Part shown: positions 1-64,000 of the stretch, piece after piece | Layout: every line of letters starts with the position of its first letter | How positions within the stretch are numbered: position 1 is the first letter of the stretch | From: an uncultured Granulosicoccaceae bacterium | Lineage (GTDB): Bacteria; Pseudomonadota; Gammaproteobacteria; Granulosicoccales; Granulosicoccaceae | NCBI GenBank assembly: GCA_938005265.1 | Contig: CALLOA010000113.1 | Location: forward strand, 1-64,000 | DNA length: 64,000 bases | Direction of reading: 5' to 3' | Notes under the pieces: generated by a model | Told to the model about the DNA's origin: nothing | The model's database searches: none | What the model saw: only the letters and a program-made list of their open reading frames with translations | Program-made: the position numbers and the translations under genes

Positions 1-13
1 AATGTAAGCTAAT

Positions 14-580
14 TCAAGGCCTTGCGTTTCCCGGCACGATACCGAATCTTTCGTGCGTAAGATTGACAATCCCGTTGTCTGATACCACTTCATCGATAGT
101 CAGGTAGTTCAAGCCATCCAATTCAAAGGTGGTACCCTTTACTGTCAATTCGTGGCTTTGCAAATTAAGAAGTTGCTCGTTAGCAACACTCGTATCATCA
201 CCCGCAAATGAGAGAATCATGTAGACCTTATTGTCTTCCTTGCTAAGTAAGCCCACCGGTATTCCACCAGCCGCACACCAAACTGCACATACATGGTGTG
301 CCGTACCTGTGACAACTGCCGATGAACCCATAATTTGGGATACATAACACCAGGTATCAATCATTTCACCAGTCAGGGTGACTTTATCGCCCCCTGCTGC
401 GTGGCTCTGTGATAAAGACAGGGTACCGAGGAAAAAGGTAACACACAGCTTTTTCGACCAACGATCCGCGCGATCAAAGAACGCACGCAAACCGCCGGCA
501 CTGCTTGTAGAAATTTTATAGCGCTTCAATTTAGAACCAGAATTCACAGGTGTTCTCCAGTTATCAAGATATCCGACCAT
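14..580 (-). CDS. Exported protein with Cys/His motif, function unknown
   Basis: About 188 residues. A hydrophobic segment at residues 44-60, preceded by KK and ending near SHAA, looks like a signal peptide, so the true start may lie downstream of the ATG used here. The mature part opens with GEMIDTWC, followed by HHVCAVWC and GGIPVG. C78, H95/H96, C98 and C102 could form a metal- or haem-binding site, or disulfides. Similar WC...HxxCA...GG sequences occur in uncharacterised periplasmic proteins, but I cannot name a function. It is transcribed away from the VanZ-like gene at 986. The protein looks complete, and its stop lies just inside the window. Confidence 0.6.
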   Translation of the reverse strand: MVGYLDNWRTPVNSGSKLKRYKISTSSAGGLRAFFDRADRWSKKLCVTFFLGTLSLSQSHAAGGDKVTLTGEMIDTWCYVSQIMGSSAVVTGTAHHVCAVWCAAGGIPVGLLSKEDNKVYMILSFAGDDTSVANEQLLNLQSHELTVKGTTFELDGLNYLTIDEVVSDNGIVNLTHERFGIVPGNARP

Positions 581-985
581 GAAATGTATTTTGTATCACG
601 ACACAGCCTCATACCCGGGTTGCGAATAAGCTCGTTAGCTCAAGCCCGAAGGTAGACTCACCAATCTTTATCCTCCGGCCGATATTACAGCCTGCAGACA
701 ACGGCTACCCGATGGTAAAAAGTATATAACAAACTTTATATTTTCTGTCAGCAATTGCACCAATCACGGTAAGAATCAGTCAATCAGAAAACGAATCTGG
801 ATAGCAAAAAAGCCAAAATCTGGCCGGAATCGGGAGATATTGACATTTCCACTTAGCCATTTGCTTTAAAATGAATTCAAATTACGAGTTGAATCCCTGA
901 GGTATATGCAGCTGCTGCACGGGCAAAGGAAACTAAAGCTCCTCCCCATCCATTGTAGTATTTGCATCCAATCTGTTACTGACAC
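581..985. other. Divergent intergenic region
   Basis: A 405-bp gene-free spacer between two divergent genes, so it should hold both promoters. A short palindromic stretch, TGCAGCTGCTGCA, sits near 908-920. I found no RNA gene, repeat array or convincing riboswitch. Confidence 0.5.
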
Positions 986-2074
986 TTGAAAATCGCAACG
1001 CTGACATCTTTTTTACTACTGCTCGCTGCAATCCTTGCGCTACTGGTAACGACCGACCTTCCACGTTTCCCAAACTGGATGGAGCCCGCTCATTTCTCAA
1101 GCAGCCTGTTCCTGGCCATTGCACTTTCGGCCTGTATTGTTAGCTGGCGCCCGGCCACAATCCTCGAAACAAGTTGGCAAACATTGGTAGTTGGCAGCGT
1201 TCTGGTGGTATTACTAGAAATTTTGCAACTAGTTAACGAGCAACGAAGCTTTGAATTAAATGACATCCTGTTCGGTGTGGCAGGCGTTAGTGCGGGTGCC
1301 ATGGGATCTTACGGCTTAATGCGGTTACTTGGTAAAGTGGTCTATACACCAGTTGTGATTGCATTATGTTTTTTTGCCAGCACTTCGGTTATTTACTTTT
1401 ACGGCAAACCAAATCTTATTCATGCATTGTCATGCGAGTTACAGCAAGCTAAAAAGCTGAACTGGGCATCTGTGTTGATCACCGATTTCAATAAGAATAC
1501 TGCTACTGTAGCTAGTGAGGAGATAGGGTTCTGTATTGCTCAAAACGATATCGTGGCAAAAAACGATGTGGTTTACACAGCGCCGTTAAGATTAACCTTG
1601 AGCGGCTTGGCTGATGCGGTTCGCGAACAACAATCCTTTGCTATCGCCCTTCAATTTACCAGCACCAGTTCACAATCCTTCAGTGAGATAGCAAGTATCA
1701 CCTGGCAAGGTACAGCAAATAGCTACTTCGCAAGAATCAACCGTAGCGGCAAGCACTTGTTTGCAATGCTCCAGTTCAATGGTGGAGAGCGTTCCAGCAC
1801 GTCACTGGCTAATGGCCTGAAGCAAGGCCAGCAACAGGAACTGGTAATTCAGTATGATGGCAAAAATCAGACAACCTGGCTAAACGGGGTAGTTGCAGGC
1901 ACGGAAACCGGTGTGCTCAATCCGCCAAAAGGGAAAAATGCCGAACTGGTACTTAACATCGCTCAAACCAGCGATCGAAAGTGGTGGGTACCGTTCGAGG
2001 GTGAGATAACAGGAATTTACCTAGGCACAACAGTGCTGGAATTTGAAGATATTAACGGCTTATTTGCTGACTGA
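986..2074 (+). CDS. VanZ-like membrane protein with LamG/lectin-like C-terminal domain
   Basis: 362 residues from a TTG start; the first membrane segment begins at residue 4, and the next in-frame Met (about residue 31) would remove it. Residues 1-135 hold four to five membrane helices of the VanZ-like type, with an acidic pair in the core segment VLLEILQLVN. Residues of about 190-362 form a beta-rich region resembling concanavalin-A/LamG sandwiches (for example TTWLNGVVAGTETG and KWWVPFEGEITGIYLG), presumably outside the cytoplasm. No Shine-Dalgarno is obvious before the TTG. The same architecture recurs at 18595, also beside exopolysaccharide genes, suggesting a role in sensing or handling polysaccharide. 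That role is inference. Confidence 0.65.
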   Translation: MKIATLTSFLLLLAAILALLVTTDLPRFPNWMEPAHFSSSLFLAIALSACIVSWRPATILETSWQTLVVGSVLVVLLEILQLVNEQRSFELNDILFGVAGVSAGAMGSYGLMRLLGKVVYTPVVIALCFFASTSVIYFYGKPNLIHALSCELQQAKKLNWASVLITDFNKNTATVASEEIGFCIAQNDIVAKNDVVYTAPLRLTLSGLADAVREQQSFAIALQFTSTSSQSFSEIASITWQGTANSYFARINRSGKHLFAMLQFNGGERSSTSLANGLKQGQQQELVIQYDGKNQTTWLNGVVAGTETGVLNPPKGKNAELVLNIAQTSDRKWWVPFEGEITGIYLGTTVLEFEDINGLFAD

Positions 2075-2100
2075 TCTGCGAGGGCTAAAAGCGCCAGTTT

Positions 2101-2553
2101 CTAGAACCAGCGGCGAACAGATGCTTTGTATTCCGTGTAGATCGAGCCAAACTTCTCTTCAAGCACCTTCTCTTCCGGTTTGATCTGCGAATAAGTAATA
2201 CTGTTTACAAAAAGCAATATAGCCAACACACCGGTTACGTTGCCCACCCATATTGCCCAACCACTCAGAATCAGTAGCATTCCCAGATACATCGGGTTTC
2301 TGCTAATACGAAAGGTCCCGGACACGACCAGCTGTTTCGTTGCCTGCGGCGATAGCGGGTTAATAGTCGTTTTTGCCTTAAAGAAAGCAAATACTGATAT
2401 CAAGTCTATTCCCGCTCCGACCACGATTAACACAAGTGCCAAGGTTTTTTGCAGAGGGAACGATGTGCTGAGTGCAGGGAAAAGCTGATCCAAGCCCCAA
2501 ACCAATGCGGCAGCGAACAAGCCTTGAAACGGTGGCGGGATCTTCAGTTTCAT
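2101..2553 (-). CDS. Isoprenylcysteine carboxyl methyltransferase (ICMT/PEMT)-family membrane protein
   Basis: 150 residues from the ATG at 2553, the first start that clears the preceding gene's stop at 2570. It has three to four membrane helices and the family signature in its C-terminal half: RNPMYLG, then PEEKVLEEKFG, Y..Y and a terminal VRRWF. Family members use S-adenosylmethionine to methylate small lipophilic or terminal groups, and bacterial substrates are mostly unknown. The 17-nt spacing and shared strand with the YdcF-like gene upstream suggest co-transcription. No substrate can be assigned from context. Confidence 0.75.
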   Translation of the reverse strand: MKLKIPPPFQGLFAAALVWGLDQLFPALSTSFPLQKTLALVLIVVGAGIDLISVFAFFKAKTTINPLSPQATKQLVVSGTFRISRNPMYLGMLLILSGWAIWVGNVTGVLAILLFVNSITYSQIKPEEKVLEEKFGSIYTEYKASVRRWF

Positions 2554-2569
2554 AGTGATTTCAGTGCCT

Positions 2570-3355
2570 CTACAGCCAGCCTCGCAAGCGATAAGCTGTG
2601 TAACCAATGTACTCTTTTATAGCGCGGCTTGAAGCGTATAGAAAATAGGCATCTGGAAGCCAATGCAAATAACCCGGTTCCGATGAATGGGTGAACTGGA
2701 TATCGGTTGAGGCTGCGATTACATCAAAGCCCATTGCCTCGAACAAAGCCTTGGAACGTCGCATATGAAACGCTGAAGTTACCAATAAAACCGGCCCACT
2801 GTCAGAACCCAGTAAAGCGGCAGTATTCCGGGCATTTTCGTAGGTAGAACGGCTGTTGCCTTCAACCTCGATAGCTGCGGAGTCAACCCCCCACTCTACA
2901 AGTAACTGCCTTGAATATTCACCGTTGCTCAATGTCCCTGGCTCAACAAATACATTACCACCACTGACAACAACCTTAGGTGCTTTGCCAGCTTTATAAA
3001 GCTTGGCCGCAAAATGCAAACGATCACCACCATCATTAAATTCAATTTCGGTGCGAGGCTCATTGGGATTGAGAATACCGCCACCGAGTACAACAATAGC
3101 CGATGATTCCGGCAATTCAGCGACCGCAATAGGAAGATAGTCTGACTCCAGAGATTGCATAAGCCACATGGCTACTGGCCGAACACTGGATAAATAGAGA
3201 ACAACCAGGCCCAGAATAATCAGTGCTCCACCTAAACGGGCTTTTGCAGCCCGGCAAAGTACACAAAGAATTATGCCGGGCAACAGGCACAGCAGCGAAA
3301 ATCCCAATGGCTGTAACAAAGGGGTTAGTATTTTCGAGAGTAACAGGAAGTCCAC
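2570..3355 (-). CDS. YdcF/ElyC/SanA-family (DUF218) envelope protein
   Basis: 261 residues. Two N-terminal membrane helices (about 10-35 and 42-60) are followed by the DUF218 domain with AIVVLGGG, VVVSGGN, SRSTYENA and LLVTSAFHMRRS motifs. The two-helix layout matches E. coli ElyC, which is linked to envelope and peptidoglycan/ECA lipid-carrier homeostasis. The biochemical activity of the family is not settled. It is followed after 17 nt by the methyltransferase-like gene and lies at the edge of the exopolysaccharide locus, which fits an envelope or carrier-lipid role. Confidence 0.8.
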   Translation of the reverse strand: MDFLLLSKILTPLLQPLGFSLLCLLPGIILCVLCRAAKARLGGALIILGLVVLYLSSVRPVAMWLMQSLESDYLPIAVAELPESSAIVVLGGGILNPNEPRTEIEFNDGGDRLHFAAKLYKAGKAPKVVVSGGNVFVEPGTLSNGEYSRQLLVEWGVDSAAIEVEGNSRSTYENARNTAALLGSDSGPVLLVTSAFHMRRSKALFEAMGFDVIAASTDIQFTHSSEPGYLHWLPDAYFLYASSRAIKEYIGYTAYRLRGWL

Positions 3356-3465
3356 AGCCTACTCTGACTGGGAATCGAAAAACAGAGCGCAGACCCAACA
3401 CTTCTTCTGTGATCGACAAACGGAGCTGGTTCGGTGATACCGTTCAAATGTGCGGGCTAACATCG

Positions 3466-4059
3466 TTAGTTCTGAAGGCGGGAACGAACCTTTCTGGCAG
3501 GATTTCCAGCCACTATATCCGCCGCAGCCACTGGCTTAGTAACCACACTACCGGCAGCAACAATTGATTGATTACCGAGTTCTGCCATCACAACGCAGGT
3601 ATTACCAAGCCAGCAATCTTTACCAATTCGAATTTTTTCAAATACACCACCCTGCTCCTGAATCGGTACATCCATATCTGAAAAATCATGCTGGCGACTA
3701 CCACTGAGAATATGGACACCACTACCAAGTAATGTGCCCTCGCCAATAGAGCATTTACCGATATTGCATTGGGCACCTATATAAACGCCACGCCCCAGCG
3801 TTGTATCAGCATGCGAAAACACGGTCATAAAACCAATACTCATCTCATCTGTTGTGTCGACGAAAACCAGGCTGTAAAAAGCAGCACGTAGAAACACACC
3901 TGTTTTACCCGGAATCAGACTTACAAATTGAGAGAATGCCTGGAAGGTTGTTTCAGATGGATCAATAAGACAGAACAAACGGTATAGCGCGACCAGTGGC
4001 AGCGCGAAGCCTAAAAAAGCAAGTTTTAATATTCGCTTGGCCCATTGCCGAAATTGCAT
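3466..4059 (-). CDS. Left-handed beta-helix (hexapeptide) acyltransferase
   Basis: 197 residues from the ATG at 4059 (MQFRQW); an upstream in-frame TTG at 4122 would add 21 residues. A membrane-proximal hydrophobic stretch (residues 10-30) is followed by hexapeptide-repeat turns (VYIGAQCNIGKCSIGEGTLLGSGVHI) and the typical end (WLGNTCVVMAELG, AAGSVVTKPV, VAGNPARKV). Such enzymes acetylate sugars in colanic-acid and other polysaccharide pathways from acetyl-CoA. The position next to the kinase/Wzz pair suggests O- or N-acetylation of the local exopolysaccharide. The acceptor is unknown. Confidence 0.8.
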   Translation of the reverse strand: MQFRQWAKRILKLAFLGFALPLVALYRLFCLIDPSETTFQAFSQFVSLIPGKTGVFLRAAFYSLVFVDTTDEMSIGFMTVFSHADTTLGRGVYIGAQCNIGKCSIGEGTLLGSGVHILSGSRQHDFSDMDVPIQEQGGVFEKIRIGKDCWLGNTCVVMAELGNQSIVAAGSVVTKPVAAADIVAGNPARKVRSRLQN

Positions 4060-4281
4060 GTGTTTCTGCCGTTGTCTCTGGTGAGCGCTTTGTGTTTCGA
4101 TAAAAACAGGTGAGATAACCAATCCGCCAGGTAACCCGACTGTGATTCAGATCACATAGTAGCATCGAGGCTGAGCGACCTTTGGCAATCCTGAAACGGG
4201 CTGAAAATGTGTACTTTTCCTATTGATATTATCGGTCGCCAGAACGTTTTGCCAAGTAATCGGCATTAAATTGCCTATTGG

Positions 4282-4316
4282 CTGCCGATAACGGAAATAT
4301 CTAGTTTATCGGGCAG
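4282..4316. repeat. Inverted repeat, 10-11 bp arms
   Basis: CTGCCGATAA at 4282-4291 pairs with TTATCGGGCAG at 4306-4316 with a single bulged base and a 14-nt loop. There is no adjacent T run on either strand, so a regulatory or processing hairpin is as likely as a terminator. Confidence 0.45.
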
Positions 4317-4534
4317 AAATACCTTGAGAAATGCCGTAATCCACGTCTTGTATATCGCTACAGGCTACTGCCTGGACAAGACTAAATCTATGCTTTCAGG
4401 TGCGTATTTGCCGGATTCTGTTGACCAATCAGAGATCAGAATGGATATCGCCCATGCTGATAAAAGGAATTACACTGAAGCCGAAGTGGAGGCTTAGTAC
4501 CTACCGCTTTTCCAGTCATAGGCTTTTCAAGCCA

Positions 4535-4561
4535 CCATCTGCGGCAGATTGCTGCAGATGG
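4535..4561 (-). terminator. Hairpin downstream of the tyrosine kinase gene
   Basis: CCATCTGC (4535-4542) and GCAGATGG (4554-4561) form a perfect 8-bp stem with an 11-nt loop, 25 nt beyond the kinase stop on the minus strand. A T tract is missing, so it may be a weak terminator or an mRNA 3'-end stabiliser. Confidence 0.4.
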
Positions 4562-4586
4562 CTATGGCTGAAAGTTATACTGACAA

Positions 4587-5861
4587 TTAGTAATAACCGT
4601 ATTTCGCTCGCGTCTGTTTCGTAGCCATGTTTAGAATCAAGCCTACGTATTTCTCCGGGCTAAGGTAGCTCAACGATTCTTCAACCGATTCATGAGTGGT
4701 CTTCTCGGCACCCACGACAAACGGAATCTGGTCAACAAAATTAGCCATTGCACGAGCCTCTGTCGTCATCAGGAGTGGTGACGTGTCCAGCATGACTATT
4801 CTATTGTCATAGCGAGTAGAGAGTTCGAATAACAGGTTCTGCATCTTTTGACCGGAAAACAGATCCGTCGCATACTCGTTAGGCGTGCCACGTGGTATGA
4901 CCATGAATCGAGGCACATCGGTTTTAAGTATGACATCCTCAATATTCAGGTTGTCATCCATCAATACATCCATTAGTCCGGGAGTACCTTTCGGGACGCC
5001 CAGCAAACGACTCAATGAGCCCTTACTTGAATCGGCATCCACCAACAATACGGTCTTGTCTTGCTCCATTGAAATACTCAGAGCAAGATTAGTGGAAGTA
5101 TATGTTTTACCTTCACCGGCAAGCGCACTGGTTACCATCAGCAGATTGGATCGAGGACGCATACCATCAGCGCTCGGTCGTTGTGCATTACCCATCAACG
5201 CCATACGAATAGCCCGATACTGTTCAGCCAGCATACTGCGCGGTTGATCAAGCGTAATCATATTCTTTGCACGCATTCGGTTAACAGGTAAACGCAGCAT
5301 CTTACCGTTGGACTTAACCACACGTCGCGGCTCGATTGCCGGCTGCACAGCCTGTTGGGGCTGCGGTTGGTTCACTCGATTATCTGATCTACGCTGACTT
5401 TGACCGTGACCATGATGCGGCAATGGCGTCTGGTAGGAACCTGGCTGTTGACTTCTGTAACTGTCAGCACCGGGAGCATACCCGTTCCGAGTATTGCCAT
5501 TATAATTTTGAGCTGGATGGTATTGTCCTTGATGCGAATCAGCGCCACGGGCTCTACTCTGGCCAGTACGCCCAACGGCCATCTGATCAGAAAAATAGGC
5601 TCGTGGATCCTGCTGTGAACGTCTTTCGTACCCGCGTCTCTTCAAAGGCACTGATTGACGCACACCACCAATATCGCTCTGCTGCACTTCAACAGTATCA
5701 AACACTCTCGCAGTACCATTAAACTCATCTGTATGGGTAGCTACCGGCGCAGGTTGCGTACTAGGCACAGAGTTGGTGCGCGCCTGTCGATTACGTTTTC
5801 GTTCCTTCATACCAGGTGTCTGTTCCAGATTTCCAAATGCTTTAGCTATTGTTGTGCTCAT
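4587..5861 (-). CDS. XrtA-type polysaccharide tyrosine autokinase (CpsD/CapB/BY-kinase)
   Basis: 424 residues. Residues 1-180 are a long Gln/Arg/Ser-rich, probably disordered linker. The BY-kinase domain has Walker A SALAGEGKT (245-253), Walker A' VLLVDAD (271-277) and Walker B VMLDTSP (356-362). The C-terminal tyrosine cluster is short (Y421, Y423, Y424). It partners with the co-transcribed Wzz-like protein: the ATG overlaps the wzz-like stop (ATGA at 5858-5861), which suggests translational coupling. Phosphorylation of the tyrosine tail normally controls polymer length and export. The long basic/Gln-rich N-terminus is unusual; most relatives have a much shorter one. Confidence 0.85.
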   Translation of the reverse strand: MSTTIAKAFGNLEQTPGMKERKRNRQARTNSVPSTQPAPVATHTDEFNGTARVFDTVEVQQSDIGGVRQSVPLKRRGYERRSQQDPRAYFSDQMAVGRTGQSRARGADSHQGQYHPAQNYNGNTRNGYAPGADSYRSQQPGSYQTPLPHHGHGQSQRRSDNRVNQPQPQQAVQPAIEPRRVVKSNGKMLRLPVNRMRAKNMITLDQPRSMLAEQYRAIRMALMGNAQRPSADGMRPRSNLLMVTSALAGEGKTYTSTNLALSISMEQDKTVLLVDADSSKGSLSRLLGVPKGTPGLMDVLMDDNLNIEDVILKTDVPRFMVIPRGTPNEYATDLFSGQKMQNLLFELSTRYDNRIVMLDTSPLLMTTEARAMANFVDQIPFVVGAEKTTHESVEESLSYLSPEKYVGLILNMATKQTRAKYGYY

Positions 5862-7522
5862 GCGCTTTCCTCCAGGCTCTTCTTGGCAGTCGGAGCAACG
5901 ATTGTATCGTTTTGTTGCAAAGCGTCCGTTCGCTCCTGTTGGGAACCGGACGCCACACTGACTTCACTTTGTGAGTTGCCAGCGATGTATGAGGAGATAC
6001 TCTTTTTCGGAGTTTTCGATTGCAGTAGCGATATAGCAAGGAAAGCTACGGGCAGACAAAAAGCCAGAGCAATGTATTTTTTTGTCTCAGGAGTAAACCA
6101 CTGGTTCTCCATACCACGCCTCTGCAAGGTAACTGTGCCAAGCACTGGCAGCTTTGTTACCTGGGCAAGCATTTTCTGATCAAAAAACATCGGTTTGAAA
6201 AAATGCACCACAAAAGCAATACCGGCACCGATCATACCTGCCATAAATAAGACCACCAGATTCAATATTTTCTTGTTGGGTTCTGACGGTCGCAACGGCG
6301 CATAAACCGGGTCGATAATTCTGAACGGCACTTCCTCAACATTTTCGTCCAACTCACCTGACAATCGTGCAGACTCACGTTTACCAAGTAACTGGTCATA
6401 CTGTTCTTTAACGATGACATAGTCACGGTTGAGCTGTAACAGCTGAGCTTCCATCTCAGGCAATGTGTAGCGTGTGTCCTTTAGCTGTTCAAGCTGCTCG
6501 TTGTAGGCATTGGCACGCGTTCGCGTCTCCGCAACCGTACCCTCAGCAGCTGCCAGCATCGATTTGATTTCCTGGTAGGCCAGTGAAGTAACACCTGCGC
6601 TGGCACCGCCAACTGTTTCAAAAGGTGTATCAGCTTTCTGGCGTTGCAAACTGCGCAGATCAAGCTGCAGTTGTGCAATTTCCGGATGTTGATCCGTGAA
6701 TCTCAAACGTAAAGATTGCAGCTGATTGGTTGCGGCTTCTATCTGACCATCCAGAGGATGGGCACGCGACCCCTGCGGGAAAGCAATCTGCGGCTCGTTA
6801 GCCAACTGCTGACGGATAGTATTGCGGCGATTAATAGCTTCCTCTTGAGCAATCCTGGCCCGACGCAACTGATCTTCCGCCCTGGAGAAGCGATCATAGA
6901 AGCCACCATTTTCATCAGGCAGATTCTCAGCATTTTCCCGTTTGAAATCGGATAATTTCTTCTCGGAAACCAGCAGACGCTTCTCATAGTCAGCGATCTG
7001 AGTGTCCAGAAAGTTCTGCGCCTTCTGGTTATCCTGCCGCTTTTCACCTACTGTGGTCTCGGTAAAGATCTCCAGCAATGTGTTTACACCTGTGAGAGCT
7101 TTGTCACGATCAGAGTGGCTATACGAAATATTGAATAACTCTCTGTTTCGTCGATCGCCAGAGAGCACAATCTTTTCAGCGAGCATCTCCATGATGATTT
7201 CTTTGTCAGCACGCTCAACGATGTCCTCGTCCAAGCCGATAGTGTCGACTAGCCGCTCGAGATTGGGCCGGTTCAACAGAGTCTTGCTAAGCAAGCCTAT
7301 TCGCTGGGAATTATCCGGTTGCACAGCCATATTTTTTAGCAGTGGGCCCAATACGCGATTGCTGTCCAGATAGACCTTGGCTGTGGCGCGGTACTGGACT
7401 GACATCAGGTCAATCATGAACCACCCAAACAGCGCAAAGACCCATGCAGCGATAATGGCAGTCCAGCGAAATCGCCAGATCCCCCAAATGATGGGCATTA
7501 TGTCGTTGATCGTATCCCTCAT
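5858..7522 (-). CDS. XrtA-type polysaccharide chain-length determinant (Wzz/GNVR)
   Basis: 554 residues. An N-terminal membrane helix (about 15-36) is followed by a long periplasmic coiled-coil region (about 160-400). A second helix near residue 420-440 (NLVVLFMAGMIGAGIAFVVH) and a third hydrophobic segment near 485-505 follow. The length and the three-segment C-terminus match the PEP-CTERM-locus Wzz subfamily. The protein sets chain length and acts with the downstream kinase through the overlapping ATGA. The segment between helices 2 and 3, which includes FFDQKMLAQVTKLPVLGTV, is the usual kinase-facing cytoplasmic linker. Confidence 0.85.
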   Translation of the reverse strand: MRDTINDIMPIIWGIWRFRWTAIIAAWVFALFGWFMIDLMSVQYRATAKVYLDSNRVLGPLLKNMAVQPDNSQRIGLLSKTLLNRPNLERLVDTIGLDEDIVERADKEIIMEMLAEKIVLSGDRRNRELFNISYSHSDRDKALTGVNTLLEIFTETTVGEKRQDNQKAQNFLDTQIADYEKRLLVSEKKLSDFKRENAENLPDENGGFYDRFSRAEDQLRRARIAQEEAINRRNTIRQQLANEPQIAFPQGSRAHPLDGQIEAATNQLQSLRLRFTDQHPEIAQLQLDLRSLQRQKADTPFETVGGASAGVTSLAYQEIKSMLAAAEGTVAETRTRANAYNEQLEQLKDTRYTLPEMEAQLLQLNRDYVIVKEQYDQLLGKRESARLSGELDENVEEVPFRIIDPVYAPLRPSEPNKKILNLVVLFMAGMIGAGIAFVVHFFKPMFFDQKMLAQVTKLPVLGTVTLQRRGMENQWFTPETKKYIALAFCLPVAFLAISLLQSKTPKKSISSYIAGNSQSEVSVASGSQQERTDALQQNDTIVAPTAKKSLEESA

Positions 7523-8001
7523 TGCACTGCTCCCGTCTTGTTGTTCGAAGCTCTCATAGTTGTATCCATGCGGTTTATTAGGTTACCGTTCTATTGTTGC
7601 ACCAGTTAAAAGAAACACCACCAGTCAGTACTGACAATGCGATACCCCGGGTACACAGGTATCCGGTAATTATCCTACATTCGGTTTCGATGTCAGCACC
7701 CCGCATTGTAGTAATGCGCGCAAGCTCACTCTAAATACCTGTAAGTCTCCAGAAGTGCGAAGCACCTGGCAATTCGGCACCGGAAATAAAGAAACCACAG
7801 AATCTTCAAGGCTCCCGGAGCCGGTTTAAAAGTTGTTGTCCGTCACAATAAGACAGACTGCCAAACAGTAAATTCAGCAATCGAACATTAGCAAACGGAC
7901 ATTGAGGGGGAGAATACGTCGTGTAGCAAACCTGTGCAGTCCAGTTGTTTTCCGCCAGTAGCGGGAGCTTCTGAAAAATACAGGCGCTGGTAGCAACACT
8001 T

Positions 8002-8037
8002 CTGATACGCTGGTGAGCGCTGATACGCTGGTGAGCG
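8002..8037. repeat. 18-bp perfect tandem duplication
   Basis: CTGATACGCTGGTGAGCG occurs twice head to tail at 8002-8019 and 8020-8037 with no mismatch. Confidence 0.9.
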
Positions 8038-8080
8038 TCGTAAAGACTACCAGTCAAACTGTACAGTCTTCCTGAGTATC

Positions 8081-8114
8081 TCTTCCCGAGTGTAAAATCT
8101 TCCCGACTGTAAAA
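8081..8114. repeat. 17-bp tandem duplication
   Basis: TCTTCCCGAGTGTAAAA at 8081-8097 is followed by TCTTCCCGACTGTAAAA at 8098-8114 (one mismatch). A more degenerate related unit, GTCTTCCTGAGTATC, precedes them. Confidence 0.85.
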
Positions 8115-8195
8115 AACTTACTCCGGTTACTCAGACACGGCTATCAGAAATACAAGTGTACTACAACCAAAACTCTACCCCATTACCAAATATTT

Positions 8196-8223
8196 ATCTT
8201 TTGCTGCAAATCTTTTGCTGCGA
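8196..8223. repeat. 14-bp tandem duplication
   Basis: ATCTTTTGCTGCAA at 8196-8209 is repeated at 8210-8223 with one mismatch. Confidence 0.85.
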
Positions 8224-8570
8224 ATCTACTTAACGGATTCTTTGTAATAACGAGCAGGTCTTCATGTCCAGGCACAAGCCGATTTTGCCACAAGTCTGAG
8301 GAAATCCAACTCCATGGCTTAATGGATGTTGCCAGACCTGCAATCGAATTATCTGAGCTACATGTCTGAACCAGGTTCGAAGCAGATTATCCAGCTATCA
8401 GCCTGTGGCAGTCATGTAATTCTATGAGGTAAATTTTGATTGGCACCGATACTCGTGTCAACACAGCTGCCCTAAAACTCTGTCAACAAGAGTGTCAGAC
8501 CTGTTAAGAAAAAAAACACTTGTGACAAACGAGGCTTTTTCGTGCCAAAAAGTGTCGGTAATTACACCAC

Positions 8571-8615
8571 TTATAATTGTTTGGTCAGGTTCATCACATT
8601 TGTGCACAATTATAA
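8571..8615 (+). promoter_or_regulatory. 10-bp inverted repeat upstream of the FemAB-like gene
   Basis: TTATAATTGT (8571-8580) and ACAATTATAA (8606-8615) are perfect inverted arms 25 bp apart, ending 24 bp before the FemAB-like ATG. It could be an operator with two half-sites or a 5'-UTR hairpin. The AT-rich arms also resemble -10 elements. Confidence 0.45.
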
Positions 8616-8639
8616 AATATCCGAAACATTCTGGTAGTT

Positions 8640-10145
8640 ATGACTAGTTTCTCGACTAGCTGCTATACCAACGAGCCGAAAACCTTCAAAATCCTTCGCC
8701 ATCAATCATCAGATGTTTTTGCCATGCTCGCTAAAAAGAAAAAGTACCTGATAAAAAACCCCGGCAAGTTGCGTGGCTGCGTAGAAAGTCTGCCTGTGCC
8801 GTCGGAAATGATTGATAATATTGAGAAGTTGCTAGTAGACATTGATCTGGCGGGCAAGTCCAGACAACAGTTAAGCCGGCGAATCGGAGCATTAAAGAAA
8901 GAAAATCAGTCGATTGAGGTCGAGCTTGCTCAAATGAAGCAGCTGAGCGAACAGGTAGAACAACTCGATGCGGCGATTGAAGAGGCACTGATTCAAGTTG
9001 ATGAGCGGCTGGACCCGCAGGATGAAAAACCGAGTCCAGCCATACAGCTGCGACAGCTGCCGGCGTTTATGCAAACGATTGCTGCAGCCAATGCCCAAGC
9101 CGGCAACCCGGATAGCCAAAGCATAACCATCACCGCGAAATTTGACGATATTGAATGGAACCAATATGTAAGTGCGCATAACGCCAATCACATCTACCAT
9201 GATTTGCGTTGGCGCGACGTCATTGAAACCAGCTTTGCACAAAAGACCCATTATTTGGTTGCGCGTGATCAATCCAATCGCATCGTCGGGGTTCTGCCAC
9301 TCGCTCAACTGCAAAGCGCACTTTTTGGCAAGTTCCTGATTTCCTTACCTTACTTCAACTACGGCGGGCCCTTGGCTGACGATATTGTGATCGCAAGGCA
9401 ATTGATAGAAGCGGCTGGAAGCTATTCCATCGAAGAGGAGCTGGAACATGTCGAACTCAGGGAAACGGTGCAACGGCCCGAATTACAATGCAAGAACCAC
9501 AAGATTTCCATGATCTTGCAGCTGCCTGAGAGTATGGAGGCTCTGTTGGAAAGTCTGGGAGCCAAACTGCGTTCACAGACGCGCCGAGCCGAACGTGCAG
9601 GTGCAATCAGCCGATTTGGAGGTATGGAATTGCTGGATGAGTTCTACTTTGTATTCAGTCGAAACATGAGAGACCTTGGAACACCCGTCTATTCCAAGCG
9701 ATTCTTTCAAAACATACTGGAATCATTCCCGAACGAAGCGTGCCTGCACGTCGTGGAAATCCAGGGTACACCAGCCGCTGCTGGTTTTTTGATCGCGCAT
9801 CGCGATACGGTAGAAATTCCATGGGCGTCGTCATTGCGGCGCTACAACAACCTGTCGGTAAATATGATGCTTTACCGCTCAGTATTGCAGTGGTCGATCA
9901 ACCAGGGATTCAGATTTTTTGATTTTGGGCGTTCGTCAGCAGACAGCGCCACTTTCCGATTCAAACAGCAATGGGGCAGTGAGCCTGTCCAGTTGCACTG
10001 GAATTATTACCTGGCTGAAGGCCGTGAATTACCATCACTTTCGCCAGATAACCCCAAGTTCGCGCTTTTCATCGCCATTTGGAAACGCCTACCGGTCTTT
10101 GCCAGCAACCTTATCGGCCCACATATAGTACGCAACCTACCCTAG
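8640..10145 (+). CDS. FemAB-family XrtA/PEP-CTERM-system-associated protein with coiled-coil N-terminal extension
   Basis: 501 residues. The last 340 or so match the GNAT-fold FemAB-like proteins of XrtA exopolysaccharide loci. Visible features are IYHDLRWRDVI, YFNYGGPL, LGAKLRSQTRRAER, FDFGRSSADSATFRFKQQWG and the terminal GPHIVRNLP. Residues 1-150 are extra: a basic start, then a heptad-rich coiled coil (about 70-125), then a Pro-rich linker. Family members are thought to acylate or aminoacylate polymer or lipid substrates, but the reaction is not proven. The extension could mediate oligomerisation. The ATG at 8640 gives the longest frame; a start at the Met near residue 29 cannot be excluded. 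Confidence 0.8.
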   Translation: MTSFSTSCYTNEPKTFKILRHQSSDVFAMLAKKKKYLIKNPGKLRGCVESLPVPSEMIDNIEKLLVDIDLAGKSRQQLSRRIGALKKENQSIEVELAQMKQLSEQVEQLDAAIEEALIQVDERLDPQDEKPSPAIQLRQLPAFMQTIAAANAQAGNPDSQSITITAKFDDIEWNQYVSAHNANHIYHDLRWRDVIETSFAQKTHYLVARDQSNRIVGVLPLAQLQSALFGKFLISLPYFNYGGPLADDIVIARQLIEAAGSYSIEEELEHVELRETVQRPELQCKNHKISMILQLPESMEALLESLGAKLRSQTRRAERAGAISRFGGMELLDEFYFVFSRNMRDLGTPVYSKRFFQNILESFPNEACLHVVEIQGTPAAAGFLIAHRDTVEIPWASSLRRYNNLSVNMMLYRSVLQWSINQGFRFFDFGRSSADSATFRFKQQWGSEPVQLHWNYYLAEGRELPSLSPDNPKFALFIAIWKRLPVFASNLIGPHIVRNLP

Positions 10146-10318
10146 GGTCCGGAGTCAGATAAATACTCTCTGCTGTCCGGGCAGCAAGATTCCCGGATAA
10201 CACGATTGCCAGTATCCTAAGCAAGCTCTTCTCAATCGAAAGCAGAATCATGGCTAACGTCCCACAAATTCTGGTGGGCAACCAGCAAAAGACGGGACAA
10301 AACCATCCCGGCAAACTG

Positions 10319-11440
10319 TCACGCCATCAATTCTTCAAACAATTCGCCATATTTTCGAGCTAGTGACTGGCCTGAGAAATCCTTCTCAATCAGTTTGCGG
10401 GCACGCTCACCGTGCAACTTTGCCGAAGCCGGATCGTTGAGAAACTTCTCACACTGATTTGCAAATTTTTCTACATCACCGAACTCTGCCAGCAAACCGG
10501 TATCACCCTCGAAAATCAGCTGATCAACGCCAAGGATGTTGTACGCCACGACAGGGCGCTTTAGCGACATCGCTTCCATCATTACCCGCGGAACGCCTTC
10601 GGAAGAGGACGTCATACAAAACAATTCAAGATCGCGCATCAGGTTGAGTCGATCATCGCGAAAACCCAGAAAATCCACACGCTCGGCGAGACCAAGGTCA
10701 CGCGCCTGCAGCTCCAAAGTTTCCTTTTCAACTCCATCACCAACAATCCGTAGACGCAATTCCGGAAACTTCGGAGCAAGTATCGCGAATGCCGACACCA
10801 GGTCTTTCACGTACTTGTGGCGAGCGAGCCTTCCGATGTAACCAATATATCTAACCCCTTCGGCGCTCGAATTCCCCGCTTGCTGAGGCTCCATTGCATC
10901 AATTTCTGTCAGATCGACTCCATTGGAAATCAGCCTCAATCGCTCCGGCTTGATGTCGAATGATTCGCAATACTCATATAGCTCAGGAGACAAGGGGGCA
11001 ACAATATCAAAGTACTTTAATGCCATTCCTCCAATCTTGAAGTACATGCCAAGCTTGAATGCCGGGTTGGATTCGTAGCCATGTGCAGTTGCCACGCACT
11101 TTATACCGGTCTTTTTAGCGGCGATCAGGCCCAAAATGTCGGATTTGTACCCGTGGGTATGAATAATGTCGACGTTTTTCTCTCGAATCATGCGACAAAG
11201 TTCAGGTATTGTGCGCAAACTTAAACGGCCGTATTCCTGAAGAACATGAGTGTCTCCAACAGCTGACGGGTACATTTTTACCAGCGGGTTATCAGAATTT
11301 GAATCCGGGCTGGTCAGCACCATATCGCCTTGGAAACGGTCAGTGTCGAGACTGTTTACCAGAGCCAGTATCCATCGCTCAGCGCCATAGAAACCGCTGG
11401 GACAGATAAATTGCATTACATTTATTTTTTTCGAGGACAT
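10319..11440 (-). CDS. Glycosyltransferase family 4
   Basis: 373 residues with the GT-B layout. The N-terminal Rossmann-like half includes FYGAERWILALVNSL and IIHTHGYKSDILG; the C-terminal half includes YIGYIGRLARHKYVKDLV, LRIVGDG, VDFLGFRDD and the E-x7-E motif EGVPRVMMEAM. GT4 enzymes transfer a sugar from a nucleotide donor with retention, here presumably onto the lipid-linked exopolysaccharide unit on the cytoplasmic face. It stands alone on the minus strand, opposite the flippase gene. Donor and linkage cannot be read from sequence. Confidence 0.85.
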   Translation of the reverse strand: MSSKKINVMQFICPSGFYGAERWILALVNSLDTDRFQGDMVLTSPDSNSDNPLVKMYPSAVGDTHVLQEYGRLSLRTIPELCRMIREKNVDIIHTHGYKSDILGLIAAKKTGIKCVATAHGYESNPAFKLGMYFKIGGMALKYFDIVAPLSPELYEYCESFDIKPERLRLISNGVDLTEIDAMEPQQAGNSSAEGVRYIGYIGRLARHKYVKDLVSAFAILAPKFPELRLRIVGDGVEKETLELQARDLGLAERVDFLGFRDDRLNLMRDLELFCMTSSSEGVPRVMMEAMSLKRPVVAYNILGVDQLIFEGDTGLLAEFGDVEKFANQCEKFLNDPASAKLHGERARKLIEKDFSGQSLARKYGELFEELMA

Positions 11441-12136
11441 GGCGTCGCAGGTAGGCAGAATCGGATATTTAAATGACAGCAGGAAGATATCACTTGTTAG
11501 TAAACCTCGCCTTACTGAATACGTCGGTATGAGAACAGCACTCTGAAAGCATCAGTCAACAATTCCACCATTCCATTGCAAAAACCAGTGGCGTGTCACC
11601 TTTTTGTAACCGTTGGCGGATATTTCATAATGAGGCCATCAACAAAAGGCGGGTGAATGTCGATTCAGACAAGTTAAAACGGTTAAATGAAGTTAACAGT
11701 CTTTGGCTTAACTTCGAACGTTGCTAAACTACGCGCTATTCACAAAAAGACCTTGATGGCTTAGGTATTATTTCGCCTCGATTGGGATGTTTGTTTTGGC
11801 CGGATTTTTCAAAACCGAGCCAGTTAGAAACCAAGCCAGCTAACAAAGTGTGGTTGGCAATCAAAGCGTCATTTAAAGTAATGATCCCCGTGGGCGACAC
11901 AAACAAGAGCGACAGGGATTTCTCAGCTGGATTATCCGGGTATATAGCTGCTTTGACAAACAAACTGCCTTTCAGGGACAAATTTGGCAACAAATTTTTA
12001 CCCGGATCTTATTTTAGATTTATTCGCTTATCTGGTGGCCGGTCTAGAACATCAAGGCTGTGAATCCGTTTCTGCCACCGATTTAACCACAACAAAAAAT
12101 CACCCATGAAATTGCACACAAAGCCAAGGCCATACA
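11441..12136. other. Divergent intergenic region with GTTAA boxes
   Basis: 696 bp between the divergent GT4 and flippase genes. AAGTTAA occurs at 11671-11677 and 11690-11696, GGTTAAA at 11681-11687, and the inverted copy TTAACTT at 11708-11714, forming a compact cluster that could bind a regulator. Overlapping open frames at 11736-12063 on both strands have no family features and I do not call them genes. Confidence 0.45.
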
Positions 12137-13648
12137 GTGCTTAGAACAATCGTACGCAATCTCTCTGCTAACTATATTGGCATAGCCGGCAATATCCTTG
12201 TGGCGTTCATGTTGACACCTTTCGTCATCCGGACGCTCGGCGATGAAATGTATGGTATCTGGACAATTATCGCGGCCCTGGGTGCATACCTGACGCTGTG
12301 CGATGTCGGTCTGGTATCTGCCATCACCAAATACATTTCTCATGGCAATCGGCTGGAAGAGAAAGGCCATGTCGCAAAAGTGGTTTCATGCGCAGCAGTA
12401 ATTGCCATCCCCATAGCACTATTTCTGTTTCTCCTGAGCCCGTTTACCGGGCAAGCGCTAATGCGCGTCATGAATATCAATGAAGCGCACTACAAGATAA
12501 TTGTTATTGCGACAATGATGACGACAATAGAAGTGGGCATATTTGTCTTTGCCGGACTGTTTCGCGGCATCATCCTAGGATTACAACGCAATGACGTAGA
12601 GAATCTTATCCAGCTAAGCGTACTTGGATTAAGGGCTATTGGTATCTACTTGGTTCTTTCCCAGGGTTTTGGCTTACTGGGTATGGCCAGTGTCATGCTC
12701 ACCTGCATGATTACAGCCTCAATGGCATCGTTCGTATTCTCACGCAAGCTCATGCCAGACTCGAAGCTCTCCGTATCGATGGTTGATCGGGAGGGTGTAT
12801 CCATGGTTCGAAAATTCAGTGGTGCTTCATTTCTATCGATGGTTGCCGGCCAGCTGATCTTCTATAGCGACTCATTCGTTGTAGGCCATTACCTAACTGC
12901 TGCAGCCGTTACTTACTATGCAGTGGCCTGGACATTAAAGGAGTACACAAACAGCTTGATGGTGGCAACCCATCGGGTATTTATTCCAGTGTTCAGCAAC
13001 TTGTCTACTGGCGACAACGAAACTTTACTCAGTCACTTTTTCAAGTCCAAGCGTTATATGCTGGTTATGTCAAACCTTCTATGCTTGGGCTTACTGATAT
13101 TAGGTGATCGCTTTCTGGCTATTTGGCTGGGGGAAAAATATGCTGTGACCAGTGGTGCTATTCTGATGGTATTGTTCGCAGCACAACTGATTCGTGGCCC
13201 GCAACTTATAAGCTATGCACTTCTTCAGGGCATCGGCAAGCACCAATTGTATGCCAGACTGGAACTTGTATTTGCTGTATTAAATCTGCTACTGAGCATT
13301 GTACTTGTGCAGAAAATGGGATTGATTGGAGTCGCCATAGCTACTGCCTTTACGCAGATGGTGTTTTATGGTTTTGTGTCCCCTATGCTACTGAACAAAG
13401 CAATGGGAATTTCTATGTCGACTTATATACGTGAGACCTATGGCAAAACCCTCATACCAGCGATTGGTATCACGATAGTCCTACTGATAATCAAATCGAA
13501 CTTTCACATTGACTCATTTCTTGAGCTTTTATCCGCAGGCGCTATCGGTGGGCTGATATATATGGTACTGGTGTACTACACGGCTCTCTCTGGTGACGAG
13601 AAGCGATGGGTTGTTGATCAGATAGGTCAACGTATGCAACGAGCCTGA
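12137..13648 (+). CDS. Wzx-like oligosaccharide flippase (MOP superfamily)
   Basis: 503 residues from a GTG start; the hydrophobic protein begins immediately (VRNLSANYIGIAGNILVAFMLTPFVIRTLG), as in polysaccharide transport proteins. About 12-14 membrane helices are spread over the length. It should flip undecaprenyl-linked repeat units across the inner membrane for the surrounding exopolysaccharide pathway. It is followed after 91 bp by the asparagine-synthase-like gene on the same strand. No Wzy polymerase is recognisable in the window. Confidence 0.85.
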   Translation: MLRTIVRNLSANYIGIAGNILVAFMLTPFVIRTLGDEMYGIWTIIAALGAYLTLCDVGLVSAITKYISHGNRLEEKGHVAKVVSCAAVIAIPIALFLFLLSPFTGQALMRVMNINEAHYKIIVIATMMTTIEVGIFVFAGLFRGIILGLQRNDVENLIQLSVLGLRAIGIYLVLSQGFGLLGMASVMLTCMITASMASFVFSRKLMPDSKLSVSMVDREGVSMVRKFSGASFLSMVAGQLIFYSDSFVVGHYLTAAAVTYYAVAWTLKEYTNSLMVATHRVFIPVFSNLSTGDNETLLSHFFKSKRYMLVMSNLLCLGLLILGDRFLAIWLGEKYAVTSGAILMVLFAAQLIRGPQLISYALLQGIGKHQLYARLELVFAVLNLLLSIVLVQKMGLIGVAIATAFTQMVFYGFVSPMLLNKAMGISMSTYIRETYGKTLIPAIGITIVLLIIKSNFHIDSFLELLSAGAIGGLIYMVLVYYTALSGDEKRWVVDQIGQRMQRA

Positions 13649-13739
13649 TGTTGCAATCAAGTTGCCCGTTAAGCCCCTTGCAGCACATGCAATACACTAA
13701 AACTACTATGGCAATTCAAAACACTGCAGGATTTATAGC

Positions 13740-15623
13740 ATGTGCGGTATAGCCGGATTTACCAGAACTGAATCGAGCCGTTACCCGGCCGATGAGATAC
13801 TGGACAAAATGGGCAATGCAATTATTCACCGTGGACCGGATTCATCTGGTAACTACGTGGATGATCATGTTGCGTTACGCCACCAACGTCTGAGCATTAT
13901 TGACCTCTCACCCACTGGCCATCAACCCATGCTCTCCAATGACCGACGCTACGTCACGGTCTACAATGGCGAAATTTATAACTTTCGTGAGCTTCGAGAA
14001 GAGTTAGAGCGAGATGGTCATCAATTCAGGGGGCAGTCTGACACAGAGGTGTTGATCGCACTGTATGAGCGTATCGGTAAAGCAGTACTGGACCGAATCA
14101 ATGGATTTTATGCACTTGCTATCTGGGACACGGTTGAACAATCATTATTTCTGGCGCGAGACCGTCTGGGAAAAAAACCGCTCTACTACAGTTACACCAA
14201 CGGTCAATTAGTTTTTGCATCCGAAATAAAGGCAATGCTCCAGGTACCGGGGATGGAACGTACGATCAACAAGGAAGCGATGGTAGATTTCTTCCACTAT
14301 CAATACGTACCTGATACAAAATGTATTTTTTCCAATATGAACAAGTTGCCTGCCGGACACTGGATGGAATTAAAAAATGGCAAACTCGAGGTTAAACAAT
14401 ATTGGGACATTTCATTTTCCGGTAAAACTGCGGAAAGCGAAGAACAAATCACTACTACACTACTGGAAAGTCTGGATAAAAGCGTCAAGTCCAGAATGAT
14501 CAGCGATGTACCATTGGGCGCTTTTCTCAGTGGCGGCGTAGATTCAAGTGCCATTGTTGGCTTAATGGCCGAGGCTTCAGAAAATCCGATCAAAACCTGT
14601 TCGATCGGCTTTGACGAAGAACGATTCAATGAGCTTGAGCATTCAAAAAAAATCGCCGATCAATTTGGTACGAATCACAACGAATACATAGCCAAGCAGA
14701 ATCTTGAGAGTGACTTTTTACAGATTACACGTTACTTTGATGAGCCATTCGCAGATGCATCACTGATTCCAACCTACTACGTTTCTCAGTTGGCAAAAAA
14801 AACGGTAACTGTTGCCATTTCAGGCGACGGTGGTGACGAGAATTTCGCTGGCTATTCTAAATACCAGATTGATTTTCAGGAAAACCGCCTAAGAAACAGG
14901 ATCCCACCTGTGCTGCGACGCACTCTATTGAAACCTCTGGCCAATCTGATTGGGCGACCAAACAACACGCTGTTGCGAAAGGCTAATTCCTTGCTATCAA
15001 CACTATCCGCGGAACCTGACCGTGCCTTTTTCACAACCAACTCCTTCTTCAATGAAGAGTTGTGGCAGAAAATAATTAACGATGATTTGCGCAATGCGAT
15101 CGGTGACTACGACCCGGCTGAATACACCCGCCAGTACTATCGTTCAGCCGATACAGATGATCATCTGTCCAAATTATTATACACAGACATCAAGACCTAC
15201 CTTGTCGGTGATATTCTTGTGAAAGTTGATCGTATGAGTATGGCCAATTCACTCGAAACCCGCGCCCCGCTTCTGGATTACCAGATGATGGAATACGTTG
15301 CCACAATACCGTCGGATTTCAAATTACATAAGGGTGAAACGAAGTACATTCTGAAAAAATCACTGGAAAAACTACTTCCCTACGACATTCTGTACCGTAA
15401 AAAAATGGGTTTCAGCATTCCACTTGCCGACTGGTTAACACATGAGTTTAACGAGCTTTTTGAAGAATATGTTTTAGCCAGCGATGCTGGTATCTCAAAC
15501 TTCTTTGATATGAAGGTGGTTAAAAACATCTGGCAAGCCCATCTTTCAGGCAACCACAATTATGCTGACGAACTCTGGAGCCTGCTGATTTTTGAAACCT
15601 GGTGGCGAAACTACGCGGCTTGA
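13740..15623 (+). CDS. asnB: Asparagine synthase-like amidotransferase of the XrtA exopolysaccharide system
   Basis: 627 residues. Cys2 (MCGIAGF) is the glutaminase nucleophile after Met removal, the class-II glutaminase domain spans about 2-205, and the synthetase domain has the PP-loop SGGVDSS near 263-269 plus SGDGGDENFAGY. Both active sites appear intact. Relatives in EpsH/XrtA loci are called amidotransferase 1 and may amidate a sugar acid or other precursor rather than make free asparagine. The gene sits between the flippase and a GT4 gene, supporting an exopolysaccharide role. The asnB symbol reflects family, not proven substrate. Confidence 0.85.
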   Translation: MCGIAGFTRTESSRYPADEILDKMGNAIIHRGPDSSGNYVDDHVALRHQRLSIIDLSPTGHQPMLSNDRRYVTVYNGEIYNFRELREELERDGHQFRGQSDTEVLIALYERIGKAVLDRINGFYALAIWDTVEQSLFLARDRLGKKPLYYSYTNGQLVFASEIKAMLQVPGMERTINKEAMVDFFHYQYVPDTKCIFSNMNKLPAGHWMELKNGKLEVKQYWDISFSGKTAESEEQITTTLLESLDKSVKSRMISDVPLGAFLSGGVDSSAIVGLMAEASENPIKTCSIGFDEERFNELEHSKKIADQFGTNHNEYIAKQNLESDFLQITRYFDEPFADASLIPTYYVSQLAKKTVTVAISGDGGDENFAGYSKYQIDFQENRLRNRIPPVLRRTLLKPLANLIGRPNNTLLRKANSLLSTLSAEPDRAFFTTNSFFNEELWQKIINDDLRNAIGDYDPAEYTRQYYRSADTDDHLSKLLYTDIKTYLVGDILVKVDRMSMANSLETRAPLLDYQMMEYVATIPSDFKLHKGETKYILKKSLEKLLPYDILYRKKMGFSIPLADWLTHEFNELFEEYVLASDAGISNFFDMKVVKNIWQAHLSGNHNYADELWSLLIFETWWRNYAA

Positions 15624-15651
15624 GTTTACGATAACCAAAGCGATTATTCTC

Positions 15652-16782
15652 ATGCCAACTAAAATTGTTCATCTAACCCATTCCATGGAGATTGGTGGCA
15701 CCGAGCAAGTCATTATGCAGTTGGTTCAAGGCCTTGATGCTACCAGATTTACCAACGTCATTACCTGTATCGATGGCGCTATCGGAGAGATGGGGCGCTT
15801 GCTTGAAGAGCAGGACTATACAATTCACAGCCTTTCGCGCAACGATGGTTTTGATAAAACCCTCATCAAGGATATTCGTACCATCCTGAAATCCGAGAAG
15901 GCAGATATCGTTCACTGCCATCAATATACACCCTACTGTTACGGTGCGCTGGCTGCTATTGGTCTTCCAACCAAGGTAGTGTTTACTGAACATGGCCGAT
16001 TTTACCCGGACGTTTATACCTGGAAACGCAGAGCTGTTAATCAGCTACTGGCGAGACTAACCGATGCCATAGTGTCGATATCGGAAGCCACACGTAAAGC
16101 ATTGATTAAATATGAATGGTTACCCGCAAGCCAAATATCAGTTATTTACAATGGAATGAAACTGGATAGAACATCCGCTGATGCAACAGTAGCGCGAAGC
16201 ACTATCAACTCAATTCAACCGCAATATTTAAAACAAGGTGATGTGGTGATTGGTACGGTTGCCAGACTGGATCCGATAAAAAACCATGCCATGATGATTC
16301 GCACTTTGGTGCGGCTACAGAAAAACCATCCAAACAGCCGCCTTGTCATTGTTGGCGACGGCCCGGAACGTGGAAAGCTGGAGCAGCTGGTTGAAGAACA
16401 CGACGTCCAACATGCCGTTTTATTTACTGGCTTTCAAAATAACACCCCTGATTTTATATCTTGCTTCGACATTTTTTTACTGACATCGGATAGTGAGGGC
16501 ACATCGATGACATTGCTGGAAGCTATGGCTTTTGCCAGGCCCTGCATCGTAACGCAGGTCGGTGGCAACCCTGAACTAATCCAGCAAGACAGGAACGGGA
16601 TTTTGATTCAGCGTAACGATGATGAGCAACTGCTTGGAGCACTTGAATCGCTACTGGCAGACCGGCAAAACGGGAATGAACTGGGTAAACAGGCAAGTAA
16701 AGACTTCGACGCTCGATTCGAACTTCGACACATGATAAAAGGTTATGACGACTTGTACACCCGACTGATTGCCCGGGGTTAA
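15652..16782 (+). CDS. Glycosyltransferase family 4
   Basis: 376 residues from the ATG at 15652, 28 bp after the amidotransferase stop; an upstream in-frame ATG inside that gene is less likely. The N-terminus IVHLTHSMEIGGTEQVIMQL is typical of GT4 acceptor domains. The C-terminal half has VIGTVARLDPIKNH, LVIVGDGPE and the E-x7-E motif EGTSMTLLEAM. It is similar in style to the sugar transferases of XrtA loci and is probably co-transcribed with the flippase and asnB-like genes. The donor is not predictable. Confidence 0.85.
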   Translation: MPTKIVHLTHSMEIGGTEQVIMQLVQGLDATRFTNVITCIDGAIGEMGRLLEEQDYTIHSLSRNDGFDKTLIKDIRTILKSEKADIVHCHQYTPYCYGALAAIGLPTKVVFTEHGRFYPDVYTWKRRAVNQLLARLTDAIVSISEATRKALIKYEWLPASQISVIYNGMKLDRTSADATVARSTINSIQPQYLKQGDVVIGTVARLDPIKNHAMMIRTLVRLQKNHPNSRLVIVGDGPERGKLEQLVEEHDVQHAVLFTGFQNNTPDFISCFDIFLLTSDSEGTSMTLLEAMAFARPCIVTQVGGNPELIQQDRNGILIQRNDDEQLLGALESLLADRQNGNELGKQASKDFDARFELRHMIKGYDDLYTRLIARG

Positions 16783-16914
16783 GAGAGTACCACTTTACCA
16801 ACACCAACCTTCAGATAACAAACTTGTAGATCCACAATCCTTCACAACCATTAACCTTACTTGCAGGAGCTTTACAAAGCTTAAGAGTCAAAGAGAATGA
16901 CGACTCTGCTAGTA

Positions 16915-16946
16915 GGTATTTCAGGATTGAGGTATTTCAGGATTGA
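16915..16946. repeat. 16-bp tandem duplication across a stop codon
   Basis: GGTATTTCAGGATTGA occurs at 16915-16930 and 16931-16946, perfect and adjacent. The deacetylase gene ends inside it, so its last residues (NPEIPQS) are encoded by the two copies in different frames. Confidence 0.9.
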
Positions 16947-17898
16947 AAATATTGTCCATCCTGTCCCAGGCAAAATCTCTGAGAAGTTTCTCAACTTTTC
17001 CGTAGGTGGAATCCAGATTTACATAGTGGCGAAATTGCGTTTTGCGGTTCACCTGTTTCTGGCGTGGTTGATCGGGGTCGATCTCCCATGGATGAAAGTA
17101 AAATACGCCTGCCTCCCCGTCTACAACATTGACCTTGTTGATCGCCCAGCGGCTAACACTATAGGGGTAGAGGCGAAACCAACCCCCTCCCCCACAAGGG
17201 ACATTGCGCTGCCCAATCCTTACAGTTGTAATGGGTACTTCAAGAAGCTTACCTTCACTGCGTTGATGTGCAAACCTTGGCGCATCAGGCATACCATACA
17301 AATCGTGTTTTATCGGTGCGATACTCGAACTGTAGGTGTATCCCGCTTCCCTGAGCACGTCGTGAGCCCACAAATTGGATTTGTTGATTGAATAACTGGG
17401 GGCTCTAAATCCATAGACACGCTGACCAACAACCTGCTCAAGGACATCACGTGACGTAGTCACATCGATTAAAAACTGATCACGGGTCTGTTTTGTCACC
17501 ATCACATGTTCACTGCCATGGCTGGCAATTTCATGCCCTTGTTCAGCAATGCGTTTCGTCATTGCCGGAAAATTCTCAGCGACCCACCCTAGCGTAAAAA
17601 AGGTTCCTTTGACCGAGTATTTATCAAACAATTCGAGAATACGATCGACATTTGCTTCCACACGATACTCAAAGCCACCCCAGCTTGAACGCGGGATGTA
17701 GGGTTCAAATGCGGACACCTGAAAGTAGTCTTCGACATCAACCGTCATGGCATTGAGAATTCTACCGGTCTCAAAACAGATACTTGGTGGCGGTTTTGCA
17801 CTGTGCGACTGATGCTCAATTGACGCTTTCGAAGCACAGCCAGAGCCTGGAGCCGCATCATATTCAATGCGGTTGGTTATAGAATTAGTTTCAGACAT
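16921..17898 (-). CDS. XrtA-system polysaccharide deacetylase (NodB fold, DUF3473)
   Basis: 325 residues. After a 50-residue variable leader comes the NodB domain: TVDVEDYFQ (metal-binding Asp), SHGSEH (metal-binding histidines) and GFRAPSYS. The C-terminal DUF3473 part has VPCGGGGWFRLYP and FYFHPWEIDPDQPR. It should remove N-acetyl groups from the exopolysaccharide. No clear signal peptide is seen, as is usual for this subfamily. It converges on the GT4 gene at 16782. The stop codon falls within a 16-bp tandem duplication, so the C-terminus has probably been altered recently. Confidence 0.9.
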   Translation of the reverse strand: MSETNSITNRIEYDAAPGSGCASKASIEHQSHSAKPPPSICFETGRILNAMTVDVEDYFQVSAFEPYIPRSSWGGFEYRVEANVDRILELFDKYSVKGTFFTLGWVAENFPAMTKRIAEQGHEIASHGSEHVMVTKQTRDQFLIDVTTSRDVLEQVVGQRVYGFRAPSYSINKSNLWAHDVLREAGYTYSSSIAPIKHDLYGMPDAPRFAHQRSEGKLLEVPITTVRIGQRNVPCGGGGWFRLYPYSVSRWAINKVNVVDGEAGVFYFHPWEIDPDQPRQKQVNRKTQFRHYVNLDSTYGKVEKLLRDFAWDRMDNIFNPEIPQS

Positions 17899-18594
17899 AA
17901 ATTAAGACGACTGTTATTGCCATCACCCGAGTCAATCTGTGCTGCTCACAACGTTCATGAACACCAGTGATTAGTTATTGGTAGTTGTTGAATCCTTTCT
18001 TTTTTTTCTTCTTTCTTTCTTCCTTCGTATCACCCAGCAGGAAAATTACGGCCTGCTGCAACTGCCTGATCAGCTACCTGGAATGCAATAGCAGGTCAGA
18101 ACAGCGACAAGTATTATCTCTAACTATCCTTGACCAAAACGGAACAAGGCTGTGCATTACCGTTCTAATTCGAGAAAAAATCGTGATTTTCAGCACATAT
18201 CCCTAAGCCCGGACACAATAAAGGGCTGAGGGCGGTAAGGCGAACAAAATTCAATATTATTATACTACACATTGTGCCATCCTCCAGCAGAACCGCATAA
18301 AATTACCTGTGGGACAATGGCTGCCATGTCACCCTGAGTCTATATCCAGATAGTCTCCAAAACCTGCTTGTAGCAGCAAGCATTTTGCAGATATTCGCAT
18401 TTATACCAGCAGATGTAAGAAGCCAGACAAACTATACTGATGCCTTGGCTGCTCTTGCTGCTTCCCGACTCCATCACTGACTTCATGGGAAGCAAGCCAG
18501 TTAAATACAAAGCTTTGATTTATTTGCCAAGCAACTGTCATATCATGCTCCCGAACTCTTCTCTGATCCACCAACCAGCCATTACAACTCGCCA
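17899..18594. other. Intergenic region with pyrimidine tract and hairpin
   Basis: 696 bp, gene-free as far as I can tell. It contains a 33-nt T/C-only run at about 17994-18026, directly upstream of the deacetylase start, and a stable hairpin at 18201-18232. Confidence 0.5.
18201..18232. repeat. Stable hairpin, 9 bp plus one mismatch
   Basis: CCCTAAGCCC (18201-18210) pairs with GGGCTGAGGG (18223-18232) except for one A-G mismatch, with a 12-nt loop. No T run follows on either strand. It may belong to a structured leader or an unannotated small RNA. Confidence 0.4.
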
Positions 18595-19572
18595 ATGCTA
18601 TCCGGACTGATAGTCAGACTGTTTCTGGCACTGCTTGCCTGTCTGGCTGTAGTACTTGCGATGACAAACCTGCAGCTTCCTGTGGACTCCATTTTCTATT
18701 CCGCATTGCAGAACTCAGGACATGTGCTGATATTCTGCTTTCTGACGCTCGTATCTCTTGCTCTACTTTCAGGTATTGAAACCGCGAAACCCCAGCGGCG
18801 TTATGTCTACGTTTTTTCTGCCCTAATGATCATCGGTCTCAGCATTGAGTTAATACAACGATACATTGGCAGGGGTTTTAGTGCCAGTGATCAGTTGTTA
18901 AATCTGGGTGGCATACTGGCCGGTTTTCTGGCATTCGAAAGCGTTACAAGGTTGAAGGGGAAACAGTATGGCAAAGGGTTGCTGTGCGGCTTTGCAACCC
19001 TGTTGGTTTTGCTGGCGGGATTCATTAAACCCATTCAAGTTGCGGTCAACTATTTTCAACGACCAGGGCCGCCTGTTCTCGCCGATTTTGAAGAGCCCAA
19101 TGCTCTACTGCGTTTCTTTCATTTTGGTACGGGCGATTTTGCAATAACCAAAGCCCCTGTTGAATGGGAGCACAATAACACTCATGTATTGCGGGCTAGA
19201 ACCGGTAATCAACATCGTGTAAGAATCCAGCTACGAGAACCTCACGCTGACTGGTCAGAATACCAGTGGCTGGACTTCGAGGTATTCATGGCGGAGAAGA
19301 AACATGGCACTCTGCTCTTACTATTACGTGACCGCAGCAATTGGCGCAATGAAGACGGCATTGATGCTTACAAGCATTTTATCAAGCTTAATCCTGGCCT
19401 CAACCAGATAAGCGTACCTCTGATGGGACTCAACCAGCGAATCGGGGTAATGATTGATAATACTATTCAAAACAAAATGCTGAACATTCAAAATATGCAA
19501 GAAGTGGTTTTTCTGCTTCTTGCTGGTGAGGAATTCCGTACACTGTTTCTTGACAATGTCACCCTGCGCTAA
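18595..19572 (+). CDS. VanZ-like membrane protein with carbohydrate-binding-like C-terminal domain
   Basis: 325 residues from ATG. Five hydrophobic helices lie in residues 5-150, and the VanZ-type core GLSIELIQRYIGRGFSASD is followed by LLNLGGILAGFLAF. Residues of about 163-325 are soluble and beta-rich (ADFEEPNALLRF, YQWLDFEVFM, LFLDNVTLR), resembling CBM/galactose-binding-like sandwiches. The C-terminus should face the periplasm. It is not similar in detail to the C-terminal domain of the protein at 986, but the plan is the same. It sits between the deacetylase and the xylanase-like gene, so polysaccharide binding is a reasonable inference. Confidence 0.65.
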   Translation: MLSGLIVRLFLALLACLAVVLAMTNLQLPVDSIFYSALQNSGHVLIFCFLTLVSLALLSGIETAKPQRRYVYVFSALMIIGLSIELIQRYIGRGFSASDQLLNLGGILAGFLAFESVTRLKGKQYGKGLLCGFATLLVLLAGFIKPIQVAVNYFQRPGPPVLADFEEPNALLRFFHFGTGDFAITKAPVEWEHNNTHVLRARTGNQHRVRIQLREPHADWSEYQWLDFEVFMAEKKHGTLLLLLRDRSNWRNEDGIDAYKHFIKLNPGLNQISVPLMGLNQRIGVMIDNTIQNKMLNIQNMQEVVFLLLAGEEFRTLFLDNVTLR

Positions 19573-20004
19573 CCCAATATCACCCGACATTAGGCTCTAT
19601 TGCACTCACTGCTGGGGTTAATTGAGCTTTTTTATACAGCCTTTCCGGGTTCGGCGCCTGTGAAGATCACCCCACAAACGAAAGAGTACTCCGTAAAATA
19701 TCGAGCCTTGTTGGGCAATTGAACCATCGTCATTTACAATTTATACCTCAGCAGATATCCAGCTCTTGCAACAGGCGTCATTACCATTTCCCCACAGCTA
19801 ATACATTCCACTCTAATTAGTTGATCTAAGACCATGATTGCCACTCTAATCGTCATATATTTGACGTCGAAGCGCAAAATATTAACAGTTACATTTCAAC
19901 AAGCTGTATAGAGAATTACATCGCATGACAGGTAAAATAAGCAAGTTGCAAATTCTTCATTCAATCAAGAATGAACAGTTATAAAAGGTTTATGAAAAAC
20001 AAAT
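19573..20004. other. Intergenic leader of the GH10 gene with a six-codon frame
   Basis: 432 bp, otherwise featureless. A mini frame at 19992-20012 (ATG AAA AAC AAA TAT GAA TGA) preceded by AAAAGG overlaps the GH10 start codon at 20005 out of frame, and could couple or dampen translation. Confidence 0.35.
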
Positions 20005-23000
20005 ATGAATGAGTCAAAAACACAACAAGGAATGTTGAAATGCATTACCGAAAGAAGTGGTGTCAAACCGGTCGCTGTCAAAAATCACAACCTCTGCATT
20101 AGTGCTTTTTTACTGACCACATTTGCAACAACCGCCCTTGCCGCACCCGAAGCACCACAAAATTTGAGCGGGCAAGTTACAGAGAATGTTGTATCGCTAG
20201 AATGGGACATTGACACGACTGGCGAAAGCGATGGCTACAACATCTATGCCAACGGTGGCTATATAGATACCGTGTTTGACACAAACTACAGCGCAACCAT
20301 AGACACGGATACTCTGGTTTCATACACCATTGTTGCATTTGGTGGAGATCCGGTTGAATTCTCTGCGGCATCTACAGCGGTAGAACTTCCTCAAGACTTG
20401 ATTCCAACGGACCTCACTATACCACCCAGTAAGCCACGTGAATTAACGGCTGCGGTAGATGGTTCATCACTAACATTGAGCTGGCAGCCATCTACAGACG
20501 ATGAAGCTGTTCAGGGCTACAACGTCTACCAGAACGATCAATATCTGACAACCGTACTTGAACCGAGCTATCAAGGCTCTATTAATCCAACTGATACCTT
20601 CAACTGGTATGTTGTAGCGTTTGATATTCGACAGAACTTCTCGGAACAATCAGATCGATTGCGCTTTCCGGACACAGGACCTGTCGACACTACTATTCCT
20701 CCCAGCGTACCAACACTATTGCTTGGTCAGACCAGCCCCGCTCAGAGCGATCTGCTAAGTGCCGCCATTTCGTGGCAAGCCTCAACCGACGATCAACAGG
20801 TTGCCGGCTACAACGTCTACCAGAACGGCCAGTACCAGACCACTGTATTCGACACGGCCTATGCAACGACAATCAGTGCTTCGGGTTTCACCGATTTCAG
20901 CGTTGTTGCATTTGATTTCGACGGAAACTTTTCGACTACTTCAGCGACGTTGACACTTCCGGAATTGACAGACCCGGCGGCCTTGACTGAACCTCCCACA
21001 CAACCACAAGACTTACGAGGGACTATCGAAGGTGGTAATTTAAGCCTGAGCTGGACTGACTCAACCGACAACATAGGCGTTGGAGGCTACAATCTCTACC
21101 AGAACAATGACTACCTAACTACGGTATTCGAAAACTCCTTCTCAGGCTCAGTAACCGCTGGTGAGAGTTATAGTTATTATGTTGTAGCCTTTGATCGTAA
21201 TGGCAACTTCTCCACACCTTCAGCAGACTTGGTTTTACCCGAAGGCAGTGCCACGGCATCGTCAGAGCCACCAAGCACACCTGAAAATCTGTCAGGCACA
21301 ATCGACGAAACAGGCAACGGCTTTGAAGTAAACCTGTCCTGGAACCCATCCAGTGATGATGGGTCAGTTGCCGGTTACAACGTTTATATAAACAACGATT
21401 ACCTCACGACCACGGCTAACACCAGCCTGACTATTCCAGTTGCCAACAACGGCCCTTTTCGCTTTCACGTTGTAGCTTTTGATGTCGCCAGAAATTTCTC
21501 GGAGCCATCAGTTCGTTTGTCGCTACCTGATGACATTAATCAGCTGCCATTTTTTGTGGGATTTGAAAATCAAACCATAGAAGCCGGTCAAAACTGGAGC
21601 CTTGTGGTTCGACCAAGGGATAACGACGGTGACACGCCCGGACTACTAGGTGGCCGACTGCCAGTAGGCATGCGCAGTGATGATAACTTTGACGGCACTC
21701 GCACACTTCGTTGGCAACCCTTGCAGCCCGCGGTTGGCAATCACCAAATTACCTTTACAGTAATCGATGGTGCTGACAGCAGCCTGACTGTTACCGAAAC
21801 CATAACACTGGCAGTGGTTCTGCCTGAGGATTTAAGTACTATTCCCAATCCCGGACCAACCATTGATGCTATTGGTAACTTTAATATCCGGCCAGGAGAT
21901 ACCTTGGTGCTGCTTGTAAAGGCAGTTGATGCAAATGGCACGATTCCACAGCTTGAAATCCTCAATCCACCTCCGGGTTCAACCTTCGACGACTTTCCTC
22001 TGGATGAGCGAGTCAGAGTGCTACGCTGGACCCCCGGTGATGAAAATCTTGGTGAACGCACATTTAATTTTCTTGCAACAGATGCCGACGATCCTTCGCT
22101 GCAATTTGAGTCATCGGTAACTTTGGGTATCGTTGATCCGTCACGCTATGTCCGGCCCGGCGAACGACTGCGAGCACTCGCTGATGCGCGAGACTTTCTG
22201 TTTGGCTACGCACACTTACTGGAGTGGTACGAACGGCCGGATGCAGATTTATATGGCGATACTGCCGCAGCCGAATTTAACCTGCTGAGCACAGAGAACT
22301 CCATGAAGATGGGTTATATCAACCCGGAAAGAGGTGTTTACCGCTGGGAAGGCAGTGAGCGAGAAATAGAATTCGCCAAACAAAACAACATGGTTGTGCA
22401 TGGACATCCCCTGGTCTGGTACACGGTGCTACCACCCTGGATACTGCAATCAGAAATAGACGAGCGAGAAACAATAATGAACACGTTTATTGACGATGTC
22501 GTGAGCCGCTACGCAGATGACGTGGCTATTTGGGATGTCGTTAATGAAGCCCTCGAAGAGGATGGGTCTTTTCGAAACTCGGTCTGGTTCGAAGCTATGG
22601 GTGAGGACTATATAGATCAGGCCTTTTTCAGAGCACGTGCAAATGACCCCGATGGCATCTTGTTGTACAACGACTTTAATGTTGCGTATAACGGCCCAAA
22701 ATCAGATGGTATGTATGCCCTACTGCAACGTATGCTGGCTGATGGAGTTCCAGTCGATGGCGTTGGCTTCCAGATGCATTTGGCTTCGTCATTTGATCGT
22801 TTCGACGAAGTTGCTGCCAACTTTCAAAGATTTGCTGATCTTGGGCTGGATGTCTATGTAACCGAGCTCGATGTCGTCATGGAGCCAGGTGACACTGAAG
22901 ATGACCAGGCCGCCGTATTTGCCGATGCTGTGGCAACCTGCCTGGCACAACCTGCTTGTAAAGCGGCTCAAATCTGGGGTTTTACCGACCGCTACACTTG

Positions 23001-23085
23001 GCTAAATGGCAGGGACCCACTGGTTCTGGATCAAGATTACCAACCCAAACCAGCTTATCGTGCTCTGCAGAATGTTCTACGGTAG
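20005..23085 (+). CDS. Secreted multidomain GH10 endo-1,4-beta-xylanase-like enzyme
   Basis: 1026 residues. A signal peptide (hydrophobic core about 31-45, cleaved near ALAAP) follows a 28-residue leader. Five fibronectin-III repeats span about 47-510, each with a GYN(V/L/I)Y and VVAFD core. Two cadherin/Ig-like modules follow (about 514-605 and 615-712), then the GH10 domain (about 718-1026). Catalytic residues are present: acid/base E848 in DVVNEALEE and nucleophile E954 in VTELDVVME. GHPLVWY replaces the usual GHxLVWH. Family enzymes cleave xylan; inside an exopolysaccharide locus it may trim the local polymer or help export. No PEP-CTERM tail is present. Loss of the second motif His is notable. 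Confidence 0.85.
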   Translation: MNESKTQQGMLKCITERSGVKPVAVKNHNLCISAFLLTTFATTALAAPEAPQNLSGQVTENVVSLEWDIDTTGESDGYNIYANGGYIDTVFDTNYSATIDTDTLVSYTIVAFGGDPVEFSAASTAVELPQDLIPTDLTIPPSKPRELTAAVDGSSLTLSWQPSTDDEAVQGYNVYQNDQYLTTVLEPSYQGSINPTDTFNWYVVAFDIRQNFSEQSDRLRFPDTGPVDTTIPPSVPTLLLGQTSPAQSDLLSAAISWQASTDDQQVAGYNVYQNGQYQTTVFDTAYATTISASGFTDFSVVAFDFDGNFSTTSATLTLPELTDPAALTEPPTQPQDLRGTIEGGNLSLSWTDSTDNIGVGGYNLYQNNDYLTTVFENSFSGSVTAGESYSYYVVAFDRNGNFSTPSADLVLPEGSATASSEPPSTPENLSGTIDETGNGFEVNLSWNPSSDDGSVAGYNVYINNDYLTTTANTSLTIPVANNGPFRFHVVAFDVARNFSEPSVRLSLPDDINQLPFFVGFENQTIEAGQNWSLVVRPRDNDGDTPGLLGGRLPVGMRSDDNFDGTRTLRWQPLQPAVGNHQITFTVIDGADSSLTVTETITLAVVLPEDLSTIPNPGPTIDAIGNFNIRPGDTLVLLVKAVDANGTIPQLEILNPPPGSTFDDFPLDERVRVLRWTPGDENLGERTFNFLATDADDPSLQFESSVTLGIVDPSRYVRPGERLRALADARDFLFGYAHLLEWYERPDADLYGDTAAAEFNLLSTENSMKMGYINPERGVYRWEGSEREIEFAKQNNMVVHGHPLVWYTVLPPWILQSEIDERETIMNTFIDDVVSRYADDVAIWDVVNEALEEDGSFRNSVWFEAMGEDYIDQAFFRARANDPDGILLYNDFNVAYNGPKSDGMYALLQRMLADGVPVDGVGFQMHLASSFDRFDEVAANFQRFADLGLDVYVTELDVVMEPGDTEDDQAAVFADAVATCLAQPACKAAQIWGFTDRYTWLNGRDPLVLDQDYQPKPAYRALQNVLR

Positions 23086-23270
23086 CTCACATTTCCTTTC
23101 AAGGATTTGAAAGTCTTTCACGTAAAAGTATGTGCTAAAAAAAGCAACAAATATATGGTGACACAGACGCAAATCACATTTGAGTGATTTGTATTCCTGA
23201 TAATCAATGCTGACGGTTGCTGCTAGGGTAAAATGTCTCTCAACTTATTTTCCCCAGCAGCGCCGCACAA

Positions 23271-24563
23271 ATGATCATTGTTGATGATGCACTGAAACAA
23301 CGCCAGGCAGATAACCGCCCACTACGGGTTGCACTTATTGGTGCAGGTTTTATGGGCCGGGGCATAGCCAATCAAATTGTTAACTATGTTCCCGGTATGG
23401 AACTCGCTGTAATCTGCAACCGCACACCAGAGAATGCTGAAAAAGCCTGGCAATACGCAGGAAAAAAAGAATTTGTAGAAGTCTCCAACGAGAGTCAGCT
23501 GGAAGATGCGATTCGTCGCAACCAGCCGGCGCTGACCAGTGACACGTCGGTAGCTTGCCAAAGTGGTTCAATTGATATCCTGATTGAATCCACGGGCGCT
23601 GTTGAATTTGGTGCTCGGTTGGTCTTGCAAGCCATTGAGCACAAGAAACATATCGTGCTGATGAACGCCGAATTGGACAGTACAGTCGGACCTTACCTGA
23701 AAGTGCTGGCCGATCAGGCCGGCGTTATCTACACCGGCTGTGATGGTGACCAACCTGGTGTGCAAATGAACCTGTTGCGCTTCGTCAAGTCGATTGGCTT
23801 GATTCCACGTGTGTGTGGGAACATTAAGGGCCTTCAGGATCGCTATAGAAACCCCACAACGCAGGAAGCCTTTGCAAAACAGTGGGGGCAAACTCCAACA
23901 ATGGTCACCAGCTTCGCAGACGGTACCAAAATATCTTTTGAGCAGTCGATAGTAGCCAATGCAACGGGCTTCAAGGTTTCACAACGTGGCATGATTGGCT
24001 GGGACTACGACGGTCATGTTGATGAGCTGACAACCCAGTATGACATTAACATGCTCCGCGAACATGGGGGCATTGTCGACTATGTTGTGGGTGCTTTACC
24101 GAGCCCCGGAGTCTACATATGTGCAGAGGCGTCTGATCCGAATCAGCACATCTACCTGGATTACGGCAAGCTTGGCAAGGGGCCGCTTTACAGTTTCTAT
24201 GTTCCTTATCATTTGACGGTATTCGAAGTACCACTGTCAGCAGCAAGAGCCGTGTTGCATAACGACCCTGTCATAGCACCCATGGGTGCACCCGTTGTTG
24301 ATGTAGTCGCTGCTGCAAAGGTGGATCTGGCAATTGGAGATAAAATCGACATGCTCGGGGGCTACAAAACCTATGGGCTTTGCGAGGATGCCGGCATTGT
24401 GAACAACGACAGGCTATTACCGATTGGCATTGCCGAAGGAGCCGTTGTTAAAAGGCCAGTCTGCAAAGACTCGGTTCTGACTGTGGATGATATAGATCTA
24501 CCTGACAACACTTGCGTCCAGCTACGCAACAGACAGAACATGCATTTCGCGAGCAACAGCTGA
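23271..24563 (+). CDS. NAD(P)-dependent oxidoreductase with SAF domain
   Basis: 430 residues from ATG. The N-terminal Rossmann fold carries VALIGAGFMGRGIANQI. The middle (IDILIESTGAVEFGA, HIVLMNAELD, YTGCDGDQPG) resembles homoserine-dehydrogenase or DapB-like enzymes. The end (LAIGDKIDMLGGYKTYG, LPIGIAEGAVVKRPV) is a SAF-like domain. It precedes two nucleotide-sugar genes on the same strand, so it may form an unusual sugar or precursor for the exopolysaccharide. The substrate is unknown. Confidence 0.75.
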   Translation: MIIVDDALKQRQADNRPLRVALIGAGFMGRGIANQIVNYVPGMELAVICNRTPENAEKAWQYAGKKEFVEVSNESQLEDAIRRNQPALTSDTSVACQSGSIDILIESTGAVEFGARLVLQAIEHKKHIVLMNAELDSTVGPYLKVLADQAGVIYTGCDGDQPGVQMNLLRFVKSIGLIPRVCGNIKGLQDRYRNPTTQEAFAKQWGQTPTMVTSFADGTKISFEQSIVANATGFKVSQRGMIGWDYDGHVDELTTQYDINMLREHGGIVDYVVGALPSPGVYICAEASDPNQHIYLDYGKLGKGPLYSFYVPYHLTVFEVPLSAARAVLHNDPVIAPMGAPVVDVVAAAKVDLAIGDKIDMLGGYKTYGLCEDAGIVNNDRLLPIGIAEGAVVKRPVCKDSVLTVDDIDLPDNTCVQLRNRQNMHFASNS

Positions 24564-24711
24564 AATTAATACGCAGCGTCCAGATTCTGGCTCAACGTTT
24601 GCCTCAGTTAGCAAAGTGCGCCGGCCTGTTTAGACCAATTTCGTTGGCATAATCATTGTCTACGCGAAACTTGGCCGTACTCAAATGCTTTTCTATTAAA
24701 TTGCTTAAACC

Positions 24712-25833
24712 ATGCCTGAAAAAACGACACAAGCCACTAACGCAATTGAGGTTGTAGAACATGATCTTGACTATATTGTTGCCAATCTTGACGGTGTGCT
24801 GGACGAACTGGCCGGGCGACACTTGCTGATTATTGGAGGGGCCGGTTTTCTGGGCTATTACCTCACCCAGAGCATTGTCCATTTCAACAAGTCTGCCAGC
24901 AAACCGGTAAAGATGACAGTGTATGACAACTTTATTCGCGGTGTTCCAGCATGGCTAACCACTCTTTCCAAAGAACCTTTTGTATCTGTTGATACTTTTG
25001 ACGTCGTTGATCCACTGACAAGTACCCAGGGACAATTTGACTACATCATTCATGCAGCCTCCATTGCATCCCCCACATTCTACCGGCAGTACCCAATCGA
25101 GACGATGGATGCAAATGTCACTGGTATACGTAACGTACTGGAATATGCTCGTACACAAAACAAGGCAGGTTTACCCCTGGGCGGCATTCTGTTCTACTCC
25201 ACAAGTGAAATCTATGGTGATCCTGATCCGGCAAATATTCCAACTGCCGAAACCTACCGAGGAAATGTGTCATGTACTGGCCCACGGGCCTGTTACGACG
25301 AATCAAAACGATATGGCGAAACACTATGCGTAAATTTCGCTACCCAGCATGATGTGCCTGTTCGAATAGCACGCCCTTTTAACAACTATGGGCCGGGACT
25401 TAAAATCGATGACGCAAGAGTGCTACCCGATTTTTGCCGTGACATGCTGAATCAGCGAGACATCGTCATGTATTCAGATGGTACTCCTACCCGCACCTTC
25501 TGCTACATCGCCGATGCAATCGTGGGCTACTTTCGAATATTGCTTCTGGGAAAAAATGGCGAATCCTACAACATCGGTACCGAATCACCGGAAATATCGA
25601 TGCGGGTACTGGCCGATACTGTGGTTAGCGTGGCAGAGGATCTATTCGATTACAAAGGAAAGGTAGTCATGCAAACCAGTAGTGACAACGAGTATTTGAT
25701 TGATAATCCGAATCGAAGGTGCCCGGATATCACCAAAGCCCGAACGCAACTAAAGTACAACCCCGCAATAGATATCGATACAGGCCTGCGCAATACCTTG
25801 TTGTGGTATGCCGAAAATCGCGAACAGGATTAA
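24712..25833 (+). CDS. NAD-dependent sugar epimerase/dehydratase, UDP-glucuronate decarboxylase-like SDR
   Basis: 373 residues from ATG. The extended-SDR motifs are complete: IGGAGFLG (NAD binding), DYIIHAASIASPTFY, STSEIYGDP, catalytic Tyr and Lys in YDESKRYGE, RPFNNYGPG and TRTFCYIAD. The pattern RPFNxYGPG plus TRxFxYxxD fits UDP-glucuronate decarboxylase-like enzymes. The gene ends 6 bp before UDP-glucose dehydrogenase, which would supply UDP-glucuronate. A UDP-xylose product would fit the GH10 enzyme nearby, but this is inference. A 4,6-dehydratase or epimerase remains possible. Confidence 0.75.
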   Translation: MPEKTTQATNAIEVVEHDLDYIVANLDGVLDELAGRHLLIIGGAGFLGYYLTQSIVHFNKSASKPVKMTVYDNFIRGVPAWLTTLSKEPFVSVDTFDVVDPLTSTQGQFDYIIHAASIASPTFYRQYPIETMDANVTGIRNVLEYARTQNKAGLPLGGILFYSTSEIYGDPDPANIPTAETYRGNVSCTGPRACYDESKRYGETLCVNFATQHDVPVRIARPFNNYGPGLKIDDARVLPDFCRDMLNQRDIVMYSDGTPTRTFCYIADAIVGYFRILLLGKNGESYNIGTESPEISMRVLADTVVSVAEDLFDYKGKVVMQTSSDNEYLIDNPNRRCPDITKARTQLKYNPAIDIDTGLRNTLLWYAENREQD

Positions 25834-25839
25834 GAAACT

Positions 25840-27276
25840 ATGAAAGTTTCGGTTATCGGTACAGGTTACGTTGGTTTGGTATCGGGTGTTTGTCTTGCCA
25901 GTCGCGGAAATCACGTCACCTGTGTTGATGTTGACAGTAATAAAGTCGCTAGTATCAACAATGGCATTCCACCCATCCATGAAGAGGGACTGGAAGATCT
26001 CCTCAAACAGGTCATAGCGGATGGTTCATTCAATGCCAGTATAGATCTGGAATCAGCAGTTCGAAACACGGATTTGACGCTGCTCGCAGTGGGTACCCCG
26101 TTTGATGGTGAGCATATCGACCTTTCGTACATCGAAACAGCAAGTCAGCAAATTGGCAAGGCACTCAAGTCTAAATCAGAATTCCACACCGTTGTGGTCA
26201 AATCCACTGTTGTGCCTGGAACTACCGAAAATGTTGTAGGCAAAATTCTGAGTGAATACAGTGACCGCGAAATCGGCGCACAACTCGGCCTTGGGATGAA
26301 CCCTGAATTTTTGCGTGAAGGCGAAGCTGTTACTGACTTTATGAACCCGGACCGTATTGTAATTGGTGCAGTCGATCAAACTACATCAGAAGCCATGCAT
26401 CAAATGTATGCAGAATTTCCCGATGTGGACAAGCTGGAAACTTCCCCTCGTACCGCAGAAATGATCAAATACACAGCCAATTCCCTGCTTGCCACGTTGA
26501 TTTCATTTTCAAATGAAATAGGCAATCTCTGCGCCTCAATAAGTGATGTTGATATTGAAGAGGTTATGCAAGGTGTCTGGCTGGATAAACGCTTCAGCCC
26601 TCTCCTGAACGAACAACACGATGATTTGATTCGATCCGGCGGCAACAATAAAAGCCGGTGTATCCCGGGCATGACCAGCTACTTGCGTGCCGGCTGTGGA
26701 TTTGGTGGCAGTTGTTTTCCAAAAGACGTTAGCGCTCTTATTGCATATGGCAAGCAGCATGACAACACTATGCAGATGCTGGATGCAGTTATGTCGATCA
26801 ACGCCAATCAACCAAAAAAGCTGGTTGATCTTACTGACAATGTTCTAAGACGCAGTATCGACGATCCGGTAACAGATGCATCGACTCTGAAAGTTGCTTT
26901 ACTGGGGCTGGCATTTAAAGCTGGGACCGATGACGTTCGCGATAGTGCAGCCATTCCAGTTATAGAAGGATTACAGCAACTGGGTTACCGCATCAGTGCT
27001 TATGATCCTATAGCAATGGAAAACGCGCGTAGTGCTCTTGAAACTGCAATGTCTGGGAATGGCAGTATGGATGGCGTCACTATGGCAAATGGCATCGTTG
27101 AATGCATCGAAAACGCTGATGCGATTGTAGTCACGACAGCTTGGCCAGAATTTCAGGGCTTACCCAAAATGGTCGAAAAGATGGATAGTCAACCCTATGT
27201 TATAGACGGGCGGCGTATGTTTAAGCCGGACGATTTCAAGCACTACGCCGGAATTGGACTGCAACCATCCAGCTAA
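25840..27276 (+). CDS. ugd: UDP-glucose/GDP-mannose-type nucleotide sugar dehydrogenase
   Basis: 478 residues from ATG. The Rossmann start MKVSVIGTGYVGLVSGVCLA, VKSTVVPGTT, NPEFLREGEAV and the catalytic cysteine C292 in GFGGSCFPKD are intact, and the C-terminal domain has LGLAFKAGTDDVRDS. It oxidises UDP-glucose to UDP-glucuronate with two NAD. Only 6 bp separate it from the upstream decarboxylase-like gene. A UDP-glucose substrate is more likely than GDP-mannose given that partner. The insert SRCIPGMTSYLRAG before the active site is slightly longer than in E. coli Ugd. Confidence 0.9.
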   Translation: MKVSVIGTGYVGLVSGVCLASRGNHVTCVDVDSNKVASINNGIPPIHEEGLEDLLKQVIADGSFNASIDLESAVRNTDLTLLAVGTPFDGEHIDLSYIETASQQIGKALKSKSEFHTVVVKSTVVPGTTENVVGKILSEYSDREIGAQLGLGMNPEFLREGEAVTDFMNPDRIVIGAVDQTTSEAMHQMYAEFPDVDKLETSPRTAEMIKYTANSLLATLISFSNEIGNLCASISDVDIEEVMQGVWLDKRFSPLLNEQHDDLIRSGGNNKSRCIPGMTSYLRAGCGFGGSCFPKDVSALIAYGKQHDNTMQMLDAVMSINANQPKKLVDLTDNVLRRSIDDPVTDASTLKVALLGLAFKAGTDDVRDSAAIPVIEGLQQLGYRISAYDPIAMENARSALETAMSGNGSMDGVTMANGIVECIENADAIVVTTAWPEFQGLPKMVEKMDSQPYVIDGRRMFKPDDFKHYAGIGLQPSS

Positions 27277-27354
27277 CACCAGAGCCATTTTGCAATCCGC
27301 TGGTTGTATCTGTAGTCAGGAAACACCCCTAACAACTGGATACGAGACCGGCTA

Positions 27355-27924
27355 CTACGACTTCTTTGGCGCTGAACCCGGTTTTAGGGCGGGTGCGGAC
27401 ACAAAAGGTGGCCATTGTTTGTCTTTCTCAGACAAACCTGTAACGTCTAGCGGCCACTCTATTCCAAAGGCTTGGTCATCATATCGATATCCACGCTCCG
27501 CATCGGGCGTATAAGCACCGGATACAAGATAATTCACTTCCGTATCCTTTTCCAGAATCTGAAAACCGTGCGCACATAACGGAGGCACGTAAACCGCTGT
27601 GCGATTCCTATCATTCAGCGCAACGCTGACATGCTCAAGATAGGTTGGAGAATCCCTACGTGTATCAACAACGACATCAAAAATTGCGCCTTTGACACAA
27701 CGAATCAATTTTGCTTCCAAAGCCGGCTCTACCTGCAAGTGTAAACCACGTACAACACCTGCTATAGCCGAATAAGACATATTACTTTGGACAAAATCAG
27801 TTTGTAAGCCATGGTCACGGAATTCACTTTCACAAAACGTTCGTGCAAAGAATCCCCGATCATCACCTATAGGCTCCAGATCGATCACCCACATATCAGC
27901 GACTGCAGTTTTGGTAAACTTCAA
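27355..27924 (-). CDS. rfbC: dTDP-4-dehydrorhamnose 3,5-epimerase-family (RfbC) enzyme
   Basis: 189 residues from a TTG at 27924, chosen because LKFTKTAVADMWVIDLE aligns with the family N-terminus and GGAG lies 9 nt upstream. The longer in-frame extension runs back through the cytidylyltransferase gene. The cupin fold is intact with GDDRGFFARTF, the catalytic His in VVRGLHLQ and YVPPLCAHGF. The gene lies 25 bp downstream of the cytidylyltransferase. Given that partner, it may epimerise a CDP- rather than a dTDP-4-keto sugar. Confidence 0.85.
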   Translation of the reverse strand: MKFTKTAVADMWVIDLEPIGDDRGFFARTFCESEFRDHGLQTDFVQSNMSYSAIAGVVRGLHLQVEPALEAKLIRCVKGAIFDVVVDTRRDSPTYLEHVSVALNDRNRTAVYVPPLCAHGFQILEKDTEVNYLVSGAYTPDAERGYRYDDQAFGIEWPLDVTGLSEKDKQWPPFVSAPALKPGSAPKKS

Positions 27925-27949
27925 ACCATTGTTCTCCAACGCGTCCGAA

Positions 27950-28723
27950 CTACCAGATTTTCCAGGGCGCGCTGCCTTGCGACCATAGCGACTCCAGGTA
28001 TTGACAGTCCCTGAGAGTGTCCATGGGTTGCCAGAATCCAGTATGTCGGTACGCACTGAGATTTTCCGATCGAGACAAACGTGATAATGGCTCTTGTTCC
28101 CAGGATGTGGAATCTCCATCTATCTGGTCAATGGCCAACGGCTCGACAACAAAGAATCCACCATTCACCCACGCTCCGTCACCACTCGGCTTTTCATGAA
28201 ACCGCTTGATACGATTCTGCCCGGCAGACAATGAAATGGCACCGAAACGGCCAGGGGGTTGCACAGCCGTCAAGGTTACCAGTGTTTCTTGCTTCTTGTG
28301 AAACGCAATAGAAGAAGTAATGTCGACGTCGGCAACGCCATCACCATAGGTGAGGCAAAATGTTTCATCACCAATATAGTCGCGCACACGTTTGATTCTA
28401 CCACCCGTCATGGTGGTCTCCCCGGTGTCCAACAATGTGATAGTCCAGGGTTCACGGGGCGGATCGAGAAACTCAGCACTACCGTCATTCAGATCAAATC
28501 GAACTGAAGATGTACGTAGCCTGTAACTATTGAAAAACTCTTTGATCAGATGCCCTTTATAGCCACAGCAAATAATGAAATCGTTGATTCCATGGCCGGA
28601 GTAAATCTTCATGATATGCCACAGAATGGGCATCCCCCCAACCTCAACCAGTGGCTTGGGCTTTATTGAGGTTTCTTCACTCAAACGGGTCCCCAGCCCG
28701 CCAGCGAGTATCACTGCTTTCAT
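27950..28723 (-). CDS. rfbF: Glucose-1-phosphate cytidylyltransferase
   Basis: 257 residues from ATG. The nucleotidyltransferase start [18 protein letters not shown] is typical of RfbF, as are [46 protein letters not shown] and a C-terminal WxPMDTLRD motif. It makes CDP-glucose, the entry point to CDP-3,6-dideoxyhexoses and related branched sugars. It pairs with the 3,5-epimerase gene, but a CDP-glucose 4,6-dehydratase is missing from the window. Divergent from the barrel protein at 28937. Confidence 0.9.
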
Positions 28724-28936
28724 CCGGAATGGCCTCTGAAGGAAGTATTTGTCATAGTTAACTAATCGACAAAATAAGCCAAAACTGAAACGCGATGCTG
28801 CCTGCAGCTCCAGCGGAAATTCTTACAAACACTTGTTTTCACTCGCTAGTCTGAGCAAAAGTTAATGAATTTACAGGATTTGTGGCACGTAATCTGAATC
28901 TTGATCGGCGTCACACTAAACAAAAGACGTCGCTTC

Positions 28937-30718
<1,782 letters not shown>

Positions 30719-30840
30719 GTATTTAGCTTGATAAGGCCTGCAGTTTAATTGATGTACTTCAGCAATGGGCAATTTAGTGACCTGTTCAATCAGAACAAAC
30801 TCCCCTTTGTTGCCACGATAAAATTTGGATTGACAATACA

Positions 30841-31899
30841 GTGAAATATTATTCAGCAGATGCAACTCTCCTGACAAAGTATGCAAGCGGCGCTGTTGTC
30901 GGATGCTCTTTGCTACTAAGTAGTTGCGGTGATAGCGATCTGCCAGCGTTACAGCGTGATGCTATTGTGGCAGCTCAACAAAGAATCATTGCGCAACAGG
31001 CAATCGAAGATGCTGCACAATCAACTGAAGAGCAAACACCTGCAGAAACACCTACTGAAACAGCTGATGAAATTGCGGAAGAGCCAGACACTGCTGAATC
31101 TGCTACACCAGAAATCGGCGCAGCCACGCCCGATGAAACAGGTGAACAAAACAGCCTTGATCTTGACGGTTTTCAGATTGTATTTAACGAGAACTTTGAT
31201 AGTGGTGAAATAGATCCTGAAAAATGGAATACCTCTTTACCCTGGGGTCCCGACATCACGGTCAACAACGAAGAACAATATTATATCGATAGTCAGAACG
31301 ATCCTGATTTTGCATTCAATACTTTCAGAATCGATATCGACAGTATTGCAATTAGTGCTCAGCCAACCCCTGCTGATTTGCTCTCGGCGGCAAACAACCA
31401 ACCTTTTCTTTCAGGTGTATTGACAACAGCCGGAAAATTCAGCTTCACAGAAGGAATCGCCGAAATCCGGGCGAAAATTCCAGCTGGCACCGGCTTATGG
31501 CCACAGTTCTGGATGCTTCCCGAAGAATTTACCGGACTAAGACCACAAATTTTTGTGATGGAAGCCCGTGGCGACAATCCATCAGAGGTATTTCATTCCT
31601 ATAAATACCAGGATGAAAACGATAATGTACAAACAACTGGAGTTCTACGATCAACAGGCGAAGATCTTTCAGCTGATTTCCATACCTACGCAGTACAGTG
31701 GTCAGAAAATCAATTGATATTCTATATCGACGGATTGGAATTTCAGCGAATCGACAATGAAAACATTGCATCACAAGACATGTATCTGATTTTGAATCTT
31801 GCAGTCGGCGGCATTTTCCCCGGCTCACCTGATGAAACGACTACCTTCCCTGCTGAATTTGTTATTGACCATGTACGGGTTTTTCAGAGAATTCAGTAG
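30841..31899 (+). CDS. GH16-fold lipoprotein with degenerate active site
   Basis: 352 residues from a GTG start. The lipobox LLLSSC (Cys29) predicts a lipoprotein, and an acidic Thr/Glu/Pro-rich linker runs to about 110. The GH16 jelly roll follows: FNENFDSGEIDPEKWN, SGVLTTAGKFSFTEGIAE, GLWPQFWMLPEE and FHTYAVQWSENQLIFYIDG. In GH16 the active site is E-I-D-x-x-E; here it reads Q236-I-F238-V-M-E241, so the nucleophile Glu and the assisting Asp are replaced. It is therefore probably a non-hydrolytic binding protein or an enzyme with a changed mechanism. It lies 122 bp after the barrel protein. Confidence 0.8.
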   Translation: MKYYSADATLLTKYASGAVVGCSLLLSSCGDSDLPALQRDAIVAAQQRIIAQQAIEDAAQSTEEQTPAETPTETADEIAEEPDTAESATPEIGAATPDETGEQNSLDLDGFQIVFNENFDSGEIDPEKWNTSLPWGPDITVNNEEQYYIDSQNDPDFAFNTFRIDIDSIAISAQPTPADLLSAANNQPFLSGVLTTAGKFSFTEGIAEIRAKIPAGTGLWPQFWMLPEEFTGLRPQIFVMEARGDNPSEVFHSYKYQDENDNVQTTGVLRSTGEDLSADFHTYAVQWSENQLIFYIDGLEFQRIDNENIASQDMYLILNLAVGGIFPGSPDETTTFPAEFVIDHVRVFQRIQ

Positions 31900-31981
31900 T
31901 TTCACGTGCTAAAACTGCCCAATAGTTTTACTAGCATGGTTTTTTTAGAAGTTTGCCTAGGGGAAACAGACAATCTACCAC

Positions 31982-32018
31982 GGGGTAACCCCTAGTTTAT
32001 CCATCTGGGGATATCCCC
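31982..32018. repeat. Two adjacent G/C-capped palindromes
   Basis: GGGGTAACCCC (31982-31992) and GGGGATATCCCC (32007-32018) are palindromes 14 bp apart in the convergent spacer between the GH16 gene and the Tad operon end. There is no T run, so they are not typical intrinsic terminators. Confidence 0.6.
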
Positions 32019-32086
32019 TTAACAAAGATCGTCAGAAAGTAAGACTGTTACTAACATTCTTAGTATCAGTTTTTCTAACAATCCTG

Positions 32087-33115
32087 TTAACTACAAGGAT
32101 TCAACCCGCTAGACAACGGGTTCTGACCATCTAGCCCATCAAAAGTAGAGGCCAAGCTGCCCACTTCACACTGCTGCGGTGGCTCTTGGTCTTCGCTATC
32201 ACCGTCCGGGTTTAGCAGGCTATTCAGATCGTCATTAACGTCCCCAAGACCAAACTCATCACAGCTGGACTGTGCTACGGTACTGTCCGTGTCTCCAGGG
32301 TTGATAATAGCTGCATCATCCACAAATTCCGGTGAACTTCCAGCAGAGGAACCATTCTCTGTAACTACAGCCTGACTGCGTCTGGCTTCGTTCTGCATTC
32401 GTACGGTTGCGACCGAAACCAGAGGTATTCTGCCTGATTGATAATACAGTGCATCAGCCGGATTCATGACAAGGAGAGCCTGAGCAATAAGCGGCCCAAC
32501 CAAGGGTACTTCCAACTTATAACCGTACTTTGATTTTATTTTTAGTAAATTGGCGTCTTGGATATTGACGCCTGCTCTCACGATTTCAGCATTTTGATGA
32601 CGGATATGGTGATTGGGTATCTGCAATTCTCCGGTCTCATTATCCGGCATTTCCCATGCGTCGAACATCTCGGCGGTGGGATTAAGCACAGTAATATTCC
32701 CGTACATAGGATTGGCTGTATCAGCCATTGCGCGAGCTATCGCGCCACCCGCGCTTTCCTCGCTACCTTTACCGCCGTAAACAGGAGCTAAACGATAAGC
32801 TAACTCACCCATCATTGGCTCGACCTGCGCATGATTAACTGCGCCTACTCTTGCTGCTTCGAATGTGGCGTAATTTAACGTTGTTTTAGCATGGTACAAC
32901 AATCCTATCTGGATTATTCCGAGCCCTATTAACAACAATAGAGGAGTGACAATGAAAAATTCAACAATTGAAGCTCCATTTTGCTTTTTGGGATTTGATT
33001 TTCTTGTAAAGAAAATGGCTTCCTGTTTGGATAATTGCCAACAGCTTTTTAAACTAATTCTCATTTCGCTCAACCCACTATTCTCTACATGCAACCTGCT
33101 ATCTGAGTTAATCAT
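32087..33115 (-). CDS. tadE: TadE-like pseudopilin of the Tad system
   Basis: 342 residues from the ATG at 33115, which has AAGGA about 13 nt upstream; a longer frame starts at 33178. The prepilin-like segment is QNG-ASIVEFFIVTPLLLLIGL, with G47, and E52 at +5 after the predicted cleavage. A cargo domain of about 270 residues ends in an acidic Cys-containing tail (SSCDEFG, PPQQCEVG, LNPCS). TadE proteins are minor pseudopilins needed for Flp pilus assembly. It is the last gene of the operon. The long C-terminal domain is larger than in typical TadE (150-200 residues). Confidence 0.8.
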   Translation of the reverse strand: MINSDSRLHVENSGLSEMRISLKSCWQLSKQEAIFFTRKSNPKKQNGASIVEFFIVTPLLLLIGLGIIQIGLLYHAKTTLNYATFEAARVGAVNHAQVEPMMGELAYRLAPVYGGKGSEESAGGAIARAMADTANPMYGNITVLNPTAEMFDAWEMPDNETGELQIPNHHIRHQNAEIVRAGVNIQDANLLKIKSKYGYKLEVPLVGPLIAQALLVMNPADALYYQSGRIPLVSVATVRMQNEARRSQAVVTENGSSAGSSPEFVDDAAIINPGDTDSTVAQSSCDEFGLGDVNDDLNSLLNPDGDSEDQEPPQQCEVGSLASTFDGLDGQNPLSSGLNPCS

Positions 33116-33260
33116 AATAATCTCTGTCCTTACAACCTGCTGCGGAATCCAGGTTTTGTCAATTTTTAGAATGCTCAAGCTATCCCTGTAGGCCCCATAC
33201 GACTATTACGTTTTTAGTCCTTCTGATTTCTCACCAATATTTTACGCTTATCAGTGGAGG

Positions 33261-33593
33261 TTACTTCCAATACAGTTTCTGACCCAGTTCTATATCATGT
33301 ATTTCGGCTTCTCCCGAATTACACTCCAATACCGTCGTAGCGCCCCGACAGCGTGCAATCCTGCAGGGCTTCAGATTGGTTGTTATTGACAATACAGATC
33401 TTTCCTCATTTAAAAAAATGACGTCAATCGGGAACTTCATTCCAATTGTATGAACACAATTACATCTTTCCAGAATAAGCCCGGTATGTTCAGGAAGAGC
33501 TTTTTGACCTAGCAAACCAACCAATCTTTTCCAGAACGTATTGGCGATTGATGCACTGAATATTTTTTTATGTTTTGTTCTAATATTAATCAT
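33261..33593 (-). CDS. DUF192 domain protein
   Basis: 110 residues from the ATG at 33593; a longer in-frame start exists at 33641. The DUF192 core is clear: RLVGLLGQKALPEHTGLIL, CNCVHTIGMKFPIDVIFLN and CRGATTVLECNSGEAE. There is no signal peptide, whereas many DUF192 proteins are exported. The function is unknown; genes of this family are seen near Tad loci. It lies between the lipoprotein and TadE genes in the same direction. Confidence 0.75.
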   Translation of the reverse strand: MINIRTKHKKIFSASIANTFWKRLVGLLGQKALPEHTGLILERCNCVHTIGMKFPIDVIFLNEERSVLSITTNLKPCRIARCRGATTVLECNSGEAEIHDIELGQKLYWK

Positions 33594-33699
33594 AGTTACC
33601 ACATTAACCATATATATTGTCCACTTTCCAGCTAGGAACAATATCGGTACAACGTTAACCGGGAAGGCTTACTGGTAGGCTGATAGTCCGTGTAACAAA

Positions 33700-34320
33700 C
33701 TACAACGTAGTTTCCATCAAATCTGTTAGTTCCTCAGATAACTGAACGTCTTCTTCAGGTGGTTCCGAAATATCATTGACACTAAAAGAAACGGAAGCAG
33801 CAGCGGGACCTGCAAATGCATACAGGTTTCCGCGATACGAACAGGATAAATTTACTCTTACTAGAAGATCTACTCTGCCAAAATCATCATCAGTTCGGAT
33901 GCTAACAGCATCATCTCCTACCCCACTGACCAATTCATCTATGTTGTCCACAACAGCGTTGCCATTGTTGTCGATAAAAATCTGCAATGCTTCCGGGCCC
34001 GAAAATGTGTTTCCTGTAAAGTCAGCATAAACTGTTACAGGAGTATTACCCAAAGATCTGTTCAGACTATCCACCAATACAATACTTACAGGTACATCCT
34101 GATAAAAATCAGTACTAAAAACACAGTTACCGGCAGGATCTCTAAACTCAACAATATCAAATGAAGTAGCGTCAGGTGATATTCTCAACTGACTATCCGG
34201 TGTTACGATTGTTTCACTATTACACCCAGTTAGAACAAATGAACTGAATATAATTACGGCAATGGCTCCATGATCAATTAAACTATTTGTGTTATCCAAG
34301 CGTGTAGTTAGCCCGGCCAT
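33700..34320 (-). CDS. Tad-locus lipoprotein, function unknown
   Basis: 206 residues from the ATG at 34320, overlapping the end of tadC by 13 nt, so probably translationally coupled. The lipobox VLTGC (Cys33) follows a hydrophobic stretch. The mature part looks beta-rich, with Ig-like patterns: VPVSIVLVDSLNRSLGNTPVTVYADFTG, and IDNNGNAVVDN resembling a Ca-binding loop. It could be an outer-membrane pilus accessory protein (pilotin-like), but no family was recognised. Confidence 0.65.
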   Translation of the reverse strand: MAGLTTRLDNTNSLIDHGAIAVIIFSSFVLTGCNSETIVTPDSQLRISPDATSFDIVEFRDPAGNCVFSTDFYQDVPVSIVLVDSLNRSLGNTPVTVYADFTGNTFSGPEALQIFIDNNGNAVVDNIDELVSGVGDDAVSIRTDDDFGRVDLLVRVNLSCSYRGNLYAFAGPAAASVSFSVNDISEPPEEDVQLSEELTDLMETTL

Positions 34321-35216
34321 GAATACGCCCATAACAAAGGTCCCCATTTAATTACATTTGCCTGTATGGCTTTACTGAGTATCACATACCCTAAAACGAT
34401 AAAAACGGTCGGGAATATAAACATCACAAGCGGCCCTAACAACTTGACTGGCGCTTCCATTGCTAATTTTTCCGCCTGTAAAAATCGGTTGGAACGTAGT
34501 TGATCGGACTGAGCACGTAGTACTGTTCCTAAACTGGAACCGCTATGTTCTGACTGGATCATGCTATTAACCACGTTTGTTAACGATCGCACACCAACAC
34601 GTTCTGTCATTTCTCTTAAACTTTCTGCGCGTTTTTTGCCGGATCTGATATCTCGTAACACACGACTTAGTTCCATCCGTAAAGGTGATTCCGGAGATTT
34701 CTGAACCGCATGAGTAATTCCACCAGTCAGATTGGTACCGGCTTCGATAGAAAGAATGATTATGTCAAGATAACCCGGCAACGCCCGCACAATTTTCTTT
34801 TGTCTTTGCTTAGTTACTTCGCGGAGCCATAAATCAGGGTACAAGTACCCGCCATAGGCTAAAAGCACAGCAGCAGCAGCTATGCTGGGTGCAAGCAGAT
34901 AAAGCGCCCATAACCCGAGTAGAAGTGTTACTACACAACTAATTATTTTTGCTGCAAAAAACTGTTGGGAGCTTATAGCGTATTGCATACCCCCGCGCTT
35001 CAACCTTAAATCAGCACTTATATGAAAACTCTGGCTGGTATAAGATCCAAAATAAAAACAATAACTGGTCACTAAAGGCCATATAAGCTGATATCCTAGT
35101 GGAGGCTTATCAAGTAATGATCTATCCTGCGAGGGAACAGTACTGAAGACACGGTATAAATTCCATGAAAGGCCGCTTACTAAAAACCCAAAAAGAATAC
35201 TTGTCAGGGTCAACAT
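34308..35216 (-). CDS. tadC: TadC-like type II/IV secretion F-domain membrane protein
   Basis: 302 residues. An N-terminal helix, then two central helices near 95-125, then the T2SS-F domain (LPGYLDIIILSIEAGTNLTGGITHAV, SLREMTERVGVRSLTNVVNSMIQSEHSGSSLGTVL) and a C-terminal helix (LGPLVMFIFPTVFIVLGYVIL) match TadC. It forms the inner-membrane platform of the pilus with TadB. The stop lies inside the start region of the lipoprotein gene, and the ATG is 2 bp after the tadB stop. Confidence 0.9.
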   Translation of the reverse strand: MLTLTSILFGFLVSGLSWNLYRVFSTVPSQDRSLLDKPPLGYQLIWPLVTSYCFYFGSYTSQSFHISADLRLKRGGMQYAISSQQFFAAKIISCVVTLLLGLWALYLLAPSIAAAAVLLAYGGYLYPDLWLREVTKQRQKKIVRALPGYLDIIILSIEAGTNLTGGITHAVQKSPESPLRMELSRVLRDIRSGKKRAESLREMTERVGVRSLTNVVNSMIQSEHSGSSLGTVLRAQSDQLRSNRFLQAEKLAMEAPVKLLGPLVMFIFPTVFIVLGYVILSKAIQANVIKWGPLLWAYSWPG

Positions 35217-35218
35217 AA

Positions 35219-36082
35219 TTACACATCAATCCTGACGATCTTTCGAATAAACAGACCACCAATCAATTCAAGAACGATAATTACGAATAGAAAGGCCCAA
35301 CCGAGTATGCTGCTGAACAGCTTCTCAACAGCTTCTGGCTCAATAAAAACCAACGCTCCGAGAATCGCAAAAGGCAGCAAACTAACAACCCAGCCTTGCA
35401 TTACCCCCTGAGCTGTTAATGACTTGATCTTCTTTTCCATTTCGTTCTTTCGTCGTAGTGAAACAGACAGTCGTGAAAGTGTTTCTGCCAGATTGCCACC
35501 AACTTCACGAGCTATCATTGCTGCACTAACCACCATATCCATATCTTCACTTTTCACGCGCTCCGCAAGATTATCCAGAGCATCCTCCAGGCTGGTACCC
35601 ATTCTTACTTCGCGTAACATTAATGAAAATTCCTGTTTTATTGCGCCGCTGTTTTCATCTGACATGGTTTGGACAGCATTGACAAAAGTAGAACCTGCCA
35701 GCATGGAACCCGAAATTTGGTCGAGCACATCCGGGAGCACTTCAGTTATTTCGCGATTACGCCTGTTCTGTAGAAACTGGATTACTTTTCGTGGGAGAAA
35801 AACAAGAATTACCACAGACAGACAAAATAGAAAGATTGAGCCCAGAATTATTAACAACGCAATTGGAATCAAAACGACGGCTGCAACATACGCATACAGT
35901 ATCATTCGAGCATCTGTAAATACGAAAAGACTTTGCAATACATCACCAGTGTTTCTGGTAAATACTGTTTCAAAACGCCCCCAGTACACCATTCCTCTAT
36001 TGACCAGGACCCATATAATTGCTGTAGTGGCAAACAGAACCAGTAACATGATGGGAAGCATTGCAAACGTGTTCGTCATCAT
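35219..36082 (-). CDS. tadB: TadB-like type II/IV secretion F-domain membrane protein
   Basis: 287 residues. Hydrophobic segments near 5-25, 65-100, 230-250 and 260-280 flank the F domain with LPDVLDQISGSMLAGSTFVNAVQTM, MVVSAAMIAREVGGNLAETLSRL and RRKNEMEKKIKSLTAQG. It is the platform partner of TadC and contacts the CpaF ATPase. It sits in the compact block cpaF-tadB-tadC, 2 bp before tadC and 74 bp after cpaF. Confidence 0.9.
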   Translation of the reverse strand: MMTNTFAMLPIMLLVLFATTAIIWVLVNRGMVYWGRFETVFTRNTGDVLQSLFVFTDARMILYAYVAAVVLIPIALLIILGSIFLFCLSVVILVFLPRKVIQFLQNRRNREITEVLPDVLDQISGSMLAGSTFVNAVQTMSDENSGAIKQEFSLMLREVRMGTSLEDALDNLAERVKSEDMDMVVSAAMIAREVGGNLAETLSRLSVSLRRKNEMEKKIKSLTAQGVMQGWVVSLLPFAILGALVFIEPEAVEKLFSSILGWAFLFVIIVLELIGGLFIRKIVRIDV

Positions 36083-36156
36083 ATCTGCTACGAATTATCT
36101 CTTTCTATTGTGTCTAAAATCACTGCTATTCCTACCAATTTCGCTAAAGAATGCTG

Positions 36157-37980
36157 TCATCCTGCAGCCATAGCGTTTCTATCCGCAGTTTTTTGCCCGG
36201 AAAACAAATCCATATCCATATCATTTCCAATGTCAACCAAACGTTCGTAGAAACTCGGGATAAACCCTGTTGCCATAAATTTACCCACAACCCGTCTATC
36301 CTGATCCAGACCTGTTTGGTCATATTTGAAAATGTCCTGTAACTGCACCGTCCCACTTTCTACACCTACGACTTCTGTTACTTTTGTAATCTTACGGGTA
36401 CCACAAGGAAATCGTGTCTGTTGGATTATGATATCGACTGCTGAGGCCACCTGCTCTCGAATGGCAGTTACTGGTAAATCCATCCCTGCCATCAACACAA
36501 GCACTTCAAGTCTTGAGACAACGTCTCTTGGGTTGTTTGCGTGAATGGTTGTAAGTGAACCATCGTGTCCTGTATTCATAGCTTGTAACATATCTATGGC
36601 TTCGCCCCCTCTACACTCACCGACTACTATTCTGTCCGGTCGCATTCTCAATGCGTTTTTGACCAGCTCTCGAATGGCAATACCACCACGCCCTTCAATA
36701 TTTGCCGGCCTTGATTCTAGTGAGACAAGATTAGGTTGAACCAATTTCAGTTCAGCTGCATCCTCAATCGTGACTATTCTTTCGTGTACAGGGATAAAGT
36801 TTGATAAAACGTTGAGTAAAGTTGTTTTACCCGAGCCTGTACCACCCGAAACAATTATGTTTTTATGTTGTTCTACACATATGCGTAAAAAATCAACCAT
36901 CTCAGGACTAACAGACCCACCAGCAACCAGATCATCAAACGAAAGTCTGTGTTTTGGAAACTTCCGGATGGTAAGGCTCGGGCCTTTAAGTGCCAGTGGT
37001 GGGATAATAGCGTTAACACGCGAACCGTCTTTTAATCTTGCATCGACAATCGGACTGCCTTCATCAATGCGTCTTCCAATCGGAGTTATGATTCGTTCGA
37101 TAACAGAATAGACAGCTTGGTTACTACTGAAATTCCATTGAGATTGCTCCAATTTTCCATTGCGCTCGAGAAACACCTGTTGGTAATTGTTAACCATTAT
37201 TTCTGTGATACTCTCATCTTCCAGAAATTTCTCTAAAGGCCCAAGACCCACAGCTTCATTAAGTACATTTGTTTTAAGTACGTCGATGGGAAGGGAAGCT
37301 GGCAGCTGTGATTCCATGTTCTTTAGAACACGTTCAATCAGAATGGTTACTTCATCTCGCAACTGCTGATCACTCATTCGACCAACATCTTTACGGCGCA
37401 AATCCATTTCACTGATCAATTGTTCATGGATAATGCCGCCCCAATATTGAAGCTCTACATCGCTCACCTGCGTTTGATCAAGCATCTGATCACCAGCGTC
37501 GGAAGATTTTTCAGACTGAGTATTTACCATGACAGGGTTAAGCTGGACTCCCTCTACCGGGGAAGAAACACCAGAAATTGAACCAACCTGTTCGCCTTGC
37601 TGAATATTATTGCCGTTTTTCAGTAAATTTGTATGAAGCCCGTTTGTATGATGCCCGGAATTTGCAGCGGGCGATGTACTCGCATGACTGACAACACGTC
37701 GAATCCAGAAATGTGTTTGGCCAATCACGATTTCGTCAAGGTCGGTTAATGGCCCGAACTCACGTACACGTTCACGATTAACCCAGGTACCAGACGCACT
37801 GCCAAGATCGAAAATATGAACAAATCCATCTTGCACCCGTAGTTCAGCATGCCGTTTAGATACTGCTCTATGATTTACAATAAAATCATTATCCCGCGCA
37901 CTACCTACTGTACAGAAATCACCCTGCGCTTTATGCAATTTTCGCCGCGTGCTTCCTTCCTGATAATGAAATTCAAACAC
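36157..37980 (-). CDS. cpaF: CpaF/TadA pilus ATPase with N-terminal FHA domain
   Basis: 607 residues. Residues 1-95 form an FHA domain with complete phosphothreonine-binding motifs (GSARDNDF 26-33, SKRH 41-44, GTWVN 64-68). A disordered Ser/Asn/Gln linker runs to about 175, then the CpaF ATPase with Walker A GGTGSGKTT (379-387), Asp-box/Walker B VVGECRGGEA and the MNTGHDGSLTTIHAN motif. The ATPase powers Flp pilus assembly; the FHA domain suggests control by Ser/Thr phosphorylation. Typical CpaF proteins are about 430-480 residues and lack FHA. The gene follows the secretin stop by 2 bp. Confidence 0.9.
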   Translation of the reverse strand: MFEFHYQEGSTRRKLHKAQGDFCTVGSARDNDFIVNHRAVSKRHAELRVQDGFVHIFDLGSASGTWVNRERVREFGPLTDLDEIVIGQTHFWIRRVVSHASTSPAANSGHHTNGLHTNLLKNGNNIQQGEQVGSISGVSSPVEGVQLNPVMVNTQSEKSSDAGDQMLDQTQVSDVELQYWGGIIHEQLISEMDLRRKDVGRMSDQQLRDEVTILIERVLKNMESQLPASLPIDVLKTNVLNEAVGLGPLEKFLEDESITEIMVNNYQQVFLERNGKLEQSQWNFSSNQAVYSVIERIITPIGRRIDEGSPIVDARLKDGSRVNAIIPPLALKGPSLTIRKFPKHRLSFDDLVAGGSVSPEMVDFLRICVEQHKNIIVSGGTGSGKTTLLNVLSNFIPVHERIVTIEDAAELKLVQPNLVSLESRPANIEGRGGIAIRELVKNALRMRPDRIVVGECRGGEAIDMLQAMNTGHDGSLTTIHANNPRDVVSRLEVLVLMAGMDLPVTAIREQVASAVDIIIQQTRFPCGTRKITKVTEVVGVESGTVQLQDIFKYDQTGLDQDRRVVGKFMATGFIPSFYERLVDIGNDMDMDLFSGQKTADRNAMAAG

Positions 37981-37982
37981 GT

Positions 37983-39854
37983 CTATTGCCCCCTGAACTG
38001 CTTAAGTTGCTGCCTTGCTTTTTGAAGCTCGTTCAAAACATATTGATGTGTTTCATCTTCTGCTGACGATATCCCTCGATTACCGGGTTCTACAACCTCA
38101 GGAGTAATAAATATGACAAGTTCGGATACCGTTCTGTTACTGCTATCTGAACTAAATAGCTTTCCAAGAACCGGGAGCCTGCCCAGACCGGGCAAGCTGT
38201 CCTTATCCCTACCCTGTTCAAGCTGCATCAAACCTGCAATCACGATGGTACTTCCGGCGCTAGTACTTACTTGTGTCTGCGTTCTTCGGGTTAATAATCC
38301 GGGCGCACCCATAACAGAAACCGAAGAATCAATAGAACTTACTTCAGTCATGATATCGGCCTGGATATTATTAAACTCATCAACTCTGGGTGAAATTTCA
38401 AGGCGAATTCCATATTCCCTGAAGTTAATAGTAGTTTGACCATTACTTCCCACGGTTGGGAATGGCACCTCACCACCTGCAAGAAATCGTGCTGTACCAC
38501 CATTGCTGCAGCTCAATACAGGTTCAGCCAACATTTCCGCATCCCCTTTGTTAACCAACAAGTTAATGCGTGAAGAAAGCTGTGTAGCAATACCGAAGTA
38601 GGATGAAAACGGTTTTATAGCTAGTGGCAGTGGCGAACTATCGCCTAGTGATTCTTGCTGGGAAGGACGAAAAAGTGAATTTGTTGCGGCGTCACCTACA
38701 GTGGCAAACAACGGGCCATCAATACTATCTCCCCAATCAATACCCATACGCTCTAGTGCGCTTTTGCGGAATTCGATCATTTTTACGCGCATACGGATTG
38801 TTTTATCCAATCGCACACGAATCTCCGGATCAGACGCACTCACCCTTATATTAAAGCTGGAGTGACTGTCGTCTTTGTGCCATAGATGAAGCGAGCTACT
38901 ACCCTCAGTCTGGGCAATAACAAGCAATTCACCATTATCTAAAACCTCTGCTCGTATTATTGAACCATTCCCCACAGCTACCTTATCTACCGCCACCCTG
39001 CCTAATACTCTGGCCTCTCCAGCAAACATATCTACTTTTCGACTTGCGGTGTCAGCCGTAATGTCAACAAGCGGATTTACTTCAGAATCTACACCTCCCT
39101 CAGGGTTTTCGCTTAGTAGTGCAGTCATGATAGCCCCGGAACTGACAGTCATACTACTTTCTGGGGCGAGAACACCTTGTTGCTGGTCTATAGCCATAGC
39201 CAGTAGTTCGGCATCGCTATTCCGGGTATTATTTACACTGCCAGGATTGGAAGACAGACCTGGTAAAGCAGCCTTCGTTATTGCTCTTTCAGGACTTATC
39301 GTATTGACTGGATTGTTGATAAGATCATCATCTTGTTGATATATTAGTGGTTGCGATGAAGAGGCAGCACGGTTGGTGCTAACAGCAGTTGGATTTGAGT
39401 TAATTAGATGCTGCGGAATGTATAAAAGTTGACCAGCTTCAAGGCCTCTTGACTCATCTAGATTGTTGTAATTTGCTATATCAGGCCAATTGGCGGAGCT
39501 CCCTGTTGTCTCCAACGCCAATAATGCAGGTTGATCATGAGGTTGAATGATATACATTCGATCACCAAACCCACCTTGAGAGTTTAATGAACCTTCTAAT
39601 ACACTATCAATTCGCCCCCCACTAATAGCATGTGACGTCCTGTTAACCCAACGTTGCTGCTCTGCTCTACGTGACTCCAGCGAGGAATTAAGCCGGTTAA
39701 CCTGAACCACTGGTTGCTGCCTGGTGAGTGCAGCAATACTCGGATTCTGTGCCAGGGCCTCGGACATCCCGGCAACAAAGCCAAAACAGACAAGTATGAT
39801 GCAAACCAGCAATGTTAATGGCATTACCGGATCTGTTTTTTGGTGCTCCGCCAT
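37983..39854 (-). CDS. cpaC: CpaC/RcpA-type secretin with LysM-like domain
   Basis: 623 residues from the ATG at 39854, with GGAG 9 nt upstream; a GTG at 39869 is also in frame. After a signal peptide (about 15-40) comes a LysM-like stretch (YIIQPHDQPALLALE, LEAGQLLYIPQHL, about 100-155). The pilus N-domain follows (VDMFAGEARVLGRVAVDKVAVG), then the secretin domain with FREYGIRLEISPRV, AGLMQLEQGRDKDSLPGLGRLPVLGKLF and SELVIFITPEVVEPG. It forms the outer-membrane pore of the Tad pilus. The LysM-like part may anchor it to peptidoglycan and is not standard in CpaC. Confidence 0.85.
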   Translation of the reverse strand: MAEHQKTDPVMPLTLLVCIILVCFGFVAGMSEALAQNPSIAALTRQQPVVQVNRLNSSLESRRAEQQRWVNRTSHAISGGRIDSVLEGSLNSQGGFGDRMYIIQPHDQPALLALETTGSSANWPDIANYNNLDESRGLEAGQLLYIPQHLINSNPTAVSTNRAASSSQPLIYQQDDDLINNPVNTISPERAITKAALPGLSSNPGSVNNTRNSDAELLAMAIDQQQGVLAPESSMTVSSGAIMTALLSENPEGGVDSEVNPLVDITADTASRKVDMFAGEARVLGRVAVDKVAVGNGSIIRAEVLDNGELLVIAQTEGSSSLHLWHKDDSHSSFNIRVSASDPEIRVRLDKTIRMRVKMIEFRKSALERMGIDWGDSIDGPLFATVGDAATNSLFRPSQQESLGDSSPLPLAIKPFSSYFGIATQLSSRINLLVNKGDAEMLAEPVLSCSNGGTARFLAGGEVPFPTVGSNGQTTINFREYGIRLEISPRVDEFNNIQADIMTEVSSIDSSVSVMGAPGLLTRRTQTQVSTSAGSTIVIAGLMQLEQGRDKDSLPGLGRLPVLGKLFSSDSSNRTVSELVIFITPEVVEPGNRGISSAEDETHQYVLNELQKARQQLKQFRGQ

Positions 39855-39858
39855 GATC

Positions 39859-40794
39859 TTAAGCTCCACCTATGATGTATTGGATCGCTGGCTTTTTGGG
39901 TTGAGTTCGCACGATCTTTGGAGTGATTTTTCTAGGCTTATTCAGTAACCGGGAAGTTGTCATGGGAGCACTAGACAATGGATTCGAATCATCCGGGTTG
40001 CGTAACACAGCAGTCAGTTTGCCAATTTTTTGTGCCAATGTTATTTTCTGTGCATCATCTGGAGTTACGTTAACCGTAATCGTTGAAAACGTGCGTTTAC
40101 CTCCCACGCTGTTTTTATCTACTTTAGTCTGAAGCCCTGTGGCAATCACTTCTAATGTCTGAATCAGTGGAAAGACTGCTTCCTGTTTGCCAGAGCCATA
40201 GGTCATTAGTAAATCAATACGATCTTTAGGTTGTAAAAATCCAGATATCGAGTTGATTTCATCGACACGAACAGTGAGGGCCCTTGCACCCTCTGGAACC
40301 AGTCCCGAAAAAGTTGGTGACCGACCTCCTTCAAGATGTGCCCAGAGCAATTGTTTGCCTTTCTCCACATCAAATGCGAGCTGCTGCCCTAATGCCGAGG
40401 AATAGTTGGACGTCATCAATACATTATTGTCAACATAGCTCTCAGGTATTTTTCTGACCAACAGATCCTGTTTACGCAGCGTTTGCCCTGCGATCAACCT
40501 ACGCCCGGGCACTACTACTTCAACCATAGTTTCGGTTTTCTCTAACTGGCCTTTGTAATAGTCAACCTTACCTTCAATGTAGTTTTGTGAGTAGTACATG
40601 GCAAATAGCCCTGCAAGCAAAGATAATGAAAAAACAACGAAACCTGCGTTTGGCTTTGGAATTCTGAATCTTTTAGGTGCTCCACGTGTTTGCTGCAAAC
40701 TTTCAGAACTATCATGATCTGTTGCCACAGGTCGTTCCATATTGCTCCCCGCAGGACTACGTTTAAACAAAGTTGAGCTCTTTTTTAGTAACAT
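39859..40794 (-). CDS. cpaB: CpaB/RcpC-type Flp pilus assembly protein
   Basis: 311 residues. One membrane helix at about 50-68 (AGFVVFSLSLLAGLFAMYYS) is followed by the SAF/CpaB domain (VVVPGRRLIAGQTLRKQDLLVRKIPE, EGARALTVRVDEINSISGFLQPKDRIDLLM) and the typical RcpC ending. It works with the secretin in the periplasm. The stop lies 4 bp before the secretin ATG at 39854, indicating coupling. The C-terminal basic tail (KKPAIQYIIGGA) is divergent. Confidence 0.88.
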   Translation of the reverse strand: MLLKKSSTLFKRSPAGSNMERPVATDHDSSESLQQTRGAPKRFRIPKPNAGFVVFSLSLLAGLFAMYYSQNYIEGKVDYYKGQLEKTETMVEVVVPGRRLIAGQTLRKQDLLVRKIPESYVDNNVLMTSNYSSALGQQLAFDVEKGKQLLWAHLEGGRSPTFSGLVPEGARALTVRVDEINSISGFLQPKDRIDLLMTYGSGKQEAVFPLIQTLEVIATGLQTKVDKNSVGGKRTFSTITVNVTPDDAQKITLAQKIGKLTAVLRNPDDSNPLSSAPMTTSRLLNKPRKITPKIVRTQPKKPAIQYIIGGA

Positions 40795-40886
40795 ATCAAT
40801 GAAACCTCGGGAAACAGATTATTCTTGTTAAGAGACCAATAAATATTGGCTCACTTCTTTTTCAGACTAAAGCTCATGGTTCTAAG

Positions 40887-41198
40887 TCACGGTAAGGAAA
40901 GCAACAAACTGCTGTTCTGACCAAAAGCACGGATAGCACTCATAACAACATCTACAACTGTTTCCCCTCCCTGCCCAGGAAGGGGCGCAAACAACATGAA
41001 GAGTACGGCCAGAGTACTGACCATATATTCGACATATCCAAACCCCATTTGTCTGGTTAACACAGGACTACAGAACTTAACCAAAATTGCGCGACTTTTT
41101 TGAACCGACAGGCTTTGAAACCTAGCATTGCAAACATCACTGGATATGTTTTGCATGAACATTTTTTTCTGTATGAAACCCGAAATTATACTTTTCAT
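40887..41198 (-). CDS. Minor Flp-like pilin
   Basis: 103 residues. A basic 50-residue leader precedes QMG-FGYVEYMVSTLAVLFMLF. After the presumed cleavage at G52, E57 is +5 and Y58 +6, exactly the Flp prepilin rule. The mature part would be only about 50 residues. Its ATG overlaps the stop of the upstream gene (ATGA at 41195-41198). It could be a second pilin subunit or a pseudopilin priming assembly. The leader is longer than usual. Confidence 0.6.
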   Translation of the reverse strand: MKSIISGFIQKKMFMQNISSDVCNARFQSLSVQKSRAILVKFCSPVLTRQMGFGYVEYMVSTLAVLFMLFAPLPGQGGETVVDVVMSAIRAFGQNSSLLLSLP

Positions 41199-41947
41199 TC
41201 AAAATCACCTTTTCCAACCTGATTTGTAACAATCAGGGTTTTAACGGATTGTTCATCGGAATATTCACTAAACGCGATTTCACTAGTGCTACCAGTTTTA
41301 CTGAATATCAGAGCAGCCTTTGTATGATCGAATTGTTCAGTGACCAGTCTCCATCCACGCTCCTGCATAACGGAGCGATAAAATTCAAAGTTTGATGCAA
41401 CAGAATTCTCATTCATCAGCATTGTGGTTGTGCCAGTCGCACTAGCCGAATGCTCCCCTAGATTGTTGACTGTCTGATTAAAATCAGTGCTTCGGGTATG
41501 CGAAATCAGGGTACTCCCGGCTGGCTCAGGCAATCCATCGCTAAATGACGGTCCATTACCATCCAGACTCATCCATGAAATAAAACCCGTAGATTGATTC
41601 CTGCCAATATCAGGTTTTTGTTGTACTACGACCAATGAATTATCTATAACGGTGCTGACGATGCTCCATTCACGCAACTGATCAACAATACTGCCCGGGC
41701 TACCGTCCTGAGCATGGCTTTCCCAGAGTTCTTGATAGAAAGCGACAACTGCTTGGGTGGTGAGCTTGCTTTCAAGAACGGCTATCTGCATATCTCTTGA
41801 ATTTTGTACAAGATCACGGCCGACCCAACGTATCTCACTTTCAGGAGGTAATTTGAGTTCCTCGAGCACGGCATGACTCTGTAAAAACGGCAGGAGCCAT
41901 AGCAAGGCAATCCGGAAGACTGATGAGCTTAATTTAGTAAAAAACAT
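41195..41947 (-). CDS. Exported Tad-locus protein with two similar halves, function unknown
   Basis: 250 residues with a signal peptide (about 1-26, ending LQSHA). Two segments show the same pattern of a short helix: TTQAVVAFYQELWESHAQDG near 63-82, and VASNFEFYRSVMQERGWRLV about 120 residues later, suggesting an internal duplication. The gene overlaps the minor pilin by four bases and lies 3 bp after the TadE-like gene, so it belongs to the pilus operon. No family is recognised. Confidence 0.6.
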   Translation of the reverse strand: MFFTKLSSSVFRIALLWLLPFLQSHAVLEELKLPPESEIRWVGRDLVQNSRDMQIAVLESKLTTQAVVAFYQELWESHAQDGSPGSIVDQLREWSIVSTVIDNSLVVVQQKPDIGRNQSTGFISWMSLDGNGPSFSDGLPEPAGSTLISHTRSTDFNQTVNNLGEHSASATGTTTMLMNENSVASNFEFYRSVMQERGWRLVTEQFDHTKAALIFSKTGSTSEIAFSEYSDEQSVKTLIVTNQVGKGDFE

Positions 41948-41950
41948 GAT

Positions 41951-42901
41951 TCACTCCGGATAATTTCCCAGGCTGCGCCCATCCGGCAGTTGGCTGGCAT
42001 CAACATAACCAAAGGCATGTTCCAAATCCTCAAGCTCTTCGACAACCGGTAGATTCCCCAAATGTGAGAGAAATCTTCCTACAGGCTCCAGTACGACCCC
42101 TGGAACAAATGATCTTGTGTGGGATTCAACCGCTTCTTCTACATTCTCAGTCTCGGGCACGCTCCATGTGTCAGAAAGAATGGCAGTAGACTCGGTGAAA
42201 CAGATTGAAGATTCCGTGGTACTTTGATTTGGCGTACCTGTACTGCCAGTCGATTCACCACAGAGCCCGTTAACAGGACCCAACAGATTGCCAACTTTTG
42301 CCTCTATCGAAATTTCACCCCTTGCATAGTCCCCCCCTTGTAAGTCCCATCTAACGCCATCAGCAAATCCGAGTACCGATGCCATAGTATCGATGGACTC
42401 TGAAACAGTACCTGCTACACCACCTATTGACTCATCGCTTACCGAAGCTGCAAGAGACTGAGCATTACTTTGCACAGTGTCCTGAAAATTAAACACACTC
42501 CAGAAAGATGAGTTTTCGTTATTTGTTTCCTGTTGATTAACGTTAACTTCTCCCCAAAGAGGATTTTCACCATTTCCTGGTGCACCAGCACCGCCACTGT
42601 GTTGCGATACGATGGCTGAATCTGGTGAAGCAAAGAAGCGGCTACCCACCATCGGTGCAGATCTGGAACTATCATTTGCCGCAGAACCCATGGCTTCCTC
42701 CCAGGCCACATAGCGGCTGGCAGAAATAGCGGTATGACGTAAATCCACTAATTTTCCCAGCATCGGCACCATGAACATCAACGGAATCATCACGATACTG
42801 AGCACAATTAATTCGGTAAGCGCTGACCCATTTTGTCGGCTTGAGGACGAACCAATCTGAGCAAGAGATAATGAACAGGAAATTATTGTAACTAATTTCA
42901 T
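41951..42901 (-). CDS. TadE-like pseudopilin
   Basis: 316 residues from the ATG at 42901, with GGAG in GAGGAGGAGCTC 10 nt upstream; a longer in-frame start lies within the preceding gene. The pseudopilin segment is QNG-SALTELIVLSIVMIPLMF (G25, E30 at +5), followed by VDLRHTAISASRYVAWEEAMGS, a TadE hallmark. The C-terminal domain is large and Ser/Asn/Glu-rich, with two cysteines (GLCGES, SSICFTES). It is the partner of the TadE at the operon's other end. Confidence 0.7.
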   Translation of the reverse strand: MKLVTIISCSLSLAQIGSSSSRQNGSALTELIVLSIVMIPLMFMVPMLGKLVDLRHTAISASRYVAWEEAMGSAANDSSRSAPMVGSRFFASPDSAIVSQHSGGAGAPGNGENPLWGEVNVNQQETNNENSSFWSVFNFQDTVQSNAQSLAASVSDESIGGVAGTVSESIDTMASVLGFADGVRWDLQGGDYARGEISIEAKVGNLLGPVNGLCGESTGSTGTPNQSTTESSICFTESTAILSDTWSVPETENVEEAVESHTRSFVPGVVLEPVGRFLSHLGNLPVVEELEDLEHAFGYVDASQLPDGRSLGNYPE

Positions 42902-42905
42902 ATAA

Positions 42906-45512
42906 TTAGAGCTCCTCCTCATCCGTGACACTAAGTGGATCAATCGGGTCCTCAGATTCTTCCATTAACTCTATAACCTGCATTGCCGTATCAACCTGCA
43001 CTGAGAATAAATCAGTTTCATTGTCGATGATCTCAACTAACCTTTCTGCCTGGCGCTGCAACTCTGAACCGGCAACATCGGCCTGCTCAGCGACCAGATC
43101 ATCAATCTCACTTTGCAGTATCTGTATTGCCTGCTCCGGCAATTCCTGCGTGATATCTATACCCAATTCATCAATCTGTAAACGCAGATTTTCAGGAATC
43201 AGCTCTATTTCCAAAACATCAAGTCCTGCAAATTCAGGGTCAATCAGATCCGTGAGAAAATCGGCATCAGCCTGTAACTCTGATAATTCATCTCCAATAG
43301 CGATTTCGACTTCATCTACTGCCGTTGCGAACTGTTCAGCCACATTGGTTCTGATTCGCTCAAGTTCATTGCGATGCTCCTGGGTTTCCAGATTAAGAGT
43401 ACTAATGGCACTATCAAGATCGTTTTCAATTACCGCTAAACCGTCCAGCACTACATTGGCTTCACTTTGCAGCGTGGTAAATGCATTTTGCAGATTTCCT
43501 CCAATGGAAGAAGAACCAAAACTGCTTAGCGCATTACTCAACAATTGCCCTGCAACTTCCTCAACAATATCTTCAACCTCATCCCTGAACCGGTCACTAA
43601 GCTCTGTAGCCAGAGCATCTGTATCAAACATAGGGAGTAGAACCGCAGCATCACCGAGCAGGCTGGCATCCAGCTCAAAATCATTGCTTATCCAGGATTC
43701 AACAGCCGATACAGTTGCCGGTTGAGACAGTGCTGCAGTGATAAAATGACCAGAAACACCGACACTGAAATCACCTGTACCAAGATCCGGTACAAGCTCG
43801 GAATTCAAGCCACTCAGGAAATCTTCATAATCAGGCAAGCCACCGTTAGCCTCGCCTTGCGATGCAGTTGCGATTAGTTCAGTGGTTAATCCATTTTCGA
43901 TTACCGAGCCATCAGTTACACCAGTGGGTACACTTGCACCGGATTCAGGCGTCAACAGGCCATCGGCTCTCAAAATAATTGCTGCTAATCGCTCACTGGT
44001 GTCAAGAGCCATCAGCCGAACATCCCAGAAGGGGTTATAACCATTGGCGTACTCTGTGTACCCACCCAGATGTCTCATTTCAGGACGGTGAAAATACAAC
44101 TCGCTCTTTGCAATTGCGGCAATCTCTTGATTGGCGGTGTTGAGTTGGGCATCAAATAGTTCAGACGTTGCAAAAGCACCACTTGATGTCGTATTTATGG
44201 TGTTGGTATCTGTATAAACCTCAACCCTCAGCTCCAGCCTCGGATCCCTTTCCTGATTTGGAAAACCGGTGAGGTCACGAAAATCTCTAAGTCCGCCAAA
44301 CAGATGAGACATATCAACCTGACTCTGTATCCCTGAAAGACCTGGTACGCCACTGGATGCAAGCCGTTCAGCAGATCTGTTCATTCCCAGCCATCTCGGG
44401 CAACCATCATCAATCAAACCCGCAAAGCCCTCAACCGGATCGCAGGGTTCAATTGAGCCATTCGATCCGGGTTTATCGTTTGCGTGAGCCTGTGCCCAAC
44501 CGATAGGAACCTCTATTCTTCTTGTTCCCAGAATTCTCCAGATTCGCGTTTGCAGGGATACCGAGTCCTTGGCTTTCCACTCCCAGTATCCTGGTGTCGT
44601 TTCCGTTTGACCATTGTCTAGCTGTGTTTCGTTCGGCTCTACATAAATCAGACGGGTTTCCCCTTCTCTGACGACATTGTGTCTGGTTAAAGGAGTTGAA
44701 AAAAACCAGAATGGAAAGAGCTCCCAGTCCCGGTTCCTGGAAAATCTGTCACGCGAGTTATTGATAATTTCAGCACGTGATAGCATCGCCTGGCTATCCG
44801 CTCCATAAGAATCAGTAAAACCGGCCCAGTCATTCGCGTTTTCTGCCATCCCAGTTAGCGAAAATGCCGATGCAACTTCAAAATTCGGGTTATTCGCTTT
44901 CGCAACATTTCGTACTACCTCAGGTGTTGCCGCCGCACCTGCCACATACATGATTTCCTGACTGACACTCAGTGCCTGATTAACCGTATCTGCAGTAAAA
45001 AGCAATGCTTCCGCCACCGGCTCTATCACGGTAGCAGCTGTATCGATAGCCACTCGAAAGGCATTGGTGACCGCACCCACAAATGGCAAGCTACCCAGTA
45101 CAGTATTGACATTATTAGCACTGATACGACCGTACTGTGCCCATGATCGAAGGCTGACAGCTTGTGCAATAGATACCTGGTTTGCAACCATGGCCCGGTT
45201 CGTATAGGCCTGGAAATTCAGAGCCCGTGCTTGCCATAACAATCCACTGTAAGCCGCTGAATCCGCAGCATTAGTTACCCGCATCTTTTCCGCAGATACT
45301 TGCCCAGTATTGAACAGAGTCATCGACATAAAAATGGCAAAAGCCAATAAAACCAGACCCAGTGGAAGAATCTGGCCTTTTTGTTTTTGTTGAAACGCGG
45401 ATTGCCACAATAGCCTTTGGCGAGAATCACTGGCGGTTGGACCATCAGTGATTAGAGTGGCACCTTCAACATTTGCTATGCTTTTTGAAACAACATTCAC
45501 AATGATTTCCAA
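42906..45512 (-). CDS. TadG-like Flp pilus protein with long acidic C-terminus
   Basis: 868 residues. The TadG-type N-terminal segment QKG-QILPLGLVLLAFAIFMSMTLFN is followed by VTNAADSAAYSGLLWQARALNFQAYTNRAMVANQVSIAQ, typical of TadE/G-like pilus proteins. The middle is a large soluble domain without a clear von Willebrand A motif. The last 230 residues are acidic and helical (coiled-coil-like runs such as ELERIRTNVAEQFATAV). The protein is much longer than typical TadG (about 400-600). It may act at the cell surface or cap the pilus. The start could be at the Met near 45512 or slightly downstream. Confidence 0.7.
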   Translation of the reverse strand: MEIIVNVVSKSIANVEGATLITDGPTASDSRQRLLWQSAFQQKQKGQILPLGLVLLAFAIFMSMTLFNTGQVSAEKMRVTNAADSAAYSGLLWQARALNFQAYTNRAMVANQVSIAQAVSLRSWAQYGRISANNVNTVLGSLPFVGAVTNAFRVAIDTAATVIEPVAEALLFTADTVNQALSVSQEIMYVAGAAATPEVVRNVAKANNPNFEVASAFSLTGMAENANDWAGFTDSYGADSQAMLSRAEIINNSRDRFSRNRDWELFPFWFFSTPLTRHNVVREGETRLIYVEPNETQLDNGQTETTPGYWEWKAKDSVSLQTRIWRILGTRRIEVPIGWAQAHANDKPGSNGSIEPCDPVEGFAGLIDDGCPRWLGMNRSAERLASSGVPGLSGIQSQVDMSHLFGGLRDFRDLTGFPNQERDPRLELRVEVYTDTNTINTTSSGAFATSELFDAQLNTANQEIAAIAKSELYFHRPEMRHLGGYTEYANGYNPFWDVRLMALDTSERLAAIILRADGLLTPESGASVPTGVTDGSVIENGLTTELIATASQGEANGGLPDYEDFLSGLNSELVPDLGTGDFSVGVSGHFITAALSQPATVSAVESWISNDFELDASLLGDAAVLLPMFDTDALATELSDRFRDEVEDIVEEVAGQLLSNALSSFGSSSIGGNLQNAFTTLQSEANVVLDGLAVIENDLDSAISTLNLETQEHRNELERIRTNVAEQFATAVDEVEIAIGDELSELQADADFLTDLIDPEFAGLDVLEIELIPENLRLQIDELGIDITQELPEQAIQILQSEIDDLVAEQADVAGSELQRQAERLVEIIDNETDLFSVQVDTAMQVIELMEESEDPIDPLSVTDEEEL

Positions 45513-45552
45513 TCAATAGGCTCTATATCTGCTTGAAATTAAAAAGGTCAAA

Positions 45553-45585
45553 AATACAACCAGGATAGGATCCCCCGGTTGTATT
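45553..45585 (-). terminator. Intrinsic terminator/attenuator after the Flp pilin gene
   Basis: On the minus strand, AATACAACC and GGTTGTATT form a perfect 9-bp stem (45577-45585 with 45553-45561) around a 15-nt loop containing GGATCC, followed by TTTTGACCTTTTT. It lies 21 nt after the pilin stop and before the tadG-like gene. Partial termination here would make pilin mRNA more abundant than that of the assembly genes. Confidence 0.65.
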
Positions 45586-45605
45586 GCCTGACATTTACCT
45601 GATAA

Positions 45606-45890
45606 TCACTCGTAGCCAGCCAGATCACGGGTTTCGCCAGCTTCTGTCATAATCGCTGTAGAGGCAGTAGTTGCAGCTGTTGCACCCGCCGCAGACGTTC
45701 CACCACCAAGAACACTAGCCATTCCTCCGAATGCACCCCTGACAGCATTACCAAACAAATTCACTGTGACGATAGATGCAAGCGCAATCAGCGCTACGAT
45801 AATTATGTATTCGGTCATACCCTGACCCTTTATCCGACGATTGTTATTCGACATTCGTCCGGGCTTGGCCGATTTATTTAAAGTTCTCAT
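45606..45890 (-). CDS. flp: Flp-family major pilin
   Basis: 94 residues from the ATG at 45890 (GGAG 6-7 nt upstream). The prepilin motif is KG-QGMTEYIIIVALIALASIVTVNLFG: cleavage after G22 puts E27 at +5 and Y28 at +6, the Flp hallmark. The mature pilin has about 72 residues; after the helix it is Gly/Ala/Thr-rich (GGGTSAAGATAATTAST), a flexible tail not seen in short Flp pilins. It is the first gene of the Tad operon and is separated from the rest by a terminator-like hairpin. Confidence 0.85.
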   Translation of the reverse strand: MRTLNKSAKPGRMSNNNRRIKGQGMTEYIIIVALIALASIVTVNLFGNAVRGAFGGMASVLGGGTSAAGATAATTASTAIMTEAGETRDLAGYE

Positions 45891-47067
45891 TGATGTCTCC
45901 TATTCATGGCAGATGTTGCCTAACGCAACGTATGAACCATGGATCTAGTCTTTGTGACAAACTGACAATTTAATTTCCAATAGTTGTCACGCCATACAGT
46001 CTGTATTTAAAACAACAGAGACGGACATAACCGTGGATATTCCGCCATTTCACAACAAAGAAGGACTGCTTCTCCCCTGTTGTTTCTTCTTACCAAGATT
46101 TTTTTCTGAGTGATCAGGTTTGAATCTTGGCTTTTGTCGACGCTAACTCGCGACAAAAACTCAACACAAGGGGGACGCGGAAAATAAAAGGAGTGAATGT
46201 CAACCAGCTCACAAAAATACGACTGACAACAAATTTGATTACCAAGCGGGTTATGGAGAGAACCAAGAGCACTATCAGCTGGAAAAGCATACACGCCATA
46301 GCTGAAAATCGTGCTGGCAGAAGAATGACTAAAACACTATATCGCTGATTCCATTGGCATATTAGTATGGAATCAGCGATACGACGCAGCTGTCCAAGCA
46401 ACCTATTGTTGTTTGAACGCACACAGGTTCGGTGCCCGAGATATGGCCAATCAACAACATTTTGGGTTGTTCTTCCTGAACGGACCGGAACTGAAAAGGA
46501 AATCTTTTTGACCGTTGCCGACATATGTGGACCACAATCGTGTAGTCGGTCCGCGCCGGGCCCATGCGCATACTGGGTACCAGCGTCGAGCTCAAAAAGG
46601 TGAATGCCTACAGCACGGAGACTGCAAAAGATGAACGGGTGACTGGATAGATGATTCGAAGAAACGGATTCTACCGGAGCATCATCTACGGATGAATTTA
46701 TACACATGCTGACAATCCTTGTCATAGCAACAGTTTGAGAAAGATACTCTGGCATTCACGAAGGGTCAAGAATTTTTTTACTGTATACCGTTTTTAGACT
46801 CTGGTTAAGAACCTCGTTGTACCCTCGTCAAACCCTCGTTAAACCCTCGTTAAACACCAATAACCAACTTTGCCCTGAGCACAAGTTCAGCAAAATAATC
46901 AGTCTGTATTGCGTATACACTGCAAAAATATTTATTAACCGATATTCAGCATAGCCGCCATATGTCACCAAACATATCAGATAATTCTGATTCTATTGAA
47001 ATATCTGTGTAACGGTAAATCTGATAACATTTTTCATAAATCAAAATGGCAAGGAGGCCGATTGATT
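45891..47067. other. Gene-poor 1.2-kb divergent region
   Basis: Between the Tad operon and the Rhs-like gene. Overlapping open frames at 46114-46755 (minus) and 46127-46603 (plus) lack recognisable domains, signal peptides or ribosome sites, and I do not call them genes. The region contains an 11-bp direct-repeat array near its right end and should hold the pilin promoter. Confidence 0.5.
46810..46853. repeat. Four phased 11-bp direct repeats
   Basis: Units AACCTCGTTGT (46810-46820), ACCCTCGTCAA (46821-46831), ACCCTCGTTAA (46832-46842) and ACCCTCGTTAA (46843-46853) lie head to tail. The last two are identical. The 11-bp spacing is about one helical turn, as in operator arrays. They end 214 bp before the start at 47068. 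Confidence 0.75.
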
Positions 47068-49422
47068 ATGAGCAAGTACAAAATTGCACGAGTCTTTTGT
47101 TGTATATCCTGTTTCTTTCCTTTAGTGGCAAACAGTGCACCGAGACCTCTGTCACCACTTATGGACTCAACAGCTTTTACCCATAATACTCAGGCTGATT
47201 TCAAAGCTATTGAGTGTGGATTAACAAATACAATTTCAAATTGCATTCCATCTCAGTCCAGCACTTATCAGCCCCAACAGATTGCAGCTTTCAGATCAAG
47301 TAGCACGGTCAAAAGGCTGCCCGAGATTAGTGTCAACTACCAAAAAAGGCATCTAATCATCAGTGAATACGACGATTATTCCACTGAAGAAGAAACCACA
47401 AACCAAGACTTTTCCCGGCACTTTAACGGCTTCCTTTCAATACAAAACCTGGGTTTTGGCTCTGGGTGGATGAGTAACTTTCATAGCAGGATTTATTCTG
47501 TTAACAAATTCCAGTTAACTATCTTGACTCCTGAGGGCCGACTTGTTCGCTTCGAAAAGTCAGAGAAGGTCTTTAGCGCAGAGAATTTGCAATACGGAAA
47601 AATTGAAATAAAAGAACCATTCCTGCAATGGAATAGCCCAAAATTTGGACTCATCGAATTTAAAGGACAATTTCCTGTACGCGTCAACCCCATTAACGGG
47701 CAGCCGTACACACTGCATTATCGCAACAATCAACTTGCAGAAGTCCGATACAAAAATGGCAAATCAATCAATTTCTATTATGAGGGTAATGGCCTTCAGA
47801 TTACAGAGGTTGAATTTTCAGATGGCCATACAGCTTACTATTCTTACAACAAAAACAAGCTTACAGCCGTAACAATAAAATCAAAGTCAAGCCAATTTAA
47901 TCTAGACACTAAAAACAAGAATGATTTACCGCTTTGCACTAATTGCGAGACTATCAGGAATTACCAGTATGAAGACTCAATGCCACCTGAAAGAGCAACA
48001 CTCACTGGAATATCGGCAGTTGCAGCAGACAAAAAAAAACATCGCGTTCTGGATGCCGCCTATTATGAATCAGGCCACCTTAGGGAGCTGACAAACTATA
48101 AAACTAACACAGTTATCAGGTTTCTAAAGCGCACAGACTCTAAACATAACTTTAATCAAGAGTCCAAATCCATGGAACTCAAAGAGCGGGGAGAAACCCA
48201 AGAAAAAAAACCATGCGAAACATGCACCAGAACTGTCAGCATTCTCGCAGACGAGAATACAGGTAGAAAGTCAATCAAAAGTGGCATTTTTCTGGCTGAC
48301 TGGGTCATTGAAAACAATGCTCCGGCAACTCGATTCTCAGTCTACACAGCAAAAGATACGGACCCTCCTTCGATGGATAGATCTGAGGAAACTATTACTA
48401 TCAAACACAGGGATAATTGGGGTCGACCTACTGTACTCAATTCGAGTAGATTTGGTGAGGTTCAGATAAGTTATAAGCGCAAAAATAAAATCGAAAAGCA
48501 GCAATTTCCAATCAAAACCGAAAAAAAATCAGGGTTTGACAATACGGGTTCCGTTCAATCAGTAAGTAACATATCCAACAAATTCAATTCCATTAATTTG
48601 CAGAATCATATGGATGGTTACAGACCCACAGTGTTCACGCTTAGTGATCGCAACCCAATGGCCATGGCAAACGAAGCTGTAACACTCGTTCGACTGGACA
48701 TCATTGCAAGAAGTTTGTTGGATCAACACTGTCTGATTGACCCTATCACGCTCCCGGAAGGGAACGACATAGACGAGGCAATCAATACCTTACCTATAGT
48801 CACAAACGAAACTACTCTTGACGAAATGGGACCGGACTCAGAATCACAGTGCAACACACAATTGCCCAATCCATCAACAGATTCTACTCCGGGGAACAGC
48901 AGTACAATCAGCTCTTTAGACCAAGATTTTCTATTTATAGATCTTCAGCCAGAAGATTGCTCCAGTTTTTTCGACATAACCAGCCCTATTGGAAGAGGCA
49001 GTGCCATAGAGCAAGCCATCGGGCAACATGAAAACTACACTAACGCCTTGCACACCGCTTATTGGTTCCCGGTTGTTGACTTTGTCATAGATCGAACTGC
49101 AGTCGTACAGATAAGCCGAGACCTGAGTGTGGACAGTTACAGTGGCGATACTGGTGCACAAACGCTTTACAATCGCCTCATGCAAGAAGCAGCAATGATC
49201 AGCGAGCGATTCTTGCAACCATTAAATGAAAACGGCTTTATCACTGCTTCAGATAGCGTACAGACTACAACCATTAACCGGAATCAGATAGACAACGTGC
49301 GCTTCGAACTGATCATTCAACAAGGGATGGTAAACCCGGAACAGCTAAGTCAGATTGAATTGGCAGGTGTGGAAATGCTGGCTCAGTACGGCATCCAGCT
49401 GAATGTTATTACGATACCCTGA
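47068..49422 (+). CDS. Secreted YD-repeat/Rhs-like protein with novel C-terminal domain
   Basis: 784 residues from the ATG at 47068, with a strong AAGGAGG about 11 nt upstream; a longer in-frame start at 46996 lacks one. A signal peptide (about 5-27) is followed by an Rhs-like N-terminal region (FNGFLSIQNLGFGSGWMSNFHSRIY; TILTPEGRLVRFE). YD-like strands follow (YTLHYRNNQLAEVRYKNGKSINFYYE; YYSYNKNKLTAVTI), and two CxxC pairs (CTNCE, CETC). The last 250 residues are distinct, Asp/Ser/Thr-rich with several cysteines, and resemble no toxin known to me. The protein is shorter than Rhs toxins (over 1200) and lacks the DPxG core. It may be an adhesin or surface processor. Confidence 0.6.
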   Translation: MSKYKIARVFCCISCFFPLVANSAPRPLSPLMDSTAFTHNTQADFKAIECGLTNTISNCIPSQSSTYQPQQIAAFRSSSTVKRLPEISVNYQKRHLIISEYDDYSTEEETTNQDFSRHFNGFLSIQNLGFGSGWMSNFHSRIYSVNKFQLTILTPEGRLVRFEKSEKVFSAENLQYGKIEIKEPFLQWNSPKFGLIEFKGQFPVRVNPINGQPYTLHYRNNQLAEVRYKNGKSINFYYEGNGLQITEVEFSDGHTAYYSYNKNKLTAVTIKSKSSQFNLDTKNKNDLPLCTNCETIRNYQYEDSMPPERATLTGISAVAADKKKHRVLDAAYYESGHLRELTNYKTNTVIRFLKRTDSKHNFNQESKSMELKERGETQEKKPCETCTRTVSILADENTGRKSIKSGIFLADWVIENNAPATRFSVYTAKDTDPPSMDRSEETITIKHRDNWGRPTVLNSSRFGEVQISYKRKNKIEKQQFPIKTEKKSGFDNTGSVQSVSNISNKFNSINLQNHMDGYRPTVFTLSDRNPMAMANEAVTLVRLDIIARSLLDQHCLIDPITLPEGNDIDEAINTLPIVTNETTLDEMGPDSESQCNTQLPNPSTDSTPGNSSTISSLDQDFLFIDLQPEDCSSFFDITSPIGRGSAIEQAIGQHENYTNALHTAYWFPVVDFVIDRTAVVQISRDLSVDSYSGDTGAQTLYNRLMQEAAMISERFLQPLNENGFITASDSVQTTTINRNQIDNVRFELIIQQGMVNPEQLSQIELAGVEMLAQYGIQLNVITIP

Positions 49423-49622
49423 AATGGCAAGCAGACGGGATAGCAAAAAACTCTGATTGTAATTTTTACCGTCGGTAGAATCCCAAACTCAACGATGAGC
49501 AGTGATAAACAGGTAATAGTTGCAGAATTTATTGAGGATGACTGACAGTCAGGCTGCAAAAATGCAGCCTGATGTCATACCAAGAGAAAGTCAGAAGAAG
49601 TAACTCAGAAGAAATTCTATTT

Positions 49623-50318
49623 TCAAGTAGAAACCTGGTATGCCGGCCGGCCGGGAACTGCGTGAACCAGGTGTCCTTCCTTTATCAACACTCTCGCACC
49701 CTTGTCACCAACAATAACCTTTAATGGCTGATTGGGCGGCATGCGAACCCATGAATATTTTTCATAACCTGTCGATGGTTCGAAAAAATCGCCCGACAGG
49801 ACTAACACTTCGAGCCCATTACACTGATTGACCACTACATGGTGATTAGCATCCCAATGTTCAATCCTGACATCTTCGCGTTCGTCGCCATAGAGCTGTT
49901 GTACCAGAACGCCAGGACGGGAGCGGCGCGTTTTCTTTGCCTGGCTAAAGGCATCGATGTTTACTTGTGCTCGATCACGCGGTGAAAATTGCCATGTTTT
50001 CACAAACAACAATCCACCACGATCAGAATATGGCTCTTGTTTGCTGCCCGGTGGAAAGCGCATGTATGAACCGACCGGATAGTCGCCTCTTTCATCCTGG
50101 AAATCACCCTCCAAGACAAGCATTTCTTTGCCTCCGCTGAGCACCTCAGCTGGTAACAATGCTCGTTTCGATAAGCGCATCAACTGTGTAGCCACTGGTT
50201 TATCACCATTCACCAGATCAAAGTACAGAGACTCTGACATGCCTCCAGGATCTTTACGCCATTTGGCTCGGCTACCATGTACAACAACTTTTTTTTTAAT
50301 ATCGTAGTTTATATGCAC
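49623..50318 (-). CDS. ChrR-like cupin protein with two cupin repeats
   Basis: 231 residues from a GTG start at 50318 with GGAGG about 7 nt upstream. Two cupin domains in tandem: LLPAEVLSGGKEMLVLEGDFQDERGDYPVGSYMRFPPGS and CNGLEVLVLSGDFFEPSTGYEKYSWVRMPPN. The repeats resemble the cupin of ChrR, the zinc anti-sigma factor for ECF sigma E in Rhodobacter, but the N-terminal zinc-binding anti-sigma domain is absent. It could bind small molecules or metals (few conserved His remain). It stands alone; no sigma gene is adjacent. Confidence 0.75.
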   Translation of the reverse strand: MHINYDIKKKVVVHGSRAKWRKDPGGMSESLYFDLVNGDKPVATQLMRLSKRALLPAEVLSGGKEMLVLEGDFQDERGDYPVGSYMRFPPGSKQEPYSDRGGLLFVKTWQFSPRDRAQVNIDAFSQAKKTRRSRPGVLVQQLYGDEREDVRIEHWDANHHVVVNQCNGLEVLVLSGDFFEPSTGYEKYSWVRMPPNQPLKVIVGDKGARVLIKEGHLVHAVPGRPAYQVST

Positions 50319-50692
50319 AACGTCCCTCCATTTTCAGAGCTGGGAGCTAACAAAGAAGCCACCACAAATTTCCTATGGGCAGTCTTTCGTATTTTGCTCA
50401 CCGCTTTTGCTTCTTTTGTAGCTCTGGTCTTTTATGCCCGGTATTACCAGGCTATTGTTTTTCCGGTGCGTTCCCGGTCGCTACGCCTTGCACTCCTGAT
50501 CAGCCATTGACAGATTATTGCCACTCAGTGCGCACCCCAAAGACGAGGGATATACTGTGTAAAAAAAAAACAAAAAAATCCAGAACTTTTTTTCATATTG
50601 TTGTCAGCCAGTTTTTGGCCATTTATTTTCAACAACCTAGCAACTGAATCTGATGTTGATCCTATGAAACCAGAGGCATCAGTGAACTGCCA
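50319..50692. other. Intergenic region
   Basis: 374 bp between the cupin gene start and the ABC exporter gene end. It contains poly-A/T runs near 50561-50590. No supported gene, RNA or repeat was found. Confidence 0.5.
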
Positions 50693-52516
50693 TCACTCCA
50701 GAAAACCACCAGATTGTCGCTTCCACAGGTCTGAGTACAGGCCATTTCCGGCGATAAGTTCGTCATGGGAACCGCTCTCAATAATCTGCCCCTTCTCCAT
50801 GACAATGAGCCGATCCATCTGCGAGATTGTTGACAATCGATGGGCGATGGCCAGCACCGTCTTGCCCTTCATCAGAGCATTCAGATTCTCCTGAATGGCC
50901 GCCTCCACTTCAGAATCAAGGGCTGACGTTGCTTCATCCAGAATCAGAATTGGTGCGTCTTTCAAAAAAACCCGGGCGATTGCAATACGCTGACGCTGCC
51001 CGCCAGACAGGGTTACACCACGCTCCCCCACCATGGCATCAAAGCCGCGATACCCGTTGACATCAACAAGGTCACGAATAAAATCCTCAGCGTTTGCACG
51101 GCGTGCTGCTGTAACTACTTCTTCGTGATTGGCATCGCGTCTGCCATAGGCAATATTGTCAAACACACTACGATGCAACAGAGAAGTATCCTGTGTCACA
51201 ACACTGATGTTGGCTCGCAAACTATCCTGGCTTACTGCTGCAATGTCAGTACCGTCAATGGCAATCCTTCCCTGATTGAGGTCATACAATCGCAGCAGCA
51301 AATTAACCAGTGTTGTTTTACCGGCACCCGAACGGCCAACTATGCCCACCTTTTCACCAGCCGCTATTTGCAGTGTCATGTCTTTGATGACTGGCAATTG
51401 CTGCACGTAATCAAATGACACTTCGTTAAACTCAACGCCACCTGCATTAACTACAAGTTCTGTAGCATCGGGTCGGTCCACCACTTCTCGCTCTCTGGCG
51501 AGCGTGTTGATACCGTCGCGCACGATACCAATGTTCTCAAATAGCGCTGACACTTCCCACATGATCCAATGCGACAAACCATGCAAACGAAGTATCACGG
51601 CCAGTGCAACAGCAACAGCACCTGCACCGACGGCGTTTTCCTTCCACAATAAAAGCCCGACCAACAAGGTCACGGCCATCAACACCATGCCACTGACATC
51701 AACACAGATCTGGAAGCCGGATGACAGACGCATCTGTTTATAAACGGTGGTCAGAAAGCCATCCATACCCGCTTTGGCATAATCCGCTTCACGCCCGGCA
51801 TGGGAAAAAAGTTTTACTGTTGCTATATTGGTGTAACTGTCAATGACACGGCCAGTCATCAAGGCACGAGCATCCGCCTGTTTGGTTGAGACTTCGCTAA
51901 GGCGCGGCACAAAGTAGAACAACACCGCAAGGTAAAAAATCAACCATGCTAAAAACGGCAGCATCAAACGCCAATCAGTACCGGCCATCAATACCAGTAC
52001 ACTGAGAAAATACACAGCAATGTAAACCAGAATATCGAGCAGCTTCATCACGGTTTCACGCACCGCCAATGATGTCTGCATTACCTTGGTACCGATACGG
52101 CCGGCAAATTCATTGTTGAAAAATGTCTGGCTTTGCTTCAACACATAGCGATGTGCCTGCCAGCGAATCACCATCGGCAGGTTACCGAGCAGGGTCTGGT
52201 GAACCAGCACCGTCTGCAGTATGGCCAGCAGTGGGAACACCACCAGCAGTACCAGAGCCATCAAGATCAGCGCAGCGGACTTTTCCGAAAACAGGGTCTC
52301 CGGATCAGTCACAGCCAGCCAATCGACTATGCTGCCCATAAAAGCAAACAACGAGACCTCAACAATGGCTATCAGTGCGGAAAGCACTGACATGGCAAGC
52401 AAGTATTTCCAGGATGATCGACAGAAATGTAAACAGAAGCCGAACAGCGTCGAAGGCGGCTGAACAGGCTCTTCCGGCGGGTAAGGATTTACTAGTTTTT
52501 CGAAGAAACTATACAC
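50693..52516 (-). CDS. ABC exporter (fused permease-ATPase, MsbA-like)
   Basis: 607 residues from a GTG at 52516. The N-terminal half has six membrane helices. The C-terminal ATPase has Walker A GRSGAGKTTLVN, Q-loop, signature LSGGQRQRIAIAR, Walker B ILILDEATSALD and H-loop AIAHRLST. It should work as a homodimer exporting lipids or drugs. No ribosome site is seen before the GTG, and a terminator-like hairpin lies 12 nt upstream, so expression or start choice is unclear. Substrate unknown. Confidence 0.85.
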   Translation of the reverse strand: MYSFFEKLVNPYPPEEPVQPPSTLFGFCLHFCRSSWKYLLAMSVLSALIAIVEVSLFAFMGSIVDWLAVTDPETLFSEKSAALILMALVLLVVFPLLAILQTVLVHQTLLGNLPMVIRWQAHRYVLKQSQTFFNNEFAGRIGTKVMQTSLAVRETVMKLLDILVYIAVYFLSVLVLMAGTDWRLMLPFLAWLIFYLAVLFYFVPRLSEVSTKQADARALMTGRVIDSYTNIATVKLFSHAGREADYAKAGMDGFLTTVYKQMRLSSGFQICVDVSGMVLMAVTLLVGLLLWKENAVGAGAVAVALAVILRLHGLSHWIMWEVSALFENIGIVRDGINTLAREREVVDRPDATELVVNAGGVEFNEVSFDYVQQLPVIKDMTLQIAAGEKVGIVGRSGAGKTTLVNLLLRLYDLNQGRIAIDGTDIAAVSQDSLRANISVVTQDTSLLHRSVFDNIAYGRRDANHEEVVTAARRANAEDFIRDLVDVNGYRGFDAMVGERGVTLSGGQRQRIAIARVFLKDAPILILDEATSALDSEVEAAIQENLNALMKGKTVLAIAHRLSTISQMDRLIVMEKGQIIESGSHDELIAGNGLYSDLWKRQSGGFLE

Positions 52517-52527
52517 AGTGCTTAAAC

Positions 52528-52558
52528 AAAAAACCCCTGCGATTGGCAGGGGTTTTTA
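52528..52558 (-). terminator. Bidirectional-type intrinsic terminator of the tRNA-Ser transcript
   Basis: CCCCTGC (52534-52540) and GCAGGGG (52546-52552) form a 7-bp stem with a 5-nt loop, flanked by an A run on one side and a T run on the other. On the minus strand it follows the tRNA-Ser repeat array and ends just before the ABC exporter GTG. Confidence 0.85.
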
Positions 52559-52568
52559 TTATGTGAAT

Positions 52569-52811
52569 TGGCGGGGAGAGAGGGATTCGAACCCTCCCAT
52601 TGCGAGGGTGTGAACCGTAACTCTGCTGTTCCACGTTTGCTTTTTGTATTGGCGGAGAGAGAGGGATTCGAACCCTCCCATTGAGAGGGTGTGAACCGTT
52701 GCTCTGTTCCCAATTTACTTGCGCATCGTGTATTGGCGGAGAGAGAGGGATTCGAACCCTCCCATACCGAAGGGTGTGAACCGTTACTCTATTCCAAATA
52801 CATTTATAAAT
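52569..52811 (-). repeat. Three tandem 3'-half tRNA-Ser repeats
   Basis: Three units, with CCA ends at 52734, 52650 and 52569 (spacings 78, 84, 81 bp from the tRNA), lie downstream of and in line with tRNA-Ser. Each preserves the T arm, the 3' acceptor strand and CCA exactly or with one mismatch, and part of the variable arm (ACGGTTCACACC). Weak similarity extends back to the anticodon region (GGAA). The 5' half is missing, so none can form a tRNA. All three units share a hairpin absent from the true tRNA: ACCCTC/GAGGGT around a 7-nt loop (wobble in the unit nearest the tRNA). Confidence 0.85.
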
Positions 52812-52903
52812 TGGCGGAGAGAGAGGGATTCGAACCCTCGATACGGTGTGAACCGTATACCAACTTTCCAGGCTGGCTCCTTCGACCACTCGGACACCTC
52901 TCC
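52812..52903 (-). tRNA. tRNA-Ser(GGA)
   Basis: 92 nt on the minus strand, beginning GGAGAGGTGTCCGAGTGG and ending CTCTCCGCCA with an encoded CCA. The anticodon stem-loop is CCAGC-CTGGAAA-GTTGG with anticodon GGA. It has a long variable arm (ATACGGT/ACCGTAT) typical of class II Ser tRNAs and an intact T arm (GAGGG/CCCTC around TTCGAAT). It is followed by three partial copies of its own 3' half. Confidence 0.95.
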
Positions 52904-53258
52904 GGGACACACAACACTCACAGGTTAGTCCCTAATCCCTGCTTGTTACTGTTTGTTGATTTGAGCAACCTACACTACATAGAGCAATGACCTGCCTGCT
53001 TCGTCACAAGCGAGCTGGTAGAAGGTAACTTGTTAGTCAACAATGATTTCAAACATAATTACCCGGGTTATCTTTCCCGGAATTTCTTCCGGTCCGAATT
53101 TTCTTACCCATTTTTTTAGCTACATTTTTTAGCTACAACTTATAGCTGGTCTTATCTAAATCAGCCAGCCTGTTGTTTTTATTGGTTCCCTTTTTTATGG
53201 GTTCCTTTTAAAGCACCTTTTGCCGATCTCTTGCCAGCAATCACTCGATTGATGGCAC
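52904..53258. other. AT-rich intergenic region with short duplication
   Basis: 355 bp with no supported gene. It contains a two-copy ATTTTTT(T)AGCTAC duplication at 53110-53136 and a pair of similar GGTTCC-plus-T-run segments near 53184-53208. The tRNA promoter must lie in its left part. Confidence 0.5.
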
Positions 53259-53585
53259 CTACTCCGCACTATTGGGAGTGTAGATCGGAGAAGGAAACTT
53301 GGCCACTTTGCCGTCAAGGTCTGCAACCTTGGGCGTGCCCTTTTTCTCAACCTCATCAATTCTTATTATTGAATGCATCGGGATGATAGTTTGCTTCACC
53401 CCATCGAACTCGGATTTTAGCTTTTCTTCCGCAGGATCAACAACCATTGATGTATTGGTATCAAATACCAAGTCCCGCAAAACCACAAATCCGTACATAT
53501 CGCCCTGAAAGCACTCACGGGCATAAATTTCAAACATCTTGTCCTGGCTGATGAAACGAACCCGGTACATACGATTGTCAGTCAT
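53259..53585 (-). CDS. DUF1820 family protein
   Basis: 108 residues. The sequence YRVRFISQDKMFEIYARECFQGDMYGFVVLRDLVFD and IPMHSIIRIDEVEKKG matches the small DUF1820 family, conserved in gammaproteobacteria and of unknown function. No signal peptide or helices are evident, so it is cytoplasmic. It is monocistronic. It supports the gammaproteobacterial assignment. Confidence 0.85.
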   Translation of the reverse strand: MTDNRMYRVRFISQDKMFEIYARECFQGDMYGFVVLRDLVFDTNTSMVVDPAEEKLKSEFDGVKQTIIPMHSIIRIDEVEKKGTPKVADLDGKVAKFPSPIYTPNSAE

Positions 53586-53779
53586 ACAAAGTACTTACAT
53601 ATAGCAAAGCTATGCTGGATAGCTACTGTAGTAGCTGTCAACGAAAAATGCGTTTGAGGTAATCTGCATTCTTCGCGGCCATATAGCCTTCGCAAAAAAC
53701 TACTGCTTACTCTCAAGTTGCGAATGGTAACACAGTCAACAACCTGTCCCTGGCGATAAGACAGGGCTGCAATGGGCCA

Positions 53780-54592
53780 TCAGCGACGTCGCCGTGCCCG
53801 CCGTTTGTGGCGCGGGTGTACAGGCACTACTCTAAGCCCTCCTGAACCCGCAGGTTTTACGGAACATGCCTCCATCAACGAGTTTACATCGGCAACTGGC
53901 AGTTCACTATGAGCCCCTCGCTTTAACCATTTAGGCAGGATAATTGGCCCATAGCGCACTCTGATAAGGCGACTGACAACGAAGCCCTGGGATTCCCACA
54001 AACGCCGCACTTCGCGGTTTCGCCCTTCCTTCAATACGACCTGAAACCAGCGATTGGCTGAATCCTCAGAGCTTCGCTCTTCTCGTATTTTGTCAAATTT
54101 GGCGGGCCCATCTTCCAGCTCAACGCCGTTACGAAGTTGTTCAAGATGAGAATCGCTGACCCGACCATGAACCCTCACCGCATATTCCCTTTCCACCTGG
54201 CTTGACGGGTGCATAAGTGCATTAGCCAGCTCGCCATCCGTAGTCAGCAAGAGCAACCCCAGGGTGTTGATATCCAGTCGCCCGACGCTGATCCAGCGCC
54301 CCATTGCGGGTTTCGGCAGCTTGTCAAAAACTGTTTTACGGTGTTCCGGGTCGTCGCGGCTGGTGACTTCACCAATCGGCTTGTGATAGGCCAGAACCCG
54401 GGAGCTGGTATCTTCACGAACCACTCGATAAAATCGGCCACTAATCGTCAGATCATCGTTCAGTTCCGCACGATCGCCCAATTTGGCAGTTTGGCGGTTC
54501 ACGTTGATTTCGCCAGCAGCAATCAGGCTTTCCAGCTGGCGTCGTGAGCCCAGACCCGAATTTGCCAGTATTTTCTGTAATCGTTCCGCCAT
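53780..54592 (-). CDS. rluB: 23S rRNA pseudouridine synthase RluB
   Basis: 270 residues from the ATG at 54592 (MAERLQK), which fits the family N-terminus; a longer in-frame start at 54619 exists. The S4-like domain (about 1-60) precedes the RsuA-family catalytic domain with D107 in GRLDINTLGLLLLT, and LKEGRNREVRRLWESQG near the end. RluB modifies U2605 of 23S rRNA in E. coli. The tail is Arg-rich (HPRHKRRARRRR), as often in RluB. It is divergent from moaB, 102 bp apart. Confidence 0.88.
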   Translation of the reverse strand: MAERLQKILANSGLGSRRQLESLIAAGEINVNRQTAKLGDRAELNDDLTISGRFYRVVREDTSSRVLAYHKPIGEVTSRDDPEHRKTVFDKLPKPAMGRWISVGRLDINTLGLLLLTTDGELANALMHPSSQVEREYAVRVHGRVSDSHLEQLRNGVELEDGPAKFDKIREERSSEDSANRWFQVVLKEGRNREVRRLWESQGFVVSRLIRVRYGPIILPKWLKRGAHSELPVADVNSLMEACSVKPAGSGGLRVVPVHPRHKRRARRRR

Positions 54593-54694
54593 GCTTGCCC
54601 GGCATCTGCCGCCTGCCATTTTTGGAACCGTATTCTAGCAGAGGCTGAAGAGCTGTTATCATTGAAAGTTGCCGAAGTCAGGACTTCCACACAA

Positions 54695-55222
54695 ATGAAT
54701 AACCCCAAAGCAGCTGAATTTATTCCCCTTAACATAGCGGTTTTGACCATTTCAGATACCCGGGGTGAAGACGAGGACGTATCCGGCAAACTGATTCGCG
54801 AGCGGCTTGAAAGTACGGGACATCGATGCCATGAAAAAGCCATTGTTCGCGATGACAAGTACGAAATACGTGAAGTCATGTCCCGCTGGATACGCGACCC
54901 AGCTGTCAATACCATTATCAGCACGGGAGGCACCGGCATTACCGGGCGGGATGGCACACCGGAAGCTGTGAAGCCGCTACTGGATAAGGAAATCGAAGGA
55001 TTCGGGGAAATGTTCAGGGCACTGTCTTTCGAGGAAATAAAATCCTCTACACTACAATCACGCACTCTGGCCGGGGTCGCTAACTCGACATTTATTTTTG
55101 TGCTGCCCGGTTCATCTGGCGCTTGTCGATTGGCCTGGGACAGGCTCATCGTTGAGCAGCTTGATAACCGCACCCGGCCCTGCAACCTGGTTATGCTGAT
55201 GCCGCGGCTTGATGAAACCTGA
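54695..55222 (+). CDS. moaB: Molybdenum cofactor biosynthesis protein B (MoaB/MogA type)
   Basis: 175 residues from the ATG at 54695; an in-frame TTG at 54662 is less likely. The MoCF-binding motif is clear: IAVLTISDTRG, ISTGGTGITGRDGTPEAV and LPGSSGACRLAWDRLI. Family members adenylylate molybdopterin or bind the precursor during Moco synthesis. It stands alone between rluB and the protease. A short 9-bp tandem repeat follows in the spacer. Confidence 0.88.
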   Translation: MNNPKAAEFIPLNIAVLTISDTRGEDEDVSGKLIRERLESTGHRCHEKAIVRDDKYEIREVMSRWIRDPAVNTIISTGGTGITGRDGTPEAVKPLLDKEIEGFGEMFRALSFEEIKSSTLQSRTLAGVANSTFIFVLPGSSGACRLAWDRLIVEQLDNRTRPCNLVMLMPRLDET

Positions 55223-55256
55223 AGGGTCGCGATGCGGCCCAGGCTGACCAAACTCG

Positions 55257-55274
55257 CCAGATTAGCCAGATTAG
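55257..55274. repeat. 9-bp tandem duplication
   Basis: CCAGATTAG occurs twice, adjacent, at 55257-55265 and 55266-55274. Confidence 0.85.
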
Positions 55275-55376
55275 CCACACTCAGCTCACCCTGAAGAAGC
55301 TCGGAAATGCAGATTATGTGAGCAGATAGACCAGTCAAAGGTCATTGTCTGACACGAAATTTGCAACACGCTACAG

Positions 55377-57131
55377 GTGTTGCAGACATTTCTCTCTTAC
55401 TATTCGAGCGCTTGGCCGCGTGCTTGCCAGACATTGTGCGGCCTCAGGCAATCAACCCTGACGCCGTTGCTGTTCCTGCCAGTATTCTTGCTTTCGATTA
55501 ACCCAACATCGCGCGACAAGGATTACGTAACTACCCGCCACCAGATACCACCACAGGTACAACAGATCCTGCTGAAGCCCGCCAACGGCCACAATCCAGC
55601 CAAGCCGGATTACTGGCAAGCTCTGCAGGTTTCACACAACATAGAGGTATTACCAATCAGACGCATGTCAGGCAGCGCATGGGTTGCTGCATTACACGGT
55701 TCACCCTCAGCGAGTGCTACCCAAAACCTGTTCAGAACCTGGCAGAGTCGTGATCTGGTCGATTATGCGGAAAACGATTCCGTCGTGTCGATCGCCGCAA
55801 TACCGGATGACCCGCTATATGAGCTGCAATGGAACCTTGCGGATGCCACCTCAGGGGCCGCCGCTCTTAATATGCCGGGAGCATGGGACATCACCATTGG
55901 ATCTTCGGACGTGGTAATTGGCATCGTCGATACGGGTGTACGCTTTGACAATCAGGAATTCACAGGCAGATTACTGCCCGGATACGATTTCGTATCAGGC
56001 ATAAATGAATTTCGGACGCGACAACGCGTACCCGAGGAGCTGAATTTTATAAAAGCCCACGATGGTGACGGGCGCGATACAGATGCCAGCGATCCCGGCG
56101 ACGGTGTTGATGCACAGCTTAGTGCCACCATGCAAGCTGAGGATCTGACATGCCCGCAGCAAGAGAGCACCTGGCATGGTACTGCGATGGCATCACTTAT
56201 TGCAGCCAATGGCAATGATGGCTTTGGCATGACAGGTGTTGACTGGTCAGCCCGAATTCTGCCGGTTCGCGCGATTGGTAAATGCGGGGGCCGACGCTCA
56301 GATTTGCTTGATGCCATTCGCTGGGCAGCCGGGGTCAATGACCCGGCACTACCTGACAACCCTACACCGGCACGGATCATCAACTTGAGTCTGGGAATAG
56401 ACGATGCCTGCACGGCCTCCGACCAACAAGCCATCGATGATGCTGTAGCCATGGGTGCTTTGATTGTGGCTGCAGTCGGGAATCTGGGCCGCAATCTTGA
56501 CGAATAACCTTCTTCACCAAGTCACTGTAACAATGTGCTGGGTATAACCGCTGTTGATTCGCAGGGTTTTCGCGCGAGTTACAGCAGCTATGGCCTAGAT
56601 GCCGATCTTGCAGCACCAGGTGGTGAAGGCCCGGGTGGCGATAACCGCCCCATACTCATAGCAACCAATGACGGTTTCCTCGAACCTTTGCCCACAGACT
56701 CACACCGCTACACAACCGGTACAAGTGTGGCATCACCGCTCGTGGCCGGGGTGATTTCCCTGATGTTGAGTGTCAATCCGTCACTAACCAATGCGGAAAT
56801 CAGGGCACTGCTAAAAGACAGTAGTAAGGCGTTTCCGACTGCGGACGGTCAGAGGTTCGAAGCTGGCAATCTGCCGTGTACAACAAGCACATGCGGTAGT
56901 GGGTTGGTCGATGCCAGGGCCGCAGTAGTCGCAGCAATGACATTCGATCCGGACAACCCGGGAGAGTTGGCAAGAGCTATTCAGGACAATCAACCGATCT
57001 TCAAGTCAGGTGGAGGTGCCAGTGCTGACTGGTGGGTGATTATCGGGTTATTGGTTCTTGGGCTGGGGCGCAAGCCGCGCCCAACCCAGACCTTAAAAAA
57101 ATCGGCCTGGGTTAGTAGTAACCGTCATTAG
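55377..57131 (+). pseudogene. S8 subtilisin-like protease interrupted by one in-frame TAA, with GlyGly-CTERM-like tail
   Basis: A single continuous frame from a GTG at 55377, broken only by TAA at 56505-56507 (codon 377). Before it: signal peptide, propeptide-like region, catalytic D185 (IGIVDTGV) and H267 (TWHGTAMASL). After it: catalytic S450 (TGTSVASPLVAG) and a C-terminal GGGASADWWVIIGLLVLGLGRK, resembling GlyGly-CTERM rhombosortase sorting signals. The sequence around the stop reads NLDE-stop-PSSPSHCNNVLGITAV, where relatives have a continuous loop. It could be a nonsense mutation, a readthrough site or a sequencing error; as read it is inactive. Confidence 0.85.
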
Positions 57132-57163
57132 TAGAAACCGTTAGCTGGCGCTGGTAAGAACCG

Positions 57164-57928
57164 CTAGAAGAAACCTTCGCTGATCTCAATCACGTCACCA
57201 GGGCCAACCTGTGACGACATCTTGATGCGTTTTTTGTTGTCCTGATCCTCTGCATCGGCGCGCACAACAAACATGCGACGACTGGATGCCCGATCGGTAA
57301 GACCACCGGCTAAGGTGATCGCCTTTTCCAGCGTCAGGCCGGGTTGAAAGGAATAGCTCCCCGGGTTTCTGACTTCGCCAGTGATAAAAAACGGACGATA
57401 CTGTTTTATGGTGACATTGACCGATGGATTGACAAGATAGCCATCCTTAAGGGCGGATGTGATTTCACGTTCCAGCTGGACTGGGGTTTTGCCTGAGACT
57501 TTCAGTGCACCCAGATACGAGTAGTTAATTTCCCCACTGTCACCAATCTGTGCTTCCATGGTCAAATCAGTCTCGTCAAACACCAGGATTGAAATACTGT
57601 CACCGTTGCCCAGCACATAAGCTTCGGGATCATCCAGATTCAGATTGAGGTCACTTGCAAATTCTTCGGTATCGGCCGCACTGGGAGTTGTAGCGGTTGG
57701 CGCACTTGCTACAGGCGTCGTAGCCCGCGGCACTTCAGCTTCAAAGGGAATATCGTCGGGACTGTCAAAAAGGGTGGCACATCCGGCCAGAAGAGTGCTC
57801 GCCAGCAACAAGGCGGGGATTCGCAGGCAGCGTTGCAAAGAAGACAGACTGCCATGTGAATTGCCTGGTCCGTGGTTTCTGACAGCACCATGATGGTGTG
57901 CCAGGTTGTCGACATCCGATTTAAACAT
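57164..57928 (-). CDS. Wza-like polysaccharide export lipoprotein
   Basis: 254 residues. The lipobox LLAGC (Cys50) follows a 35-residue leader. The poly_export domain (YVLGNGDSISILVF, GEINYSYLGALKVSGKTPVQLEREI) and the SLBB-type domain (FFITGEVRNPGSYSFQPGLTLEKAITLAGGLTDRAS) match OPX proteins. It should form the outer-membrane exit for the exopolysaccharide. It lies 26 kb away from the main locus in the window, after the broken protease. It is smaller than E. coli Wza and lacks its C-terminal membrane helix, as usual for short OPX proteins. Confidence 0.88.
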   Translation of the reverse strand: MFKSDVDNLAHHHGAVRNHGPGNSHGSLSSLQRCLRIPALLLASTLLAGCATLFDSPDDIPFEAEVPRATTPVASAPTATTPSAADTEEFASDLNLNLDDPEAYVLGNGDSISILVFDETDLTMEAQIGDSGEINYSYLGALKVSGKTPVQLEREITSALKDGYLVNPSVNVTIKQYRPFFITGEVRNPGSYSFQPGLTLEKAITLAGGLTDRASSRRMFVVRADAEDQDNKKRIKMSSQVGPGDVIEISEGFF

Positions 57929-58077
57929 ATTTGAGACTCCGACAATTTTTGTCAGTATTTTGTTGATTTCAGCTTTATTATGATCAGCTTACTAAGGGTA
58001 GATCTGGTTGCTTAAGACGTCCAGAAAATGCAAACCTTAACAGGTAAAATCGTAGTCCAGCAGATCACTGTAAAGCC

Positions 58078-58107
58078 GATTTTAGTGTATTAGATTTTAG
58101 TGTATTA
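58078..58107. repeat. 15-bp tandem duplication
   Basis: GATTTTAGTGTATTA occurs twice without mismatch at 58078-58092 and 58093-58107, upstream of the Wza-like gene and downstream of truD. Confidence 0.9.
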
Positions 58108-58209
58108 AACACCGTCGTGACAGTAAACCGTTAGATTATTGTGAAATTGTAGGATTGACAGGCTTCACAATTTCACAACAACCGGCAAATTCCCGCGCGG
58201 TGGGACAAT

Positions 58210-59397
58210 TCACGGGGTGATTTCACAAAGTTCACGAAGTAGCGCCGTCGCGTACACACCTTTAGGCAGGGTAAATTCCAGTTCTAAGGTAGCGTTATCT
58301 TGCCATTTCCAGCGCAAATGCCGCGGCATGCTTAACAAGCTTCTGCGTTGATGCTGCAGCCCGCTTTGCAGAAGCAACGCCGGGCTCAAACGGGTATCCT
58401 CCGGTAAACTATTTAATGACCAATCCAACCACTGTGCATTTTCTCGCAGTTGCCAGGCCTGTAGAGCTGCATCCTGATTTTTGACCGCCCCCCACAACGG
58501 CCCTGTGGTTAGCACATCATGTCTGGCCAGGCGCTGCAACAATTCGGCATCAGGCTCTTCACAGATAAAAAAGCTGCCCGTGTCGGCCAGTAACAATGGC
58601 TCGCCGGTGCTCAAACACATACAGCTTTTGTCTTTCAAGCGGCAAGCCAGTACAGCATTGAACATCAGGCTCCGAGCTGAAGACAAAGCGAGAGACCTGG
58701 CTCGTTGAGCCTGTCGACTCTGACGAGACCTTTTTTTGTTTTCGCGTTTCGATTGGGCCAATCGCTGGTATACCAAGAGATTACGGCCTTCGATGCCAAA
58801 TCGTTGCAGTCCGAAATAATTTGGAAAACCCTGTTGTGCAATCAGCGCTAGCCGCGTCTCGAATTGCTCTTTACGCTCGCAATCACAATCGCGCAGGACA
58901 ATTCTGAAACGATTCCCACTGTGCGTACCGGTTTTAAGTTTGCGTGTGTGTGAAAACTGGTCAAGTAATTTACAACCTTCAGCAAACATGGCATCGCCAG
59001 CAAGCCGTGCCGGCAGTTCTGTGGCAATGTTATGGGCAAGATGCCGATCGGTCATGCTGGCCGTGGGCAGGCTGAACCACTGGGTTGTTACCGCACGCTT
59101 GTCCTTCAGCCCGCTGTAACCGATATCGCGCGCACGGCAGCCCGCGGCTTTTGCCAGAGAATCGATGACATCATGTGTATTCAGGCCCTGTTTCTGTATT
59201 TGAACCCAGAAATGCTCGCCTTCACCCGATGCGGCAAACGACGACGGCAGTACCTCATCAACACAAAAATCCTCTTCCTTATGTTTGAGGCGTGCACTTG
59301 GCAAAGCTTTGCGTGACCCATCAACCTGATGTTCAGCAACATCATGCAAGCGCGGCCAATAAGCAAAACCAGAGCGGATTTCAGCCAGCGTTAACAT
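58210..59397 (-). CDS. truD: tRNA pseudouridine(13) synthase TruD
   Basis: 395 residues from the ATG at 59397 (MLTLAEIRSGF). Motifs: KHKEEDFCVDEVL, the catalytic Asp D99 in GYSGLKDKRAVTTQWFSL, RKLKTGTHSGNRFRIVLRD and FPNYFGLQRFG. It makes pseudouridine at position 13 of tRNA-Glu. The insertion domain around KREN..KKRSRQSRQAQRARS is basic. The C-terminus matches the family (LEFTLPKGVYATALLREL). Confidence 0.92.
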   Translation of the reverse strand: MLTLAEIRSGFAYWPRLHDVAEHQVDGSRKALPSARLKHKEEDFCVDEVLPSSFAASGEGEHFWVQIQKQGLNTHDVIDSLAKAAGCRARDIGYSGLKDKRAVTTQWFSLPTASMTDRHLAHNIATELPARLAGDAMFAEGCKLLDQFSHTRKLKTGTHSGNRFRIVLRDCDCERKEQFETRLALIAQQGFPNYFGLQRFGIEGRNLLVYQRLAQSKRENKKRSRQSRQAQRARSLALSSARSLMFNAVLACRLKDKSCMCLSTGEPLLLADTGSFFICEEPDAELLQRLARHDVLTTGPLWGAVKNQDAALQAWQLRENAQWLDWSLNSLPEDTRLSPALLLQSGLQHQRRSLLSMPRHLRWKWQDNATLELEFTLPKGVYATALLRELCEITP

Positions 59398-59504
59398 GGC
59401 AACAGTATGCCAGCTGCCACATCGCGAGCCCTGACGCAGAGCCACCTTCCCTGATAACATGGATCAATCGACAAACAGGCTGTCAAAAGACCCGGAAAAC
59501 ACAA

Positions 59505-59831
59505 ATGGAAACTTTTAAACATCTTTCGATTGAAGCAGCGCCAGCTTTGTTTGCTAATGAACGGACAGTCATCGTGGATATCCGCGACCCTGAGAGCTAC
59601 CGTGGTGGCCATATCACAGGGGCTCTCCATCTGGATAATAATGGAATTGCTGATTTCATTCAGGAGCGGGAATTCGACGAGCCGATTGTTGTGTGTTGTT
59701 ATCACGGCAATATGAGCCAGTCAGCAGCAGCGTTTCTTGTCGAGCAAGGGTTTGATGAGGTCTATAGCCTTGATGGTGGATTTGCAGACTGGGCGGCCCA
59801 CCATCCTGAGAAAGTCGAGCGAATTGCCTGA
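59505..59831 (+). CDS. glpE: Thiosulfate sulfurtransferase GlpE (rhodanese)
   Basis: 108 residues from the ATG at 59505, the same length as E. coli GlpE. The rhodanese fold is clear: VDIRDPESYRGGHITGALHLDN and the active-site loop CYHGNMSQSAA with catalytic C65 (preceded by C64). It transfers sulfane sulfur from thiosulfate to cyanide or thiols. It is divergent from truD. It is followed by a 29-bp tandem repeat shared with the next gene's 3' end. Confidence 0.92.
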   Translation: METFKHLSIEAAPALFANERTVIVDIRDPESYRGGHITGALHLDNNGIADFIQEREFDEPIVVCCYHGNMSQSAAAFLVEQGFDEVYSLDGGFADWAAHHPEKVERIA

Positions 59832-59907
59832 ACGTATTCGCGCAGCCCGGCGAGCCGCTGAACCTCATGAATACATAGTGGAAACACTGAACCTTATCAA
59901 TAGGCGA

Positions 59908-59976
59908 ACGAGCCACTGGGTCCTATGAATCAGTGGACGAGCCACTGGGTTTTATGAATCAGTGGGCGAGCCACTG
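59908..59976. repeat. 29-bp tandem repeat, about 2.4 copies
   Basis: Unit ACGAGCCACTGGGTCCTATGAATCAGTGG (quoted only by its first copy, 59908-59936) is repeated at 59937-59965 with two mismatches and begins again at 59966-59976. It covers the convergent glpE/GNAT spacer and the GNAT stop codon. The ends CCACTG and CAGTGG are inverted, so each unit can form a small hairpin. Confidence 0.9.
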
Positions 59977-60470
59977 ATTGCTCGCTGCATGATCACAGTA
60001 TCAACCCACTGGTCAAACTTGTAGCCTACGGATTTCAATACACCGACCTGTTCGAAACCAGCTTGCTCATGAAGGTGGATAGACGCATGGTGTTCCGAAC
60101 CGCCAATTATGGCAACCATCTGCTTCCAATGCCCTCCTTCCAAACGCGCGAGCAGTGCCTGTAGCAATGAATAACCTACACCGCGGCGTCTGGCCCATGA
60201 GGCTACATAAACGGAATTCTCGAGCGTAAACCGATAGCCGGGACGGTTACGGTAATTCGATGCATAGCAATATCCGGCAACAACATTACCCTCTGTCGCC
60301 ACCAGATAGGGCAAACCAGCTTCAAGCACTACCTGCCTGCGTCGCAGCATCTCTTCCAGGTTCGGTGGGTCAATCTCAAACGACGCTGTTCCTTCCAACA
60401 CCTCAAGCGCATAGATTGCCTGCACACCGGGCATGTCCCCCTGCTCACTATCCCTGATCGAAATCCCCAT
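59952..60470 (-). CDS. PAT/MddA-type GNAT N-acetyltransferase
   Basis: 172 residues. Sequence fits the phosphinothricin/methionine-sulfoximine acetyltransferase group: IRDSEQGDMPGVQAIYALEVLEGTASFEIDPP, YRNRPGYRFTLENSVYVASWARRRGVGYSLLQALL (acetyl-CoA loop RRGVGYS) and a terminal SVGYKFDQWVDTVIMQR. It acetylates an amino group of a small amino-acid analogue. The stop lies in a 29-bp tandem repeat, so the last six residues (GSPTDS) may be repeat-derived. Confidence 0.85.
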   Translation of the reverse strand: MGISIRDSEQGDMPGVQAIYALEVLEGTASFEIDPPNLEEMLRRRQVVLEAGLPYLVATEGNVVAGYCYASNYRNRPGYRFTLENSVYVASWARRRGVGYSLLQALLARLEGGHWKQMVAIIGGSEHHASIHLHEQAGFEQVGVLKSVGYKFDQWVDTVIMQRAISGSPTDS

Positions 60471-60674
60471 AGCACCAGATTGCCACAGACAGCAAGTAAG
60501 CGCTAGCGCTATAAGGAACGAGAGAAGGATAAGAAGAGGATAGCTGAGAACGACCAGCCAACTCTGAAGTAGCTCGTCAGGTCTTGCAAATATTGCATCT
60601 GCTCAAAAATACACGAGAGCTATGACTTTACGACTGGCAGCAGGTTACTGCGCCGCAAATCTCGGTACCATTCA

Positions 60675-60695
60675 GCCGTGCTCATGCAGCACGGC
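60675..60695 (-). terminator. Hairpin downstream of the TlpA-like gene
   Basis: GCCGTGCT (60675-60682) and AGCACGGC (60688-60695) form a perfect 8-bp stem with a 5-nt loop, 21 nt after the TlpA-like stop. No T run follows on the minus strand. Confidence 0.5.
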
Positions 60696-60716
60696 CAAGG
60701 AGGGAAAAACCGGAGT

Positions 60717-61289
60717 CTAAGAATTTTTATCGATAAAACCGAAGAGTGCTTCTTTACTGATGAGACCGGCCTGAGCCGCCATCAGCTTGTTGTTCGGATT
60801 GAAGAGTAAATAGGAAGGAGTGCCTCGGAAGGCTTCTTCAGTCAGTAACTGGTAGTTAACGGCCACGATGGCGAGTTCACCTACAAAGTTAGGGTAAGTT
60901 GGACCATGTCGATCAATAAACCGGTTAGCACCAGCCAGATTGCCGCGACCATCAACCGAAATACCAACAACGGTAAAATCGTCTCGCTCTTCATGAGCCG
61001 CTGAAATTACCGGTGCCTGCTCACCACAAACGTGACAATTAGCCTGCCATATTTTTACCAGTGTCCATTTGCCGTTGTTGAAAGCGGCTTCGAAATCTGC
61101 TGATTCACCGGACGTATCCATAAGGTCCAGAAATGGCATATCATCGGTTTTTGCACCTTCGGCTGCCAATTGCGGTGTATAAAACACAGTTGCCAGTGCA
61201 AAAGTCATCAGTGTTGCCGTTACTCGGCTAACATAGCGGGCAGAAGCTGTAACCCTTGTCAAACTTGACTTCATTTTATTTAGTATCAT
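60717..61289 (-). CDS. TlpA/thioredoxin-like exported redox protein
   Basis: 190 residues. A signal peptide (hydrophobic core about 24-43) precedes a thioredoxin fold with the active site WQANCHVCGE (C85, C88), GISVDGRGNLAGANRFIDRHG and the cis-Pro segment RGTPSYLLF. The CHVC pair and TlpA-type insert point to a periplasmic thiol-disulfide reductase or cytochrome-c maturation role. No partner genes are adjacent, so the substrate is unknown. An internal Met near residue 6 is an alternative start. Confidence 0.85.
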   Translation of the reverse strand: MILNKMKSSLTRVTASARYVSRVTATLMTFALATVFYTPQLAAEGAKTDDMPFLDLMDTSGESADFEAAFNNGKWTLVKIWQANCHVCGEQAPVISAAHEERDDFTVVGISVDGRGNLAGANRFIDRHGPTYPNFVGELAIVAVNYQLLTEEAFRGTPSYLLFNPNNKLMAAQAGLISKEALFGFIDKNS

Positions 61290-62041
61290 TGGTATTCCGA
61301 TTACTATGGTCTTGGTAATAAAGCTTTAGTAAACATACAACGGCTGAATTACTACCTTCGTGTTTTTACAAAATTTCTTTACAATATTTCCGTTGCAAAA
61401 AAGTTACATCTAAAAAAGGTTACATCTAAAAAAAGTGCCTGGCTCAAACCTAACATCCAGCAAAAGCGTCCTGTTCCAGTATCGCGAACTCCGAAATAAA
61501 CTCCGAAATAAAAACCCGGAATTAAACCAACCAGCAATTAAAGCATTTTAGTATCTCAAGCTTGGTCAATCGCAATCATGCAATATAACGCAAATACCTC
61601 TTGGTTTACATCTTACTCCAGATACTACCGCATAAAATGTTAGCGCAAAGAACCGGTTTAACCCGCTTTCTTGATACATCAGTGCAATAAGTCGACCCAT
61701 TTTGCCGAACAGCGGCCGCAACCAGTCAGGAATCTCCCCGTGCGAGCAGCCTGTTTAAAAAACGCGCCATGAATTGAGAAGTAGAATCGTTTTGAAAGTT
61801 CCCTATATTCGTAGAGAAGCCACAAAGTATCAAACCGGGGTCTCGTAATTAACCTACCGAGATGGAAAGGAGTCGCAAAAAACAGCAAACACAGAACGTA
61901 AACATGTGTTTTTATTCCACTTTCCGGCATGAAAAATGCGCCACGATGCCCGTCAGAAAGGCTTGTTGTTTTCTCCAATAATTAATGATTATGGTACCTC
62001 ACACGCGGTGAACTCTATGCAAAAGTACAAAGATTAAAATT
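61290..62041. other. Gene-free divergent region with two short duplications
   Basis: 752 bp. It contains GTTACATCTAAAAAAG twice at 61403-61434 (the second copy followed by an extra AG) and AACTCCGAAATA twice at 61487-61510. An open frame at 61679-61978 on the minus strand lacks support. The promoter for tamA should lie near the right end. Confidence 0.5.
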
Positions 62042-63853
62042 GTGATCAATTGTCATACACACCTGCCCCTTAAAACAGTGCTGACAACAGCGGCACAGCG
62101 CTCAAGAGCTTTTGCTGCAAAACAATGTGCAACTGTGTGTGGTTTGCAGCATTGCGCGAAAAAACTGTGGGCAAGTCTGTTCCTGCTGCTGGTCTGTTCC
62201 CAGGCATCAGCCGTTGAAATAAAACTTGAAGGCGTGCAGAAAGATCTGCGTCCGACAATGCGTGCAACGATCGAACGCCCCGAAGACGACAGCGAAGAAG
62301 GTATCACTGAGTTCATTAAAGAAATACCAAAACGTGTCCAGCAAACCATGCAATCTGTTGGCTACTACAATGCCACAGTCGATGTGAGCCGTGAAGGTGA
62401 AATCATCAGCGTAAAAGTTGATGCGGGGCAACCTGTCAAAATTAAAGCCGTTATACCCATCATCAAGGGCATGGCTCGGGAAGATGGCGGTTACATGCCA
62501 GTAATCGGGCAGATACCACTCAGACGCAATGCTGTTTTCACGCATGCTGATTATGAAAAAGCCAAAGACATACTTTTTGATCGAGCCCAGGATCGGGGTT
62601 ATTTCGATTTCGAGTACACCAAAACCGAAGTACGCATCAGCCGTAAAAACAATACCGCCGAAATTCGTCTGGAAGTCGATTCAGGTGAACGTTATTCCTT
62701 CGCTACAGTCGAATTTGATTCAGATTATTTCAGCGATGAAGTACTGCAGACTTATGTGCCTTTTGAGTATGGGGATGACTACGAATCAGCAAAACTTGCT
62801 CTGCTGACCCAGCAAATGCAGAACACCGGTTTTTTCAGTACTGTAAAAGTAATTCCGATACGTGGAGATCTGTATGGAACCCTGGTACCCATCAAAATCG
62901 AAGTACAAAAGAAAGAAAAAAATCAGGTAGGTATCGGTTTGGGCTTTGCCACCGATACAGAGTATCGTGGCAAGCTTACCTGGAACAAACCTTTGGTTAA
63001 CAAGGCCGGACATTCGTTTGATGCATCCCTGGGAGCCTCAGCCATTAGTCAGGATCTGACTTTCCAGTATCGTATTCCTCGCAATAGTGACCCTTTACAT
63101 AACTACTGGTCATTGCAAGCTGGAATACAGAACATTGAAGTCGAAGAGCAGAAAAGTTTTCTCAGTACCATTAATATGCAACGTATCCGGCGAACTCCGC
63201 GAAACTGGACAGAAAGCTTTTTTCTGCGCTGGGAGCGTGAGCGATTTGAATTGCCGGGGCAACGGGATGAAATCAATCTGGTTCTACCGGGTATCAGCTA
63301 TGCAAAAAGCAAAAGTACCGGCTTCCCCTTCCCCACCGAGGGATACAGTGTTTTTGCAAGCTTTTTTCTGGGTTCGCCACAGACCATGTCTGACATCCTG
63401 CTGTACAAATCCGTAGTTAACCTGAAGTATCTGAAGAGTGTCAGCAAGCGAGATACCTTTATTGTTTCGGCCCAATACGGTGCCATCAACAGTAACGACT
63501 TCAGCCGTGTACCCACTTCACAGCGATTTTTCGTTGGCGGCGATCGTACGATTCGCGGATTTCCATTTCGCACACTGTCTCCCCTCAACGAGGATGATGA
63601 AGCTGTTGGCGGGCGCTACATGGAAGTATCTAGCATTGAATACTCACGTAAAATCAAGGATGTCTGGGCACTGGCTTTGTTCGTAGATGCGGGGCGAGCC
63701 TTCGATAGCTTCCGCTCAGGCTATCATGTAGGTGCGGGATTCGGCATTCGCTGGTACTCGCCGGTTGGCCCCTTTCGAATCGACTTCGCGTTTGGTGTCA
63801 GCGAAGATGACGCACCCTTCCAGCTACATTTGTCATTGGGCCCGGAACTATAA
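62042..63853 (+). CDS. tamA: Autotransporter assembly factor TamA
   Basis: 603 residues from a GTG at 62042; an in-frame GTG at 62135 would leave a more usual signal peptide (KKLWASLFLLLVCSQASA). Three POTRA domains (about 60-290) and a 16-strand BamA/TamA barrel follow: QVGIGLGFATDTEYRGKLTW, FFVGGDRTIRGFPFRT (the conserved lid-loop VRGF/Y motif) and a terminal FQLHLSLGPEL. It sits in the outer membrane and inserts beta-barrel proteins with TamB, whose gene starts 17 bp downstream. Confidence 0.92.
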   Translation: MINCHTHLPLKTVLTTAAQRSRAFAAKQCATVCGLQHCAKKLWASLFLLLVCSQASAVEIKLEGVQKDLRPTMRATIERPEDDSEEGITEFIKEIPKRVQQTMQSVGYYNATVDVSREGEIISVKVDAGQPVKIKAVIPIIKGMAREDGGYMPVIGQIPLRRNAVFTHADYEKAKDILFDRAQDRGYFDFEYTKTEVRISRKNNTAEIRLEVDSGERYSFATVEFDSDYFSDEVLQTYVPFEYGDDYESAKLALLTQQMQNTGFFSTVKVIPIRGDLYGTLVPIKIEVQKKEKNQVGIGLGFATDTEYRGKLTWNKPLVNKAGHSFDASLGASAISQDLTFQYRIPRNSDPLHNYWSLQAGIQNIEVEEQKSFLSTINMQRIRRTPRNWTESFFLRWERERFELPGQRDEINLVLPGISYAKSKSTGFPFPTEGYSVFASFFLGSPQTMSDILLYKSVVNLKYLKSVSKRDTFIVSAQYGAINSNDFSRVPTSQRFFVGGDRTIRGFPFRTLSPLNEDDEAVGGRYMEVSSIEYSRKIKDVWALALFVDAGRAFDSFRSGYHVGAGFGIRWYSPVGPFRIDFAFGVSEDDAPFQLHLSLGPEL

Positions 63854-63870
63854 ACAGCAGGCGCACGAAC

Positions 63871-64000
63871 ATGTGGAAAAAAATACTGCTGTTTTTCCTG
63901 ATACTGATCCTGCTGCTATTCCTGCTGATCATCGGAGCGGCATATTTCTTTCTCGGCACAGAGCGCGGCTTCGGCTGGACTACCGAACGAATACAGAATT
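63871..64000 (+). CDS. tamB: TamB (partial, cut by window end)
   Basis: The first 43 codons from the ATG at 63871. The start MWKKILLFFLILILLLFLLIIGAAY is the N-terminal membrane anchor, followed by FLGTERGFGWTTERI, matching the usual TamB onset. The rest lies beyond the window. The 17-bp gap after tamA indicates an operon. Confidence 0.85.
   Translation, partial: MWKKILLFFLILILLLFLLIIGAAYFFLGTERGFGWTTERIQN

Follow-up and report, generated by a model that had tools for sequence, protein, structure and literature searches.

A single E. coli operon has for decades been the known source of the RtT repeats, and their function is still vague (Bosl and Kersten 1991, cited in PMC4986893). In this operon, tyrT, three tandem units (Rfam family RF00391) stand directly downstream of the tRNA on the same strand, each closing with the exact 19-nt 3' end of tRNA-Tyr, CCA included, and the layout is annotated as yielding the non-coding RNA RttR. 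Within the E. coli rtT units, CTTCGACCAAGGTTCGA resembles the variable arm and T stem of the tRNA and is followed by an insertion, with the stretch CTTCGA..AAGGTTCGA showing the similarity to the variable arm/T stem. RtT RNAs are described as released from tRNA operons and were detected by Northern blots in Actinobacillus (PMC4986893). A further by-product RNA is 3'ETS-leuZ, a lone trailer of 53 nt that is cut out of a pre-tRNA transcript and acts in trans as a sponge for RyhB/RybB (PMC8166272). Copies of tRNA tails are also left by integration: integrases usually target the 3' halves of tRNA genes, and displaced 3' tDNA fragments are what islands leave behind, at sites that are anticodon-centred or in the T stem; Islander calls require an integrase and an intervening island (PMC4383910). 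Our literature searches returned no description of tRNA-tail arrays such as the one analysed here.

The array behind tRNA-Ser(GGA)

The window, that is, the whole 64,000-nt stretch of DNA analysed, comes from a 4.9-Mb draft genome (G000) and carries the array on contig C113. The sequence-only reading of this DNA had described an intact tRNA-Ser(GGA) gene followed by three 3'-half units of 78–84 nt, and both ARAGORN and the in-register copies bear this out, with all elements on the minus strand. The tRNA itself (52812-52903; Rfam RF00005, 53.7 bits) has its CCA encoded at 52812-52814. Unit 1 (52734-52811, 78 nt) consists of a linker at 52784-52811 and a core at 52734-52783, the core being built of a variable-arm copy, an 11-nt junction, a T-arm copy, the acceptor 3' strand and GCCA. 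Unit 2 (52650-52733, 84 nt) is divided into a linker at 52699-52733 and a core at 52650-52698, and unit 3 (52569-52649, 81 nt) into a linker at 52618-52649 and a core at 52569-52617, with one substitution in the acceptor strand. The tRNA and the three units thus form four in-register copies with start-to-start spacing of 81, 84 and 78 nt, and an exact or near-exact copy of the last 28 bases of the tRNA closes each unit. An exact match to its 23-nt tail TTCGAATCCCTCTCTCTCCGCCA lies at 52812, 52734 and 52650, and the copy at 52569 differs by one mismatch, so that an intact GCCA closes every unit, just as had been claimed for the CCA ends. Each unit also retains a short remnant resembling the anticodon loop (UGGAA..AGAG) upstream of the variable arm. 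A complete cloverleaf is absent from the units, as ARAGORN and Rfam call only the first copy a tRNA. The array is not a chance similarity, because the core is found four times and the locus lies inside a 79-kb contig.

The array has the orientation of the tRNA, and the terminator comes after it and not before. The terminator noted by the sequence-only reading is there, as an inverted repeat on the minus strand (52529-52557) with a 12-bp stem and a U run; the terminator scanner did not list this hairpin, probably because the stem absorbs the U run. It is followed by an ABC transporter gene (52516-50693), which also adjoins the array downstream in G002, a second genome of the genus. Upstream of the tRNA there is a small ORF which, from its translation, we take to be DUF1820-like and which is recognisable in this position in other family members too. 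The ORFs listed within about 5 kb of the array include no apparent integrase, and the gaps between the tRNA and the 3' copies consist only of linkers of 28–35 nt, with no integrase or island remnant.

Recurrence in the genus and relation to RtT

We compared tRNA genes with their own downstream DNA in three genomes of the window's genus, an uncultured genus of the Granulosicoccaceae (G000, G001 and G002), all draft assemblies of different species, and in one genome of a neighbouring genus (G003). Units recur at four Ser/Leu tRNA genes of the genus: behind Ser(GGA) in G000 and G002, behind Ser(GCT) in G002 (three units), behind Leu(CAA) in all three genomes (two units in G001) and behind Leu(CAG) in all three, decayed in G001. 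The sequence-only reading had suggested looking for similar arrays after tRNA-Ser in sister taxa; they are present there, and behind two tRNA-Leu genes as well. Decayed copies are unit 1 of the G001 Leu(CAG) array and the second copy of the G000 Leu(CAG) array, and at Ser(GCT) G000 has only a 13-nt remnant: on contig C73 (L034, 1108-1200) the tRNA is cut by the contig end and is followed by one 13-nt copy of the 3' end, TCTCTCTCCGCCA. In the window's genus no units were seen behind Leu(UAA), Leu(UAG), Leu(GAG), Tyr or the class I tRNAs examined, nor were any seen at the loci found in G003. Unit lengths vary between arrays (82, 95, 98, 102 nt and others; 78–111 nt overall).

In a scan of 48 genomes of the family the Ser pattern was restricted to the window's genus, as were the Leu(CAA) units among the family loci inspected. 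A second genus has a related array behind Leu(CAG) only (G032, G064 and G061), and the remaining Leu(CAG) loci checked have no units. Pattern scans of 352 Gammaproteobacteria, strict enough that diverged arrays would be missed, returned no further array; the hits of one of these scans in seven other genomes were tRNA-Ser/tRNA-Arg pairs or other places where tRNA genes lie densely clustered. With the exact Ser pattern, G002 alone matched among 84,980 genomes. Contigs break at several arrays (the end of C276 in G001, the end of C61 and start of C20 in G002, C36/C46 in G064 and C27 in G061), so the copy numbers given here are lower bounds and more arrays may hide at contig ends.

How close are these arrays to RtT? 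The parallel with E. coli tyrT drawn from the window's sequence holds well for the general plan: tandem units directly downstream of the tRNA on the same strand, three copies in both cases, unit ends, CCA included, taken exactly or nearly so from the tRNA in front, and before them a stretch comparable to the rtT segment that resembles the variable arm and T stem, together with an insertion. However, the copied tail is 22–39 nt in the arrays versus 19 in E. coli RtT, the middle is 10–20 nt versus about 75 nt of hairpins, and unlike RtT the arrays have no tpr-like ORF. They also sit behind Ser and Leu tRNAs only, whereas RtT is found behind Tyr, Ser and Gln, which, as far as RtT is concerned, disposes of the idea that the pattern is specific to long-variable-arm tRNAs in general. 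The RF00391 model has no match at E<=1 in 52000-53400 of the window and none in G000, while 59 of 314 genomes of the class, and E. coli, do match (under stricter filters, with which weak matches may be lost). Among 30 RtT loci that we fetched (L228-L257), the preceding tRNA is Tyr, Ser or Gln wherever the link is clear, and in 21 of the 30 a unit ends in 15–19 nt of its own resident tRNA tail, so that RtT seems to track its resident tRNA. Several RtT units also hold an internal segment complementary to the tRNA tail. A terminal stem between the tail and an inverted copy within the unit is strong in E. coli rtT (-20.3 kcal/mol, 0 of 300 shuffles), but it is weak in the G000 Ser units (p 0.28–0.38) and is not significant across all array units; among the RtT units tested, too, more than half lack significance for it. 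From these comparisons the array is RtT-like in anatomy and probably in biogenesis, but outside the RtT family. It is conceivable, if doubtful, that the arrays and RtT are members of one broader class of tandem units that take their 3' 15–39 nt from the tRNA in front, as a CCA processing signal or as a homing sequence.

Conserved cores, drifting linkers and predicted folds

Between species the unit cores are 75–92% identical, in contrast to the linkers, which in gapped alignments are 36–62% identical, mostly at chance level with shuffle z-scores mostly near 0. G000 and G002 share only 68% identity in the ABC transporter that neighbours the Ser(GGA) array, so neutral DNA is expected to be saturated at this distance. 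The identity of the 3' tails could be maintained by gene conversion from the tRNA. Such conversion does not explain the Leu(CAG) junction ACCTGGCCGGCCGCGAAG, since it is absent from the tRNA, and this junction matches between species at 16/18, 16/18 and 14/18 positions. Similarly, the Leu(CAG) units of the second genus have GAGCATATGCTC where their own tRNA has GAGCTTATGCTC, and the G002 Ser(GGA) unit retains TTCACACC where its own tRNA has TTCACGCC. Selection on the arrays is thus likelier than passive drift, judging from the drifting linkers, the conserved cores and the conserved non-tRNA junction next to a neighbouring protein that has diverged to 68%. The case is strongest at Leu(CAG) and is indirect for the Ser(GGA) array itself, where the conserved content is mostly tRNA-identical sequence and the hairpin is not common to the G002 unit.

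This hairpin, ACCCTC/GAGGGT, had been noted as common to the three Ser(GGA) copies. It is exact in unit 2, where ACCCTC (52685-52690) pairs with GAGGGT (52672-52677), and in unit 3, but unit 1 has ACCCTT/GGAGGGT instead. Its proposed competition with the T arm agrees with folding predictions, in which it wins in each of the three units (P(T-arm) at most 0.003; minimum free energy -22.4 to -23.6 kcal/mol, compared with -17.2 to -19.1 kcal/mol when the T arm is imposed). The G000 Ser units are predicted to form a rod-like fold, with pairing of GGUUC to GAAUC and of ACCCU to AGGGU; the Ser(GCT) units keep the T hairpin and do not share this fold. As for relatives, where both the CCA and the hairpin had been proposed as things to look for, the 3' end with its CCA is largely kept but the hairpin is not, being missing from the Ser(GCT) and Leu units and even from the orthologous G002 Ser(GGA) unit. 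Covariation, suggested as a test of the hairpin in related genomes, is almost absent: RNAalifold gave zero compensatory pairs for the Ser and Leu(CAG) alignments, and the second genus yielded two. The fold z-scores of the units are modest, about -2 or weaker, and no secondary structure conserved across the tRNA families was found. Given the unshared rod-like fold and the near-absence of compensatory pairs, secondary structure is not established as a conserved feature. A closing stem between the acceptor strand of the unit and an upstream partner was also considered and was not significant over the g1/g4 units, in a test whose partner region ended 29 nt from the unit end and so left the Leu(CAG) partner at least partly outside; in the Leu(CAG) minimum free energy fold the acceptor strand and its partner pair as GCCGCGAAG/CUUCUCGGC.

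Origin and possible role of the arrays

What are these arrays then? The reading that we prefer, with a probability somewhat below one half (about 0.46), is a lineage-specific, RtT-like, tRNA-linked repeat that is co-transcribed with the tRNA, processed into CCA-ended RNAs and kept by selection. The architecture, its recurrence at four Ser/Leu tRNA genes of the genus, the contrast in conservation and the predicted fold are there in the sequences, and transcription, processing and function are inferred. In E. coli the same layout yields RttR, and RtT RNAs are described as released from tRNA operons. The Ser(GGA) array would probably be co-transcribed with its tRNA up to the terminator; the tRNA 3'-maturation machinery would then act on the transcript, by an endonuclease cut in the AU-rich linkers and by trimming of the 3' ends to CCA, and make of each unit a small structured RNA that is not a tRNA but carries CCA at its 3' end. 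Selection would then hold the tRNA-identical 3' tail and the remodelled middle, leaving the linkers to drift. The likeliest role would be similar to that of RtT or 3'ETS-type by-product RNAs, as a decoy, a sponge or a modulator of tRNA processing and stress response. Like 3'ETS-leuZ and other transcribed-spacer RNAs, the array RNAs are proposed to come from pre-tRNA and to act in trans; in contrast to that single trailer, though, the Ser(GGA) locus is a tandem array, for which a target or an Hfq role would be hypothetical.

Alternatively, the tRNA 3' region could have been duplicated in tandem in a passive manner, the tails being homogenised by gene conversion or unequal exchange with the tRNA gene, which is itself under selection, and the arrays would have no function. 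Copies are readily born and lost, as shown by arrays of one to three units, decayed copies and a mini-copy; the tails match the resident tRNA, G002 has even part of the linker in duplicate, and contigs often end at the arrays, as they would at repeats. Nevertheless we regard this origin as rather unlikely, since it does not account for the non-tRNA states of the units conserved across species, in the Leu(CAG) junction and in GAGCATATGCTC of the second genus, nor for TTCACACC in the G002 Ser(GGA) unit. Slippage alone, which the sequence-only reading had offered as an alternative, also fails to explain conserved cores beside drifting linkers and leaves the restriction to Ser/Leu tRNAs unaccounted for. 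The same reading had raised old integration scars. On this view the tRNA 3' half would serve as att site for non-autonomous elements of small size, or for islands that integrated and were lost time and again, and each event would have left a tail copy, in keeping with the integrase targets and the displaced fragments described above (PMC4383910). Displaced tDNA found by Islander, like the arrays, consists of 3' tRNA fragments at Ser/Leu genes, some starting near the anticodon region, to which some array units extend back, and an att duplication would likewise give what most RtT units behind Tyr, Ser and Gln show, the last 15–19 nt of the resident tRNA. The array copies, however, are about 80 nt apart with no island between them and no integrase apparent among the ORFs listed nearby, and 78–111 nt is very small for integrative elements; together with the conserved context of the locus (the DUF1820-like ORF upstream in relatives, the ABC transporter downstream in G002) and with decay that is not uniform along the units, where scars predict uniform decay, this makes an attachment-site array improbable in our opinion.

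A repetitive protein has next to no chance of being the explanation. The frame of a 133-aa ORF (52509-52910, minus strand) with four RVRIPLSPPI repeats does stay open from the tRNA through every unit, the lengths of 78, 84 and 81 nt each being divisible by three, but the repeats are translated tRNA tail and the frame is lost in other arrays of the genus; their unit lengths (82, 95, 98, 102 nt and others) break any frame, which rules out coding potential of the array.

Overall, the sequences point to a conserved RtT-like RNA array rather than a random stutter. This would be a second set of tRNA-tailed tandem units, without a match to the RtT model and conserved at several Ser/Leu tRNA genes, and it provides a comparative handle on what such units need: the tRNA tail, the CCA and a remodelled middle. 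It also makes it possible to test whether RNAs that exploit tRNA 3' maturation for themselves are common in tRNA operons. For annotation, the arrays call for caution because assemblies often end at them and because translated tRNA tails give spurious ORFs, here the 133-aa RVRIPLSPPI frame and another on the plus strand (52691-52990, 99 aa, EREGFEPS).

tRNA-Ser-linked repeats of a different type were also seen in other Gammaproteobacteria, in G044 (L032, 1589-2000) and at L006 and L024. These contain a T-arm copy with a hairpin insertion, after which each L032 repeat has the tRNA 3' end and then a terminator. In G007 (L190, 823-1029) two identical full-length tRNA-Arg(ACG) genes stand in tandem, and similar terminator-like hairpins come after both; this pair is a recent whole-gene duplication and serves as a contrast case.
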